In this document: positions 1-64,000 of the stretch, piece after piece
Layout of the letters: the number at the start of each line of letters is the position of its first letter
Position numbering within the stretch: the first letter of the stretch is position 1
Assembly (NCBI RefSeq): GCF_009733815.1
Contig: NZ_WNXY01000005.1
Span: forward strand, 62,001-126,000
DNA length: 64,000 nucleotides
Source: Pseudactinotalea suaedae
Lineage (GTDB): Bacteria; Actinomycetota; Actinomycetes; Actinomycetales; Beutenbergiaceae
Direction: 5' to 3'
Position numbers and translations under genes: made by a program
Notes under the pieces: generated by a model
The model's database searches: none
What the model saw: the letters and a program-made list of their open reading frames with translations, nothing else
Told to the model about the DNA's origin: nothing

Positions 1-1314
1 CAGCGGTCCGGTCCGAACTGGAACGGCCCGTTCGGGCTGCTGCAGTCCCTCGCCGACGCGATGAAGCTCCTGCTCAAGGAGGACATCACCGTCAAGGCGG
101 CCGACAAGGTGATCTACCTGATCGCCCCGATCATCTCGGTGTTCTGCGCCTTCATGGTGTTCGCCGTGATCCCGTTCGGCCCTGAGGTCAGCATCTTCGG
201 CGTGGTCACCCCGCTGCAGATGACCGACTTCCCGGTCGCGGTCCTCTACATCCTCGGCATCACCGCGCTCGGTGTGTACGGCATCGTGCTGGGCGGCTGG
301 GCGTCCGGCTCGACCTACCCGCTGCTCGGCGCGGTCCGCTCGACGGCGCAGATCATCTCCTACGAGCTCGCGATGAGCCTCGCGCTGGTGAGCGTCTTCC
401 TGTGGTCCGGCTCGATGTCGACCTCGCAGATCGTCGGCTCGCAGGAGAACACCTGGTGGGCGTTCACGCTGCTGCCCGCCTTCGTGCTCTACGTGATCTC
501 GATGGTCGGCGAGACGAACCGGCTCCCGTTCGACCTCCCCGAGGCCGAGGGCGAGCTGGTCGGTGGCTTCCACACCGAGTACTCCTCGATGAAGTTCGCC
601 TGGTTCTTCCTGGCCGAGTACATCAACATGCTCAACGTCTCCGCGGTCGCCACCACCCTGTTCCTCGGCGGCTACCGGGCACCGTTCGGCATCGGCCTGA
701 TCAACGACGGCATGTTCGACACCGGCTGGTGGGGCGTCGTGTGGTTCCTCGCCAAGCTCTGGCTGATCATGGCGTTCTTCGTGTGGGTGCGCGGCACGCT
801 GCTGCGGTTCCGCTACGACCAGTTCATGAACTTCGGCTGGAAGGTGCTGATCCCGGCCGGCCTGGTCACCGTGGTCTTCTACGCCGTGCTCAAGGGCCTG
901 TCCACCGGCCCCGACCCGGTGCTGAGCTTCGGTGGTGAGTTCCTCACCCTCGAGTGGCGACAGCTGCTGCTCGGCGTCGTCGGTGGTCTCGTGGTCATCG
1001 CGGTGCTGATGCTGCTGTTCCCGGGCGAGGACGAGGAGAAGCCGGCCAAGGCGGGCGCGAGCGCCCGCGGTGGTGCGGCCAAGGTCGGAGCGGGCAGGTC
1101 GGCCACCACGTCCGGCACGAAGCGTCCGGGCACGGACAAGCCCGGCAGGAAGCGCGCCACGGAGGAGCCGTTCGACGCCTTCGCCGGCGGCTTCCCGGTG
1201 CCCCCTCTGCCGGGCCAGGAGCTGCCACCGTCACCGCGCCGCGCGCGCGTCACCACACCAGCCGCCGCACCGGCAGCGAGCCCCGCTGCCGGCGCAGGGG
1301 AGGACGAGAAGTGA
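1..1314 (+). CDS. nuoH: NADH-quinone oxidoreductase subunit H (5' partial)
   Basis: Membrane-arm subunit of respiratory complex I, placed where the hydrophilic arm and quinone site meet. The reading frame is open from base 1, and the first residues already match the conserved NuoH segment [20 protein letters not shown], so the true start lies upstream of the window. Several transmembrane helices follow, with the conserved loop [20 protein letters not shown] (about bases 508-567), typical of the quinone-site region. The last 100 or so residues form a Lys/Arg/Ala/Pro-rich cytoplasmic tail, a common extension in actinobacterial NuoH. The stop overlaps the nuoI start by 4 bp. Confidence 0.97.
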
Positions 1315-2096
1315 GCGACGAGACCACACCCATGCCGCACGAGCGCGGCGGGACCGACAAGCAGCCCGCCAGCTCTGACGTCGCCAAGCCCGCTCGTGGC
1401 GGCCAGGGGATCGGCGAGGTCAAGGGCGTGCACGCCGCCTCCCTCATCCCCGAGCCCAAGAACGCCGTCGAGGCCCTCGTGGCGCCGGTGGCCGGCTTCG
1501 GCGTCACGATGGCGACGCTGTTCAAGCCGGTCGTCACCGAGCAGTACCCCCGGGAGAAGGCCCCCGTGGAGCCCCGCTACCACGGGCGTCACCAGCTCAA
1601 CCGGTACCCCGACGGGCTCGAGAAGTGCATCGGCTGCGAGCTGTGCGCCTGGGCCTGCCCCGCGGACGCGATCTACGTCGAGGGCGCGAGCAACACGCCC
1701 GAGGCGCAGTACTCGCCCGGTGAGCGGTACGGCCGCGTCTACCAGATCAACTACCTGCGCTGCATCTTCTGCGGGCTGTGCATCGAGGCATGCCCCACCC
1801 GCGCGCTGACGATGACCAACGAGTTCGAGCTCGCCGACCAGACCCGCGAGAAGCTGATCTTCACCAAGGACGACCTGCTCGCGCCGCTGCGCGAGGGCAT
1901 GCTCGCCGCGCCGCACCCGATGGCTGAGGGCACCACCGACGGCAGCTACTACCAGGGTGAGGTCACCGGCCCGACCGCCGACGAGGTCGAGTGGGTGCGA
2001 CGCAACCGCCCGGACGAGCCGTCGCTGGAGTCGGCGACCGCCGCCGCGAAGCGCGGCAGCGCCCGTTCCGAGGGCAGCGCGGGGGCAGCGTCATGA
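1311..2096 (+). CDS. nuoI: NADH-quinone oxidoreductase subunit I
   Basis: Ferredoxin-like complex I subunit that carries electrons through two 4Fe-4S clusters (N6a/N6b) toward quinone. Both cluster motifs are visible: [12 protein letters not shown] near residue 106 and [12 protein letters not shown] near residue 151. The GTG start at 1311 overlaps the nuoH stop (GTGA) and gives 261 aa. The roughly 40-residue N-terminal and 50-residue C-terminal extensions are Ala/Ser/charged-rich, longer than in E. coli but usual in actinobacteria. It is translationally coupled on both sides. Confidence 0.97.
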
Positions 2097-2932
2097 CCGA
2101 GATGACCATCTCGAGCGGTGAAGCGGTCCTGTTCTGGATCCTGGCGCCGCTGATGGTGATGGGAGCGCTGGGGCTGCTGTTCGCGCGCAGGACCGTGCAC
2201 ATCGCGGTCGCTGTCGCCGGCGTCATGGTCGGGCTCGCCGTCATGTACATCGCGAACGAGGCCACGTTCCTCGGGGTCGCCCAGGTCGTGGTCTACACGG
2301 GCGCCGTGATGATGCTCTTCGTCTTCGTCATCATGCTGATCGGCGTCGACTCCACCGAGTCGCTCAAGGAGACCCTGACCGGGCAGCGCTGGCTCGCCGC
2401 GCTCGCCGGCGTCGGGCTGCTGGTGCTGATGGGTGCCATCACCACCCGGGCCGCGCTGCCGGCACCGGTCGGGCTGGCCGAGGCCAACGCCGACACCAAC
2501 GCGGTCGGCGTCGCGCGGATCCTGTTCTCGGACTTCATCTTCCCCTTCGAGCTCACCGGGGCGCTGCTGATCACGGCCGCCGTGGGCGCGCTGAGCCTCA
2601 CGCACCGCGTCCGGCTCGGGGCCAAGTTCGGGCAGAAGGAGATGGCCGCGGCCAAGCTCAAGGCGTACGGCGCCGGAGCCAGCTCCACCCTCATCACCAA
2701 CCGGCCGAACCCGGGCGTCTACGCGCGGCACAACTCGGCGGACATGCCTGCCGTCGACGCGGCCGGTGAGCCGGTCGAGGCGTCGATCACCACGGTGCTC
2801 CGGATCCGCGGGCAGGAGTCGAACCTGCCCAGCGCCGAGGAGCTCGCCGATGCCGGCAGGCCCTACGGCCAGGGCGAGGAGCCTGCAGCCGTGCCCGGAG
2901 CTGCCGATGAGCGTAAGGAGCTCGAGCAGTGA
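2093..2932 (+). CDS. nuoJ: NADH-quinone oxidoreductase subunit J
   Basis: Membrane subunit of the complex I proton-pumping arm. The ATG at 2093 overlaps the nuoI stop by 4 bp and gives 279 aa. About five transmembrane helices fill the first 175 residues. The conserved NuoJ segment [20 protein letters not shown] is clear; it forms the pi-bulge helix in known structures. The C-terminal 100 residues are hydrophilic and probably cytoplasmic, longer than in proteobacteria. It sits between nuoI and nuoK, in the standard operon order. Confidence 0.96.
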
Positions 2933-3228
2933 GCATCCTCAACTACCTGGTCCTGTCCGGCATCCTGTTCGCGATCGGCGGCACGGCGGTGCTCGTGCGC
3001 CGCAACGCGATCGTCGCGTTCATGGGTGTCGAGCTGATGCTCAACGCCGCCAACCTCACCCTGGTGACGTTCGCGCGCATGCACGGAGACCTCACCGGCC
3101 AGGTGATCGCCTTCTTCGTGATGGTCGTCGCCGCCGCCGAGGTGGTCATCGGGCTGGCGATCATCGTGTCCATCTTCCGAACTCGCGGGTCCGCGTCGCT
3201 CGACGACGCCAGCCTGCTCAAGAGCTGA
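2929..3228 (+). CDS. nuoK: NADH-quinone oxidoreductase subunit K
   Basis: Small antiporter-like membrane subunit of complex I (MrpC family), 99 aa with three transmembrane helices. The helix segment [18 protein letters not shown] carries the conserved Glu needed for proton translocation, and the second key Glu is in [13 protein letters not shown]. The GTG start overlaps the nuoJ stop by 4 bp. Length matches the family norm of about 100 residues. nuoL follows after 7 bases. Confidence 0.97.
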
Positions 3229-3235
3229 GGCGCGC

Positions 3236-5146
3236 ATGAGCATCGACCTCGCCGCCATCCTGATCGTGGCGGTACCGCTGGCCAGCGCCGGTGTCCTGCT
3301 GCTGCTCGGTCGCCGCAGCGACGGCTGGGGGCACTGGCTCGGGGTGCTGGCCTCGGCCGCCTCCGCCGTGATGGCCTTCGTGATCCTGTTCGGGCTGCTC
3401 GGCCGGGGCGCGGAGGACCGCGCCGTGGACGTGCACCTGTTCTCGTGGATCCCCGCGGGTGAGCTGGACGTGGACGCCGGGTTCCTCGTGGACCCGCTCT
3501 CGGCGACCTTCCTCCTGCTGATCACGTTCGTCGGCACGCTGATCCACGTCTACGCGGTCGCGTACATGGAGCACGACGACGACCGGCGCCGGTTCTTCGC
3601 CTATCTCAACCTGTTCATCGCAGCGATGCTGATCCTGGTGCTCGCCGACTCCTTCGCGCTCCTGTTCGTCGGCTGGGAGGGCGTGGGTCTGGCGTCCTAC
3701 CTGCTGATCGGGTTCTGGAACCAGCGCACCGAGTACGCGGTCGCCGCCAAGAAGGCGTTCGTGATGAACCGTGTCGGAGACATGGGCCTGATCATCGCGA
3801 TGGGAGCGATGTTCGCCAGCATCGGCTCGGTCGACTTCGAGACCGTGTTCGCCGCGGCACCCGAGCTGAGCGAGGGCTGGGCGACCGCGATCGGCATCGC
3901 GCTGCTCATCGGTGCCTGCGGCAAGTCCGCGCAGTTCCCGCTGCAGGCCTGGCTCGGTGACGCGATGGCCGGCCCGACGCCGGTCTCCGCGCTCATCCAC
4001 GCCGCGACCATGGTCACGGCCGGCGTGTACCTCGTGGTCCGCTCCGGTGCGATCTTCGAGGCGAGCCCGACGGCGCAGCTCCTGGTCGTCATCGTCGGTG
4101 CCATCACGCTGGTGTTCGGTGCGATCGTCGGTTGTGCGAAGGACGACATCAAGAAGGCCCTGGCGGCATCGACGATGTCCCAGATCGGCTACATGATGCT
4201 CGCGGCGGGCCTCGGCCCGATCGGGTACGCGTTCGCGATCTTCCACCTGCTCACGCACGGCTTCTTCAAGGCCGGGATGTTCCTGGGCGCCGGTTCGGTC
4301 ATGCACGGCATGAACGACGAGGTGAACATGCGCGGCTTCGGTGGCCTCAGCCGGTTCATGAAGGTCACGTGGATCACGTTCGGTCTCGGCTGGCTCGCGA
4401 TCATCGGCTTCCCCGGTCTGTCCGGCTTCTGGAGCAAGGACAAGATCATCGAGGCCGCGTTCGTGGGCGAGGGCTGGCAGCCCTGGGTCTTCGGCATGGT
4501 GGCACTGCTCGCCGCCGGCCTGACCGCGTTCTACATGTCGCGGCTGTTCTTCATGACGTTCCACGGCAAGGCCCGGTGGAACGACGGCAAGAACGAGGCT
4601 CCCGGCCCGGAGCAGCACCCCCACGAGTCGCCGCTGCTGATGACGGTGCCGATGATCGTGCTGGCGGTCGGCTCGCTCGGGCTCGGTGCGTTCCTGGCCT
4701 TCGGCGACCGGTTCTTCCACTGGCTCGAGCCGGTCACCGGTCACGCCGAGCACCACGACCCGGTGATCCCGATCCCGGTCATCATGGGCGCCACCGTCGT
4801 GCTGATGCTGATCGGCGTGCTGCTGGCCTGGCGCCAGTACTGGGCCTCCAGCGTCCCGCTGATGCCGCCCACAGGATCGGTGCTCACCCGCGCCGCGCGC
4901 CGCGACCTCTACCAGGACTCGGTGAACGAGGCCGTGTTCGCACGTCCGGGCACGCACACGGTGCGCACCCTGACCTACGCGGACACCGCCGTCGTCGACG
5001 GGGCCGTGAACGGCCTCGGCGCCGGCGCGGTCGGGCTGGGAGAGCGGCTGCGCAAGTTGCAGAACGGTCACGTCCGCAGCTACAGCGCCGCCATGTCCGT
5101 CGGTGTGGTCCTTGTCCTCGTCATCGTGCTCGTGGCGCGGATCTGA
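3236..5146 (+). CDS. nuoL: NADH-quinone oxidoreductase subunit L
   Basis: Largest antiporter-like subunit of the complex I membrane arm, 636 aa with about 15-16 predicted helices. The family core is well conserved: the [19 protein letters not shown] segment with its pump Glu, [26 protein letters not shown] with the conserved Lys/His region, and [13 protein letters not shown]. The C-terminal part should form the lateral amphipathic helix plus last membrane helix. The start is the ATG 7 bases after nuoK. There is a 30-base gap to nuoM. Confidence 0.97.
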
Positions 5147-5176
5147 GCGGGAAGACCCGGGAGAAACAGATAACTG

Positions 5177-6739
5177 ATGCCTGAGACTCTTCTCGGACAG
5201 TCCCCGCTGACCGTCCTGATCCTTGTCCCGGCCGTGGTGGCCGCGCTGGTGTGGCTCGTCCCACCGCTGCGCCGCCTGGCCCGTCCGATCGGCCTGGTGA
5301 CGAGCGCCCTCGTGCTCGCCGGTGCGATCGCCCTCGCTGTCGGCTTCGACGTGAGCGCCGCGAACGAGACCCAGTTCGCCCAGGTGGCCGACTGGATCCC
5401 CGCCTTCGGGGCGAGCTACGCCGTCGGCGTCAACGGCCTCGGCCTGGTGATGGTGCTGCTGGCCACGCTGCTGGTCCCGGTCGTGATCGTCGCGGGGTGG
5501 AACGAGGTCACGCTGCCCGCCACCGTGGGCGACGGCGACGAGACCGCCGAGCGGAAGGCGTTGGACTACCGGCGTGCCGGCTGGGTCGCGCTGATCCTGG
5601 TCCTCGAGGCGCTGATGATCGCGGTGTTCGCCTCGCGTGACATCTTCCTGTTCTACGTCGTCTTCGAGGCGATGCTGATCCCGGTCTACTTCCTCATCGG
5701 CGTCTACGGCGGTGCGAACCGGCGCTACGCGGCGATCAAGTTCCTGCTCTACTCGCTCGCCGGTGGGCTGCTGATGCTCGCCGCGGTGATCGGGTACTTC
5801 TTCGTGGGGACCGACCAGGGGCCCCAGGCGTTCCTGCTCGACCAGGCGCCCGGCCTCGACGCCGCCGGGGTGCCGCTGATCACCGAGATGCTGCTGTTCC
5901 TCGGCTTCTTCATCGCGTTCGCGATCAAGGCGCCGATGTGGCCGGTGCACACGTGGCTGCCGGACGCGGCGCAGCAGGCGACACCCGGCACCTCGACCCT
6001 GCTGGTCGGCGTGCTGGACAAGGTCGGCACCTTCGGGATGATCGTGCTCTGCCTGCCGCTGTTCCCGAACGCCGCGGCCGCCGCGGCCCCGGTGATCATC
6101 GTGCTGGCGCTGATCTCGATCCTGTACGGCGGGCTGCTCGCGATCGGTCAGAACGACATGATGCGGCTGATCGCGTTCACCTCGGTGTCGCACTTCGGTT
6201 TCATCGTGCTCGGCATCTTCGTGGGCAGCGCGACGGCGGTCACCGGCTCGATGATCTACATGGTCGCCCACGGTGTCTCGACAGCGGGCATGTTCCTCGT
6301 CGCCGGGTTCCTGACGCAGCGCGGCGGAACGCAGGACATGGGTGCCTACTCGGGCATGCAGAGGATCACCCGCGTCATCGCCGGGACCTTCCTGGTGTCC
6401 GGCCTGGCGTCGCTCGCGCTGCCGGGTCTGTCCGGCTTCGTGCCGGAGTACCTGGTGCTGCTCGGGACGTTCGAGGTCGCGCCGTGGATGGCGATCGTGG
6501 CCGTGCTCGGCGTCGTCCTGGCCGCGCTCTACATCCTGCTCGCCTATCAGCGCGTCTTCACCGGTCCGCCGTCGGCGAACCATGCCGGCATGCCGGACCT
6601 GAACGGTCGTGAGAAGGCCGTCATGGGTGTGCTGATCGCGGCGATGCTCGTGCTCGGCTTCTATCCTGCGCCCGTCCTCGACCTGCTCACGCCGCTGAGC
6701 GAGACAGTCGCCGCACTCGTGACCGGAGGGGTTGCCTGA
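5177..6739 (+). CDS. nuoM: NADH-quinone oxidoreductase subunit M
   Basis: Second antiporter-like proton-pumping subunit of complex I, 520 aa with about 14 helices. Diagnostic segments are FYVVFEAMLIPVYFLIGVYG (pump Glu), FIAFAIKAPMWPVHTWLPDA (conserved Lys) and GMFLVAGFLTQR. The ATG at 5177 is preceded by an AG-rich stretch (5150-5168). Its TGA shares one base with the nuoN ATG (TGATG), so NuoN is likely made by re-initiation. Confidence 0.97.
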   Translation: MPETLLGQSPLTVLILVPAVVAALVWLVPPLRRLARPIGLVTSALVLAGAIALAVGFDVSAANETQFAQVADWIPAFGASYAVGVNGLGLVMVLLATLLVPVVIVAGWNEVTLPATVGDGDETAERKALDYRRAGWVALILVLEALMIAVFASRDIFLFYVVFEAMLIPVYFLIGVYGGANRRYAAIKFLLYSLAGGLLMLAAVIGYFFVGTDQGPQAFLLDQAPGLDAAGVPLITEMLLFLGFFIAFAIKAPMWPVHTWLPDAAQQATPGTSTLLVGVLDKVGTFGMIVLCLPLFPNAAAAAAPVIIVLALISILYGGLLAIGQNDMMRLIAFTSVSHFGFIVLGIFVGSATAVTGSMIYMVAHGVSTAGMFLVAGFLTQRGGTQDMGAYSGMQRITRVIAGTFLVSGLASLALPGLSGFVPEYLVLLGTFEVAPWMAIVAVLGVVLAALYILLAYQRVFTGPPSANHAGMPDLNGREKAVMGVLIAAMLVLGFYPAPVLDLLTPLSETVAALVTGGVA

Positions 6740-8307
6740 TGTTCGTCGCGCCGCACATCGAGTGGGCTGCCCTCTCGCCGGTCCTGATCCTGCTCGGGGC
6801 CGCCGTCATCGGCGTCCTCGTCGAGGCGTTCGTCCCGCGCGGCTCGCGCCGTCTGGTGCAGGTGGTCGTGGCCGCGCTCGCGCTCGGCGGCGCTCTGGTC
6901 GCCGTCACCTGGCGCTGGACCGTGGTGCAGCAGGACGGCCCCAGCTCGCTGGTGGCCGGGGCTCTCCGCGAGGACGCACCGGCGCTGCTGTTCCAGGCGA
7001 TCCTGCTGATCCTCGCGCTGCTCGCGCTGCTGGTGATCGCCGACAGGGCACGCGGCGAGGACGCGTTCACGCCCACCGCCTCCGCGATCCCCGGGTCGGA
7101 GTACGAGGGCCAGGCCCGGCGCGCGGGTCTCGCGCAGACCGAGGTGTTCCCGCTGACGATGTTCGCGGTCACCGGCATGCTGGTGTTCCCCGCAGCCGCC
7201 GACCTGCTGACGATGTTCATCGCGCTCGAAGTGCTCTCGCTGCCGCTGTACCTGCTCGCGGGGATGGCCCGCCGCCGTCGTCTGGTCTCGCAGGAGGCGT
7301 CGCTGAAGTACTTCCTCCTGGGCGCGTTCTCCTCCGCGTTCTTCCTCATGGGGCTGGCGCTGCTGTACGGCTACGCGGGTTCGGTCCACCTGGCCGACAT
7401 CGCGACGGCGGTGCCGCTGGTCTCCGGCATGGACGGCCTGCTGCTCGCCGGCAGCGCGCTCGTGATCATCGGGCTGCTCTTCAAGGTCGGTGCGGTGCCG
7501 TTCCACTCCTGGACCCCTGACGTGTACCAGGGCGCGCCGACGCCGATCACCGGGTTCATGGCGGCCTGCACCAAGGTCGCGGCGTTCGCGGCGCTGCTGC
7601 GGTTCGTCTACGTGGTCACGCCCGGGCTCGGCTGGGACCTCGCGCCGTTCCTGTGGATCGTCGCCATCCTCACCATGGTGGTCGGCACGGTGCTCGCGAT
7701 CGTGCAGACCGACATGAAGCGCACGCTCGCCTACTCCTCGGTGGCGCACGCCGGGTTCCTGCTGCTCGGGATCATCGCGCTCGACGAGCGCGGCATCTCC
7801 GGGATCCTCGTCTACCTGCTGGCCTACGGCCTGGCGACGGTCGGGGCGTTCGCGCTCGTGACGCTCGTGCGGACCAAGGACGCCGAGGGCAACCTCGTGG
7901 GCGAGGCGGGGCACCTGTCGGAGTGGGCCGGTCTGGGCCGGCGCAGCCCGGTGCTGGCCGTGTGCTTCGCGCTGTTCCTGCTCTCGTTCGCCGGTATCCC
8001 GCTGACCGCGGGGTTCACCGGGAAGTTCGCGGTGTTCGGCGCGGCGGTCGCCGGCGGCGACTGGCCGCTCGTCGTGATCGCCGTGCTGGCCTCGGCCGCG
8101 GCGGCGTTCTTCTACGTGCGGATCATCGTGCTCATGTTCTTCACCGAGCCCGCGACGGGTGAGGACGGCTCCGCGACCACGGTCGTGCGCAGCGAGGGTC
8201 TCACCGCGGTGGCGGTCGTCGTGTGCGCGGTCGGCACCGTGCTGGTGGGTGTGGTGCCGACCGCCGTGCTGGCGGTGGCGGCGCAGGCGTCGAAGTTCTT
8301 GCTGTGA
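6739..8307 (+). CDS. nuoN: NADH-quinone oxidoreductase subunit N
   Basis: Third antiporter-like subunit of complex I, 522 aa with about 14 helices. Conserved segments include MFIALEVLSLPLYLLAGMAR (pump Glu), GLLFKVGAVPFHSWTPDVYQ and MKRTLAYSSVAHAGFLLLGI. The start overlaps the nuoM stop by one base and the stop overlaps the next gene by 4 bp (GTGA). It is the last nuo gene here, as is usual. Confidence 0.97.
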   Translation: MFVAPHIEWAALSPVLILLGAAVIGVLVEAFVPRGSRRLVQVVVAALALGGALVAVTWRWTVVQQDGPSSLVAGALREDAPALLFQAILLILALLALLVIADRARGEDAFTPTASAIPGSEYEGQARRAGLAQTEVFPLTMFAVTGMLVFPAAADLLTMFIALEVLSLPLYLLAGMARRRRLVSQEASLKYFLLGAFSSAFFLMGLALLYGYAGSVHLADIATAVPLVSGMDGLLLAGSALVIIGLLFKVGAVPFHSWTPDVYQGAPTPITGFMAACTKVAAFAALLRFVYVVTPGLGWDLAPFLWIVAILTMVVGTVLAIVQTDMKRTLAYSSVAHAGFLLLGIIALDERGISGILVYLLAYGLATVGAFALVTLVRTKDAEGNLVGEAGHLSEWAGLGRRSPVLAVCFALFLLSFAGIPLTAGFTGKFAVFGAAVAGGDWPLVVIAVLASAAAAFFYVRIIVLMFFTEPATGEDGSATTVVRSEGLTAVAVVVCAVGTVLVGVVPTAVLAVAAQASKFLL

Positions 8308-9299
8308 CATCCCCCCTGCCGCTGGGCGACGACCGGCTCGAGGAGGAGATCCTCGGCGAGCTGGAGAGCATCGAGCGACGCCTGATCGAGGCGGCAGCGA
8401 ACGCCAACCCGCTGGTGCAGACGCCGACCCGTCACCTCATGGAGGCGGGCGGCAAGCGGCTGCGGCCGGTGCTGGTGCTGCTCACCTCCCACTTCGGGTC
8501 GGGCATCAACGAGGAGGTGCGCACGGCCGCCGTCGCCACCGAGCTGACCCACCTGGCGACGCTGTATCACGACGACGTCATGGACGACGCGCCGCTGCGC
8601 CGGGGCGCCCCCAGCGCGCAGCAGCTGTGGGGCAACTCGGTGGCGATCCTCACGGGCGACCTGCTGTTCGCCAAGGCCTCGCAGATGGTCTCCGCGTTGG
8701 GGCCGGTCGCGGTGCGCATCCAGGCGGACGCGTTCGAGCGCCTCGTGCTGGGCCAGCTGCACGAGACGCTCGGTCCGGGGGAGGGCGAGGACGCGGTCGC
8801 CCACTACATCGGCGTGCTCTCGGACAAGACCGGCTCGCTGATCGCAGCGGCCGCGAAGTACGGGACGCTGTTCTCCGGTGCCGACGAGCTCTCGGGTCGC
8901 GCCTCGATCGCCTACGGCGAGAAGGTCGGTGTCGCCTTCCAGCTCGCCGACGACGTCATCGACCTGATCTCCGACGCCGAGACCCTCGGCAAGGAGCCCG
9001 GCACGGACCTGCGCGCCGGCGTCGCCACGATGCCGGTGCTGCTGCTGCGAGCCCGCGCCGCCGCGGGGGACGTCGACGAGGTCGGCGCCGGCATCCTGCG
9101 CGACCTGGACTCCGACGACGAGGACGTGCGCGCCTCCACGCTCGAGCGGCTCCGCCGGCACGAGGTGCTGGAGGAGACCCGCGTGCTCGCACGCCAGTGG
9201 GCCACGGACGCCGTCACCGAGCTCGAGACCCTCCCCGACTCCGCCGCCCGGCGCGCCCTCATCGCCTTCGCCGACATCGTCGTCGACCGCCTCGCCTGA
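8304..9299 (+). CDS. Trans-polyprenyl diphosphate synthase (likely menaquinone side chain)
   Basis: Chain-elongating prenyltransferase of the IspB/HepT/GGPS family, 331 aa from GTG 8304. It condenses isopentenyl diphosphate onto an allylic primer. Both aspartate-rich metal-binding motifs are present: LYHDDVMDD (about residue 91) and FQLADDVIDL (about residue 212). The GGKRLRPVL motif binds substrate diphosphate. The start overlaps the nuoN stop by 4 bp, so it is coupled to complex I. Making the isoprenoid tail of menaquinone, the acceptor of complex I in actinobacteria, fits this context. Product chain length cannot be read from the sequence. Confidence 0.9.
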   Translation: MTSPLPLGDDRLEEEILGELESIERRLIEAAANANPLVQTPTRHLMEAGGKRLRPVLVLLTSHFGSGINEEVRTAAVATELTHLATLYHDDVMDDAPLRRGAPSAQQLWGNSVAILTGDLLFAKASQMVSALGPVAVRIQADAFERLVLGQLHETLGPGEGEDAVAHYIGVLSDKTGSLIAAAAKYGTLFSGADELSGRASIAYGEKVGVAFQLADDVIDLISDAETLGKEPGTDLRAGVATMPVLLLRARAAAGDVDEVGAGILRDLDSDDEDVRASTLERLRRHEVLEETRVLARQWATDAVTELETLPDSAARRALIAFADIVVDRLA

Positions 9300-9307
9300 C
9301 TCCCCTT

Positions 9308-9410
9308 CCGGTTTCAACGCACTTTCGCCCCCCCCCCTTCGGTTTCAACGCACTTTCGCCCCCCTGCCGGTTTCAACGCACTTTCGCTCCCTGCCGGTTT
9401 CCACGCACCG
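9308..9410 (+). repeat. Short tandem repeat array downstream of the polyprenyl synthase gene
   Basis: Three near-identical copies of GGTTTCAACGCACTTTCGC begin at 9310, 9341 and 9369. A fourth, degraded copy begins at 9396. Periods are 31, 28 and 27 bases, and the copies are joined by C-rich linkers, one a run of about ten C. The array fills nearly all of the 145-base gap between two co-directional genes. There is no spacer diversity and no cas gene, so this is not CRISPR. Confidence 0.8.
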
Positions 9411-9444
9411 AGAGCATGTCGGGGGTGGGTGGGAGGCTGGTGCC

Positions 9445-10989
9445 GTGACGACGATGCTGCGGGTGGTCGAGGTCGCGGAGGAGGTGGCCGCGACGTCCTC
9501 GAAACGCGCCAAGGTCGCCTCGTTGGCCGGGCTGCTGAGGGAGCTCGAGCCCGATGAGGTGGTCCCCGCGGTCGGGATGCTGGTCGGGCGTCCGAGGCAG
9601 GGGCGGACCGGGGTGGGCTGGCGCACCCTCAGCAGCGTGCGTGGCGAGCCCAGCCCGACGGCGACCCTCACGGTCCTCGACGTCGATCTCGCCCTCCAGG
9701 CGCTCGCCCAGGCCGGTGGGAGCGGCTCCGCCGCGGTACGGACCGAGACGCTGCAGGCGCTGCTGGCAGCGGCCACGTCCGCCGAGCAGGACTTCCTCAC
9801 CCGCGTGCTGCTCGGTGACATGCGCACCGGGGCGCTGGACGCCGCCGTGCTCGATGCCGTGGCGGCAGCGACCGGGATCGCGGCGACCACCGTGCGTCGC
9901 GCCGCGATGCTCACGGGCGCGGTCGCGGAGACCGCGCGACTCGCGCTCGCCGGCGCCGATCTCGGCGCGATCGGCCTGACGCCCGGCGTCCCGGTGCTGC
10001 CGATGCTGGCCGGCACCGCGGCCACGGCCTCCGAGGCGGTGGCGACCGCGGGCGAGGCCTCGGTCGAGGCCAAGCTCGACGGTGCCCGGCTGCAGGTGCA
10101 CCGCACCGGCGGCACCGTGCGGGCCTACACCCGCAGCCTCGCCGACATCACCGACCGCGTCCCCGAGGTGGTCGCGCTGGTCGAGTCCTTCCCCGGTGGT
10201 GACCTGATCCTCGACGGCGAGACCCTCCGGCTCGGTGAGGACGGCAAGGCGAAGCCGTTCGCCGAGACGATGAGCAGGTTCGGCCGCCACACCGAGGTGG
10301 CCGGGCAGCCGGCCTCGCACCTGTCCACCTTCTTCTTCGACATGCTCCACGCCGATGGCGAGGACCTCCTCGGAGTGCCACTGGGCCGCCGTCGGGAGCT
10401 GCTGGCACAGCGGGTGGGCGCGCACCTGGTGCCGGGTGAGGTGACCGATGACCCGGAGGTGGCCGAGCGCGTCCTCGCAGAGGCGCTGGCTGCCGGGCAC
10501 GAGGGCGTGGTCGTCAAGGGGATCGACTCCACCTACGAGGCCGGTCGCCGCGGCAAGCGGTGGCTGAAGGTCAAGCCGGTGCTGACGTTCGACCTGGTGG
10601 TGCTCGGCGCCGAGTGGGGTTACGGCCGCCGCACCGGCTGGCTGTCGAACCTGCACCTCGGAGCGCGGGACCCCGAGGGCGAGTTCGGCGAGGCCGGTGG
10701 TTTCGTCATGGTCGGCAAGACGTTCAAGGGCCTGACCGATGCGCTGCTGCGCTGGCAGACCGAGTACTTCCCGACGATCGCGCGCCCCGGCCCCGGCACA
10801 CCCGGGGTGGTCATGGTGGAGCCGAGCACCGTCGTCGAGATCGCGATCGACGGCGTGCAGCGCTCCACCCGTTACCCGGGCGGGGTGGCGCTGCGGTTCG
10901 CGCGCGTCAAGCGGTACCGCACCGGCGCGCACGCCAAACCACCCGCGGAGGCCGACACGATCGACTCGCTCCGAGCGTTGCTGCGCTGA
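9445..10989 (+). CDS. ligB: ATP-dependent DNA ligase
   Basis: Seals nicks in duplex DNA through a lysyl-AMP intermediate. This 514-aa protein matches the mycobacterial LigB type: an N-terminal alpha-helical DNA-binding region (1-200), then the nucleotidyltransferase core with motif I EAKLDGARLQVHR (adenylated Lys near residue 211), motif III LILDGETL, motif IV EGVVVKG and motif V RGKRWLKVKPV, followed by an OB-fold region. The start is GTG 9445, just after the repeat array. It is probably auxiliary to an NAD-dependent LigA elsewhere. It stands alone, and its own promoter is not clear. Confidence 0.93.
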   Translation: MTTMLRVVEVAEEVAATSSKRAKVASLAGLLRELEPDEVVPAVGMLVGRPRQGRTGVGWRTLSSVRGEPSPTATLTVLDVDLALQALAQAGGSGSAAVRTETLQALLAAATSAEQDFLTRVLLGDMRTGALDAAVLDAVAAATGIAATTVRRAAMLTGAVAETARLALAGADLGAIGLTPGVPVLPMLAGTAATASEAVATAGEASVEAKLDGARLQVHRTGGTVRAYTRSLADITDRVPEVVALVESFPGGDLILDGETLRLGEDGKAKPFAETMSRFGRHTEVAGQPASHLSTFFFDMLHADGEDLLGVPLGRRRELLAQRVGAHLVPGEVTDDPEVAERVLAEALAAGHEGVVVKGIDSTYEAGRRGKRWLKVKPVLTFDLVVLGAEWGYGRRTGWLSNLHLGARDPEGEFGEAGGFVMVGKTFKGLTDALLRWQTEYFPTIARPGPGTPGVVMVEPSTVVEIAIDGVQRSTRYPGGVALRFARVKRYRTGAHAKPPAEADTIDSLRALLR

Positions 10990-11099
10990 CCTCGGCCGGT
11001 CCCCGGCGGTCAGGACCGATGGGGAGCTCTGCCCTCGACCCCGATCCGGGCACCACCTAGCGTGGCGGGCGAGATGGCGGCGACGGAGGGCCAGGCGCA

Positions 11100-11993
11100 G
11101 TGACAGCAGGGACCTCGAGGCCGGAGACGTCGGCGTCGGCGCTGGGGCGGCTGCGAGCCGACGTCGAGGGTGTGGTCGAGGTGCTGGCAGCAGGCCGCGC
11201 CGCACTGCCGGCGCTCGCGATGGGTACCGACGCCGAGAGCCTCGTGCACGTGGGCATGGACCGGCACGGCACGGTCGTGCGCCTGGATCTCGACCCGCAG
11301 TGGCGACGCACGCTGCCCAGCGACGGGCTGGCCGGCGCGGTCTCCGACGCGCTGCAGCAGGCCGCCCAGGTGCGGACCGGCGACTGGGCTGCCGCGATCG
11401 CCGCAGCCGTCCCCAGCGGGTCGAGCACGGCACGTCACCTCGGCTCCTCCCAGCAGCGCGTGCGCGGGCCCCAGCCTCCGATGGCCGGGCCGGTCCGAGT
11501 TCGCCGCGAGGGCTACGCCCCGGTGGTCACCATCGCCCCCGGCTGGGCCGGCACGGCCGACGACGGCGCGGTCCACGAGGCGCTGCTGGCCGCGCTGATC
11601 CCCACGCCGCCGGTACGCCCACGCGCGCCGAGCGCGCGTCCCGGCGAGGTGGTGGACCTGGCGCTGGAGGCGCGAGAGTCGCTGCTCGAGGCTGCCACGG
11701 GCCTGCCGGGATTCATGCGCGGCCCGATCCAGGACGCCGTCGAGCGTGTGCACGACGACGTCGCACAGGCCCTGACGCTGCCGCTGGCGAGCGAGGGGCT
11801 CGCCTCGGGCGAGCTCGGCGCCTACGCGTCCCGGTTGCACGAGTGCCTGTGGCTGGCGGACCGGCCGGCGGGGTTGCCCGAGGCGTCGGAGGTGTGGGCG
11901 GCAGCGGCAGCGGGACTCGCGGACGGGTTGGCCACGGCGCGCAGACCGTCGCGGCCGATCCTCGCGCGCCTGCGGCGCCGCGCCCCGGTCTGA
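11100..11993 (+). CDS. Hypothetical protein with a YbaB/EbfC-like segment
   Basis: Protein of 297 aa without a confident family. Residues 45-85 (HVGMDRHGTVVRLDLDPQW followed by a DGLAGAVSDALQQA helix) resemble the strand-turn-strand plus helix of actinobacterial YbaB/EbfC-like proteins, which are often linked to nucleoid or secretion loci. The C-terminal half is Ala/Leu-rich and helical. There is no signal peptide or membrane segment. GTG 11100 is preceded by GGAGGG at 11086-11091. A TAGCGT hexamer at 11059-11064 may be the -10. It converges with the STAND ATPase gene, 30 bases apart; whether they cooperate is unknown. Confidence 0.6.
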   Translation: MTAGTSRPETSASALGRLRADVEGVVEVLAAGRAALPALAMGTDAESLVHVGMDRHGTVVRLDLDPQWRRTLPSDGLAGAVSDALQQAAQVRTGDWAAAIAAAVPSGSSTARHLGSSQQRVRGPQPPMAGPVRVRREGYAPVVTIAPGWAGTADDGAVHEALLAALIPTPPVRPRAPSARPGEVVDLALEARESLLEAATGLPGFMRGPIQDAVERVHDDVAQALTLPLASEGLASGELGAYASRLHECLWLADRPAGLPEASEVWAAAAAGLADGLATARRPSRPILARLRRRAPV

Positions 11994-12023
11994 CGGCTCG
12001 GCGTGATCGCCACCCAGCGGGCG

Positions 12024-14684
12024 CTACGGAGCGTCTGTGGCGGCCCTCGGCGTGACCTGGAAGAGGTGCTCGGGGATCCCGGTCATGGCGATCGTGCGCG
12101 GTGTCGGCTCGCCCTGGCCGCTGGCGATCACCGACCCCCACTCCTGCGGGTGGACGCTCGTGCCTGACTCGAGCGCTGTCCGGAGGTCGTCGAGGCGATC
12201 GGGATGGATGCGCACGAACGCGTAGATCTGCGCACCCTGCTCGTTACGGCCCTCGAGGAGCAGCGTCTCGTCCTCGAGCGACCAGGGTGGCAGCCACACC
12301 GGCGGCGCCGGTGGCTCGCCCTCGTTCAACGCCTCGGCGAGATCGCGGTACATCCTGGCCCGCAGGTGCTCGCCGCCGAGCACGTCGTCCGCGGTGGTGA
12401 CGAGCCGGTCCGCGACCTCGCGCGCCAGGCTCGCCGCGCCGGCCCGCCAGGCGACGTGGGCCAGCGTGGCGAGCGCCTCGAGCGTCAACGGGTGCCGCGG
12501 GCCGTGCCGGGTGCTCGCGAGGTGGGCCGAGCTCTGGCTGAAGAAGATCGCGTGCTCCAGGTCGTCGGTGCTCGCGTAGCACTGCGCGAGGTTGGTGCGC
12601 GCGGTGTCGAAGCTGGCGCTGGCGGGGTCGACGCTGCCGATGTCGGCGACCAGCTCCTCCAGCAGCCCGACCGCTTCCTCGGTCCGGCCGAGCTCGTCGA
12701 GGGTCATCGCGATGTTGTTGCGCGTGATCCACAGCTCGGGGGAATCAGGCCCGTGCTCGGCGGTCAGGATCTGGCGCACCGTGCCGAGCAGCTCGAGTGC
12801 GCGGTCCGGATGACCGCTCTCGCTGAGGGCGAGCGCGAGTGCGTTGAGGTCGACGGCGTACGCCACGCCCAGGTCACCGGCCTCGGCTCGTGACTCCACG
12901 ACCGAGGTGAGGACCTCGATCGCCTCCGGGATGCGGCCCAGCCGGTCCAGGGTCTCGCCGAGCAGGCGGCGGTCGTTCAGCCGCGCGGTCCGGTCCGGCC
13001 GCTCCGGCGCGCTCGCCAGCAGCGCGGCCACGGTGCGGAGGCTGTCGACGTCGGGCTGCTCGCGCGCCTCGTCGACGAGCAGGTCGAAGGACTGCCAGAC
13101 GCCGTCGGTCCAGTCGACGAAGCCCTCGGAGGCGAGCGAGACCAGCACCTGCGCCTGCCACCGCCGGGCACTGGGTGACAGCGCGGGGGAGCGGGGGTGC
13201 AGGTGCCCGGCGAGCGCCTCGTGCACGGCCTGTCGACGTCGGCGTCCCAGGCTCTCCTGCGCGGCGTCGGCGGCGATGGCGAGCTGAGCCGGCTCGTGGA
13301 AGCGGCGCAGCCACTCGTCCACCCGGCGGACCCAGGCGTAGGCGTTCGTCTCGTCACCGGCCTCGGTGAGGACCACCCGGACGGCGTCGTCGAGCCACGG
13401 CAGGGTGGCGATCGCGGCTGCCACCACGTCGGGATCCCAGCTCCCGTCCCGGAACAGGTTGCCCACCATGCGCGGCGTGGTCATCGCCGCCAGCATCAGC
13501 GCCTCTCGCGTCGGCTCCGGGAGCTGGTTCCACACCACGCGGTACAGACCCTCGACGTCCCGAGGCAGCTCGTCGACGTCCTCGGCCTGCAGGTCGCCGT
13601 CGGCGACCGCCTCCCTGATGCTGCGGACCGAGCAGGCGACCTCGATGGTCAGGGGCGTGGTGAACCGCGAGGTCAGCAGCCTGCGGTCGCCGGCGCTCGC
13701 CTCAGGGAGCAGATGCGCCACGAGGTCGAGCAGGGCGTCCTGCTCGAGGTCGGGCAGGTCCTGCGGCTGCTGCAACCGGTGGACGCGTGCGGCCGGGACC
13801 TCGGCGAGCAGCCGTGCCGCGGGGACGTCCGGACGGTCCAGGAGGCCGGGCCATGCCGTGGCGACGACCAGCACAGGGCCGGTCGGGCTGGACAGGACCC
13901 GGGTGAGGAGCTCGACCAGGGAGGCATCGCCGTCGTGCAGGTCCTCGACGACGATGACGACCGGGAGACCCACCCGCGCGAACGAGCCCAGGCTCGTGGC
14001 CAGCTCGGTCACGAGATCGGTGCGGTCCTGGCCGCGGACGTCGACCTCGGGGTGCGCGCGGTTCTCGGCCGACCATCGTTGCTGCTGGCGCCAGATCACG
14101 CCGCCGGCCCACATCAGGAAGCCGAGACCGGGCACGGCGGACCCGAGGACCGCCTCGGCGGCGCGGCCGATGCCCTCCTCGCGCAGCAGCGTGCCCAGCT
14201 CGGCGGCGTCCTCGCCGCGCAGCAGCCTTCCGGCCTTCGCCGCGGGTCCGGCGAGCTCCCGCCAGCGCCGCTCCAGCGCAGGCGCGTGTGCCTGGACCTG
14301 GATCAGGTCCTGGGCCAGTGCCTGCACCGGGGTCCCGCTGCGGTGCGCGCCGGCGGTGATGCCCCACCAGAACCAGTGCGGGAGCGCACCCGCCGGGGGT
14401 GCGAAGGTCGCCGGGTACAGGCGCTTGCGGCGGCCCTCGAGGCTGAGCTGCTCGTTTCCGGTGGCGCCGAGCAGCGTGGGTGGCCAGTACGCAGGCTCCG
14501 GCTGCTGGGCCGCGAGCCTGCCGTACATCTCCTGCAGCAGCCGCGTCTTGCCCCAGCCTGTGCCCGCCTCCAGCGTGACGAGCCTGGGCCGGTTCGCCGC
14601 CGCCGTCTCCGCGACGTGAGCCAGCAGCCGAGCGACCAGGCGCTCGCGGGCACGCCCCACGAAGGGCAGCGGCGCGAGGTCCAT
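12024..14684 (-). CDS. STAND-like AAA ATPase with C-terminal TPR repeats
   Basis: An 886-aa cytosolic P-loop ATPase. It starts FVGRARERL, as Orc1-like/AAA-16 modules do. Walker A is GTGWGKT (residues 41-47) and Walker B is VVIVVEDLH (242-250). Residues 178-198 form an unusual hydrophobic stretch. From about 540 to 790 the helical repeats look like tetratricopeptide repeats (for example IPEAIEVLTSVVESRAEAGD). The last 90 residues are a separate small domain with no recognised motif. No LuxR DNA-binding domain, nuclease or protease effector is visible, so this may be a sensor scaffold rather than a regulator. TAGAGT (14691-14696, minus strand) lies 6 bases before the ATG, which suggests a leaderless mRNA. 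Confidence 0.75.
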   Translation of the reverse strand: MDLAPLPFVGRARERLVARLLAHVAETAAANRPRLVTLEAGTGWGKTRLLQEMYGRLAAQQPEPAYWPPTLLGATGNEQLSLEGRRKRLYPATFAPPAGALPHWFWWGITAGAHRSGTPVQALAQDLIQVQAHAPALERRWRELAGPAAKAGRLLRGEDAAELGTLLREEGIGRAAEAVLGSAVPGLGFLMWAGGVIWRQQQRWSAENRAHPEVDVRGQDRTDLVTELATSLGSFARVGLPVVIVVEDLHDGDASLVELLTRVLSSPTGPVLVVATAWPGLLDRPDVPAARLLAEVPAARVHRLQQPQDLPDLEQDALLDLVAHLLPEASAGDRRLLTSRFTTPLTIEVACSVRSIREAVADGDLQAEDVDELPRDVEGLYRVVWNQLPEPTREALMLAAMTTPRMVGNLFRDGSWDPDVVAAAIATLPWLDDAVRVVLTEAGDETNAYAWVRRVDEWLRRFHEPAQLAIAADAAQESLGRRRRQAVHEALAGHLHPRSPALSPSARRWQAQVLVSLASEGFVDWTDGVWQSFDLLVDEAREQPDVDSLRTVAALLASAPERPDRTARLNDRRLLGETLDRLGRIPEAIEVLTSVVESRAEAGDLGVAYAVDLNALALALSESGHPDRALELLGTVRQILTAEHGPDSPELWITRNNIAMTLDELGRTEEAVGLLEELVADIGSVDPASASFDTARTNLAQCYASTDDLEHAIFFSQSSAHLASTRHGPRHPLTLEALATLAHVAWRAGAASLAREVADRLVTTADDVLGGEHLRARMYRDLAEALNEGEPPAPPVWLPPWSLEDETLLLEGRNEQGAQIYAFVRIHPDRLDDLRTALESGTSVHPQEWGSVIASGQGEPTPRTIAMTGIPEHLFQVTPRAATDAP

Positions 14685-14724
14685 GTCGAGACTCTAGTGA
14701 GCCGGGTGCTGCGGCGAGCCCGGG

Positions 14725-15669
14725 TCAGGCAGGCGGCGGACCCAGGGGTCGCGCGAGCCTGGCCGCGCGGGAGCTGCGCACGATGTCCACGCTGAGCACC
14801 ACCAGCGCACCCCAGACGAAGGCGAAGCCCCACCAGCGGGCGGGCGACATCTGCTCGCCGAGCACCAGCACCCCGGCGATGAGCTGCATGACCGGGGTCA
14901 GGAACTGGGTCATCGCGACGGTGGCGAGGGGGAGCCGGCGGGATGCCGCCGCGAACAGCACCAGCGGGATCGCTGATGCGACGCCGCTGCTCACCAGCAG
15001 CAGCGCGTGGCCGAGCGAGCCGCCGATCCCGACGTCGAGCCCGAACGTCGAGCCACCGCTCGCGACCAGGTAGGCCAGGTAGCCGAGCGCGGGCAGCAGC
15101 AGCACCACGGTCTCGATCGACAGACCCGAGATCGCGGTCACGCGCGAGCCGACCTGCTTCTTGGTCAGCCCGTACAGACCGAAGGTGGTCGCCAGGCCCA
15201 GCGCGATCCACGGCACGGTGCCGAGCCCGACCGACATCACCACGATGCCGGCGCCGGCGATCGCCAGCGCCGCCCACTGCAGCGGCCGCAGCCGCTCCCG
15301 GAGCACCACGACCGCCAGGCCGGCGCTGACCAAGGGGTTGAGGAAATACCCCAGCGAGGCGTCGACCACGCGGCCGATCTCGATGGAGATCACGAAGATC
15401 AGCCAGTTCCCGGCGAGGAACATCGCACCGAGAGCGAGCCGCCCCACCAGCCGGCGGTCCGCCGCGAGCCGCCACGTACCGCGCAGGGTTCGTGTGAGCG
15501 CCAGCACCAGCACGCACACCAGGAACGTCCACACCACCCGGTGCGCGCTGATCTCGACCGCGCCCGCAGGCGCGAGCAGCGACAGGAAGAGCGGGAACAT
15601 GCCCCAGAGGCCGAACGCGCCGAGCGCCGCGGCCAGGCCGCGGCGCTCCTGCGAGACTGAGACATCCAT
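14725..15669 (-). CDS. rarD: RarD-like EamA-family permease
   Basis: Inner-membrane transporter of the drug/metabolite superfamily, 314 aa with ten predicted helices in two EamA repeats. It opens GLAAALGAFGLWGMFPLFL and contains GYFLNPLVSAGLAVVVLRER, a hallmark of RarD. RarD proteins were named for chloramphenicol phenotypes; substrates remain uncertain. ATG at 15669 is chosen because conserved RarD homology begins within ten residues. It is divergent from fprA across 108 bases. Confidence 0.88.
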   Translation of the reverse strand: MDVSVSQERRGLAAALGAFGLWGMFPLFLSLLAPAGAVEISAHRVVWTFLVCVLVLALTRTLRGTWRLAADRRLVGRLALGAMFLAGNWLIFVISIEIGRVVDASLGYFLNPLVSAGLAVVVLRERLRPLQWAALAIAGAGIVVMSVGLGTVPWIALGLATTFGLYGLTKKQVGSRVTAISGLSIETVVLLLPALGYLAYLVASGGSTFGLDVGIGGSLGHALLLVSSGVASAIPLVLFAAASRRLPLATVAMTQFLTPVMQLIAGVLVLGEQMSPARWWGFAFVWGALVVLSVDIVRSSRAARLARPLGPPPA

Positions 15670-15723
15670 CTCGCGGAACGGTACGCCCTCCGCGGGTGCC
15701 GATGAGCGCCGAGAACGCGTGCC

Positions 15724-15729
15724 TAGACT
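15724..15729 (+). promoter_or_regulatory. Likely -10 element of the fprA promoter
   Basis: TAGACT, a close match to the sigma-70/SigA -10 consensus, in the gap between divergent rarD and fprA and 48 bases before the fprA GTG. A purine-rich GAGAGAG (15767-15773) near the start is the probable ribosome binding site. No strong -35 is seen. Confidence 0.55.
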
Positions 15730-15777
15730 GGTCCGCGGGCCAGGCCCTTCGCCCCAGTCCACCGTAGAGAGAGAAAC

Positions 15778-17151
15778 GTGTCCGAGCCGCTGCGCGTGGC
15801 CGTTGTCGGAGCCGGCCCCGCCGGCATCTACGCGGCCGACATCCTGAGCAAGACCGACCTCGACGTCTCGATCGACCTGTTCGAGCGGCTTCCAGCCCCG
15901 TACGGGCTGGTCCGGTACGGCGTCGCGCCCGACCACCCGCGGATCAAGCAGATCATCGTGGCGCTCTACAAGGTGCTGCAGCGCGGTGACATCCGGCTGA
16001 TCGGCAACGTCGACTTCGGCACCGACATCACCCTCGACGAGCTGCGGAAGCACTACGACGCCGTGATCTTCGCCACCGGCGCGATCCGCGACGCCTCGCT
16101 CGACATCCCCGGTATCGACCTGCCCGGCTCCTACGGCGCCGCGGACTTCGTGTCCTGGTTCGACGGGCACCCGGACGTTCCGCGCACGTGGCCGTTGGAG
16201 GCCACGCAGGTCGCGGTGCTGGGCAACGGCAACGTGGCGCTCGACGTCGCGCGGATCCTCGCCAAGCACCCCGACGACCTGCTCCCGACCGAGATCCCGG
16301 CGAACGTCGAGGAGGGGCTGCGGTCCAGCCCGGTCACCGACGTGCACGTGTTCGGCCGCCGCGGCCCTGCTCAGGTCAAGTTCTCGCCGCTGGAGCTGCG
16401 CGAGCTGGGTCACGTGCCCGACGTCGACATCGTGGTGTACCCCGAGGACTTCGACTTCGACGACGGCTCGGAAGAGGCGATCCGCTCGTCCAACCAGACC
16501 AAGCAGGTCGTCAAGACGCTGACCGACTGGACGCTGCGAGACCCCGGGGAGCTGACCGCCTCGCGGCGGATCCACCTGCACTTCCTGCACCGGCCCGCCG
16601 AGATCCTGGGTACCGACCGGGTGACCGGGCTCCGCACCGAGCGCACCGAGCTCGCCGGCGACGGCACCGTGCGCAACACCGGCCGGTTCGAGGAGTTCGA
16701 GGTGCAGGCGGTCTACCGCGCGGTCGGGTACTTCGGCTCCCCGCTGGCCGACGTCCCGTTCGACCATGCCGCGGGTGTGATCCCGAACGCCGGCGGTCGC
16801 GTCCTGGACGAGCACGGCGAGCACGTGCCCGGCGTCTACGCGACCGGGTGGATCAAGCGCGGCCCCGTCGGCCTCATCGGCCACACGAAGTCCGACGCGC
16901 GGGAGACGATCGAGAACCTGGTCGAGGACGCGACAGCCGAGGGCGGCGCGACCTTCCGCTCCGCCGTCGTCCGCGATCCCGAGGCGATCATCGACCAGCT
17001 GCGTGAGGCAGGCGTGGCCTACACGACCTGGGAGGGCTGGGAGGTCCTTGACGCCCACGAGCGCGCCCTGGGTGAGGCTGCGGGCCGCGAGCGGATCAAG
17101 GTCGTCCCGCGCGAGGAGATGACCGACATCTCGCGCTCCGCGCTCGTCTGA
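15778..17151 (+). CDS. fprA: Ferredoxin/flavodoxin-NADP+ reductase, FprA type
   Basis: Flavoenzyme passing electrons between NADPH and ferredoxin, 457 aa, cytosolic. It resembles adrenodoxin reductase and mycobacterial FprA. The N-terminal FAD-binding motif is VVGAGPAGIYAADIL. The PAPYGLVRYGVAPDHP segment is diagnostic. The NADP Rossmann motif VLGNGNVALDVARIL follows near residue 145. The C-terminal ATGWIKRGPVGLIGHTKSDA completes the FAD site. GTG 15778 has an upstream GAGAGAG ribosome binding site. htpX follows in the same direction 10 bases on. Confidence 0.95.
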   Translation: MSEPLRVAVVGAGPAGIYAADILSKTDLDVSIDLFERLPAPYGLVRYGVAPDHPRIKQIIVALYKVLQRGDIRLIGNVDFGTDITLDELRKHYDAVIFATGAIRDASLDIPGIDLPGSYGAADFVSWFDGHPDVPRTWPLEATQVAVLGNGNVALDVARILAKHPDDLLPTEIPANVEEGLRSSPVTDVHVFGRRGPAQVKFSPLELRELGHVPDVDIVVYPEDFDFDDGSEEAIRSSNQTKQVVKTLTDWTLRDPGELTASRRIHLHFLHRPAEILGTDRVTGLRTERTELAGDGTVRNTGRFEEFEVQAVYRAVGYFGSPLADVPFDHAAGVIPNAGGRVLDEHGEHVPGVYATGWIKRGPVGLIGHTKSDARETIENLVEDATAEGGATFRSAVVRDPEAIIDQLREAGVAYTTWEGWEVLDAHERALGEAAGRERIKVVPREEMTDISRSALV

Positions 17152-17161
17152 GGCAGGTCGC

Positions 17162-18031
17162 GTGCGCCGCCACCATCACAACGGTCTGAAGACCTTCGGC
17201 CTCTTCGCCGTGATGTGGGCGGTGCTGCTGGGCGCCGGCGCGCTCCTCGCGATGACCACCCGCAGCCCCGGCATCATCTGGCTGTTCGCCGCGCTCGGAC
17301 TGATCGGTACGTTCGTCTCGTACTGGCGCTCGGACACGATCGCGGTGCGCGCGATGAACGCGTTCCCCGTGAGCGAGGCCGAGGCGCCGGTGATGCACCG
17401 GATCGTGCGCGAGCTGGCGGATCGGGCCAAGCAGCCGATGCCGCGCCTGTACGTCTCGCCCACGGACGCCCCGAACGCGTTCGCGACCGGCCGCAGCCCA
17501 CGGCGGGCCGTGGTGTGCTGCACCTCGGGCATCCTGCAGATCCTCGACGAGCGGGAGCTGCGCGGGGTGCTCGCCCACGAGCTGATGCACGTGTACAACC
17601 GCGACATCCTCACCTCCTCGGTCGCCGCCGCGATGTCGGGGCTGCTCACCTCGGCGGCGCAGTTCCTGCTGCTCACGGGCGGCAGGAGCCGTGGCGCGAA
17701 CCCGCTCGCGCTGGTGGGGACGCTGCTGATGGCGCTGCTCGCACCTCTGGGGGCGGCCGTGATCCAGATGGCGATCTCGCGGACCCGGGAGTTCGACGCC
17801 GATGCCGGCGGGGCAGCCCTGTCCGGTGACCCGCTCGCCCTGGCCGACGCGTTGCGCAAGATCTCCGACGGCGCACACGCCCGGCCGCTGCGACCCGAGG
17901 GCGATCTCGTCACGGTCGCACCGATGATGATCGCGAACCCGTTCCGGGGTGCCGGCCTGGCCCGCATGTTCGCGACGCACCCGCCGATGAGGGAGCGCGT
18001 CGCGCGTCTCGAGGCGCTGGCGATGCGCTGA
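17162..18031 (+). CDS. htpX: Zinc metalloprotease HtpX homologue (M48)
   Basis: Membrane-bound heat-shock protease that degrades misfolded membrane proteins. At 289 aa it matches HtpX length. Two N-terminal helices (residues 10-50) are followed by the zinc-binding HELMH at 139-143, then two more hydrophobic segments (160-210). The third zinc ligand is expected in the TREFDADAGGAALSG region near residue 205. GTG 17162 is 10 bases after fprA, so the two may share a transcript. It converges with the DAO-family gene, 9 bases apart. Confidence 0.93.
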   Translation: MRRHHHNGLKTFGLFAVMWAVLLGAGALLAMTTRSPGIIWLFAALGLIGTFVSYWRSDTIAVRAMNAFPVSEAEAPVMHRIVRELADRAKQPMPRLYVSPTDAPNAFATGRSPRRAVVCCTSGILQILDERELRGVLAHELMHVYNRDILTSSVAAAMSGLLTSAAQFLLLTGGRSRGANPLALVGTLLMALLAPLGAAVIQMAISRTREFDADAGGAALSGDPLALADALRKISDGAHARPLRPEGDLVTVAPMMIANPFRGAGLARMFATHPPMRERVARLEALAMR

Positions 18032-18040
18032 GCGACGGAC

Positions 18041-19171
18041 CTACCCGACCCAGCGCTGCGGTGAGAACGCCACCGGCACCGGCGGCGCCTCGCCGTCGGC
18101 GAGCTGAGCTGCCCAGCCGCCCACGTGCGGGCCGACCGTGAGGCCCTGCGCCCCGAGACCGGTCGCGAGCACCAGACCGGGGAGGTGCTCGAACGCGCCG
18201 ATCGTGGGCACGCCGTCACGGCTCATCGGGCGGAGCCCGGAACGGATCTCGAGCCAGCGGGCGGCGGCGATCCCGGGAGCAAGGCGGCGCGCCCTCTCGA
18301 GCATCGCGTGCAGGGCGCCGACGGTCGGGGCCTCCTCGAAGCCGCTGTCGTCCTCGCGCGTGGGTCCGAAGACGAGGCGGCCGCCTCCGAAGCACAGCAG
18401 GTAGGTGGGGTCGAAGCCGCCGGCGATCGGCAGCGGCGTCGCGCGGTCGATGCGGGCGTGCGCGATCTGCCCACGTTGGGGGTAGATGCCGCCGGACAGC
18501 CCATGAGGGGACAGCAGCCGCTCGGTCCAGGCACCGGCCGCGAGCACCACGGCGTCGGAGGCGATCACGTCGGCGTCCACCCGCACCCCACGCAGCTGGT
18601 CGCCGGACACCAGCAGCTCGGCACTCCCGACTCGCTCCGTCGCGCCCAGGATGCGTGCTCGACGGCGGAGCGCCGCCGTCAGCGCCCGCCCGTCCACCTG
18701 GGCGACCTCGGGGAGCAGCAGGGCGGCCTCGACGGTGCCCAGCAGCGGATGCAGGCTGCGCACCGCCGCCTCGTCGATCAGCTCCGGTGCCCCGATCCCG
18801 ACGGCGCCGAGCTCCGCCACCTGCGCCTGAGCCCGCCGGAGCACCTCTGGGAGCTGTGCGGCCTCGACGTCGTCGGCAGCGACCAGCAGCTTGCCGACCA
18901 CCTCGTGCCCGGGCTCGAGCCCCGCGTCGCGCAGCCTCGGCAGCAGGGCGGCATAGGTCCGCATCGCCGCGAACATCGTGGCGGCCCAGTCCTCGCCCAT
19001 GTCGCGGCGGGTGAACGGCGTCGCGATGCCGGCGCCGGCATCGGTGGCGCGGCCGGTCCGGGCGTCGTCGACCACCACCACCCGGCGTCGAGGGTCTCGC
19101 TCGAGCAGCTCGAGCGCGGTCGACCATCCGACGATGCCGCCGCCGATCACGACCCGGTCCGCCACGTCCAC
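18041..19171 (-). CDS. FAD-dependent oxidoreductase, DAO family
   Basis: D-amino-acid-oxidase-like flavoprotein of 376 aa. The dinucleotide-binding motif VVIGGGIVGWSTALELLER starts almost at the N-terminus. The FAD-contacting C-terminal motif ATGLGAQGLTVGPHVGGW is typical of ThiO/DadA/SoxB relatives. The substrate is probably an amine or amino acid and cannot be named. GTG 19171 or GTG 19165 fits; both lie just before the Rossmann strand, and an upstream TTG is less likely. The start faces the EEP-family gene across 71 bases. Confidence 0.85.
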   Translation of the reverse strand: MDVADRVVIGGGIVGWSTALELLERDPRRRVVVVDDARTGRATDAGAGIATPFTRRDMGEDWAATMFAAMRTYAALLPRLRDAGLEPGHEVVGKLLVAADDVEAAQLPEVLRRAQAQVAELGAVGIGAPELIDEAAVRSLHPLLGTVEAALLLPEVAQVDGRALTAALRRRARILGATERVGSAELLVSGDQLRGVRVDADVIASDAVVLAAGAWTERLLSPHGLSGGIYPQRGQIAHARIDRATPLPIAGGFDPTYLLCFGGGRLVFGPTREDDSGFEEAPTVGALHAMLERARRLAPGIAAARWLEIRSGLRPMSRDGVPTIGAFEHLPGLVLATGLGAQGLTVGPHVGGWAAQLADGEAPPVPVAFSPQRWVG

Positions 19172-19242
19172 ACGACGAGCGTACGGGCGCCGTGTGCGAC
19201 CAGGACCCATCGCCTGCGGCGGCGCCGCCCTACGCTGGCGGC

Positions 19243-20067
19243 GTGACGCGGCAACCGCTGGTCGGGCACGTGGAGGCGAAGGCCCTGCACGTCATGAGCC
19301 TCAACATCCGACGGCCGGTCCCGACCCGACGCCGTGCCGACCGGTGGCAGCAACGCGCTCCACTGCTGCAGGAGCTGCTGCGGTCGGAGCAGCCGGCGCT
19401 GCTCGGCGTGCAGGAGGTGGTGCCGGAGCAGATGGCGGTGCTGCAGGAGGCGCTCGGAGGCCGGTACCGCTCCGCCGGGACCGGGCGGGGTCGCACGGGC
19501 GACGGCGAGGCGTGCCCGATCTGGTGGGACGAGGACCGCGTGGAGGTGCTGGGCTGGCACCAGCGGGCGCTCTCGGACCGTCCGACGGTGCCGGGCTCGA
19601 TCTCCTGGGGCACCCCCCGGATCGCCGTCACCGCGACGGTGCGCGACCGGACGACGTCGGCGCGGGCCTTCGTCGTCAACACCCACCTCGACCATCTCTC
19701 AGGCCGGTCACGCGTGCGTGCGGCCGTCGCGATCCGTCAGCTGATCGCGAGGCAGTCGCTGCCGGCGATCGTGACGGGCGACCTCAACGCCGGCGCCAGG
19801 TCGGCGTCCGTGAGGGCGTTCCTGGCCGGTGGCACGCTCGTCGACGCCTGGGAGGCGGCCAGCGCCAGGCTGACCCCCGCGTACGGCACGTTCGCGAGCT
19901 ACCGTCCACCGCGACCAGGAGGTCGCCGCATCGACTGGATCCTCGTCAGCCCCGACGTCGAGGTGCTCGCCGCGGGCATCGACGGTCGTCAGGTGAGCGG
20001 TGGCTGGGCGTCCGACCACCTGCCCGTGCACGCCGTGGTGCGGCTGCCTGAGGGAGTGGCGGCGTGA
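19243..20067 (+). CDS. Endonuclease/exonuclease/phosphatase family protein
   Basis: Metal-dependent phosphodiesterase fold (EEP superfamily), 274 aa. Family motifs appear in order: MSLNIRRP, LGVQEVV (metal-binding Glu), VVNTHLDHLS (catalytic His), TGDLNAG (Asp/Asn) and WASDHLPVHA (C-terminal Asp-His). Nucleic acid, sugar phosphate or lipid substrates are all possible. No signal peptide is seen, so it is probably cytosolic. TACGCT (19231-19236) is 6 bases before GTG 19243, a leaderless arrangement. The stop overlaps the downstream lipoprotein start by 4 bp, so the two are coupled. Confidence 0.85.
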   Translation: MTRQPLVGHVEAKALHVMSLNIRRPVPTRRRADRWQQRAPLLQELLRSEQPALLGVQEVVPEQMAVLQEALGGRYRSAGTGRGRTGDGEACPIWWDEDRVEVLGWHQRALSDRPTVPGSISWGTPRIAVTATVRDRTTSARAFVVNTHLDHLSGRSRVRAAVAIRQLIARQSLPAIVTGDLNAGARSASVRAFLAGGTLVDAWEAASARLTPAYGTFASYRPPRPGGRRIDWILVSPDVEVLAAGIDGRQVSGGWASDHLPVHAVVRLPEGVAA

Positions 20068-20537
20068 TGGTGCCGTCACGCCGGCGCCTCGCCATGCTCC
20101 TCACGGTCGTGCCGCTCGCCGCGGCGCTCGCGGCGTGCGCCGCGGCGCCGGTCCCGACGGGCGACGACGACATCACGGTCGTCGATGACGCCGAGCAGGC
20201 GAACCTCGTGCTCTACGTCAGCAACCAGTCCTTCGAGCACGATCGCGTCGACATCATGGTCAGGATCGACGGCGTGCTCGTGGTCGACCAGAGCTTCGCC
20301 GTCGAGGGGCAGCACAACTGGCTGGAGTTCCCGATCGAGCTTCCCGCCGGTGAGCACACGCTCGAGGCGACCTCCGGCACCGGCGTCGGGCTGTCCGAGC
20401 CGGTCACGGTGCCCGACGGCGAGAAGCGCTGGGTGGTGCTGGACTACTGGTACTACCCCGACAGGGGCGACGGCTCAGACGTCGTCGATCCCAGCTTGAC
20501 CCTCACCGTTCACGAGGAGCAGGTGGGATTCGCCTGA
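20064..20537 (+). CDS. Putative lipoprotein of unknown function
   Basis: Protein of 157 aa with an Arg-rich N-terminus, a hydrophobic stretch (residues 9-24) and a lipobox-like ALAAC, so it is probably acylated and membrane-anchored outside. The rest is predicted beta-rich with acidic patches and aromatic YWYYPDRGDG near the C-terminus. I do not recognise a family. The start is GTG 20064 or ATG 20067; GTG overlaps the upstream stop (GTGA). Overlap with the EEP-family gene suggests co-expression, but no functional link is clear. Confidence 0.7.
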   Translation: MMVPSRRRLAMLLTVVPLAAALAACAAAPVPTGDDDITVVDDAEQANLVLYVSNQSFEHDRVDIMVRIDGVLVVDQSFAVEGQHNWLEFPIELPAGEHTLEATSGTGVGLSEPVTVPDGEKRWVVLDYWYYPDRGDGSDVVDPSLTLTVHEEQVGFA

Positions 20538-20543
20538 ACCACG

Positions 20544-21293
20544 TCAGCGCCGGCGCGCCAGCACGATCAGCTCGTCGCTGGTCGCGGTGACGGGAGAGCG
20601 GTCCCAGTCGCCCCAGAGGTTCTCGACGGCGAAGCCTGCCTCGTGCAGGCTCGTCCGGATCTCGTCCTCGCTCCGGAAGCGCAACGTCTCCGCGTGCTCC
20701 AGATGGGTGCCGTCGGGGAGGTCGGTGTGGCCCACGTGGGTCTCGACGAACGACGACGGGGTTCCCACGACCTCGACGATCTCGCCCCACGCGGTGAACA
20801 CACCGCCGTCAGGGTGCTCGTGGGTGATCTCGGTGTGCTCACGGGTCCAGCGGGCGGGCCAGTCACGGTCGGGCTGGCGGGACTCGAACGCGAGGTGACC
20901 GCCGTCTGCCAGGGCGCGGTGCACCTGGGCGAGCGTGGTGGCCCAGGCCTGGTCCTCGACGAAGTACTGCGCGACGTGCCCCATCATCACGACGAGATCG
21001 GCGCTGCCGGAGGGGATGTCCGCCGCGGTGCCGTGGATCCAGGTGGGGAGGTCGCCGTCCTCACGGGTGCGGGCCACGTCGAGCATGGCGGCGGCGGGGT
21101 CCACGCCGACCGCCTGGAACCCGCGCCGGGCGAGGTCGACCGCGAACACGCCGGTCCCGCAGCCGAGGTCCACGACGGTCCGCGCCCGGACCTCGGCGGC
21201 CAGCGCCAGATAGAAGTCGTGATCATGACGTCCGGCGCACTCGGTGTCGTAGGTGGCGACGGCGCGAGGGTCCTCGGTCCACAGTGAGCTCAC
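20544..21293 (-). CDS. Class I SAM-dependent methyltransferase
   Basis: Cytosolic methyltransferase of 249 aa. Motif I is VVDLGCGTGVFAVDLARRG, followed by the acidic GVDPAAAML loop that contacts SAM ribose, and a post-II region DLVVMMGHVAQYF. Conserved start TEDPRAVATYD suggests GTG 21293; an ATG-equivalent 12 codons upstream (21329) is also open. The substrate is unknown; the closest general type is the methyltransferase-11/25 small-molecule group. Gene ends converge with the lipoprotein gene, 6 bases apart. Confidence 0.85.
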   Translation of the reverse strand: MSSLWTEDPRAVATYDTECAGRHDHDFYLALAAEVRARTVVDLGCGTGVFAVDLARRGFQAVGVDPAAAMLDVARTREDGDLPTWIHGTAADIPSGSADLVVMMGHVAQYFVEDQAWATTLAQVHRALADGGHLAFESRQPDRDWPARWTREHTEITHEHPDGGVFTAWGEIVEVVGTPSSFVETHVGHTDLPDGTHLEHAETLRFRSEDEIRTSLHEAGFAVENLWGDWDRSPVTATSDELIVLARRR

Positions 21294-21366
21294 GGAGCCA
21301 GCGTGCCGGTGGGGCGAGGCCAGGTCCAACAGAAATCGGGGTCCTGGCCGCGCCGGCCCGGCGGGT

Positions 21367-21873
21367 TCAGCGGTAGTTCACGTACTGCAGCGCGGCGTCG
21401 ATCTCGTCGTCGGCCTCGGCCCGCTTGAGCAGCGCCTGCACGGCCTGCAGGTCGTCACGGGACTTCGAGCTCACGCGGACCTCGTCGCCCTGGATCTGGG
21501 TCTTGACGCCCTTGGGGCCCTCGTCGCGGATCAGCTTGGTGATCTTCTTCGCAACCTCGGAGGTCAGGCCCTCCTTGATCGTGCCCGCGAGCTGGTACTC
21601 CTTGCCGGAGGCCTGCGGCTCACCCTCTCCGAGGTCGAGCGCCTTGAGGGAGACGCCGCGGCGGAACAGCTTCGACTCGAACACGTCGACGATCGCCTTG
21701 ACCCGCTCCGCCGAGTTCGCCTTCATCAGCACCGACTCGCCGGACCAGGCGATCGAGGCGCCCACGTTGCGGAAGTCGTACCGCTGCGCGATCTCCTTGG
21801 CGGCCTGGTTCAGGGCGTTGTCGACCTCCTGGCGGTCGACCTTGCTCACGATGTCGAACGAGCTGTCAGCCAT
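21367..21873 (-). CDS. yajQ: YajQ family nucleotide/cyclic-di-GMP-binding protein
   Basis: 168 aa, close to the YajQ norm of about 163. It begins [20 protein letters not shown] and ends [10 protein letters not shown], both typical. It has two RNP-like ferredoxin folds with the conserved [11 protein letters not shown]-like helix. Family members bind nucleotides; in Xanthomonas a homologue binds cyclic di-GMP and acts with a transcription factor. Role here is inferred only. GGAGCC upstream (minus strand) can serve as the ribosome binding site. Confidence 0.95.
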
Positions 21874-21966
21874 CTCTCGGCTCCTGTTCTGGTGGCGGGG
21901 TGGTCCCCTCGCGTTCGGGGACCGGTGTCTGGCTTGCTATCCTTCCATCCGGTCGTTCGCGACCAT

Positions 21967-22048
21967 GGCGGGTTACCCGAGTGGCCAAAGGGAGCTGACT
22001 GTAAATCAGCCGCGTTACGCTTCGGGGGTTCGAATCCCTCACCCGCCA
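21967..22048 (+). tRNA. tRNA-Tyr (anticodon GTA)
   Basis: 82-nt class II tRNA. The acceptor GGCGGGT (21967-21973) pairs with ACCCGCC (22041-22047). The anticodon stem GCTGA/TCAGC encloses loop CTGTAAA with GTA at 22001-22003. A longer variable arm and a GGTTCGAATCC T-arm are present. CCA is not encoded. TATCCT at 21938-21943 with TTCGGG at 21914-21919 is a plausible promoter. Confidence 0.97.
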
Positions 22049-22208
22049 CCCCTCGAACCGTCCGCTGCTGCGGGCGGTTTCGTCGTCTGTGGGCCGTGCC
22101 CACCTCGGTCTCGACGCTCGCGCCGGGGCCTGCGGGGGAGGGGGCGCGTGACGTCGCTCACGCCGATTTCGCACGAGCGCGCAGGAGGCTGTACCCTCGT
22201 TCCTCGTT

Positions 22209-22281
22209 GCCCCGATAGCTCAGTCGGTAGAGCGTCTCCATGGTAAGGAGAAGGTCTAGGGTTCGATTCCCTATCGGGGCT
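22209..22281 (+). tRNA. tRNA-Thr (anticodon GGT)
   Basis: 73-nt tRNA with acceptor GCCCCGA pairing with TCGGGGC, D-arm AGCTCAGTCGGTAGAGC, anticodon stem TCTCC/GGAGA with loop ATGGTAA (GGT at 22242-22244), and a GGTTCGATTCC T-arm. CCA is not encoded. TACCCT at 22192-22197 is a plausible -10. Confidence 0.97.
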
Positions 22282-22311
22282 CTGAGCCCGCGGTCCCGCC
22301 GCGGGCCCTGC

Positions 22312-22385
22312 GGCGGGGTAGCTCAGACGGTCAGAGCGCACGACTCATAATCGTGAGGTCGCGGGTTCGATCCCCGCCCCCGCTA
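22312..22385 (+). tRNA. tRNA-Met (anticodon CAT, elongator type)
   Basis: 74-nt tRNA. The acceptor GGCGGGG pairs with CCCCGCT, giving a G-U first pair rather than the C-A mismatch of initiator tRNA, so the elongator is favoured. The anticodon loop CTCATAA holds CAT. The T-arm is GCGGG/CCCGC. It follows tRNA-Thr by 30 bases and precedes rpmG by 59 bases, so one transcript is likely. Confidence 0.95.
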
Positions 22386-22444
22386 CCCGAACAGCGACAT
22401 CAACGTGGCCCGAGCAGCGGCCGCGCACGAGCAGAGGAACACCA

Positions 22445-22615
22445 GTGGCCAGCAAGTCCGCGGACATCCGCCCGAAGATCACCCTCGCCTGCGAGGTGTG
22501 CAAGAGCCGCAACTACATCACGAAGAAGAACCGTCGGAACACCCCCGACCGGCTCGAGCTCGCGAAGTACTGCCCGCGCTGCAACCTCCACCGCAGCCAC
22601 CGCGAGACCCGCTGA
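22445..22615 (+). CDS. rpmG: 50S ribosomal protein L33
   Basis: Small ribosomal protein of 56 aa: [20 protein letters not shown] at the start and HRSHRETR at the end. Four cysteines in two pairs (CEVC and CPRC) make this the zinc-binding C+ paralogue. GTG 22445 is preceded by GAGGAAC. The tRNA-rpmG-MaoC-MaoC order is a familiar actinobacterial neighbourhood. It is short enough to be missed by length-filtered gene calling. Confidence 0.96.
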
Positions 22616-22633
22616 CCCAGCGTCGTCCCTGAC

Positions 22634-23080
22634 GTGGTCGACCTCAGCCGCGTCGGCGCCGTCTTCACAGGAACGGCGCCGTACGCCGTCTCGCGCGCGA
22701 AGATCACCGAGTTCGCCGACGCGGTCGGTGCCCGGTCCCCGCTGCACCACAGCCCGGAGGCGGCGGTCGAGGCCGGCTACAGCGACGTCGTCGCGCCCCC
22801 GACCTTCGCAGTCGTGATCGCCCAGCGCGCCGAGTCCGAGTACATCGCCGACCCCGCGTCCGGCATCGACTTCTCGCGCGTGGTGCACGCCAACGAGGGC
22901 TTCACCCACACGCGTCCCCTGGTCGCCGGAGACCTCGTGAGCACCGCGGTCCACGTGGACGGCCTGACCGAGCGGGCCGGCATCACCATGGTCACCACCC
23001 GTACCGAGATCACCGACGACGGCGGAGCGCACGTCGCGACCGTGGTCTCCACCCTCGCTGTGCGCGGGGAGAGCGCGTGA
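22634..23080 (+). CDS. MaoC/HadA-like dehydratase subunit, N-terminal type
   Basis: 148-aa hot-dog-fold protein of the FAS1-type MaoC N-terminal family. It begins VDLSRVGAVFTGTAPYAVSR and includes APPTFAVVIA and HANEGFTHTRPLVAGD. In mycobacteria HadA/HadC of this type pair with HadB to dehydrate 3-hydroxyacyl-ACP in fatty/mycolic acid elongation. This partner normally lacks the catalytic Asp/His pair. GTG 22634 follows rpmG by 18 bases, and the stop overlaps the next gene by 4 bp, which supports a heterodimer. The substrate in this organism is unknown. Confidence 0.85.
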   Translation: MVDLSRVGAVFTGTAPYAVSRAKITEFADAVGARSPLHHSPEAAVEAGYSDVVAPPTFAVVIAQRAESEYIADPASGIDFSRVVHANEGFTHTRPLVAGDLVSTAVHVDGLTERAGITMVTTRTEITDDGGAHVATVVSTLAVRGESA

Positions 23081-23496
23081 GCCTGGGCGCCGACACCGAG
23101 GTCGGCACCGAGCTGTTCACGCAGACCCGCGTGCTCGACCGCGCGCGCCTGGTCCGCTACGCAGGCGCCTCCGGCGACTTCAACCCGATCCACTGGAACG
23201 AGCGGTTCGCCACCGAGGTCGGCCTGCCCGGCGTGATCGCGCACGGCATGCTCACGATGGGGGTCGCAGGCGCGGCGCTGACCGACTGGCTCGGCGACCC
23301 CGGGCGGCTCGTGTCCTACGGCTGCCGTTTCACCCGCCCGGTCGTGGTCCCCGACCCGGGCGAGGTCGAGGTGGTGGTGCGCGCCGTCGTCGGGTCGCTC
23401 GACGCCGAGGCCGGCACCGCCCGCATCGACCTCACGGTCAGCGTCGACGGCAGCACCGTGCTCGGAAAGGCGCAGGCCCACGTCACCGTGGCCTGA
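23077..23496 (+). CDS. MaoC/HadB-like dehydratase, catalytic subunit
   Basis: 139-aa hot-dog protein. It carries the hydratase-2 motif with catalytic Asp and His (ASGDFNPIHWNE near residue 32) and the following GVIAHGMLTMG helix, as in HadB. It probably dehydrates (R)-3-hydroxyacyl thioesters with the preceding gene product. GTG 23077 overlaps the upstream stop. A tandem repeat follows immediately downstream. Confidence 0.87.
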   Translation: MSLGADTEVGTELFTQTRVLDRARLVRYAGASGDFNPIHWNERFATEVGLPGVIAHGMLTMGVAGAALTDWLGDPGRLVSYGCRFTRPVVVPDPGEVEVVVRAVVGSLDAEAGTARIDLTVSVDGSTVLGKAQAHVTVA

Positions 23497-23529
23497 TGGT
23501 CCGGGCGCTCCTCGCTCACCCGCAGGTGG

Positions 23530-23667
23530 CTCAGCGCCCACATGCGTGCAGCGCCGGTGCGTTTCGGCCCACGCCAGCGCCTCCGGTGGGCGCTGAGTCA
23601 CCGCTCTTGCAGGGAGGTGGGCGCTCAGTCACCGCTCCTGCAGGGATGTGGGCGCTCAGTCACCGCC
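23530..23667 (+). repeat. 31-bp tandem repeat with one inverted partial copy
   Basis: Two full 31-base copies begin at 23586 and 23617 and a 20-base partial copy at 23648. The core is GTGGGCGCTCAGTCACCGCT followed by a TGCAGGGA tail. An inverted fragment, CTCAGCGCCCAC, lies at 23530-23541. The array fills the 185-base space between convergent gene ends. It shares no sequence with the array at 9308, but has a similar size and placement. Confidence 0.8.
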
Positions 23668-23681
23668 ATATGGCGGAGGGG

Positions 23682-24710
23682 TCAGGTCGTCGTCCCGACC
23701 CGGAGCTCGACGTCGACCGAGAGCGACTTCGCGGTGCCGCCCGCGGCGAGGGTGAGCGCCGCCTCCGCGGCGTGCCTGCCCATGTCGGCGATGGGCTGCA
23801 CGAGCGTGGTGAGCGTGTCCTCGCCCAGCCACGGCAGGTCGATGCCGTCGAAACCGGCGACGGCGACGTCCTCAGGAACCCGCAAGCCCGCCTCGCGCGC
23901 GGCGATCAGCAGCCCGGCGGCGATCAGGTCGCTAAACCCCACCAACGCCGTCGGGCGGGAGGCGAGCAGGGCGCGGCCGGCGGCGATGCCCTCCTCGACC
24001 AGCGAGGCACACTGCCAGATCGCGACAGGCTCCACACCGGCCGCACGCAGGCCGTCGAGCCTGCGCGCCGTGATCGGCGCGGCAGGACGCCGCGTGGTGC
24101 CGGCGTCCACAGGGCCCGGCTGCGCGCCGCTCTGCCACGGCAGCGTCGCGACCGCCACCCGGGTGTGCCCCCGCTCTCGCAGGTGCTCCCCGAGCATCTG
24201 CATGCCTTCCTTGTCGCGGGCGCGCACCGACGCGCCCTGCCGCCCGGTGCCGCCGATCTGCACGGTCGGCAGCCCGCGTGCTCGGAGCGCCTCGATGGTG
24301 CGCGTCGAGGTCACCGCTCCGGCCATCAGCACCGCTGCGTCCATGGCGCCGTGCGTCAGCAGACTGCCCGGTGCCTCGTCCGAGCCGCTGGCCGGCAGCA
24401 TCAGGGTTCCGTAGCCCTGGGTCGCGAGGGTGGTCACGATGCCGTCGAGGAACTGGATCGAGACCGGGTCGCGGAAGGAACGCCGTACCGCTGACCCCAT
24501 CACCACGCCGATCACGCCCGAGCGCCCGCGCCGCAACGACGCCGCCACCGGGTCGGGCCCGTGGTAGCCGAGCTCGGCGGCCGCGGCGAGAACCTTCTCG
24601 CGGGTCGCCGACGAGATCGGTCCCGCGCCCGAGAACGCCAGGGACGCCGTCGACAACGAGACCCCGGCGGCGCGCGCGACGTCGGTCAGGGTGGTCGCAC
24701 TTCGGCCCAC
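23682..24710 (-). CDS. LacI family transcriptional regulator
   Basis: 342 aa. The N-terminal LacI-type helix-turn-helix reads TLTDVARAAGVSLSTASLAF and is followed by the hinge helix DPVAASLRRGRSGVIGVV. The rest is a periplasmic-binding-protein-like sensor (residues 62-342), which in this family binds a sugar or nucleoside. GTG 24710 has a strong GGAAGGAG ribosome binding site, and TAGGCT (24739-24744, minus strand) is a good -10. It is divergent from an MFS transporter, with a LacI-type palindrome between them, so local repression and possibly autoregulation are likely. Confidence 0.93.
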   Translation of the reverse strand: MGRSATTLTDVARAAGVSLSTASLAFSGAGPISSATREKVLAAAAELGYHGPDPVAASLRRGRSGVIGVVMGSAVRRSFRDPVSIQFLDGIVTTLATQGYGTLMLPASGSDEAPGSLLTHGAMDAAVLMAGAVTSTRTIEALRARGLPTVQIGGTGRQGASVRARDKEGMQMLGEHLRERGHTRVAVATLPWQSGAQPGPVDAGTTRRPAAPITARRLDGLRAAGVEPVAIWQCASLVEEGIAAGRALLASRPTALVGFSDLIAAGLLIAAREAGLRVPEDVAVAGFDGIDLPWLGEDTLTTLVQPIADMGRHAAEAALTLAAGGTAKSLSVDVELRVGTTT

Positions 24711-24755
24711 CGACGGCTCCTTCCGGTCGGGCGAATCAGCCTAGCCCAGCGGGGA

Positions 24756-24761
24756 TACCCT
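24756..24761 (+). promoter_or_regulatory. Likely -10 element of the MFS gene promoter
   Basis: TACCCT, 14 bases before the palindromic operator. Transcription from it would begin near 24768, so the operator would cover roughly +7 to +18, a position where a bound LacI protein blocks elongation or initiation. Confidence 0.5.
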
Positions 24762-24774
24762 AGATCCTGAGGCT

Positions 24775-24786
24775 CGAATCGATTCG
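24775..24786. promoter_or_regulatory. Palindromic LacI-family operator
   Basis: Perfect 12-bp palindrome CGAATCGATTCG with a central CG step, the hallmark of LacI/GalR operators (general form AAnCGnTT). It lies in the 125-base divergent region between the LacI gene and the MFS gene, just after a candidate MFS -10. Binding by the adjacent regulator is inferred. Confidence 0.7.
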
Positions 24787-24835
24787 CCGACGGCGCTGCC
24801 GGCCTCGCTGTCCTCCCACCACCTCTCGGGGAACG

Positions 24836-26050
24836 ATGTCCACCACTGCCACCGGCGCACGCGTGCGCCTCGCCGCCGCGTGCGTCTTCGGCGTCTTCGT
24901 GCTGAGCGGGCTCACGTTCGCGAGCTGGGCCTCGAGGCTCCCGGCCGTGCGTGACGCTCTCGATCTCGCGCCTGACGCGATGGGTCTCGTGCTGCTCGTC
25001 GGCGCCATGGGTTCCCTGCTGTCGCTCCCGCTGACCGGCCGGATCGTCTCGACGATCGGGTCGCGCAGCACGGTCGTGGCGGGCGCCCTCACCACGGCGA
25101 TCGGCATGGGCGGCGCCGTCGTCGCCGTGACGCAGGGCAGCATCGTCGGCGTGGCTGCGGGGCTGTTCGTCGCGATGATGGGCATCGGCTCGTGGGACAT
25201 GGCGATGAACTTCGCCGGCACCGTCGTGGAGCGGGCCCTCTCGCGCTCGATCATGCCGTGGTTCCACGCGGGCTTCTCGGTCGGTGCGGTGCTCGGAGCG
25301 GCCGGTGGCACGCTCGCGAGCGGCAACGACATCGGCCTGCCGCTGCACCTGGGCATCACGCTGGCGGTCGTCGTGGTCGCCGTCCTGCTCTGCGTGCGCG
25401 GTCTGCTCCCCGACGTCGAGCCGCAGCCCGACGGCACGACCGAATCGGCCCCCGCGCCCGGCTTCGCCCGGACCTGGCTGGAGCCCCGCACGCTGCTGAT
25501 CGGCCTGATCGTGCTGTCGGCGGCCCTGACCGAGGGTGCCGCCAACGACTGGCTGGCGCTCGCGGTCGTCGACGGCTTCGACGTCCCCAACAGCACCGGC
25601 GCGCTGGGCTTCACCGTGTTCGTGATCGCGATGACGGTGATGCGGTTCGCCGGGACCTGGCTGCTCGACCGGTTCGGGCGGCTGCTGGTGCTCCGCCTGT
25701 GCACCGGGTTCGCGATCGTGGGGCTCGCCATCTTCGGGCTCGTGCCGAACCTGCCGATCGCCCTGCTGGGTGCCGTGCTGTGGGGCTTCGGCGCCGCGCT
25801 GGGATTCCCGGTCGGCATGAGCGCCGCCACCGACGAGCCGCAGCGCGCCGCCGCGCGGCTGTCGGTGGTCTCCACGCTCGGCTACACCGCCTTCCTCATC
25901 GGCCCGCCGCTGCTGGGGCTGCTGGCCGACCACGTCGGCTACCGCGCGTCGCTGCTCGCGGTGCTGGTCCCGCTGGTGGTGAGCCTGCTGGTGCTGCCGG
26001 CTGCGGTGCCACGTGCGCCCGTGGACGCCGAGGCCACCGATCCGTCGTGA
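24836..26050 (+). CDS. MFS transporter
   Basis: Major facilitator of 404 aa with twelve predicted helices. It starts with a short cytoplasmic tail and then AAACVFGVFVLSGLTFASWASRLPAVRDAL, similar to the sugar/fucose-permease-like subgroup seen in actinobacteria. Between helices 2 and 3 the loop GRIVSTIGSR stands for the MFS signature. The middle loop (residues 188-206) is Pro/Asp-rich. The adjacent LacI regulator suggests an inducible carbohydrate or nucleoside-like substrate, but this is inference. Confidence 0.88.
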   Translation: MSTTATGARVRLAAACVFGVFVLSGLTFASWASRLPAVRDALDLAPDAMGLVLLVGAMGSLLSLPLTGRIVSTIGSRSTVVAGALTTAIGMGGAVVAVTQGSIVGVAAGLFVAMMGIGSWDMAMNFAGTVVERALSRSIMPWFHAGFSVGAVLGAAGGTLASGNDIGLPLHLGITLAVVVVAVLLCVRGLLPDVEPQPDGTTESAPAPGFARTWLEPRTLLIGLIVLSAALTEGAANDWLALAVVDGFDVPNSTGALGFTVFVIAMTVMRFAGTWLLDRFGRLLVLRLCTGFAIVGLAIFGLVPNLPIALLGAVLWGFGAALGFPVGMSAATDEPQRAAARLSVVSTLGYTAFLIGPPLLGLLADHVGYRASLLAVLVPLVVSLLVLPAAVPRAPVDAEATDPS

Positions 26051-26063
26051 CTACCCTGGCCCG

Positions 26064-27125
26064 ATGAGCCGCACCCTCGCCGACCTCACCACCCTGCGGG
26101 TCGGCGGCCCGGTGGGCCGCCTCGTGGAGGCGAGCACCGAGGAGGAGATCGTCGAGACGGTCGTCGCCGCCGACGAGGCCGGAGAGCCGCTGCTCGTCCT
26201 CGGTGGCGGGTCGAACGTGCTGGCGGCCGACGCCGGGTTCGCCGGCGTCGTGGTGCGCGACGCCCGCCAGGAGATCGCCGTCGAGTCCCAGGACGCGTGC
26301 GGTGGCGCCGCGTTCTGGGCCAGCGCCGGCATGCCGTGGGACAACCTGGTGCTGCGTGCGGTCGCCGAGGGCTGGGCCGGCGTCGAGGCGCTCTCGGGCA
26401 TCCCGGGCAGCACCGGCGCCACGCCGGTCCAGAACGTGGGCGCCTACGGGCAGGAGGTGGGCGACGTCGTCGCGATGGTGCGCACCTGGGACCGGCAGGA
26501 GAAGCGGTACCGCACCCTGGCGCACGGCGAGCTGGGGCTGGGCTACCGCACCTCGATCCTCAAGGAGTCGCTGCGCGATCGCACGAACGCCTGGTACCCG
26601 ACGCCCCGCTACGTGGTGCTGCGGGTGATGTTCCAGATGCGGCTGGCCACCCGCTCGACCCCGATCCGCTATCCCGAGCTCGCCCGTGCCCTCGACGTCG
26701 AGGTAGGGGAGCGGGTCGACGCCGCCGAGGTCCGCTCGGCGGTGCTGGCGCTGCGCGCCGGCAAGGGCATGGTGCTCGACGCCGACGATCCCGACACCTG
26801 GAGCGCCGGGTCGTTCTTCACCAACCCGGTGCTGCCCGAGGGATCCGCGCTCCCCGAGGGTGCCCCGCAGTGGCCGGCCGGCCCCGGCCTGGTCAAGACG
26901 AGCGCGGCCTGGCTGATCCAGCGAGCGGGCTTCGACAAGGGCTTCGCGGTGCCCGGGGGTGGTGCCGCCTCGCTGTCGACCAAGCACGCGCTCGCGATCA
27001 CGAACCGCGGCGGTGCGCGCGCCGCGGACCTCCTCGCGCTCGCGCGCACGGTCCGCGACGGCGTCCGCGACGCCTTCGCGATCACCCTGGAGCCGGAACC
27101 GGTCCTGATCGGCCTCGCGCTCTAG
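26064..27125 (+). CDS. murB: UDP-N-acetylenolpyruvoylglucosamine reductase
   Basis: FAD-dependent enzyme of peptidoglycan synthesis; it reduces UDP-GlcNAc-enolpyruvate to UDP-MurNAc with NADPH. 353 aa. The start LADLTTLRVGGPVGRLVEA and LVLGGGSNVLAADAGF are FAD-binding MurB motifs. ALSGIPGSTGATPVQNVGAYG is the diagnostic segment. GYRTSILK and the catalytic Ser region GSFFTNPVLP follow. ATG 26064 is chosen over upstream in-frame starts because TACCCT (26052-26057) is 6 bases upstream, a leaderless promoter. Confidence 0.96.
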   Translation: MSRTLADLTTLRVGGPVGRLVEASTEEEIVETVVAADEAGEPLLVLGGGSNVLAADAGFAGVVVRDARQEIAVESQDACGGAAFWASAGMPWDNLVLRAVAEGWAGVEALSGIPGSTGATPVQNVGAYGQEVGDVVAMVRTWDRQEKRYRTLAHGELGLGYRTSILKESLRDRTNAWYPTPRYVVLRVMFQMRLATRSTPIRYPELARALDVEVGERVDAAEVRSAVLALRAGKGMVLDADDPDTWSAGSFFTNPVLPEGSALPEGAPQWPAGPGLVKTSAAWLIQRAGFDKGFAVPGGGAASLSTKHALAITNRGGARAADLLALARTVRDGVRDAFAITLEPEPVLIGLAL

Positions 27126-27152
27126 CGACCGGCCGCGCTCAGTGCGGGCCTC

Positions 27153-27875
27153 TCAGGGTGTCGGGCGCGCCGCGGCGCGCTCGACGGCGTCGAGGACCGC
27201 ATCCTGGACGGACCGGATCCCCAGCACGCGGAAGTGGCCGCGCGGGCGCACCCGGACGTTGGTGGCGCCGACCAGCTCGCTGCCCTCGGGCACGTGCGGG
27301 TCCCAGGAGGCGTAGACCGAGGTGATCCGGTCGTCCACCTGTCGCTGACCCGCGAAGGCGCGCAACGCCGTCGGGCTCATCGCCCGCACCGATGCGAACG
27401 GCACCAGACCGGCGTACCTCGAACCGCCGAACGGGGTGTTGATCGCGACCATGCCGAGCACACGGGGGGCGGGCCCGCCCCGATCGGCGCGGCGGAGCTC
27501 GTCCAGCATCAGCTGCTTGCCGATGAGGCCGCCCTTGGAGTGGGCCACGATCACGGCCCCGTCGACCTCCGCGGCCGCGATCGCGGTGCTCACCCGGCGC
27601 GCCAGCGCGGCGACCGGCCGGCTGTTGAACCCCAGGTCGACGACGTGCACCGGGTGACCGGCCTCGGCGAGCCGCAGTCCCAGCGGCTCCAGGAACCGCC
27701 AGGACTCGAAGATCCCCGGCAGCAGCAGCACCGGCACACCGCGGGCGTCCGGGGTCTGCTGCGCCCACGCCGGGCGCCGCCGCAGCAGGCTGCGCACCTG
27801 CCACCGCAGCACGAACACGTAGTCCGCGGCCCAGGCGACACCCCGGATCGCGATCTCGAGCAGCCGGCCGATCAC
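27153..27875 (-). CDS. Alpha/beta hydrolase (lipase-like)
   Basis: 240-aa alpha/beta-hydrolase. GVPVLLLPGIFESWRFL is the oxyanion strand region, and IVAHSKGGLIGKQLML carries the nucleophile Ser in an A-H-S-K-G elbow. INTPFGGSRYAGLVPF is typical of triacylglycerol-lipase-like (LipA/EstA) proteins. The C-terminal RGHFRVLGIRSV holds the likely catalytic His. GTG 27875 overlaps the upstream hydrolase stop by 4 bp. No signal peptide is clear, though a short hydrophobic region at 5-25 may be one or a membrane anchor. Confidence 0.8.
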   Translation of the reverse strand: MIGRLLEIAIRGVAWAADYVFVLRWQVRSLLRRRPAWAQQTPDARGVPVLLLPGIFESWRFLEPLGLRLAEAGHPVHVVDLGFNSRPVAALARRVSTAIAAAEVDGAVIVAHSKGGLIGKQLMLDELRRADRGGPAPRVLGMVAINTPFGGSRYAGLVPFASVRAMSPTALRAFAGQRQVDDRITSVYASWDPHVPEGSELVGATNVRVRPRGHFRVLGIRSVQDAVLDAVERAAARPTP

Positions 27876-28624
27876 GGCGCCGTCGACCCCAGGCCCAGGC
27901 CCAGGTGCGCCAGCGTCAGGTCGGCCACCGGCTGCCAGTGGTCGTAGACCACGTTGTGGGCCGCCCCGGCGATCAGCTCGTGCCGTCCACGCGGCAGCAG
28001 CGCCAGCATCTCGGCCACCCAGGGGGCCGGCACCACGGTGTCGTGCTCGCCGGTGATCAGCAGCGTGTCGGCCTTCACCTGCGGCAGCTTCTCGCGCATC
28101 GGGTACCGCATCATGGCGGGCAGCACCTCGATGAACCAGGCCGGACCGCACCGCAGGTAGGCGCGGGAGGCGAGCAGCCGCACGCGGCCGCTCTCGTGCG
28201 CGGCCGACTGGAAGAACCGCCACGCCTGCTGACGCACGGTCGGCTCTGCGGGGTTCACGACCGGCCCGACCAGCACCGCGTGGCTGGCCAGCTGGTACCG
28301 CGTGAGCAGATCGATCACCACCTGGGCGCCCATCGAGTGCCCGATCAGCACCGGGTCCTGGACGCCCTCGGCCTCGATGCCGGCGCGCACGATGTCGGCG
28401 AACCCGGCGATCGTGAGCGGTCGCGCGGGTCGCGGGAGGCCGCCGAACCCCGGCAGGTCGAGGAGCAGCACGTTGCCGTGCTCGTGCAGCGCGTGCGCCA
28501 GCGGCTCGAAGTAGTCCGAGGACACGCCGATCCCGTGCACCATCACGAAGGTGCGCTCGCTCGTGCTGCGCAGCTCGCGCACGCGCATCCGGGCGCCGTT
28601 GTACCGGACGGTGCGTCGCGTCAT
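27872..28624 (-). CDS. Alpha/beta hydrolase fold protein
   Basis: 250-aa hydrolase with classic motifs: TFVMVHGIGVSSDYFEPLA, nucleophile elbow LIGHSMGAQVV, acid TLLITGEHDTVVP, and a C-terminal GAAHNVVYDHW His. The substrate is unknown; esterase or C-C hydrolase are options. A GTG at 28651 is also in frame, but TAGGGT on the minus strand (28650-28655) overlaps it and looks like the -10, so ATG 28624 is preferred. It is translationally coupled to the second hydrolase. Confidence 0.82.
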   Translation of the reverse strand: MTRRTVRYNGARMRVRELRSTSERTFVMVHGIGVSSDYFEPLAHALHEHGNVLLLDLPGFGGLPRPARPLTIAGFADIVRAGIEAEGVQDPVLIGHSMGAQVVIDLLTRYQLASHAVLVGPVVNPAEPTVRQQAWRFFQSAAHESGRVRLLASRAYLRCGPAWFIEVLPAMMRYPMREKLPQVKADTLLITGEHDTVVPAPWVAEMLALLPRGRHELIAGAAHNVVYDHWQPVADLTLAHLGLGLGSTAP

Positions 28625-28652
28625 CCGCAGCCTGCGTGCCACGCGGGTCACC

Positions 28653-29699
28653 CTATGTCGGCGTGCCCGGGTCGGGCTGAGCCAGCCAGTGCTCGACGGC
28701 GGAGCGCATCCGTTGCTTGCTCGACTCGCTCGCGCGGCTCGCGTCGATCGAGGACCGTGCCAGCGACGCCAGCTCGGGATCGGTGAGGCCGTGGACGTCG
28801 CGCGCGAGCTCGTACTGCGCGAGCAGCCGCGACCCGAAGATCAGCGGGTCGTCGGCGCCGAGCGCGAGCCTGGCGCCGGCATCCAGCAGCCGCCGCAGGG
28901 GCACGTCGGCCAGGGTGGGGTAGACGCCCAGCGACACGTTCGACGTGGGGCACACCTCCAGTGCCACGCCCGCGTCGACGACCCGGCGGAGCACGCCCGC
29001 GTCCTCGCTCACGCGGACGCCGTGGCCGATCCGGTCCGGGTGCAAGGACGCCAGCACCTCGGCCACGTGGTCGGCGCCGAGCAGCTCGCCACCGTGCGGG
29101 ACCGAGGCCAGCCCCGCGCGGCGCGCGATGGCGAACGCGGGGGCGAACGCCGTCGTCACGCCTCTGCGCTCGTCGTTGCTGAGCCCGAACCCGATGACGC
29201 CGTCCGGGTCGGCGTGGAGGGCGGCGAGGCGCGCGAGCGTGCGCGCGTCGAGCGGGTGCCGCATCCGCGAGGCCGCGACGATCACGCCGACCTCGATGCC
29301 GTGCCGCTGAGCGGAGGTCCGGGCGGCGTCGACCACGAGCTCGAGCGCGGGCGTCAGGCCGCCGACGTAGGGCGCATAGGAGGTCGGGTCGACCTGGATC
29401 TCCAGCCGGACGGAGCCCTCGGCGGCGTCGGCTGCGACCGCCTCGTCGACGATCCTGCGCATCACGGTCTCGGAGCGGACCACGGCCCGCGCCGCGTCGT
29501 ACATCCGCTGGAACCGGAACCAGCCGCGCTCGTTGGCCGGGAGCCGTACCGGGTCGCCGTCGACCACGGCGTCGAGCAACGACTCCGGAAGGCGCCGCCC
29601 CTGCTCCCGCGCGAGCTCGACCAAGGTCGTCGCCGCCATCGACCCGGTGAAGTGCAGGTGCAGATGGGCCTTGGGGAGGGTGCGCAGGTCTCGGGCCAT
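28653..29699 (-). CDS. add: Adenosine deaminase
   Basis: Zinc amidohydrolase converting adenosine to inosine in purine salvage, 348 aa, cytosolic. Metal motif KAHLHLHFTGS stands near the N-terminus (E. coli has an L-E-G-S variant). SVPHGGE, DRIGHGVR and CPTSNVSLG follow, and metal ligand GADDPLIFG is near residue 280. A relaxed, adenosine-deaminase-like substrate range cannot be excluded because of the F-T-G change. Its start faces the phosphotransferase gene across a 102-base region with a palindromic site. Confidence 0.9.
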   Translation of the reverse strand: MARDLRTLPKAHLHLHFTGSMAATTLVELAREQGRRLPESLLDAVVDGDPVRLPANERGWFRFQRMYDAARAVVRSETVMRRIVDEAVAADAAEGSVRLEIQVDPTSYAPYVGGLTPALELVVDAARTSAQRHGIEVGVIVAASRMRHPLDARTLARLAALHADPDGVIGFGLSNDERRGVTTAFAPAFAIARRAGLASVPHGGELLGADHVAEVLASLHPDRIGHGVRVSEDAGVLRRVVDAGVALEVCPTSNVSLGVYPTLADVPLRRLLDAGARLALGADDPLIFGSRLLAQYELARDVHGLTDPELASLARSSIDASRASESSKQRMRSAVEHWLAQPDPGTPT

Positions 29700-29741
29700 C
29701 GCTCCATCCTTCCCTCGACGCGGCCGGCGACGCGACGTTCC

Positions 29742-29767
29742 ATGAGAGACCTCTCATCCTGGTCTCA
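29742..29767. promoter_or_regulatory. TGAGAG/CTCTCA regulatory site A (upstream of the phosphotransferase operon)
   Basis: Perfect inverted repeat ATGAGAG-AC-CTCTCAT at 29742-29757. A further GTCTCA at 29762-29767 lies exactly 11 bases after CTCTCA (29751-29756), a direct-repeat spacing typical of OmpR/PhoB-type regulators. CATGGT at 29785-29790 follows after a 17-base gap and may be the -10, so the second repeat could occupy the -35 position. The same motif recurs at 31405 and 32049. Confidence 0.75.
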
Positions 29768-29801
29768 TCCGGACCGCGCCCCGGCATGGTGGAGTACGAG
29801 C

Positions 29802-31028
29802 GTGACCACGTCTGCGCCCGCACGCCACGCCGCCCCCACGGGGTTCGGCGAGGACGCGGACCTGGCGCTCCTGACCGGCGCCGAGTCGGTCGAGATCGTG
29901 CGGGCGGCGCTCGTCGGGGAGGGCGAGGCCCCGCAGGACCTGCGGGTCGCCGTCGCCGCGGTCCACCACCGCCCCGGTGCGGGCGTGAGCGTCTGCTACG
30001 ACGTCACCCACGCCGCTGCCCCCGAGGGTGAGGTGCTCGTCGCCAGCACCGCGCCGGTGGCACGCTCCGACCGCACCGCGGCCGTGGCCGTGCTCGACGA
30101 CGGCGTCCGGACCCTGCGCGTCTGGCGGCGTGCCGACGACCCGGCGCTCCCCGGGCTGCGTGCGGCGCTCGACCCCCGCGTCGTCGCGGGCTGGCTCGGT
30201 CGCGCCGAGCTCCCGGCGCTCAGGGTGCTGTCGTACCGGCCGACGCGCCGGGCGGTCGTCGTCGCCGAGCTCGCCGACGCGACCTGCTACCTCAAGATCG
30301 TCCGGCCGCGTCGAGCCGCCGAGCTGATCGCCCGGCACGAGGCGCTGCGGGGCTCGATGCTCCCGGCGCCCGCGATGCTCGGGGAGCCCGAGCCCGGCGT
30401 CGTGCTGCTCGCGGCGGCACCGGGGCGTTCGCTCGCGCAGGCTCTCGCCACGGGTGATGCGGCGCAGGTCCCGGCTCCGGAGCAGGTGCTGGCCGCGCTG
30501 GACTCGCTGCCGGCACCGGTGCTCGAGCTGCCGCTGCGTCCCTCCTGGGTCGACCGGCTCGACTTCCACGCGGCCGCCGCGCGCAGCGCGCTGCCGGCGC
30601 GCGCCGACGAGATCGACGACGTGGCGAGCCGCGTCGCCGACGTGCTCGCGGCGGTGCCGGTCGCCGCCGTCGTCCCCACGCACGGTGATCTCAACGTGGC
30701 CAACCTGTTCGTGGAGGATGCCCGCCCGGCCGCCGTGATCGACGTCGACGCGCTGGGCCCCGGCCGCCGCGCCGACGACCTCGCCACGCTGCTCGCGCAC
30801 CTGCTGGTGCTGCCCGCGCTCGCGCCGCACATCTACACCGAGGTGCCCGCGGTCGTTCACCGCTGGTATGCCGCGTTCGCCGCCTCCGTCGACCGGACCG
30901 AGCTCGACGCCCGAACCGCCGCCGTGCTGGTCTCGCTGGTCGCGGGAGCGAGTCCCGAGCAGGCCAACGCCCGGCTGGATCTCGCCCTGGCCGCGCTCGA
31001 GCGCGCCGACGCGGGGGAGCGGTCATGA
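29802..31028 (+). CDS. Aminoglycoside-phosphotransferase-family protein
   Basis: 408-aa protein with an APH/choline-kinase-like C-terminal half. The catalytic Brenner motif is VPTHGDLNVANLFV (His about residue 294), and the metal-binding VIDVDALGPGRRADDLA follows. A Lys-containing ATP strand CYLKIVRP lies near residue 165. The first 130 residues are an Ala/Val-rich extension that resembles maltokinase/aminoglycoside-kinase caps. Substrate is unknown; resistance should not be assumed. The stop overlaps the start of the next Pro/Ser-rich gene by 4 bp, so both are controlled by site A. Confidence 0.82.
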   Translation: MTTSAPARHAAPTGFGEDADLALLTGAESVEIVRAALVGEGEAPQDLRVAVAAVHHRPGAGVSVCYDVTHAAAPEGEVLVASTAPVARSDRTAAVAVLDDGVRTLRVWRRADDPALPGLRAALDPRVVAGWLGRAELPALRVLSYRPTRRAVVVAELADATCYLKIVRPRRAAELIARHEALRGSMLPAPAMLGEPEPGVVLLAAAPGRSLAQALATGDAAQVPAPEQVLAALDSLPAPVLELPLRPSWVDRLDFHAAAARSALPARADEIDDVASRVADVLAAVPVAAVVPTHGDLNVANLFVEDARPAAVIDVDALGPGRRADDLATLLAHLLVLPALAPHIYTEVPAVVHRWYAAFAASVDRTELDARTAAVLVSLVAGASPEQANARLDLALAALERADAGERS

Positions 31029-31408
31029 GGTCGCGGACCCTCTGGATGGTGACCGGAGCGCTGGGCATCGTCGGGGTCTCCGGGGTGGCGATCGTCAACG
31101 CCGCAGCGCCGGACGACGTCTCGGGCGGTGGAGCGGTCGTGAACGAGACCGGCACCGACCCTGCGACCGGCTCGAGCTCGAGCTCGAGCTCGAGCTCGAG
31201 CACGGCCGGCCCGACCGCCCCGCCCACCGCCACACCGACGGTGCCGACCTCCCCGAGCGCCAGCGAGGGACCCACCGACTCACCGACCTCGACCGCGGCA
31301 CCCACGCCTGCCGCGCCGTCGGCGCCCTCGCCGGTGCCGGCCGACTCGCCCGCCTCGGCACCGGCCGACTCGCCCGCCTCGGCGGCGAGCGCCGACAGCG
31401 GCGGATGA
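31025..31408 (+). CDS. Exported Ser/Pro/Ala/Thr-rich low-complexity protein, paralogue 1
   Basis: 127 aa. The basic N-terminus MRSRTLWMVTGALGIVGVSG and a hydrophobic stretch ending in NAAA make a signal peptide or signal anchor. The rest is almost only Ser, Pro, Ala, Thr and Gly, with a run of ten Ser, and should be disordered. It ends SAASADSGG, like the two downstream paralogues. No LPXTG signal or catalytic motif is seen. ATG 31025 overlaps the phosphotransferase stop, so it depends on that transcript. It is probably a cell-envelope or secreted polymer-like protein. Confidence 0.8.
   Translation: MRSRTLWMVTGALGIVGVSGVAIVNAAAPDDVSGGGAVVNETGTDPATGSSSSSSSSSSTAGPTAPPTATPTVPTSPSASEGPTDSPTSTAAPTPAAPSAPSPVPADSPASAPADSPASAASADSGG
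31170..31202. repeat. GAGCTC simple-sequence repeat
   Basis: About five tandem GAGCTC hexamers inside paralogue 1, encoding the poly-Ser run. The unit is its own reverse complement. Because six is a multiple of three, slippage would change Ser-tract length without breaking the frame. Confidence 0.9.
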
Positions 31409-31461
31409 GAGACCTCTCACCAACCTGAGAGCTCTCTCATGGAGGCCTCCCGGAGGTCTCA
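31405..31461. promoter_or_regulatory. TGAGAG/CTCTCA regulatory site B (upstream of paralogue 2)
   Basis: Two inverted repeats, TGAGAG-AC-CTCTCA (31406-31419) and TGAGAG-CT-CTCTCA (31426-31439), are 20 bases apart. From 31434 three direct units follow at exact 11-base steps: CTCTCA (31434), GCCTCC (31445) and GTCTCA (31456). The first half-site overlaps the stop codon of paralogue 1. The ATG of paralogue 2 is 65 bases further on. Confidence 0.75.
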
Positions 31462-31525
31462 CCCACGATCGCGAGGCTGATCGCATCAGCCACAGGCCAG
31501 CGCCACACAGAGCAGGAGCAGCACC

Positions 31526-31969
31526 ATGAACAAGCGGACCGCATGGATCGTCACCGGCGCCCTCGGAGTCGTGGGGGTCAGCATCGGCGCGATCGCAGCC
31601 GCAGCCGACGCCTTCGACCCCTCCTCGGGTGACGGAGCGGTGCTCCAGGCTCCCTCGGAGACCAGCACCGAGCCGACGGCCGACCCGACCACACCGCCGA
31701 CGACCGACCCCACCACCGACCCCGGACAGGTCGCCTCCGACTCGGCGACGACCGCCGTGTCCGCGGTCTCGACCGCCTCGCCGGCCTCGCCGGCGACCGC
31801 CGTCAGCCCAGCCAGCCCGGTCAGCCCGGTCAGTGCGCCATCGCCTGCCAGCCCTGCGACCCCGCCGTCGCCCGTCAGCCCGGCCAGCGCGCCCTCACCC
31901 GTGAGCGCGGCGTCACCGGCCTCGCCCGCGAGCCCCGCCTCGGCCGCGTCGGCCGACTCCGGCGACTGA
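31526..31969 (+). CDS. Exported Pro/Ala/Ser-rich low-complexity protein, paralogue 2
   Basis: 147 aa. It begins [20 protein letters not shown]; the hydrophobic region ends in AAAAD, a good signal-peptidase-like site. The exported part has an acidic start (DAFDPSSGDGAV), a Thr/Asp/Pro region, then repeated [11 protein letters not shown] units and the shared end SAASADSGD. No cysteine, enzyme motif or sorting signal is present. GGAGCAGC upstream of ATG 31526 is the ribosome binding site. A strong hairpin follows. The neighbouring kinase/regulator pair and site B suggest stress- or signal-controlled export. Confidence 0.82.
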   Translation: MNKRTAWIVTGALGVVGVSIGAIAAAADAFDPSSGDGAVLQAPSETSTEPTADPTTPPTTDPTTDPGQVASDSATTAVSAVSTASPASPATAVSPASPVSPVSAPSPASPATPPSPVSPASAPSPVSAASPASPASPASAASADSGD

Positions 31970-31972
31970 GGA

Positions 31973-32035
31973 CTCCGCACGGCCCTCGTGCGGAACGAGC
32001 AGAGCGACCCCGGGACCCCCGCCCGGGGTCGCTCT
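31973..32035 (+). terminator. Two hairpins after paralogue 2, likely terminator
   Basis: A 6-bp hairpin CCGCAC/GTGCGG at 31975-31993 is followed by a 14-bp perfect stem (AGAGCGACCCCGGG and its complement, 32001-32014 with 32022-32035, 7-base loop). A TGTGT tract follows rather than a T run, as is common at high GC. Confidence 0.75.
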
Positions 32036-32048
32036 GTGTCGACCGGGA

Positions 32049-32681
<633 letters not shown>

Positions 32682-32699
32682 CCTCGTGGAGGCGACCTC

Positions 32700-32732
32700 G
32701 GCCGGTCCCGGGCTCCCCGCCCGGGGCCGGCC
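32700..32732 (+). terminator. Hairpin after paralogue 3
   Basis: GGCCGGTCCCGGG (32700-32712) pairs with CCCGGGGCCGGCC (32720-32732) around a 7-base loop, with one mismatch or wobble. It lies 18 bases after the stop and separates the paralogue from the kinase gene. Confidence 0.65.
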
Positions 32733-32874
32733 CCCGCACGTGGTGGCCGAGCACGGCGGCACCGCCCACAGCGACGGATCGCCCACCGAGGAGATCCCGC
32801 CGGTGCCCGGTGCACGCCGGCTCCCGGCGACCGCCGAGACCACGGAGCCCCCCGCCGTCCTCGATACTGAGGCG

Positions 32875-34425
32875 ATGAGCGGCGAGCCGGTGACGCACGA
32901 GGGCGGCGCGCGCCGTCGTCGCCTCGGCGGCCGGCAGGGCTGGAGCGTCCGCACCCGTGTCCTCACGGCGCTGACCGTGCTCAGCGGGCTCGCGCTGCTC
33001 GTGGCCGGGACCACGGCGTACGTGCTCGAGCGAGACCGGCTCGACGACCTCATGCGGGACAGCCTGGAGCGCAGCAGCGCGGAGTTCCGCACGCTCGCCA
33101 GCGAGGGGGTCGACCCGAAGACGGGTGCGCCGTTCCAGAACGTCACCGAGCTCCTGCTGGTCGCCCTGGGCCGCATCGTGCCCGGTCCCAACGAGGGTAT
33201 GGCGGGCTTCGTGGAGGGTGTGCACACCTACAACGCGCCGGCCGAGTACAACTACCAGATGCAGCGAGACCGCGAGCTGATCGCGCTGCTCGGGCCGCTC
33301 ACCGAGGAGCGTGCCGAGCTGCTGAGCACCGCGCCGGACGAGGCGAGCCTGATTCGGGTCATCGAGACCGAGCAGGGCTCCTACAGGGTGGCGATCGTCC
33401 CCGTGGTGGGCCCGGCGGGGGACACCGGCGCGTTGGTGCTCGCCTTCGACCGCACCGCCGAGCACGCCGGGCTCGCCCGCAACTACACCACCTACGCGCT
33501 GGTGGCCCTCGGCGCGGTGCTGCTCATCGGAGCGCTCGGCTTCCTCATCGTGAGCGACCTGCTGAAGCCGGTCGCGCTGCTGCGCAGCGCTGCCTCCCAG
33601 ATCAGCTCCTCGGACCTCTCGCGCCGCATCGAGGTGGTCGGCAACGACGACCTCGCGGTGCTGACGAGCACCGTCAACGGCATGCTCGACAGGCTCGAGC
33701 ACGCGTTCTCCTCCCAGCGTGAGCTGCTCGACGACGTCGGTCACGAGCTGCGCACACCGCTCACCGTGGTGCGTGGCCACCTGGAGCTGATGGAGGTGAG
33801 CGACCCCGAGGACGCCGCCGCGGTGCGCGCGATCGCGCTGGACGAGCTCGACCGCATGAACTCCCTGGTCGAGGAGCTGATCACGCTCGCCAAGTCGCGT
33901 CGCCCCGACTTCGTCAGCCTGCAGCGCACCGACGTCGCCGTGCTCACGGACGAGATGCTGACGAAGTCGCGCCCGCTGGGGGTGCGGCGCTGGACGCTGG
34001 ACTCGCTCGCCGAGGTCGAGCTCGACCTCGACCCGCGCCGGATCACGCAGGCCTGGCTGCAGCTGGTGAGCAACGCCGTCAAGTTCTCCGAGGACGACAG
34101 CACGGTCGCTCTCGGCTCCTCGGTCGACGACACCTCGGTGCGGCTGTGGGTGCGTGACGAGGGCGTGGGCATCGCACCGGCCGACCAGCACCGCGTGTTC
34201 GAGCGGTTCGTGCGTGCCGACGGCACGGCCGAGGGCTCCGGGCTGGGGCTGACCATCGTCCGCTCGATCGCGCAGGCGCACGGCGGCGACGTCGAGCTCG
34301 AGTCCGCGCCCGGCCGGGGCAGCACCTTCACGATCGTGCTGCCGCGCACCGCGGCGAACTCCGAGCGAGGCGATCTCGAGACCATGATCGACGGCGACCC
34401 CCTGAAGGAGCCAGTGCAGCCATGA
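32875..34425 (+). CDS. Sensor histidine kinase (HAMP/HisKA/HATPase)
   Basis: 516-aa membrane kinase. Residues 1-27 are cytoplasmic and Arg-rich; TM1 is about 28-55. An extracellular sensor of about 145 residues follows, then TM2 about 203-228 and HAMP. HisKA carries phospho-acceptor His290 in DDVGHELRTPLTVV. The ATPase domain has N box LVSNAVKF, G1 VRDEGVGIAP and G2 GSGLGLTIV. ATG 32875 is chosen because GATACT (32863-32868) lies 6 bases upstream, a leaderless start; an in-frame extension upstream is unlikely. The stop overlaps the regulator gene by 4 bp. It likely senses an envelope signal and controls the three adjacent exported proteins. Confidence 0.93.
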   Translation: MSGEPVTHEGGARRRRLGGRQGWSVRTRVLTALTVLSGLALLVAGTTAYVLERDRLDDLMRDSLERSSAEFRTLASEGVDPKTGAPFQNVTELLLVALGRIVPGPNEGMAGFVEGVHTYNAPAEYNYQMQRDRELIALLGPLTEERAELLSTAPDEASLIRVIETEQGSYRVAIVPVVGPAGDTGALVLAFDRTAEHAGLARNYTTYALVALGAVLLIGALGFLIVSDLLKPVALLRSAASQISSSDLSRRIEVVGNDDLAVLTSTVNGMLDRLEHAFSSQRELLDDVGHELRTPLTVVRGHLELMEVSDPEDAAAVRAIALDELDRMNSLVEELITLAKSRRPDFVSLQRTDVAVLTDEMLTKSRPLGVRRWTLDSLAEVELDLDPRRITQAWLQLVSNAVKFSEDDSTVALGSSVDDTSVRLWVRDEGVGIAPADQHRVFERFVRADGTAEGSGLGLTIVRSIAQAHGGDVELESAPGRGSTFTIVLPRTAANSERGDLETMIDGDPLKEPVQP

Positions 34426-35084
34426 GCCAGATCCTGATCGCCGAGGACGAGGGACGCATCGCCTCGTTCGTCGCCAAGGGGCTGAAGGCCGCCGGGTACT
34501 CGCCGGTGCACGTCAGCACCGGGCGCGACGCGATCGACCTCGCCTCGACCGGCGACTTCGACCTGCTGATCCTCGACCTGGGGCTGCCCGACATCGACGG
34601 CTTCGACGTGCTCGACGTGATCCGCAGCAGCGGTGTGACGATGCCGGTGATCATCCTGACGGCCCGGAGCTCGGTCACCGACACCGTGGCCGGCCTCGAG
34701 GGCGGTGCCGACGACTACATGGCCAAACCGTTCCGTTTCGAGGAGCTGCTGGCACGGGTGCGGCTGCGGCTGCGCAGCGAGGCAGCACCCGGCGGCGAGA
34801 CCAACGTGATCAGCCACGCCGACCTCTCGCTCGACCTGCGCACCCGCAGGCTCAAGGTCGGCGCGAGCGAGGTCGACCTCTCGGCGCGGGAGTTCACGCT
34901 CGCGGAGACCTTCCTGCGCAACCCGGGCCAGGTGCTCAGCCGCGAGCAGCTGCTGTCGAGGGTGTGGGGCTACGACTTCGACCCGGGCAGCAACGTGGTC
35001 GACGTGTACGTGCGCTACCTGCGCAAGAAGGTCGGAGCACAGCGGATCGAGACGGTCCGCGGCATGGGCTACCGGCTGGTCTGA
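34422..35084 (+). CDS. OmpR-family response regulator
   Basis: 220 aa. The receiver domain has acidic pocket EDE (8-10), phospho-acceptor Asp52 (LLILDLGLPDIDG), Thr in VIILTARSS and Lys in YMAKPFRFEE. The C-terminal winged helix includes the recognition region LSREQLLSRVWGYDFDPGSN and ends VRGMGYRLV. It is coupled to the kinase gene by ATGA overlap. OmpR-type proteins bind direct repeats about 11 bases apart, which matches sites A, B and C. Binding itself is inferred. Confidence 0.95.
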   Translation: MSQILIAEDEGRIASFVAKGLKAAGYSPVHVSTGRDAIDLASTGDFDLLILDLGLPDIDGFDVLDVIRSSGVTMPVIILTARSSVTDTVAGLEGGADDYMAKPFRFEELLARVRLRLRSEAAPGGETNVISHADLSLDLRTRRLKVGASEVDLSAREFTLAETFLRNPGQVLSREQLLSRVWGYDFDPGSNVVDVYVRYLRKKVGAQRIETVRGMGYRLV

Positions 35085-35203
35085 GCGGCCCGTTCGACCC
35101 GAGCGGGCTGGGCAGGTACACTCGACGGCGGTGGTTTCCTCCGCCATGCTCGTCGCTGCCCGGCATCCGCTGGTTCGACGGCGTGGAGGTAGGGGATCGT
35201 CGT

Positions 35204-35276
35204 AGGGCAGTGGCGCAATTGGTAGCGCACCGGTCTCCAAAACCGGCGGTTGTGGGTTCGAGTCCCTCCTGCCCTG
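35204..35276 (+). tRNA. tRNA-Trp (anticodon CCA)
   Basis: 73-nt tRNA with acceptor AGGGCAG pairing with CTGCCCT, D-arm GGCGCAATTGGTAGCGC, and anticodon stem CCGGT/ACCGG with loop CTCCAAA (CCA at 35237-35239). The T-stem has one T-T mismatch as read. It precedes secE, the usual actinobacterial arrangement. TACACT at 35117-35122 with TTCGAC at 35093-35098 is a plausible promoter. Confidence 0.96.
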
Positions 35277-35382
35277 CCAGGTCCCGATCGCGAGGTCGCT
35301 CCGAACGCGTCCCGCAGGGCCCGATCGCCCCGCCGATGTTGCATCGGCAGGCGCCGCACCCCCGTCCAGTGAGGAAGTACGA

Positions 35383-35928
35383 GTGAGCAGGTCCACCGAC
35401 GCGTCGAAGGGCACACCCGACGACGACGAGGGTCGGCTCGGCGACGACCGCGACGAGCTCACGGACGAGGCGAGCCAGGCTCACGGCGCCGATGAGCCCG
35501 AGGACTCCGGGTCCGAGGACCTGGACGACGTCGAGGACGAGGCGAGCGACGCCGTCGACCAGGACGAGTCCGACGAGGACTCGGACGCCGACGCCGAGCA
35601 GGCTCTCGCAGCGAGCACGACGTCGGCCTCGGTCGCCAAGCGCCGCTCGAGCGTCGAGAGCGCACGCAGCGGCGGCAGCAAGGCGGCCGCAGCGCGTCCC
35701 ACGCAGCGGCCGGTGGCGAAGAAGGAGGAGCGCCGCGGCCCGATCGCGGCGATCGTGCTCTTCGTCCGCCAGGTGATCGCGGAGCTCCGCAAGGTGGTCA
35801 CGCCGACCACCAAGGAGCTCGGCACCTACTCGGCCGTCGTCATCGTGTTCGTGCTGATCGTCATGGCCTACGTCGGAGTCCTGGACTTCGCCGTCGGCAA
35901 GCTCGTCCTCTGGGCGTTCGGCGGCTGA
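35383..35928 (+). CDS. secE: Preprotein translocase subunit SecE with acidic N-terminal extension
   Basis: Essential small membrane subunit of the SecYEG channel. The SecE core is the last 65 residues: amphipathic [19 protein letters not shown] followed by one transmembrane helix ([20 protein letters not shown]). Total length is 181 aa because of a 110-residue disordered, very acidic leader (Asp/Glu/Ser-rich), then a basic KRR/KKEERR patch. Single-helix actinobacterial SecE proteins often have some extension. GTG 35383 follows GAGGAAG. nusG is 50 bases downstream, the standard order. Confidence 0.95.
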
Positions 35929-35978
35929 GCGCCGCCCACCATCAGCACCACCCACATCAGTTAAGGAAGCAGGTCACC

Positions 35979-36752
35979 GTGTCCGAGCAGCCCCTCGACA
36001 AGCCCGACGAGGCGTCCGAGGTCGACGATCTCGAGACCGCGCCGGCCGTCGACGCCTCCGACGAGGCCCCCGAGACCGACACCACCGAGACCGACCAGAC
36101 CGAGCCTGCCGAGGCCGAGGCCGATGAGGTCGAGGTCGAGGAGGTCGAGGAAGACCCGATCGACGCCTTCCGCCGCGAGCTGCGGATGCTCCCGGGCGAC
36201 TGGTACGTCATCCACTCCTACGCGGGGTACGAGAACCGCGTCAAGGCCAACCTCGAGTCGCGCATCCAGTCCCTCAACATGGAGGACTACATCTTCCAGG
36301 TCGAGGTGCCGATGGAAGAGGTCGTCGAGATGAAGAACTCGGTGCGCAAGGTCGTCAAGCGCGTGCGCATCCCGAGCTACGTCCTCGTCCGCATGGAGAT
36401 GACCGACGAGTCCTGGGGTGCGGTGCGGCACACGCCCGGCGTCACCCAGTTCGTGGGCGCCTCCCACTCCCCGCCGCCGCTCACGCTCGACGACGTCATG
36501 AAGATGCTCGCGCCGACGATCGAGGCCAAGACCCCGGCTCAGCGCGGGGGTGGCGCGGCAGCGGCCGCGGCGCCCATCGAGGTCGACTTCGAGGTCGGCG
36601 AGTCGGTCACCGTCACCGACGGCCCGTTCGACACGCTGCCCGCCACGATCTCCGAGATCAACGCCGAGGGCCAGAAGCTCAAGGTGCTCGTCTCGATCTT
36701 CGGCCGCGAGACCCCGGTCGAGCTGTCGTTCAACCAGGTCGCCAAGATCTAA
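35979..36752 (+). CDS. nusG: Transcription termination/antitermination protein NusG
   Basis: 257 aa. The first 65 residues are acidic and disordered (Glu/Asp/Thr). The NGN domain begins near [20 protein letters not shown] and binds RNA polymerase. The C-terminal KOW domain ([20 protein letters not shown]) contacts Rho or S10. GTG 35979 has an AAGGAAG ribosome binding site (35963-35969). The secE-nusG-rplK-rplA order is universal. Confidence 0.97.
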
Positions 36753-36852
36753 GACCTCCCGGACTCGTTCCGGATGCCGGACCCAGGCGCCGTCTGGATC
36801 CATGCAACCGGGTCATCGCCCATGGCGTAGGCCCATCACCCAGGAGAAGCAC

Positions 36853-37284
36853 ATGCCCCCCAAGAAGAAGGCCGTCGGCCTCATCAAGCTCCAGATCCAG
36901 GCCGGCGCGGCCAACCCCGCACCGCCGATCGGCCCCGCGCTCGGTCAGCACGGCGTCAACATCATGGAGTTCTGCAAGGCCTACAACGCGGCGACCGAGT
37001 CGCAGCGCGGCAACGTCATCCCCGTCGAGATCACCGTCTACGAGGACCGCTCGTTCACGTTCATCACCAAGACCCCGCCGGCAGCCGAGCTGATCAAGAA
37101 GGCCGCTGGCGTGCAGAAGGGTTCGGCGACCCCGCACACCTCCAAGGTGGCGAACCTGACCAGCGCCCAGGTGCGTGAGATCGCCGAGCAGAAGATGACC
37201 GACCTCAACGCACGCGACCTCGACGCCGCCGCCAAGATCATCGCCGGCACCGCCCGGTCGATGGGCATCACCGTCAAGGACTGA
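36853..37284 (+). CDS. rplK: 50S ribosomal protein L11
   Basis: 143 aa, the usual length. It includes [24 protein letters not shown], the thiostrepton-site N-terminal domain, and ends [12 protein letters not shown]. It binds 23S rRNA at the GTPase centre. ATG 36853 is preceded by AGGAGAAG, a strong ribosome binding site. The 100 bases from nusG contain no gene. Confidence 0.98.
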
Positions 37285-37401
37285 ATCACCGCGCCCGGCA
37301 CCCGCCGGACGCACGTGGGTCATCACCCCGACCGGGGGAGATGACCCGTGGGAGGGCCGCGTAGGCCCGGACCACGACTGCTCACAACCAAGGAGAAGCA
37401 G

Positions 37402-38118
37402 ATGACTACGCGCAGCAAGCAGTACCGGTCAGCGGCCGAGCCGATCGACCGCGACCACGCCTACAGCCCGCTCGAGGCCGTGCAGCTCGCCCAGAGCGGT
37501 GCGAAGACGAAGTTCGACTCGACGGTCGAGGTCGTGTTCCGCCTCGGCGTCGACCCCCGCAAGGCCGACCAGATGGTGCGCGGCACCGTCAACCTCCCGC
37601 ACGGCACCGGCAAGACCGCCCGCGTCATCGTGTTCGCCAACGGCGACCGCGCCGAGCAGGCGCTGGCCGCCGGTGCGGACGAGGTCGGCGGCGACGAGCT
37701 CATCGAGAAGGTCGCCGGTGGCTACACCGACTTCGACGCGGCCGTCGCCACCCCGGACCTCATGGGCAAGGTCGGCCGCCTCGGCCGCGTGCTCGGTCCG
37801 CGTGGCCTCATGCCGAACCCGAAGACCGGCACCGTGACGATGGACGTGGCCAAGGCCGTGTCCGACATCAAGGGCGGCCGGATCGAGTTCCGCGTCGACA
37901 AGCACGCCAACCTGCACTTCATCATCGGCAAGGTGTCCTTCGACACCACGAAGCTGCTGGACAACTACGCGGCGGCTCTCGACGAGGTCCTGCGCCTCAA
38001 GCCGGCGTCCGCCAAGGGTCGCTACATCACCAAGGCGACGCTGTCCACCACGATGGGCCCCGGCATCCCGCTGGACGCCACCCGCGTGCGCAACCTCGCC
38101 GACGAGGACGTCGCCTGA
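37402..38118 (+). CDS. rplA: 50S ribosomal protein L1
   Basis: 238 aa, full length. It includes [18 protein letters not shown] and [16 protein letters not shown], both rRNA-contact signatures. L1 forms the ribosome stalk for E-site tRNA release and can repress its own operon. ATG 37402 is preceded by AAGGAGAAG. A perfect 15-bp terminator hairpin follows, which closes the secE-rplA unit. Confidence 0.98.
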
Positions 38119-38141
38119 CGTCCTGCACCCAGGCGCGCCGC

Positions 38142-38176
38142 AACGGGGCCGCACCCCTCGAGGGTGCGGCCCCGTT
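38142..38176 (+). terminator. Rho-independent-like terminator after rplA
   Basis: Perfect 15-bp stem (AACGGGGCCGCACCC, 38142-38156, with its complement at 38162-38176) and a 5-base loop CTCGA. It begins 24 bases after the stop. Confidence 0.85.
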
Positions 38177-38209
38177 CGTGCACCCGCCCCAGGGCCGGCC
38201 CGAGCGGAT

Positions 38210-38411
38210 TTGGTGAGCGCGGCGGGCTCGGTTACAGTGATGGCTGCCCAAGACCGCCGGCTGCCCGTCACCAGACGGGATGAAGTCCACAGATGTGGAG
38301 CCTGCGCAGGTGAGAGTTCGTGCTTCACGCCAGTGAGATCCGAGCCCCATGCCTGCGCATGGGGCTCTTGTCATGTGTGGGCCCGGCGGCACGAACATCG
38401 AAGGAGGGCCC
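38210..38411 (+). promoter_or_regulatory. rplJ promoter and ribosomal protein L10 leader
   Basis: TTGGTG (38210-38215), a 17-base spacer and TACAGT (38233-38238) form a good promoter. The roughly 165-base leader has the familiar L10-leader elements, CCCAAGACCGCCGG and GCCTGCGCAGGTGAGAG, where the L10-L12 complex binds to repress translation. An 11-bp hairpin GAGCCCCATGC/GCATGGGGCTC (38340-38365) followed by TTGT is an attenuator-like stem. AAGGAGGG (38401-38408) is the rplJ ribosome binding site. Confidence 0.85.
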
Positions 38412-38948
38412 ATGGCACGGTCTGACAAGGTGGCAGCAGTCGCCGAACTCACCGAGCGGTTCAAGAACTCCTCGGCTGCCGTCCTCACCGAGTACCGCGG
38501 GCTCACGGTGACCCAGCTCAGCCAGCTGCGCAGCCAGCTGGGCGCCGACACGCAGTACGCGGTCGTCAAGAACACCCTGACCGCCATCGCGGCCAAGGAC
38601 GCCGGCGTCGACGTGTTCGAGGGGGACCTGCAGCTCTCCGGTCCGTCCGCGATCGCGTTCATCGGTGGCGACCCGGTCGAGGCGGCCAAGAGTCTTCGCG
38701 ACTTCGCGAGGACCAACCCCAACCTGGTGATCCGCGGTGGCGTGATGGACGGCAAGTCGCTGTCCGCCGCCGAGGTGACCCGACTCGCGGACCTCGAGTC
38801 CCGCGAGGTGCTGCTGGCCAAGGCGGCCGGTGCCATGAAGGCGAAGCTCTACCAGGCTGCCTACATGTTCACCGCTCCCGCGAGCAAGGCTGTCCGCACC
38901 ATCGAAGCCCTGCGCGAGAAGCAGGCGTCAACCGGCGAAGCCGCCTGA
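38412..38948 (+). CDS. rplJ: 50S ribosomal protein L10
   Basis: 178 aa. It anchors L7/L12 dimers on the ribosome. The start [20 protein letters not shown] and [15 protein letters not shown] are typical. The C-terminal helix (about residues 130-178) that carries L12 dimers is present. ATG 38412 follows the AAGGAGGG site directly. Expression is controlled by the leader upstream. Confidence 0.98.
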
Positions 38949-39038
38949 GGCTCCGCATCCACCACCCTGCGCTTGCCTGCGCACGCCTTTGCTCGCGGTG
39001 ACACACCGCAAGCAGAACCAACAGGAAGGAACGCCATC

Positions 39039-39431
39039 ATGGCGAAGCTCACCACCGACGAGCTCATCGAGGCTTTCAAGGACCTCACCCTCATCGAGCT
39101 CTCCGAGTTCGTGAAGCAGTTCGAGGAGACCTTCGAGGTCACCGCTGCTGCCCCGGCCGCCGTGGCCGTGGCCGCCGGCCCCGCCGGCGGCGGCGCCGCC
39201 GCTGAGGAGGCCGAGGAGCAGTCGGAGTTCGACGTCGTCCTCGAGGCCTTCGGCGACAAGAAGATCCAGGTCATCAAGGAGGTCCGCGCTCTCACCTCGC
39301 TCGGCCTCAAGGAGGCCAAGGACCTCGTCGACGGCGCCCCCAAGCCCGTCCTCGAGGGCGTGGCCAAGGACCAGGCCGACAAGGCCAAGGAGCAGCTCGA
39401 GGCCGCTGGCGCCACCGTCACCATCAAGTGA
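39039..39431 (+). CDS. rplL: 50S ribosomal protein L7/L12
   Basis: 130 aa. N-terminal dimer domain, an Ala/Gly-rich hinge (residues 37-55), and C-terminal factor-binding domain [20 protein letters not shown] with conserved [21 protein letters not shown] 39039 is preceded by AGGAAGGA. It lies 90 bases after rplJ and is followed by a terminator. Confidence 0.98.
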
Positions 39432-39476
39432 CGACCGCCTGACGCTTCACCTCTTCCCGGCCCTGCCGGGATCGCG

Positions 39477-39506
39477 ACGGACCCGCACCTGCTGGTGCGG
39501 GTCCGT
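39477..39506 (+). terminator. Terminator after rplL
   Basis: ACGGACCCGCACC (39477-39489) pairs perfectly with GGTGCGGGTCCGT (39494-39506) around a 4-base loop, 45 bases after the stop. It separates rplJL from the rpoB promoter. Confidence 0.85.
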
Positions 39507-39825
39507 TCGTCGTCTGGGCGCCGGCCACCCCTCCTCGAGCTCGAGATCGGACATCGACGGCGAGACCGCACCGCGCGACGTGCGATGTGGCCGTGCAGCT
39601 CCGATCTCGGCAATCGAGGGACCCGGCCGCGCGCGGCGCTCGGCGCCTCGCCGAGATCGGCAGTGGCGCCGAGGCCGGGGCAGGGGTATGGTTGCCGCGT
39701 CGTGTGGCCCTGCTGAGGTTTCGCAGGGCGAGTGTGATGTGGTTGTCGCAGTGGTGAGCAGTGAGTGCTACACGGTGAGAAGTCGTGCGAGTGTCGCGGG
39801 TTCCAGATCGTCCAAGGGCGGGCGG

Positions 39826-39854
39826 TGGACAAGTAGTTGCGCATGCCCTATAGT
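39826..39854 (+). promoter_or_regulatory. Probable rpoBC promoter
   Basis: TGGACA (39826-39831), 17-base spacer, TATAGT (39849-39854): five of six bases match each SigA hexamer. It is the best promoter in the 500-base gene-free stretch 39507-40014. Transcription would start near 39861 and give a leader of about 155 bases. The rest of the gap (39507-39825) has a possible weaker -10, TATGGT at 39687-39692, and no convincing gene. Confidence 0.75.
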
Positions 39855-40014
39855 TGGTCTTTGCCTTGTGCTCTGACCCCGTTCTGCCTGTCAGCCGGTT
39901 GCGGCACCGCTCTTTGACCCACCAGATCCTCGGTGTGTCCGGGTGCCGACTCGGCTGGGCTTGACCGGGGCGGTTCCGCACGCGCACGCCACACGACGCC
40001 GGGAAGGACCCCTC

Positions 40015-43512
<3,498 letters not shown>

Positions 43513-43531
43513 GAGCAATCCGCAACCTGTC

Positions 43532-43668
43532 GTGGGGCGCCCCCCCGGGGCCCCCCCCCGCGCGCCCAAACCCAACCCACACACAGACAAAACCCCCCCC
43601 CCCCGCTTGGGTTTGTTATTTTTTTCCCCACCCCCCCCGCGCGCCCCCCCCCCCCCCCCCCCCCCCAC
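43532..43668. other. Anomalous poly-C low-complexity tract between rpoB and rpoC
   Basis: About 135 bases of C runs broken by short A, T and CA stretches, including 23 consecutive C at 43644-43666 and seven T at 43619-43625. Normal-looking sequence resumes at about 43669. Composition is unlike every other intergenic region in the window, including rpoBC flanks that stay in frame. It may be an assembly or base-calling artefact. I see no gene in it. Confidence 0.85.
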
Positions 43669-43740
43669 GCCGGATCGCTCACTCCAACCATCCTCGAAGA
43701 CTCCACCCACGGCCACAGGTCGAAGGAAGTAGGGAAACAA

Positions 43741-47625
<3,885 letters not shown>

Positions 47626-47635
47626 CCCACCGCTT

Positions 47636-47675
47636 CACGAAAGCCCCCGGCCCTCTTGGGTCGGGGGCTTTCGTG
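47636..47675 (+). terminator. Terminator after rpoC
   Basis: 18-bp stem with one G-U pair and a TCTT loop, starting 11 bases after the stop; the right arm contains CGGGGGCTTTCGTG. Confidence 0.9.
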
Positions 47676-47689
47676 TGTCGAGCTGGGTG

Positions 47690-47804
47690 CCGTGCCGGGA
47701 GGTGTGTGCGCGAGGCCGACCATCCGCGCGTCTTCGCTCGTTCCTCGCTCTCGCCGCGCTCCCGCCAGGCCCATCCAGCCTCGCGCACACACCTCCCGGC
47801 ACGG
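47690..47804. repeat. 26-bp perfect inverted repeat element
   Basis: The left arm (47690-47715, beginning CCGTGCCGGGAGGTGTG) is perfectly complementary to the right arm (47779-47804, ending CCCGGCACGG). The 63 bases between are pyrimidine-rich with two CGCTCGTTCCTCGCTC-like stretches and no reading frame. It lies right after the rpoC terminator in the 267-base gap before cutC. It may be a MITE-like or extragenic palindromic element; no transposase is nearby. Confidence 0.8.
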
Positions 47805-47892
47805 CTGGGCCCGTCGCCTCTGTTCCCGGTCGCCTCTGGCCGGACAGCTCTGCTCCGGTCACGCTCGCCGGGTCATCTCCAGCAGGGGAACG

Positions 47893-48597
47893 TCACACGG
47901 TTGCGGCGGCCGCCACCGCGGCGGCGACCAGGCTGGGGTCGGTGTGCCAGACCGTGCCCTCGCCGCCCGGGCCGCCCTCCGCGCGGCGCCGGGCCGAGAG
48001 GTGGATCGCGTCGCAGCCGGCGGCCGCCAGCTTGGCGACGTCCCCGGGGCGCACGCCGCCGCCGGCCATGATCCGCAGCCGGCCCGCGGCCGCGCGTGCC
48101 AGGTCGCTCAGCTCGGCCGCCGCCTCCACGGCGTGCGCGCGGCCGCAGGAGGTCAGCACCAGGTCCACGCCCGCGGCCGCCAGCACCTCCAGCGCGGCGC
48201 GCCGGTCGGCGACCGCGTCGAACGCCCGGTGGAACGTCACCGTGCGGCCCTGCGCCGCGTCCACGAGCGCACGCAGGTGCCCGGCGTCCACCGTGCCCTC
48301 CCGGGTGAGGGCGCCCACCACCACGCCGTCGGCGCCGGCCGCGACCGCGTGCGCGACGTCGGCGCAGGTCAGGTCGATCTCGGCGGAGGTGTAGAGGTAG
48401 CCGCCCGGGCGGGGCCGCACCAGCACGTGGAGCCACCCCGAGCGGTCGGTGAGCGCACGGACCGACTCGATCGCCGCCATGCTCGGCGTCAGGCCACCCA
48501 CCTCCAGGGCCGAGCAGAGCTCGACCCGGTGGGCTCCGCCGTCGAGCGCTGTCGCAGCTCCGGCGACGTCCTGGACACAGATCTCGACGGCGATCAT
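47893..48597 (-). CDS. cutC: CutC family copper homeostasis protein
   Basis: 234-aa TIM-barrel. It begins MIAVEICVQDVAGAATALDGGAHRVELCSAL, as in CutC, and includes LHVLVRPRPGGYLY and RTVTFHRAFDAV. CutC was linked to copper tolerance, but the true function is unsettled. ATG 48597 overlaps the APC permease stop by 4 bp; an upstream extension is unlikely because CutC homology starts here. The C-terminus is Ala-rich. Confidence 0.92.
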   Translation of the reverse strand: MIAVEICVQDVAGAATALDGGAHRVELCSALEVGGLTPSMAAIESVRALTDRSGWLHVLVRPRPGGYLYTSAEIDLTCADVAHAVAAGADGVVVGALTREGTVDAGHLRALVDAAQGRTVTFHRAFDAVADRRAALEVLAAAGVDLVLTSCGRAHAVEAAAELSDLARAAAGRLRIMAGGGVRPGDVAKLAAAGCDAIHLSARRRAEGGPGGEGTVWHTDPSLVAAAVAAAATV

Positions 48598-49862
48598 CGC
48601 GACGTCCTGCCCGGCTCGGGGGAGCGGCGGGTACGGAGCAGCCGATATCCGGCGCCGAGCAGGAGCACGGCCGCACCGGCGAGCACCGCCGCCGGCGGGA
48701 GGCTGACCGCGACCGCCAGGCACCCGATCACCCCGAGCACCTGCATGGGGCGTGGCCAGCGGCGCTGCTCACGAGGCTGGCGCAGTGCCGCCAGGTTGGT
48801 GACCGCGTAGTAGACGAGCACGCCGAAGGAGGAGAACCCGATCGCCCCCCGCAGATCGGTGGCGAGCACGATCACCACGACCACCAGTCCCAGCAACAGC
48901 TGTGCCCGGGCCGGGACCTGGTGGCGTGGCTCCACAGCCGCCAGCGACCGGGGGAGATCGCCCTCCCGCGCCATCGCCAGGGTGGTGCGGCTCACGCCGG
49001 AGAGCAGCGCGAGCAGGGCACCCAGAGCGGCAGCCGCCGCGGCGACCCGCACCGCCGGCGCCAGCCCCGGCACCGGCAGCATCGCCGCGAGGTCGGCCAG
49101 GGGAGCGGTGCTCTGGGGGAGAGCGCCGCCGAGCGTGCCCAGCAGGGCCACGGCGACCAGACCGTAGAGCACGAGCACGCCGGCCAGGGCGATCAGCACG
49201 GCCCGGCCGATCGCGGCGGGTGTGCGCACCTCCTCGGCGAGGGTGGCGATGCGCGCGTACCCGGCGAACGCGAAGAACAGCAGACCGGCACCCTGGAGGA
49301 TGCCGTACAGCCCGGTCGGAGGGGTCAGCGACGTGGCCGCCGGGACCGCCGTCACCGAGGTGGCGACCAGCAGCGCCACCAGCCCCAGCAGGGCGATCAC
49401 CAGGAGCACCCGGGCCACCTGCGCGGTGCGCGTGATGCCCCGCACGGCGGCGAGCGTGAGGGCCGCGACCGCGGCGGCTCCGACCACGCGCTGCACCATC
49501 GGTTGGCCCGGCACCACGTAGGCGGCGAACGTCAGGGCCATCGCCGCGCACGACGCGGTCTTGCCGATGACGAAACCCCAGCCCGCCGTGAACCCCCACC
49601 AGGGACCCAGCACCCGGTTCCCGAACACGTAGGTGCCCCCGGAGGCCGGGTGGTGGGAGGCCAGCTGGGCCGATGACGTCGCGTTGCACAGGGCGACCAC
49701 GGCCGCGATCCCGAGCGCCACCAGGAGCGCGTCGCCCGCGGCGGCGCTCGCGGGTCCCCACACCGAGAAGATCCCGGCGCCGATCATGGCGCTCAACCCG
49801 ACGACCACGGCGTCGCCGGTGCCGATCCTGCGTGCCAGCGCGGGCTGCGGCGAGTCGGTCAC
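48594..49862 (-). CDS. APC superfamily amino-acid permease
   Basis: 422-aa transporter with twelve predicted helices. The APC signature GTGDAVVVGLSAMIGAGIFSVWGP marks helix 1 and its unwound region. FAFAGYARIATLAEEVRTP is the helix 6 to 7 segment. It is likely an amino acid or polyamine carrier. GTG 49862 is preferred over TTG 49871, because TAGGTT (49870-49875, minus strand) would be the -10, leaving 7 bases before GTG. It is coupled to cutC. Confidence 0.9.
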   Translation of the reverse strand: MTDSPQPALARRIGTGDAVVVGLSAMIGAGIFSVWGPASAAAGDALLVALGIAAVVALCNATSSAQLASHHPASGGTYVFGNRVLGPWWGFTAGWGFVIGKTASCAAMALTFAAYVVPGQPMVQRVVGAAAVAALTLAAVRGITRTAQVARVLLVIALLGLVALLVATSVTAVPAATSLTPPTGLYGILQGAGLLFFAFAGYARIATLAEEVRTPAAIGRAVLIALAGVLVLYGLVAVALLGTLGGALPQSTAPLADLAAMLPVPGLAPAVRVAAAAAALGALLALLSGVSRTTLAMAREGDLPRSLAAVEPRHQVPARAQLLLGLVVVVIVLATDLRGAIGFSSFGVLVYYAVTNLAALRQPREQRRWPRPMQVLGVIGCLAVAVSLPPAAVLAGAAVLLLGAGYRLLRTRRSPEPGRTSR

Positions 49863-49902
49863 GGGGCACAACCTAGTGGGCTTGCGTGAACGGTCGGGGT
49901 TG

Positions 49903-49943
49903 CGTCGGACGGCGGGCGCGAGGGGTCGTCGCCCGGTCCGACG
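49903..49943 (-). terminator. Hairpin after the ABC transporter operon
   Basis: CGTCGGAC (49903-49910) pairs with GTCCGACG (49936-49943), and inner CGGGCG/CGCCCG extends the stem with a 2-base bulge. It lies just past the stop of the ABC ATPase gene and before the APC promoter on the same strand. Confidence 0.6.
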
Positions 49944-49961
49944 ACGCCGGTGGATGCGGTC

Positions 49962-50948
49962 TCAGCCGCCGGCTCGCTGCGTGGCGTAGAGGCGGCGGAC
50001 CACGTCCTCGACGTCCGGTTCCTCGATCGTGAGGTCGCGCAGCGGTGCGCGGCCGGCGACCTCCGCGAGCACCGCGGCGGCGGTCGAGCCGGGCAGCAGC
50101 GCCAGGCGCTGGCGCAGCCCGTCGTGCTCGGTCGCCAGCAACCGGGTGCCGGGCAGGTCGGCGAGCGGAGGCGTCGGCTCCTCGAGATCGAGGACGATCA
50201 CGCGGTCGGCCCCCACCCGGCGCACGAGCCCGGGAAGGTCACCGGCGTAGGCGACGCTGCCGCGGTCGACGACGACGATCCGGTCGGTCAGGCGCTGCAC
50301 GTCGTCCATGTCGTGCGTGGTCAGCAGCAGCGTGGTGCCGTGTGCGGCACGCTCGGCCACCAGGAACGCGCGCAGCCGCTCCTTGCTGAGCACGTCGAGC
50401 CCGATCGTGGGCTCGTCCAGCACCAGCAGGCGGGGGGAGTGGAGCAACGCAGCGGCGATCTCACCCCGGATCCGCTGCCCGAGCGAGAGCTGCCGGACCG
50501 GGGTGTCGAGGAACGCCTCCAGGTCGAGCGCCTCGATCAGCTCGTCGAGGCGCTCGCGGTGCCCAGGGCCGAGCCGGTGGATCGCGGCGAGCACACGGTA
50601 GGACTCGCGCAGCGGCAGGTCCCACCACAGCTGCGAGCGCTGCCCGAACACCACGCCGATCTCGCGGGCGAGCGCGCGCCGGGACCTGCGCGGGTCGTAG
50701 CCGCACGTGCGCACCGTGCCCTGGGAGGGCGAGAGGATCCCGGTCAGCATCTTGATCGTCGTCGACTTGCCGGCACCGTTCGCCCCGATGTAGCCGACCG
50801 CCTCACCCGCGACGATGTCGAGATCGAGGTCGACGACGGCGCGGACCACCCGCTTGGTCCGCCGCCAGCCCCCGGAGCGGACGACGAAGTCGCGGGTGAG
50901 ACCGCGCGCGTGCACGATCTGCTCGCCCGCCGTGGGTGTCGTGGTCAT
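49962..50948 (-). CDS. ABC-2 type transporter ATP-binding protein
   Basis: 328 aa, ATPase of the COG4586-like family. Walker A YIGANGAGKSTTIKML (about residue 55-70), signature LSLGQRIRGEIAAALL, Walker B LLVLDEPTIGLD, and a D-loop/H-loop LLTTHDMDDV are all present. The N-terminus has the RGLTRDF extension typical of this group. ATG 50948 overlaps the upstream permease stop by 4 bp. With the two permeases it should form an exporter, substrate unknown. Confidence 0.93.
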   Translation of the reverse strand: MTTTPTAGEQIVHARGLTRDFVVRSGGWRRTKRVVRAVVDLDLDIVAGEAVGYIGANGAGKSTTIKMLTGILSPSQGTVRTCGYDPRRSRRALAREIGVVFGQRSQLWWDLPLRESYRVLAAIHRLGPGHRERLDELIEALDLEAFLDTPVRQLSLGQRIRGEIAAALLHSPRLLVLDEPTIGLDVLSKERLRAFLVAERAAHGTTLLLTTHDMDDVQRLTDRIVVVDRGSVAYAGDLPGLVRRVGADRVIVLDLEEPTPPLADLPGTRLLATEHDGLRQRLALLPGSTAAAVLAEVAGRAPLRDLTIEEPDVEDVVRRLYATQRAGG

Positions 50949-51790
50949 GATCCTGCTCCCGTGTAGTGACGAAGCCCCGCCCGCCAGGCCAGCAGCGCGA
51001 CCCCCCAGACGGCCAGCGCTGCCAGCGGGGTCAGCCAGCCCCACCACGCCGGAGTCCAGGCAGGCCCGGGCAGACCGAGGATCAGCAGCGTCGGCAGGTA
51101 GGCGGTGAACGCCGCGGGCACCACGAAGGTGAACAGCACCCGCATCGGCAGCGAGAAGATCGAGGTGGGGAAGGTGGCGGCGTAGTTGCTGCCGTACGTG
51201 AACGCGTTGGCCATCTCGCTGCCCTCGATCAGCCAGAACTGGATGCCGGCCGCGACCACGAAGAGCCCGCAGAAGATCGCTGTGCCGGCGATCGGTGTGA
51301 TCAGCAGCAGCGTGATCACGGCCGGTGTGAAGTCGATCGGGTTGACCACCAGCGCGACCACGAGCACCCCCAGCGCCAGTGCGCTGCGGCCGAGCCTGCG
51401 CAGCTGGATGTCGCTCGTGACCAGCTGCGCGAGCACGGGCAGCGGGCGGAGCAGGAACGCATCGAGCGTGCCGGTGCGCAGGTAGGTGGGTATGCGGTCG
51501 ATGTGGCCGACGAGGAGGTCCGCGAGGCTGAAGCTCAGGCTCGCCAGCCCGAACAGCAGCGCGAGGCCGGCGAAGTCGAGCCCGCCGAGCACGCTGATCG
51601 AGGAGAAGATCACGTACACCTCGGCGAACTCGATCAGCCCGACACCGAAGGAGCCGAGGACGTCGAGCGCGAACGAGCGTCGGTACGCGAGCTGCGACCT
51701 CAGCCGCGACGAGACCAGGGCGCGGTACGGCCCGAGAAGGCCACCGGCCGCCGTCGGCCTCCTCGATCCTGCAGCCGAGAGGTCAGCCAC
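50945..51790 (-). CDS. ABC-2 type transporter permease (first of pair)
   Basis: 281 aa with six predicted helices. Similar in type to COG3694/COG4587 permeases: GPYRALVSSRLRSQLAYRRSFALDVLG, then RTGTLDAFLLRPLPVLAQLV. GTG 51790 overlaps the other permease by 8 bp. It forms a heterodimeric membrane domain with that gene product. No ligand-binding protein is nearby, in line with export. Confidence 0.88.
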   Translation of the reverse strand: MADLSAAGSRRPTAAGGLLGPYRALVSSRLRSQLAYRRSFALDVLGSFGVGLIEFAEVYVIFSSISVLGGLDFAGLALLFGLASLSFSLADLLVGHIDRIPTYLRTGTLDAFLLRPLPVLAQLVTSDIQLRRLGRSALALGVLVVALVVNPIDFTPAVITLLLITPIAGTAIFCGLFVVAAGIQFWLIEGSEMANAFTYGSNYAATFPTSIFSLPMRVLFTFVVPAAFTAYLPTLLILGLPGPAWTPAWWGWLTPLAALAVWGVALLAWRAGLRHYTGAGS

Positions 51791-52583
51791 CCTGCACCAC
51801 CAGCTTGCGCGTCCCGAGGGTCCACACCAGGCGCCCGGCGAGCAGCACCCCGGCGGCCCACGCGATCTGGACCCCGACCACCCCGAGCGCGTCGACGCCG
51901 GTGACGCGGCCCATGATCACGTCGATCGGAGCCTGCAGCATCGAGGGGAACGGTGTTGCAGCCGCCACGGCGGCCATCCAGCCCGGGAACCAGTGCACCG
52001 GCACGACCAGCCCGCAGAGGATGTTCGAGGTCATGAGGTAGAGCGTCGCGGCGCCACGCATCTCGATCAGCCAGAAGGCCGCGAGGCTGACCAGCCAGCG
52101 GCAGGCGAAGGAGACCACGACGGCCAGCACGACGCTCACCATCCCCAGCACGTAGGGGAGCAGCTGACCTGGCAGGGCCAGCCCGGTCACCAGGGCGCCG
52201 ACGAGCAGCGGCGGGGCGCCCCGCGGGACCAGGCTGAAGGCGGCTCGACCGAGGTCGGCGCAGAGGTAGGCGAGCTGCGGGTCGACGGGGCGGGAGAGGT
52301 CGACGGCGATGTCGCCGGAGCGGATCCGGTCCACCAGGTCGTTGGACCAGAACACGTTGACCGGAGCGATCAGCGCCTGCGCCAGCCAGGCGTAGGTGGC
52401 GCCCTCGATCGCGCCGTAGCCGGCCAGGGTGCCACCCGCGGCACCGACCGCCCCCATCGTGATCGCGGCCTTGATCAGGCCGAAGACGGTGTTGGTGACA
52501 GCGCCGGCCAGTGCCGCGCTGCGATAGGCCGACCAGCGCTTCCACCCCGTCTGCGTCAGCACGGCGAGGGCGGCTACGGACAC
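51783..52583 (-). CDS. ABC-2 type transporter permease (second of pair)
   Basis: 266 aa, six helices. Conserved SNDLVDRIRSGDIAVDLSRPVDPQL recalls COG4587 permeases. It is the first gene of the three-gene operon, with starts and stops overlapping through to the ATPase. The start is GTG 52583. A divergent intergenic region of 575 bases separates it from rpsL. Confidence 0.88.
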   Translation of the reverse strand: MSVAALAVLTQTGWKRWSAYRSAALAGAVTNTVFGLIKAAITMGAVGAAGGTLAGYGAIEGATYAWLAQALIAPVNVFWSNDLVDRIRSGDIAVDLSRPVDPQLAYLCADLGRAAFSLVPRGAPPLLVGALVTGLALPGQLLPYVLGMVSVVLAVVVSFACRWLVSLAAFWLIEMRGAATLYLMTSNILCGLVVPVHWFPGWMAAVAAATPFPSMLQAPIDVIMGRVTGVDALGVVGVQIAWAAGVLLAGRLVWTLGTRKLVVQGG

Positions 52584-52864
52584 AAGCGCGAGAACTTACC
52601 GGGCCCCGAGGGCTGCGTCAACGGATGGGCGCGAAGGCCCCGAGTGCCGACGTCGATCACGAAGATCGGGCCATCACGACCGAGATCCTCGCGATCGCCG
52701 TGACCGCGTGATCGTGACCGTGCACGACAAGCAGTACGCTGACATCGAGCGCGCCGAGGCTCGTCTGGGTGTGGACCCGGGTCGGGTGGTCGGTGTCGAT
52801 CCCGGTCTCGCTCGCGAATCACTGTGATCTCGGCCTCCCCGGGCGGATTGCTCCCGTCGGCGGC

Positions 52865-53158
52865 TTCCGAGCATCCCCATCCGTGTTGTACCCTGGACGA
52901 CGGTGCCCGCTGAGGCGGGCTCTCGCGTGTGCGCAGTTTGGCTCGCGCGTCGCACCTGAGGGGCGACGCAGCGGTCGAGCGGCACGGCGGTCGTCCGACC
53001 GGCCGAGCGCACCGACCATCGCTTCGCAGCGGTGACCGGTGCGTCCTGCCAGCCGGCGCGACACGCCCGGGCGCGGGGGTCATGCAACGGCCGGGTAGTA
53101 GAAGACAAGACGTAGCGGTACCGAAGAGCAGTACCTCGAGACACGGGACGGAGACCCA
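52865..53158 (+). promoter_or_regulatory. rpsL promoter and long 5' leader
   Basis: TACCCT (52889-52894) with weak -35 TTCCGA (52865-52870, 18-base spacer) probably drives the str operon. A GCCCGC/GCGGGC hairpin (52905-52920) starts the leader. A 26-base segment at 53056-53081 and AGCGGTACCGAAGAG at 53114-53128 recur in the rpsJ leader. The stretch 52584-52864 before it has only two short overlapping frames (52622-52711 and 52708-52827) that I do not recognise. Confidence 0.65.
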
Positions 53159-53533
53159 GTGCCCACCATTCAGCAGCTGGTCCGCAAGGGCCGCAGCGCC
53201 AAGGTCGGCAAGACCAAGACGCCTGCCCTCAAGGGCAGCCCGCAGCGCCGCGGCGTGTGCACGCGCGTGTTCACCACCACGCCCAAGAAGCCGAACTCGG
53301 CGCTCCGCAAGGTCGCCCGCGTGAAGCTCTCCAGCGGCATCGAGGTCACCGCCTACATCCCCGGTGTCGGCCACAACCTCCAGGAGCACTCCATCGTGCT
53401 CGTGCGCGGCGGTCGTGTCCGCGACCTGCCGGGTGTGCGTTACAAGATCGTCCGCGGCGCGCTCGACACCCAGGGTGTTCGTGGCCGCCAGCAGGCTCGC
53501 AGCCGTTACGGCGCCAAGAAGGAGAAGAAGTAA
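53159..53533 (+). CDS. rpsL: 30S ribosomal protein S12
   Basis: 124 aa, full length. It begins with a GTG-encoded Met then [20 protein letters not shown] and has [19 protein letters not shown] with Lys43, a decoding-centre residue. At position 88 it has Arg (GRVRDLPG, codon CGC 53420-53422) where most bacteria have Lys. GGAGAC upstream serves as ribosome binding site. The stop overlaps the rpsG start by one base. Confidence 0.98.
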
Positions 53534-54003
53534 TGCCTCGTAAGGGCCCGGCCCCGAAGCGGCCGCTCGCGATCGACCCGGTCTACGAGTCGACCACCGT
53601 CACCCAGCTCGTCAACCGCGTGCTGATGGACGGCAAGAAATCGACCGCCGAGCGGATCGTCTACGACGCGCTCGAGGGCGTCCGCAGCAAGACCCAGCAG
53701 GAGCCGGCCACGGTTCTCAAGCGTGCGCTCGAGAACGTGCGTCCCACGCTCGAGGTCCGCTCGCGCCGCGTCGGTGGCGCCACCTACCAGGTGCCGGTCG
53801 AGGTTCGCACCGCTCGTCAGACCACGCTCGCGCTGCGCTGGCTCGTCGACTACGCCCGCGCTCGCCGCGAGAAGACGATGACCGAGCGCCTCATGAACGA
53901 GATCCTCGACGCCAGCAACGGCCTCGGCGCCGCTGTCAAGCGCCGCGAGGACACCCACAAGATGGCTGAGTCCAACCGGGCGTTCGCGCACTACCGCTGG
54001 TAG
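53533..54003 (+). CDS. rpsG: 30S ribosomal protein S7
   Basis: 156 aa, the standard length. It begins [20 protein letters not shown] and has [15 protein letters not shown] and [20 protein letters not shown] at the end. S7 organises the 16S 3' domain. TAATG overlap with rpsL gives translational coupling. fusA follows after 72 bases. Confidence 0.98.
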
Positions 54004-54075
54004 TCCGCCGCGGCCGCCGCGCTGACCCGCGCGTGGCCGCTCATTCGTGCTCAACACCACCAGAAAAGGGCAACC

Positions 54076-56178
54076 GTGGCACAGGACGTGCTGACCGACC
54101 TGAACAAGGTCCGCAACATCGGCATCATGGCGCACATCGACGCCGGCAAGACGACGACGACCGAGCGGATCCTGTTCTACACCGGCGTCAACTACAAGAT
54201 GGGCGAGACCCACGACGGCGCCTCGACCACCGACTGGATGGAGCAGGAGAAGGAACGCGGCATCACGATCACCTCCGCCGCGGTGACCTGCTTCTGGAAC
54301 GACAACCAGATCAACATCATCGACACCCCCGGGCACGTCGACTTCACCGTCGAGGTGGAGCGCAGCCTGCGTGTGCTCGATGGCGCGGTCGCCGTCTTCG
54401 ACGGCAAGGAGGGCGTGGAGCCCCAGTCGGAGACCGTGTGGCGGCAGGCTGACAAGTACAACGTCCCCCGCATCTGCTTCGTCAACAAGATGGACAAGCT
54501 GGGCGCGGACTTCTACTTCACCGTCGACACGATCATCAACCGCCTCAAGGCCAAGCCGCTGGTCATCCAGCTGCCCATCGGCGCCGAGAACGACTTCGAG
54601 GGCGTCGTCGACCTGGTCGAGATGCGCGCACTCACCTGGCGTGGCGAGACCGAGCTGGGCGCAGCTTGGACCACCGAGGAGATCCCCGCGGACCTCGTCG
54701 AGAAGGCCGAGAAGTACCACGCCGAGCTCATCGAGGCCGTGGCCGAGACCGACGAGGAGCTTCTCGAGAAGTACCTCGGCGGCGAGGAGATGACCGTCGC
54801 GGAGATCAAGGCCGGCATCCGCAAGCTCACGATCGCCGGCGACGCGTTCCCGGTGCTGTGCGGCTCGGCGTTCAAGAACAAGGGCGTCCAGCCCATGCTC
54901 GACGCCGTGATCGACTACCTGCCGACCCCGCTGGACGTGCCCTCGATCGACGGGCGCGACCCGAAGGACGAGGAGAAGGTCGTCGAGCGTCACGCCGACG
55001 AGAACGAGCCGTTCTCGGCGCTGGCGTTCAAGGTGGCGGCGCACCCCTTCTTCGGCAAGCTCTTCTACGTCCGGGTGTACTCCGGCAAGATGAGCTCCGG
55101 TTCCCAGGTCCTCAACGCGACCAAGGGGAAGAAGGAGCGCATCGGGAAGATGTTCCAGATGCACTCCAACAAGGAGAACCCTGTCGAAGAGGCGCACGCG
55201 GGTCACATCTACGCGTTCATCGGCCTCAAGGACGTCACCACGGGCGACACGCTCAGCGACATCAACGAGCCGGTCGTGCTCGAGTCGATGACGTTCCCGG
55301 AGCCCGTGATCTCGGTCGCGATCGAGCCGAAGACCAAGGGTGACCAGGAGAAGCTCTCCACGGCCATCCAGCGTCTGTCCGACGAGGACCCGACGTTCCA
55401 GGTCAGCCTGAACGCCGAGACCGGTCAGACCGTGATCGCCGGCATGGGCGAGCTCCACCTCGACATCCTCGTCGACCGCATGCGGCGCGAGTTCAAGGTC
55501 GAGGCGAACGTGGGCAAGCCCCAGGTCGCCTACCGCGAGACCATCCGCCGCACCGTGGAGAAGCACAGCTACACCCACAAGAAGCAGACGGGTGGGTCCG
55601 GTCAGTTCGCGAAGATCCAGATCACGCTCGAGCCCCTCGACTCCGAGGCGGGCGAGATGTACGAGTTCGTGAACGCGGTCACCGGTGGGCGCATCCCGCG
55701 CGAGTACATCCCGAGCGTCGACGCAGGTATCCAGGACGCGATGGGCAGCGGTGTCGTGGCGGGCTACCCGATGGTCGGCATCAAGGCCACGCTCGTCGAC
55801 GGCGCCTACCACGAGGTCGACTCCTCGGAGATGGCGTTCAAGATCGCCGGCACGATGGCGCTCAAGGAGGCCGTCCGCCTCGCGGACCCGTGCCTGCTCG
55901 AGCCGATCATGGACGTCGAGGTGCGTACGCCCGAGGAGTACATGGGCGACGTGATCGGCGACGTGAACTCGCGCCGCGGTCAGATCCAGTCGATGGACGA
56001 CGCGACCGGCGTCAAGGTCATTCGCGCGCTGGTGCCGCTGTCGGAGATGTTCGGCTACATCGGTGACCTGCGGTCGCGGACCCAGGGTCGTGCGGTGTAC
56101 TCGATGCAGTTCAGCAACTACGCGGAGGTCCCCCGGAACGTCGCCGAGGAGATCGTCGCGAAGACTCGCGGCGAGTAG
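54076..56178 (+). CDS. fusA: Elongation factor G
   Basis: 700-aa translocase GTPase. G1 [10 protein letters not shown]2 region [10 protein letters not shown]3 DTPGHVDF and G4 NKMDK are all intact. Domain II-V order is normal, with GGSGQFAKI in domain IV. GTG 54076 follows AAAAGGG. It is the third gene of the str operon. A partial terminator-like hairpin separates it from tuf. Confidence 0.98.
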
Positions 56179-56199
56179 GGCCAGCGCCCTACCCGCCGG

Positions 56200-56232
56200 G
56201 GGACGCCGTCGGACCAGTGCTGACGGCGTCCC
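56200..56232 (+). terminator. Hairpin between fusA and tuf
   Basis: GGGACGCCGTC (56200-56210) pairs perfectly with GACGGCGTCCC (56222-56232) around an 11-base loop, 21 bases after the fusA stop. It may attenuate the operon; TAGGAT at 56258-56263 could be a separate tuf -10. Confidence 0.6.
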
Positions 56233-56338
56233 GTACCAACCAAGATCAATCCAGTCGTAGGATCTACAAGGCCCACACTCCGGCAAGCCCGCCGGGAGAT
56301 GGACACAACACCTACCCGAGTTCCAGGAGGAACCCACA

Positions 56339-57532
56339 GTGGCGAAGGCCAAGTTCGAGCGGACCAAGCCGCACGTCAACATCGGCACCATCGGTCACGT
56401 CGACCACGGCAAGACCACGCTGACGGCGGCCATCACCAAGGTGCTGGCGGACAAGTACCCCGACCTGAACACGTTCACCCCGTTCGACCAGGTCGATAAC
56501 GCTCCTGAGGAGCGTCAGCGCGGTATCACGATCAACGTCTCGCACGTCGAGTACCAGACCGAGAAGCGCCACTACGCGCACGTCGACGCGCCGGGTCACG
56601 CCGACTACATCAAGAACATGATCACCGGTGCTGCTCAGATGGACGGCGCGATCCTCGTGGTCGCCGCCACCGACGGCCCGATGGCGCAGACCCGCGAGCA
56701 CGTGCTGCTCGCCCGCCAGGTCGGTGTCCCCTACCTGCTGGTCGCGCTGAACAAGTCCGACATGGTCGACGACGAGGACATCCTCGAGCTCGTCGAGGTC
56801 GAGGTGCGCGAGCTCCTCACCAGCCAGGAGTTCGACGGCGACAACGTTCCGGTCGTGCGCGTCTCGGGCCTCAAGGCTCTCGAGGGCGACCCGGAGTGGG
56901 TCAAGTCGGTCGAGGACCTCATGGAGGCCGTCGACGAGAACGTCCCGGACCCGGTCCGCGACATCGACAAGCCCTTCCTCATGCCGATCGAGGACGTCTT
57001 CACGATCACCGGTCGTGGCACCGTCGTCACCGGTCGCGTCGAGCGCGGCAAGCTCAACGTGAACGAGGAGGTCGAGATCGTCGGTATCAAGACCACCGCG
57101 ATCAAGACCACCGTCACCGGCGTCGAGATGTTCCGCAAGCTGCTCGACTACGCCGAGGCCGGCGAGAACGTCGGTCTGCTCCTGCGCGGCACCAAGCGCG
57201 AAGAGGTCGAGCGCGGCCAGGTCGTCGTGAAGCCGGGTTCGATCACGCCGCACACCAACTTCGAGGCCCAGGTCTACATCCTGGCCAAGGACGAGGGTGG
57301 GCGTCACAACCCGTTCTACTCGAACTACCGCCCGCAGTTCTACTTCCGCACCACCGACGTCACCGGCGTCATCACGCTGCCCGAGGGCACCGAGATGGTC
57401 ATGCCTGGTGACAACACCGAGATGTCGGTCGAGCTGATCCAGCCGATCGCCATGGAGGAGGGCCTCGGCTTCGCCATCCGTGAGGGTGGTCGCACCGTCG
57501 GCTCCGGCCGTGTGGTCAAGATCCTCAAGTGA
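56339..57532 (+). CDS. tuf: Elongation factor Tu
   Basis: 397 aa. G1 [10 protein letters not shown]2 RGITI, G3 DAPGHADY and G4 NKSD are intact. It delivers aminoacyl-tRNA to the ribosome. GTG 56339 follows CCAGGAGGAA. A strong terminator ends the operon directly after it, and the next genes are on the opposite strand, so the S10 operon has its own promoter. Confidence 0.98.
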
Positions 57533-57560
57533 TCTCCGCCGGGCCTGAGCCCGGCACCCC

Positions 57561-57598
57561 GCGAAGGGCCCGTCGACCTCGGTCGGCGGGCCCTTCGC
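57561..57598 (+). terminator. Terminator after tuf
   Basis: 18-bp stem: GCGAAGGGCCCGTCGACC (57561-57578) with GGTCGGCGGGCCCTTCGC (57581-57598), one G-T wobble. It may also serve the convergent kinase gene, whose stop is at 57604. Confidence 0.85.
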
Positions 57599-57603
57599 CG
57601 TAC

Positions 57604-58689
57604 TCAGGCGGCCGCGGCGGGCAGGTGGACGCTCGCGCTCATGCCGCCGTCCACCCGAGCGTCCAGGGTGAGCGTGCCGCCGTGGGCCCGGGTGATGCTC
57701 GAGACGATCGCCAGACCCAGGCCGACGCCGGCTGCGGCGTCGTCGCGGACGCGCTCGGAGCCACGCTGGAACGGCTCGGTCAACGTCGACAGGCGCCGGG
57801 GGTCGAGCACCTCGCCCGTGTTGGCGACCGTAAGGACCGCCGACTGCGCGTAGCGCGCCACCGTCACCCACACCGTGCCGCGGCCGGGGAGGTTGTGCAC
57901 GATCGCGTTGTGCACGAGGTTCGTCGTGAGCTGGAGCAGGAGCGAGCGGGACCCGGTGGTCGCGGCGAGCTCGCCCGAGGCCTCGATGGTGATCCCGCGC
58001 CGCTCCGCCAGCGGCAGCAGCAGCTCCACCGCTTCCTCGGCGACCAGGGAGAGGTCGAGGGGCTCCCGTTCGACGGGCTTGCCGTCGGTCCGGCTGAGCA
58101 GCAGCAACGCCTCGGTGAGCGCGATGGCGCGGGCGTTGACCGCGTGGAGGCGTTCGACGAGCACCTCCACGTCCCGGTCGGGGTCGGTCCGGGCGACCTC
58201 CAGCATCGCCTGCGTGATGGCGAGCGGGGTGCGGAGCTCGTGCGAGGCGTTGGCGGCGAAGCGCTGCTGCTCGGCCACCTGGGCCTCGAGGCGGCCCAGC
58301 ATCGAGTCGAAGACGTCGGCGAGCTCGCGGAACTCGTCCTGGGGGCCGGGCAGCCGGATCCGGTGGCTGAGCGACCCGGTCGCCGCCAGGCGGGTGGCCG
58401 CGGTGATCCGGGTGAGCGGCGCGAGCATCCGCCCGGCGAGGACCCAGCCGCCGAGCAGGCCTCCGAGCAGCAGGCATCCCATGGCGACGCTCGCTCGCGG
58501 AAGGAACGCGTCGACGAGGTCGGAGCGGTTGGGCACGAAGGGGCCCCTGGTGTTGATCGGACCGTCGGGCACGTACCGGAGCAGGAACAGCCACACGACC
58601 GCGAGCAGCAGCGCGCCGGTCAGCGTGACGAATCCCGCGTAGCTCAGCGTGAGCTTTCCCCGCACGCTGAGACCGGGCGCCCTAGCCAC
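57604..58689 (-). CDS. Sensor histidine kinase (VanS-like context)
   Basis: 361 aa. TM1 is near residues 15-40, followed by a short extracellular loop of about 25 residues with DGPINTRGPFVPNR, then TM2 near 68-90 and HAMP. HisKA reads ANASHELRTPLAITQ. HATPase has TNLVHNAIVHN (N box) and GVGLGLAIVSSITRAHGG (G2). The short sensor loop suggests ligand detection in or near the membrane. GTG 58689 overlaps the regulator stop by 8 bp. The nearby divergent M15 peptidase suggests a cell-wall signal. Confidence 0.92.
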   Translation of the reverse strand: MARAPGLSVRGKLTLSYAGFVTLTGALLLAVVWLFLLRYVPDGPINTRGPFVPNRSDLVDAFLPRASVAMGCLLLGGLLGGWVLAGRMLAPLTRITAATRLAATGSLSHRIRLPGPQDEFRELADVFDSMLGRLEAQVAEQQRFAANASHELRTPLAITQAMLEVARTDPDRDVEVLVERLHAVNARAIALTEALLLLSRTDGKPVEREPLDLSLVAEEAVELLLPLAERRGITIEASGELAATTGSRSLLLQLTTNLVHNAIVHNLPGRGTVWVTVARYAQSAVLTVANTGEVLDPRRLSTLTEPFQRGSERVRDDAAAGVGLGLAIVSSITRAHGGTLTLDARVDGGMSASVHLPAAAA

Positions 58690-59365
58690 CCCTGCGCCCG
58701 GCCACCGGTTCCTCGATGCGGTAGCCCACGCCGGGAACCGTCGCGATGACCCACGGCTCACCGAGCCGCTTCCGCAGCGCGGAGACGGTGATCCGCACGG
58801 CGTTCGTGAACGGGTCGGCGTTCTCGTCCCACGCGCGCTCCAGCAGCGCCTCGGCGCTGACGACCCCGCCCTCGGCAGCGACCAGCACCTCGAGCACGGC
58901 GAACTGCTTCCTCGTCAGAGCCACGTAACGGCCGTCCCGGTAGACCTCGCGCCGGAACGGGTCCACCCGCAGCCCGGCGATCTCGCGCACGGGTGGTCGG
59001 GCGTGCGTGCTCCTGCGGTCGAGCGCACGGAGCCTGAGCACGAGCTCCTGCATGGCGAACGGCTTGGTGAGGTAGTCGTCGGCGCCGAGGCCGAAGCCGG
59101 TGGCCTTGTCGTCCAGCCGGTCAGCGGCCGTGAGCATGAGGATCGGGGTGCCGCTCCCGGACGCGACGATGCTCGCCGCGACCTCGTCCCCGGAGGGCCC
59201 CGGGATGTCGCGGTCCAGCACGGCGACGTCGTAGCGGTTGAGGGCCAGCAGCTCCAGGGCCGAGTCGCCGTCGCCGGCGGTGTCGGCGGCGATCGCCTCC
59301 AGGCGCAGCCCGTCGCGGATGGCCTCGGCCAGGAACGGCTCGTCCTCGACCACCAGCACCCGCAT
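58682..59365 (-). CDS. OmpR-family response regulator (VanR-like context)
   Basis: 227 aa. The receiver has acidic residues EDE (7-9), phospho-acceptor Asp51 (DVAVLDRDIPGPSG), Thr in ILMLTAADR and Lys in YLTKPFAMQEL. The winged helix ends VPGVGYRIEE. ATG 59365 aligns with the receiver start. TAGGAT (59374-59379, minus strand) is 8 bases upstream, so the mRNA is probably nearly leaderless. It is divergent from the peptidase gene, with a GGCGTAT direct repeat between. Confidence 0.94.
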   Translation of the reverse strand: MRVLVVEDEPFLAEAIRDGLRLEAIAADTAGDGDSALELLALNRYDVAVLDRDIPGPSGDEVAASIVASGSGTPILMLTAADRLDDKATGFGLGADDYLTKPFAMQELVLRLRALDRRSTHARPPVREIAGLRVDPFRREVYRDGRYVALTRKQFAVLEVLVAAEGGVVSAEALLERAWDENADPFTNAVRITVSALRKRLGEPWVIATVPGVGYRIEEPVAGRRGG

Positions 59366-59385
59366 GCTGCGAGATCCTACGAGGC

Positions 59386-59405
59386 GGCGTATATCGGCGG
59401 CGTAT
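59386..59405. promoter_or_regulatory. GGCGTAT direct repeat in the regulator/peptidase divergent region
   Basis: GGCGTAT at 59386-59392 and again at 59399-59405, 13 bases apart, both preceded by CG. It sits upstream of both divergent genes and could be the binding site of the adjacent response regulator. Inference only. Confidence 0.4.
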
Positions 59406-59453
59406 CGAGAACCGCGTACGGTCCGGCAACACCCTCGCGTGTGCCATGGACGC

Positions 59454-60095
59454 ATGGAGAGAACCACCGCATCGTCCACGCGAGCTCGCGACAGATCGAG
59501 GTGGGCCGCCGTCATCGGCCTCGCGACCGCAGCGGCGGCCATCGGGTTGGCGGGCTGCCAGGCGGCGTCGCCGATGCACGACCGCGACCCCGGCGGCGAG
59601 GGTGCCACCACCACGACCACCGCGACCGCCGACGGGATCATCGACACCTCCGACGGCGTGCTGCCCGCAGGCGTGTCCGTGCGCGACGACTCCTATCCCG
59701 GGGTCGCGCGGCTGGCCCCCGACCTTCTCGAGGCGCTTCGGCTCGCTGCCGCGGACGCGGGCGCCGACGGGGTCGCGGTGCACGTCACCAGCGGGTGGCG
59801 GTCCGCGGAGTACCAGGACCAGCTGCTGCGCGAGGCAATCGTGGAGCACGGATCCGCCGCGGAGGCCGCCCGCTGGGTCGCCACGGCGGAGACGTCGGCG
59901 CACGTGTCGGGGGACGCCGTCGACATCGGTCCCTACGACGCCATCTCCTGGATGCAGCAGCACGGGGAGGGCTACGGGCTCTGCCAGATCTACGGCAACG
60001 AGGCATGGCACTACGAGCTGGTGCCCGAGGCGGTCGACGAGGGCTGCCCACCCCCGTACACCGACCCCACCCAGGATCCGCGGCTGCACGGCTGA
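59454..60095 (+). CDS. VanY-like D-Ala-D-Ala carboxypeptidase lipoprotein (M15)
   Basis: 213 aa. An Arg-rich N-terminus and hydrophobic stretch end in GLAGC, a lipobox, so it is anchored outside. The M15B motifs are clear: TSGWRSAEYQ, zinc-binding SAHVSGDAVDIG and the C-terminal AWHYELVPE. Such enzymes trim the terminal D-Ala of peptidoglycan stems. ATG 59454 is chosen because it gives the signal peptide. The divergent kinase/regulator pair recalls VanRS/VanY units, but no vanHAX is present, so this is not evidence of vancomycin resistance. Confidence 0.87.
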   Translation: MERTTASSTRARDRSRWAAVIGLATAAAAIGLAGCQAASPMHDRDPGGEGATTTTTATADGIIDTSDGVLPAGVSVRDDSYPGVARLAPDLLEALRLAAADAGADGVAVHVTSGWRSAEYQDQLLREAIVEHGSAAEAARWVATAETSAHVSGDAVDIGPYDAISWMQQHGEGYGLCQIYGNEAWHYELVPEAVDEGCPPPYTDPTQDPRLHG

Positions 60096-60147
60096 CACCG
60101 CGCCGCCCACCCCGGTCGCGCCGCCCACTCCGGCTGTGCGCACGGCC

Positions 60148-60211
60148 AGGTAGTACGTTCCAGCCGAGGTAGTACCTGGCACAGTGCTACCTGGGGCAAG
60201 GAGTGCTACCT
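60148..60211. repeat. 28-8-28 palindromic element, left copy
   Basis: Left arm 60148-60175 contains AGGTAGTAC twice (starts 60148 and 60167); right arm 60184-60211 contains GTGCTACCT twice. The loop is 8 bases. It overlaps the last codons of the AbiEi-like gene. The arms pair imperfectly, unlike the right copy at 61394. Confidence 0.75.
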
Positions 60212-61243
60212 CGAGGTTGTGCGCGGGAGAAGGATGGTCGGTCCCTGCAGCAGTGGCCGCGGCGTGAGCGCCACCCGCGTGGATGGCGGGAACTTCGACA
60301 ACATCCACATCGCCGCGGCCCGGCGGTCCTTGAGCCGATCCTTCATCACTCGATGTACCGCGACGCCGGTGCTCGCGATGGCGTCTTCCCGGACCTTCTC
60401 TGCGGCGATCGCCCGGACGATGCTCTGCGGCTCGTTGCCATACTTGTCGACGCCGTCGTACTCGAACGTGACGGCACGGCTGGACCAGTCCTCGGCGGAC
60501 TTCAACCACGCCAGATCGCTGAAGTAGGTGGCTCCGTCGATGGACTGCTCCCACTCGAGAACCGGTTCGGGGAGCCCGATCGACAGCGCGAGCCAACGCA
60601 GCTGTGATTCCCGTGCTGAGCCGGCGAGCCCGTTCGCGTATGTCAGAACCTCCCTCGCTCGAACGACGTTGCGCCCGGGCCCGATGCCTTGCAGAAGTGC
60701 CGTGAGGTGATCGAGCAGCACGGCCTGTCGGGCGAGTGAATCCTCTCGGCGGAACTTGTCGACGTGCGCGAGAGCCTTGAGCGCTGAGTCGACGGTGATG
60801 AGCGCGTTCATCGGGGACAGACTGCGTGCGCAGTCGATGATCGTCGTGTCCTCGCGCACAACGGGGAGCCCTGCCACCTCGACGATGTCCGACGGTGTCA
60901 GTGCGGGCCGTGCATGCCTGCGGATGTCGCTCTGGCGGGCGCTGCTCGGCTTGGGGATCTGGACGATCTCCACGGTGCCCGGATCGACCGGGCACTCCCA
61001 GCCGAAGAGGTTGGCGGCCGTCGCGTGGCTGAACGCGTACAGACCGGTGAGCCGCTTGCTCACGGCGACGCACCTGGCCAGGTTCTGTTGGCGAGCCCGT
61101 TGCCACACGGGCGTGGCCGGCCCAGGTGGCGCGTATGCCCCACGGCGTACGCGCTCGATCTCGCCGGTACGCGCCAGCTCTCGCAGCGCTTGGTAGCCGT
61201 ACTCCTGGGCGGTCAGGACGTGCGGCAGGTTCGGCGGACGCAT
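60206..61243 (-). CDS. AbiEi-like (type IV toxin-antitoxin antitoxin family) protein
   Basis: 345 aa. The N-terminal winged helix reads YGYQALRELARTGEIERVRRGAYAP, as in AbiEi antitoxin-domain proteins common in actinobacteria. The C-terminal part includes FSDLAWLKSAEDW and VTFEYDGVDKYGNE, which resembles a Vsr/DUF559-like PD-(D/E)XK fold. No AbiEii toxin gene is adjacent, so it may be solitary. ATG 61243 is preferred for its GGTGGAG site; GTG 61258 is also open. It is flanked by two copies of the same palindromic element. Codon use looks less GC-biased than in neighbours. Confidence 0.75.
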   Translation of the reverse strand: MRPPNLPHVLTAQEYGYQALRELARTGEIERVRRGAYAPPGPATPVWQRARQQNLARCVAVSKRLTGLYAFSHATAANLFGWECPVDPGTVEIVQIPKPSSARQSDIRRHARPALTPSDIVEVAGLPVVREDTTIIDCARSLSPMNALITVDSALKALAHVDKFRREDSLARQAVLLDHLTALLQGIGPGRNVVRAREVLTYANGLAGSARESQLRWLALSIGLPEPVLEWEQSIDGATYFSDLAWLKSAEDWSSRAVTFEYDGVDKYGNEPQSIVRAIAAEKVREDAIASTGVAVHRVMKDRLKDRRAAAMWMLSKFPPSTRVALTPRPLLQGPTILLPRTTSR

Positions 61244-61393
61244 CGGCGCAGTCTCCACCGGAAGGCGCGGCCGCCGGGGGTTCCGAACCGGGGTGCTGTG
61301 GACACGCGCGCATCAGGACCGGCCTGTGGACAACCGCAGCTGCCGAACCAAGCCGAGCCCTGAGCCGAGCGGACACGACCGCGACTCGGCGCC

Positions 61394-61457
61394 AGGTAGC
61401 ACGGTCCAGCCGAGGTAGCACCGTGCGCAGTGCTACCTCGGCTGGAGCGTGCTACCT
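61394..61457. repeat. 28-8-28 palindromic element, right copy
   Basis: Left arm 61394-61421 and right arm 61430-61457 pair over 28 bases with a single mismatch. The loop is 8 bases. Each arm holds AGGTAGCAC twice, 19 bases apart, so four copies stand in 64 bases. It lies about 150 bases upstream of the AbiEi-like start. The design matches the left copy at 60148. Confidence 0.85.
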
Positions 61458-61578
61458 CGGCCGATGTGGGCAGCGCGTGGCAGCCCGATGACGGCTCCAG
61501 GCGGGGCGCAGGTGGGTGGCAGGGTGAGGGCCAGCGGCCCGGGTGGGCGGAGTCACAGGGGCAGGTTCGGCACCCGAC

Positions 61579-61901
61579 TTGGGATCGGGCGGATGGTGTG
61601 GCAAACTAGTCCGGTTGCCTCGTCCAGAGGTGGGGTTTCGTGCGGCTCGGAAGCGAGTCCGCGATGGAGCCGCCTGGGAGCGAGAGCAACCGCCGGTCTG
61701 CTGGACTGGCACGGCACGCCACAGGTTGGTAGCCGAGGCCAGACAGCGAACCACCACAGTCCATCCCGACCACCCTCGCAGGTGCGCAAGCACAGGGCGA
61801 GAGGCACGGATGTGCCGCGCAGCAGTATGAGAACCAAGCGCGACACGCCCGAGCGCGGGGGTCGGTCGGAGCGGTACGAAGAGAGAGACACATACGACGC
61901 C
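61579..61901 (+). promoter_or_regulatory. S10 operon promoter and leader
   Basis: TTGGGA (61579-61584), 17-base spacer and CAAACT (61602-61607) form a plausible promoter. The roughly 290-base leader carries a 26-base segment (61838-61863) that matches the rpsL leader except one base, then AGCGGTACGAAGAG (61870-61883), again shared. GAGAGAGA (61881-61888) is near the ribosome binding site. The stretch 61244-61578 otherwise has only the palindromic element. Confidence 0.65.
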
Positions 61902-62210
61902 ATGGCGGGACAGAAGATCCGCATCCGGCTCAAGTCCTACGACCACGAGGTCATCGACAGCTCGGCGCGCAAGATCGTCGACACGGTGACTCGCGCTGGT
62001 GCGACGGTCGTGGGCCCGGTGCCGTTGCCGACGGAGAAGAACGTGTTTTGCGTCATTCGTTCGCCGCACAAGTACAAGGACAGCCGCGATCACTTCGAGA
62101 TGCGGACCCACAAGCGGCTGATCGACATCATCGACCCGACGCCGAAGGCCGTGGACTCGCTCATGCGTCTCGACCTGCCGGCTGACGTCAACATCGAGAT
62201 CAAGCTGTAG
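61902..62210 (+). CDS. rpsJ: 30S ribosomal protein S10
   Basis: 102 aa, full length: [20 protein letters not shown] to [11 protein letters not shown]. Also called NusE, it binds NusB and NusG in antitermination. ATG 61902 is the only start that fits. It is first in the S10 operon; rplC follows after 11 bases. Confidence 0.98.
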
Positions 62211-62221
62211 AGGTTCGTCTC

Positions 62222-62890
62222 ATGACTTCAACTACCACGTCCGAGCGCGCCGTCAAGGCGCTGCTGGGCACCAAGCTCGGCATGACCCAGGTGTGGGACG
62301 AGGCCGGTCGGCTTCGTCCCGTCACGGTGATCGAGGTCGGCAGCAACGTCGTCACCCAGGTCAAGTCCCCGGAGACCGACGGCTACAGCTCGGTCCAGCT
62401 CGCCTACGGCCAGATCGACCCGCGCAAGCTCACGCAGCCGCTGCGCGCCCGGTTCGACGCCGCCGGCATCACCCCGCGTCGCCACCTCGCCGAGGTGCGC
62501 ACCTCGGACGCCGCTGAGTACAGCGTCGGCCAGGAGCTGACCGCGGAGCTGTTCGAGGCCGGAGCGGTCGTCGACGTCGTCGGCACCACCAAGGGCAAGG
62601 GCACCGCCGGTGTCATGAAGCGCCACGGCTTCCACGGTGTCGGCGCCTCCCACGGTGCGCACCGCAACCACCGCAAGCCCGGCTCGATCGGTGGCGCCTC
62701 GACGCCGTCGCGCGTGTTCAAGGGTCTGCGGATGGCCGGCCGCATGGGCCACGACCGCCAGACCACCCAGAACCTCACGATCCACAGCGTCGACCTCGAG
62801 AAGGGCTACCTCCTCGTCGTCGGCCCGGTGCCCGGCCCGCGTGGCGGCATCGTCGTGGTCAAGACCGCTTCCAAGGGGGCCCAGCGATGA
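62222..62890 (+). CDS. rplC: 50S ribosomal protein L3
   Basis: 222 aa. [19 protein letters not shown] at the start and [20 protein letters not shown] and [12 protein letters not shown] in the rRNA-contact loop near the peptidyl-transferase centre are typical. ATG 62222 is used. The stop overlaps rplD by 4 bp. Confidence 0.98.
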
Positions 62891-63573
62891 CCGCCGTCGA
62901 CATCCTCGACGCCAAGGGCAGCAAGTCCGGCACCGTCGATCTGCCTGCTGAGATCTTCGACGTCCAGGCGAACGTCCCGCTGATCCACCAGGTCGTCGTC
63001 GCGCAGCTCGCTGCGGCGCGCCAGGGGACGCACAAGACCAAGAACCGCGGCGAGGTCCGCGGTGGTGGCAAGAAGCCCTACCGCCAGAAGGGCACCGGCC
63101 GCGCCCGTCAGGGCTCGACCCGTGCGCCGCAGTTCGCCGGCGGTGGCGTCGTCCACGGACCGGTCCCGCGCGACTACAGCCAGCGGACCCCCAAGAAGAT
63201 GAAGGCCGCTGCGCTCCGCGGCGCCCTGTCCGACCGCGCACGCGGCGGCAAGGTGCACGTCGTGGCCTCCTTCGTCCAGAACGAGGCTCCTTCGACGGCG
63301 GACGCACTCGCGACGCTCTCGGCACTGGCCACCTCGCGCCACGTGCTCGTCGTCGTCTCGCGAGGCGATGAGATCACCTGGAAGAGCCTGCGCAACGTCC
63401 CGAGCGTGCACCTGCTGCACCCGGACCAGCTCAACACCTACGACGTGCTCGTCTCCGACGACGTCGTGTTCACCTCGGACGCGCTCGAGACGTTCGTCGC
63501 GGGGCCGGCCACCGGCCGTTCCGTGACCGCGTCGGCCAGCTCCGCCGAGGTCGCCGAGGAGGACGCCAAGTGA
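62887..63573 (+). CDS. rplD: 50S ribosomal protein L4
   Basis: 228 aa. The extended loop [20 protein letters not shown] and [15 protein letters not shown] lines the exit tunnel. L4 in some bacteria represses its own operon. The ATG overlaps the L3 stop and its own stop overlaps the L23 GTG (GTGA). Confidence 0.98.
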
Positions 63574-63869
63574 GCACCATCAAGCACCCGCACGACGTCA
63601 TCGTCGCGCCGGTCGTCTCCGAGAAGAGCTACAACCTCCTCGATGAGGGCAAGTACACCTTCCTGGTCGACCCCAGCGCCAACAAGACCGAGATCAAGCT
63701 CGCGATCGAGCAGATCTTCTCGGGCGTCAAGGTCGCGTCGGTGAACACGATCAACCGCAAGGGCAAGGCTCGTCGCACCCGCTTCGGCCTCGGCCGTCGT
63801 AAGGACACCAAGCGCGCCATCGTGACGCTGCGCGAGGGCACCATCGACATCTTCGGCGGAGCCGGCTGA
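63570..63869 (+). CDS. rplW: 50S ribosomal protein L23
   Basis: 99 aa. [21 protein letters not shown] and [20 protein letters not shown] are characteristic. It sits at the tunnel exit and docks trigger factor and SRP. GTG 63570 is coupled to rplD. rplB follows after 33 bases. Confidence 0.98.
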
Positions 63870-63902
63870 GCCGGGCTGCGCGAGAGGTAGAGGAACAGAT
63901 CA

Positions 63903-64000
63903 ATGGGCATCCGTAAGTACAAGCCGACGACGCCGGGCCGCCGCGGCAGCTCCGTCGCCGACTTCGTCGAGATCACCCGGTCGACGCCGGAGAAGTCGCT
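63903..64000 (+). CDS. rplB: 50S ribosomal protein L2 (3' partial)
   Basis: Only the first 32 codons are in the window: [20 protein letters not shown], which is the conserved L2 start. AGAGGAAC precedes ATG 63903. L2 binds 23S rRNA and is needed for subunit joining. The gene runs off the right edge. Confidence 0.97.

Follow-up and report, generated by a model that had tools for sequence, protein, structure and literature searches.

What controls three tandem genes for Pro/Ala/Ser-rich, exported-type proteins in Pseudactinotalea suaedae, and what might their products be for? The genes (PAS1-3) lie beside a two-component pair in a 64,000-nucleotide stretch of the genome, hereafter the window (Table 1). 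An earlier note, made from the sequence alone, had proposed that the pair senses an envelope signal and turns on export of unstructured polymers.

Table 1 Features of the locus, in window coordinates
Feature	Position	Strand	Description
Site A	29743..29768	+	TGAGAG-AC-CTCTCA, then second half-site GTCTCA 11 bp on; candidate promoter of kinase-PAS1 operon
APH-fold kinase-like enzyme	29802..31028	+	408 aa, GTG start; AlphaFold2 and Foldseek
PAS1	31025..31408	+	127 aa, Ser/Ala/Pro/Thr-rich, exported-type; start overlaps stop codon of kinase gene
Site B	31406..31462	+	Two TGAGAGnnCTCTCA palindromes (31406, 31426) and TCTCA direct repeat 31435-31462
Site B -10-like GAGGCT	31473-31478	+	
PAS2	31526..31969	+	147 aa, Ser/Ala/Pro-rich, exported-type
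Terminator-like strong hairpin after PAS2	31996..32041	+	RNA fold of 31975-32042: -51.2 kcal/mol, z -7.05
Site C	32049..32105	+	Imperfect TGAGGAACGTCTCA, palindrome 32069-32082, TCTCA direct repeat 32078-32105
Site C -10-like GAGTGT	32116-32121	+	
PAS3	32175..32681	+	168 aa, Ser/Ala/Pro-rich, exported-type
Terminator-like hairpin after PAS3	32700..32732	+	RNA fold of 32682-32745: -45 kcal/mol, z -3.16
Sensor histidine kinase (HK)	32875..34425	+	PAS/PDC-like outer domain (predicted) between two long helices, HAMP, HisKA, HATPase
OmpR/PhoB-family response regulator (RR)	34422..35084	+	Presumed binder of sites A-C

Genes of the locus

The three proteins are, as previously described, tandem paralogues with a shared N-terminus of exported type, a Ser/Pro/Ala/Thr/Val body lengthening from PAS1 to PAS3 and a common C-terminal end (SADSGG in PAS1, SADSGD in PAS2 and PAS3). 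Where they match, PAS2 and PAS3 are 69% identical. PAS1 has diverged further, and querying with PAS3 failed to retrieve it. At E ≤ 0.1, no Pfam or NCBIfam model hit any of the three. Open frames are common in low-complexity, GC-rich DNA, and the three ORFs could be read as chance products of such repetitive sequence. However, 23 N-termini of family members revealed a mean pN of 0.219 against a mean pS of 0.584 (pN/pS 0.37), and because pN was below pS in 252 of 253 pairs, PAS1-3 look like real genes. Starts, ends and upstream sites were also alike across 60 proteins, although these had been gathered by site and composition. We rejected the chance reading, which is extremely improbable with N-terminal pN so far below pS. 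All 60 site-linked proteins fit a loose Sec rule (a hydrophobic N-terminal stretch plus [AVSTG]xA), in a set preselected for a hydrophobic start and with abundant Ala. Exported bodies beyond the Ser/Pro/Ala type, either Asp-rich or containing Gln/Lys/Arg, were absent from the earlier note. The genome also encodes a 608-aa protein O-mannosyltransferase, in which the PMT and PMT_4TMC domains score 31.1 and 54.6 bits, respectively, both above cut-off.

Within 29742..35084 and under the same sites lies a further gene that had been omitted, for a kinase-like enzyme of the aminoglycoside phosphotransferase (APH) fold. Its AlphaFold2 model (pLDDT 94.1) best matched APH(3')-Ia in Foldseek (E 6.4e-9), and K165, H294-G-D296, D314 and D316 were invariant in 37 aligned sequences, including that of the window; we take these Lys, HGD and DxD residues to be the catalytic ones. 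Since the PAS1 start overlaps the kinase stop, site A should control a kinase-PAS1 operon from 1.28 kb before PAS1. The kinase gene was also found in genomes lacking an HK match.

The pair itself bears out its earlier assignment: HAMP, HisKA and HATPase_c domains in HK, and receiver and Trans_reg_C domains in RR, all scored above Pfam cut-offs. Across 33 aligned RR sequences (48-90% identity to that of the window), 53 columns were invariant, including D52, presumably the phospho-acceptor Asp. The outer domain of HK is predicted to be PAS/PDC-like, with weak matches in a fold search (two at E ≤ 0.001, led by a WalK model at 1.3e-4). Membership in MtrAB was rejected, with 190.3 of 450 bits for the NCBIfam MtrB model and 179.1 of 300 bits for the MtrA model. 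An HK-based search returned 37 related loci, the first seven actinobacterial with 38-84% identity and the rest at ≤35%, two Actinomycetota MAGs at 33% among them.

Candidate promoters

The exact palindrome TGAGAGnnCTCTCA occurs exactly four times in the 4.54-Mb genome, always upstream of the kinase-PAS1 operon, PAS2 or PAS3, compared with no copies of the reversed control and an expectation of 0.32 under a first-order model built on the window. Of 14 TGAGAG hexamers on both strands of the window, nine fall within three spots totalling 183 bp (binomial P 2.5e-20, with spots drawn post hoc). The earlier note had assigned a TGAGAG/CTCTCA array to all candidate promoters; this holds for kinase-PAS1, PAS2 and PAS3 but not for HK-RR, because the gap upstream of HK (32682-32874) contains neither hexamer, leaving the pair without its own site in the window. 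A chance motif was rejected, as the palindrome is confined to the locus genome-wide and the strict repeat described below far exceeds its reversed control in the order. An RNA-structure reading of site B was likewise rejected (RNA fold z -1.29, with folds as good in 21 of 200 shuffles).

Aligned relatives give the consensus GATGAGAGnnCTCTCATCnnnnnCTCCTCnnnnTCTCATC, in which a palindrome is combined with direct repeats at 11-bp spacing; a conserved -10-like nAnnnT follows some 10 bp downstream. In 49 promoters aligned in silico and picked by the repeat itself, the 11-bp spacing was OmpR/PhoB-like, in line with the OmpR-family direct repeats cited earlier; position +39 was a shared A and position +43 a T without exception, about 10 bp past the last repeat. 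The repeat unit at target promoters is CTCTCATC/CTCCTC (TCTCATC-type). Repeats that end about 10 bp before the -10 element are the layout of PhoB-type activation, and the site position suggests that the target genes are activated.

Distribution in the family and order

Among 24 sampled family genomes, including that of the window, 23 carry an HK orthologue (42-84% identity in the 22 others), and 18 have adenosine deaminase, kinase, HK-RR, secE and nusG together. PAS genes are present at the locus in 21 genomes, all 21 with the HK orthologue; paralogues lacking the pair, which would have spoken against the proposed link, were not found among the 24. A counterpart of site A (≤2 mismatches) precedes the kinase gene in 20/20 family loci where that gene was found. 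HK-RR and PAS share a strand in the window and in one other genome; elsewhere in the family the pair is convergent to PAS, still adjacent. Loci hold up to four PAS copies whose bodies differ in length and composition, and in one genome (G005) that has HK-RR, the interval from RR to adenosine deaminase holds no kinase gene and no PAS gene. Three PAS paralogues with a strict site are distant from the pair, on two other contigs of one genome and 732 kb away in another. Of 44 exact palindromes in the family, 13 are elsewhere than the locus, and other regulators probably use some of these as operators.

We also surveyed a sample of 396 genomes of the order, defining HK orthologues at E ≤ 1e-60 and taking their positions from the matches listed, for part of the 178 HK-positive genomes; spread beyond the family had not figured in the earlier note. 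The strict repeat pattern, fixed after viewing family sites and 20 loci outside the family (nine with near copies), occurred 63 times in 54 genomes, against one copy of the reversed control. Outside the family, 32 of 41 copies were within 5 kb of an HK orthologue, with two more adjacent, and the repeat was found in 34/155 HK-positive versus 4/217 HK-negative genomes (Fisher P 1.5e-10, related genomes treated as independent). Without the 20 genomes of previously viewed loci, these figures were 23 of 32 copies, and 25/135 versus 4/217 genomes (P 4.4e-8, kinship ignored). The repeat stood beside HK in eight families (f1, f3, f6, f9, f10, f15, f19 and f20). An exported low-complexity gene followed 50 of 61 strict-repeat sites compared with 23 of 1,220 random positions in the same loci, with thresholds set after viewing examples and a start codon chosen blind to composition, yet with a preference for ATG around +93, a spacing derived from these very data. 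The strict repeat is absent from 121 of the 155 HK-positive genomes outside the family, so targets differ there or the site drifts. For seven of the 63 copies no connection with the pair was apparent; others lie upstream of DUF4956 genes.

Together, the recurring sites and gene types in many related bacteria point to a conserved control circuit. That the pair controls the PAS genes, as first proposed, gains from co-occurrence in the family, from the repeat following HK-RR across the order and from the 11-bp spacing; the activating direction is suggested by site position.

Proposed regulon, alternatives and known systems

Reading the sequence evidence as a whole, we consider it likely that the locus forms one small regulon, in which HK/RR senses an outside signal, RR directly activates kinase-PAS1, PAS2 and PAS3, and the products are exported disordered polymers. 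We infer RR binding, activation, export, disorder, modification and the role of the PAS proteins as follows. The membrane HK would sense something outside the cytoplasmic membrane and phosphorylate the neighbouring RR, which would bind TGAGAGnnCTCTCATC and then the 11-bp-spaced CTC repeats, which end some 10 bp short of the -10 element, activating the kinase gene with PAS1 from site A, PAS2 from B and PAS3 from C. An N-terminal signal sequence would direct export of the PAS proteins, which may be released or surface-held as disordered Ser/Pro/Ala polymers, possibly O-mannosylated, and serve as a soluble or surface-bound coat.

The same sites could be read differently. RR might repress these genes and release them when the signal is absent, given that the last repeat falls between the expected -35 and -10, where a bound protein could block polymerase; we find this unlikely, as the middle repeat takes the -35 position and the repeats end at about the distance from the -10 known from PhoB-type activation. 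It is still less probable that an unlinked regulator binds palindrome and repeats, with HK-RR a mere neighbour. Five family copies of the palindrome do have a CG core, which we take to mark LacI-type operators, and the two of them examined adjoin a solute-binding-protein-like gene; two palindrome copies are also flanked by a glycosyltransferase gene on one side and a divergent, presumably GntR-like gene on the other. However, presence and position of the repeat follow HK from genome to genome even without previously viewed loci, and the family genome without an HK orthologue (G007) also lacks an exact palindrome and a PAS match.

A rather unlikely alternative, if one with a precedent in HbpS-SenS-SenR, where a secreted protein modulates a kinase (excerpts of PMC4991794), makes the exported disordered proteins signalling accessories that feed back between envelope and HK sensor domain, rather than a structural or protective polymer. 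Exported low-complexity ORFs do lie ≤3.5 kb from HK in eight further families (f2, f3, f6, f9, f10, f14, f15 and f17), and an Asp-rich exported ORF directly precedes HK in several lineages, in three just behind the palindrome. However, the bodies vary in length and composition, reach four per locus and are in some copies distant from the pair, features that fit an output better than a specific ligand.

Under the regulon model, unannotated low-complexity ORFs can be treated as a candidate regulon, delimited and marked by an exact DNA code. Laboratory strains would then allow direct tests of a natural exported polymer of Ser/Pro/Ala type, of the signal that induces it and of the kinase that may modify it. 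If the polymers behave like engineered PAS tails in hydration and shielding, they would be a natural precedent for those tails. Some APH-fold enzymes modify peptide precursors. A bolder extension, to which we give little credence, is that a signalling module spans this actinobacterial order and chiefly yields a fast-evolving family of exported disordered polymers, with the co-regulated kinase acting on serine-rich tails before export, so that the signal would set both amount and charge of polymer at the surface.

Our literature search found no description of such a system in print, and comparisons therefore concern its parts. The predicted fold and catalytic residues of the kinase resemble those of APH(3') aminoglycoside phosphotransferases and of TvaE, whose structure was determined together with TvaLP (PDB 4ej7, 8jsu), although it scores far under the NCBIfam APH(3') equivalog cut-off (30 of 205 bits). 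Ala/Pro-rich O-mannosylated actinobacterial glycoproteins (Apa-like) are similar in composition to the PAS proteins, whose own glycosylation is hypothetical. In HbpS-SenS-SenR of streptomycetes, a secreted protein likewise accompanies a two-component pair, but HbpS is an octameric iron/haem-related protein whereas the exported proteins here are low-complexity (excerpts of PMC4991794 and PMC3754957). The CutRS and CssRS secretion-stress systems of Streptomyces resemble the window pair in combining an actinobacterial two-component pair with an extracellular sensor domain; in the portion of the source drawn on here (PMC12802291), CutR recognizes TAWATAAA, HtrA-type proteases are among its targets and CutS has two conserved cysteines. 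A CutR-type site was rejected, as the TCTCATC-type site does not match TAWATAAA; the 211-residue sensor fragment of the window HK contains no Cys. PolS-PolR of Microlunatus phosphovorus and PhoP of Streptomyces are actinobacterial precedents for response regulators with 11-bp-spaced direct repeats, as proposed here; according to extracts of PMC6754071, their repeat is GTTCACnnnnn and their targets are phosphate and polyphosphate genes, and a site of this type was rejected by sequence, with CTCTCATC/CTCCTC in place of a GTTCAC repeat. Set beside these, the locus is an OmpR/PhoB-type system of a known sort with unusual outputs.

A palindrome ahead of the kinase and PAS genes

The hexamer TGAGAG is rarer than expected in the window (14 found versus 34.9 by shuffles), and 9 of the 14 are packed into three spots totaling 183 bp. 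The exact palindrome TGAGAGnnCTCTCA occurs exactly four times in the 4.54-Mb genome, always at this locus, with one-mismatch versions at two other places and no copy of its reversed control. Across 24 sampled genomes of the family we found 44 exact copies, 31 of which (counted from the listed places) lie at this locus or, in genome G002, before the orthologue of the sensor histidine kinase (HK). The remaining 13 comprise five before a glycosyltransferase gene, five with a CG core and three elsewhere. Both CG-core palindromes examined lie beside a solute-binding-protein-like gene and look like a LacI-type operator; the TGAGAGCGCTCTCA core also occurs in G008, G009 and G011.

Promoters of the PAS genes, which encode exported-type Ser/Pro/Ala-rich proteins (PAS1–3 in the window), were aligned on the palindrome in 32 loci. 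The consensus, computed over 49 promoters, is GATGAGAGnnCTCTCATCnnnnnCTCCTCnnnnTCTCATC; some 10 bp further on comes nAnnnT, whose T is invariant. The palindrome, with at most two mismatches, also precedes the APH-fold kinase-like gene (kinase) in all 20 family loci where that gene was found, and many of these promoters carry a second CTCA 11 bp beyond it. The GTG start codon of the window's kinase gene lies near the transcription start expected from site A (29742–29802), and its mRNA may be leaderless.

Features of the locus and of related loci (positions without a locus code are window positions)
Feature	Position	Remarks
Adenosine deaminase-like gene (presumed name)	28653-29699	minus strand
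Site A		between adenosine deaminase-like and APH-fold kinase genes
APH-fold kinase	29802-31028	
PAS1	31025-31408	
Site B		between PAS1 and PAS2
-10-like element, site B	31473-31478	read from window sequence
PAS2	31526-31969	strong hairpin after, then site C
-10-like element, site C	32116-32121	read from window sequence
PAS3	32175-32681	hairpin after
HK	32875-34425	
RR (response regulator)	34422-35084	
tRNA-Trp	35204-35279	presumed secE and nusG beyond
TGAGAGCGCTCTCA	L172 and L174, near 1501	beside solute-binding-protein-like gene
Exact TGAGAGnnCTCTCA before glycosyltransferase gene	L235 5460; L239 6034; L236 6253; L237 5657; L238 5499	five family genomes
Small exported-type ORFs with Asp-rich tails	L083 8168-8572; L086 about 10796-11290; L088 6504-6953; L152 4812-5240; L154 6599-7096	
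Strict repeat	L233 4642	G001; before DUF4956 gene
Strict repeat	L234 10684	G274; directly behind RR, before DUF4956-like gene (by eye) and VTC-domain gene

Conservation of the module in the family and the order

An HK orthologue was present in 23 of the 24 family genomes, with 42–84% identity in the 22 genomes other than the window's; the sole genome without one (G007) had neither a PAS match nor an exact palindrome. Adenosine deaminase, kinase, HK, RR, secE and nusG genes occur together in 18 of 24. PAS genes were found at the locus in 21, the exceptions being G007, G002 (exact palindrome, then an Asp-rich exported-type ORF, then HK) and G005 (HK–RR only, PAS gene not seen); the locus of G009 and G012 is split across contigs and does not display PAS next to HK. 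In the window and in G013, HK–RR share the strand of the PAS genes; in the other family loci displaying both they are convergent to PAS, an inversion in which the neighbors stayed together. The secE and nusG genes adjoin the module in 18 of 24 genomes, with tRNA-Trp between in the window (34900–36752), a stable place for genes evolving so fast.

In the order, 178 of 396 genomes had an HK match (E ≤ 1e-60). The strict repeat TCTCAn8TCCn6TCTCAY was found in 63 copies in 54 of the 396 genomes scanned, versus one copy of its reversed form, and lay within 5 kb of HK for 16 of the family's 22 copies, counting both of those in the window, and for 32 of 41 outside the family. Among the other 15, two (G214, G193) do adjoin an HK in the surrounding DNA, two lie on the split locus of G009, three stand ahead of PAS genes remote from the pair (in G017 on two contigs other than that of the pair, in G021 at a distance of 732 kb) and one (G001) precedes a DUF4956 gene; for seven of the 63 copies a link to the HK–RR pair was not visible. 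Outside the family, the repeat occurred in 34 of 155 HK-positive versus 4 of 217 HK-negative genomes (P = 1.5e-10, treating related genomes as independent) and was absent from 121 of the 155. The strict pattern was set after 20 outside-family loci were already known, and a recount without them placed 23 of 32 copies near HK, with the repeat in 25 of 135 HK-positive versus 4 of 217 HK-negative genomes (P = 4.4e-8, on the same assumption). Repeats stand beside HK in the window's own family (f1) and in f3, f6, f9, f10, f15, f19 and f20.

The repeat leads into an exported low-complexity protein for 50 of the 61 copies analyzed, compared with 23 of 1,220 random positions in the same loci. The 11 exceptions include one low-complexity protein barely below threshold, two DUF4956 genes, four HK-adjoining sites without a clear low-complexity target (L139, L223, L224, L228) and four sites without any link to HK.

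Products of the locus

PAS1, PAS2 and PAS3 (127, 147 and 168 aa) contain 19–20% Ser, 19–26% Ala and 15–18% Pro and no cysteine; none matched a Pfam or NCBIfam model at E ≤ 0.1. Family-member N-termini (n = 23) appear to evolve under purifying selection (mean pN 0.219, pS 0.584; pN < pS in 252 of 253 pairs). We gathered 60 distinct site-linked proteins, using the upstream site, a hydrophobic start and the composition as criteria; all 60, having been gathered for that start, pass a loose [AVSTG]xA rule, none has cysteine beyond residue 35 and 47 carry a SADSGD-like C-terminal end (one loose pattern), with bodies varying from SPVSAK or SAQS repeats to TPND repeats or Asp-rich tails. The PAS proteins are probably exported through the Sec pathway. 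In several lineages, small exported-type ORFs upstream of HK have Asp-rich tails, which suggests cation binding.

The genome encodes a protein O-mannosyltransferase, and in G004 and G006 the palindrome and further 11-bp repeats precede a glycosyltransferase gene, which together make a glycosylated surface polymer plausible. Among the five glycosyltransferase loci (L235–L239), a second such gene follows the first in four, L235 and L239 clearly contain additional 11-bp repeats, and the L237 palindrome falls inside the longest reading of the gene. In L236 and L238 the gap with the palindrome is shared with a divergent GntR-like gene, so these copies may be its operators.

The kinase has a confident predicted structure (pLDDT 94.1) whose best match is APH(3')-Ia (E = 6.4e-9); TvaE, whose structure was solved together with TvaLP, matches at E = 5.4e-8. 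The presumed catalytic residues of the kinase are invariant across 37 aligned sequences. Of 75 loci scanned, 45 contain a relative (at least 280 residues aligned), and some of these loci lack HK. The gene is also present in genomes that gave no HK match (G025, G099, G112 and G125 among others), making the kinase a frequent, not exclusive, partner of HK–RR. The predicted HK sensor fragment (pLDDT 95.3) is a domain flanked by two long helices, and its fold weakly resembles those of WalK and other PAS/PDC-type sensors. Alignment of 33 RR sequences gave 53 invariant columns, including D52.

Regulation and known systems

The best reading of these patterns is that RR would directly activate its target genes from the repeat sites, because the repeat tracks the pair, also precedes distant PAS copies and stops some 10 bp short of the -10 element, as PhoB sites do. 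Exact palindromes precede HK in L143 and L144, and the Asp-rich gene before HK in L107, L154 and G002, which suggests autoregulation in those lineages; the window's HK–RR have no palindrome or repeat site of their own.

Searches of a library of open-access papers showed no description of this system, and to our knowledge its outputs and DNA code are new. The architecture itself is of a known kind, an OmpR/PhoB-type two-component system.
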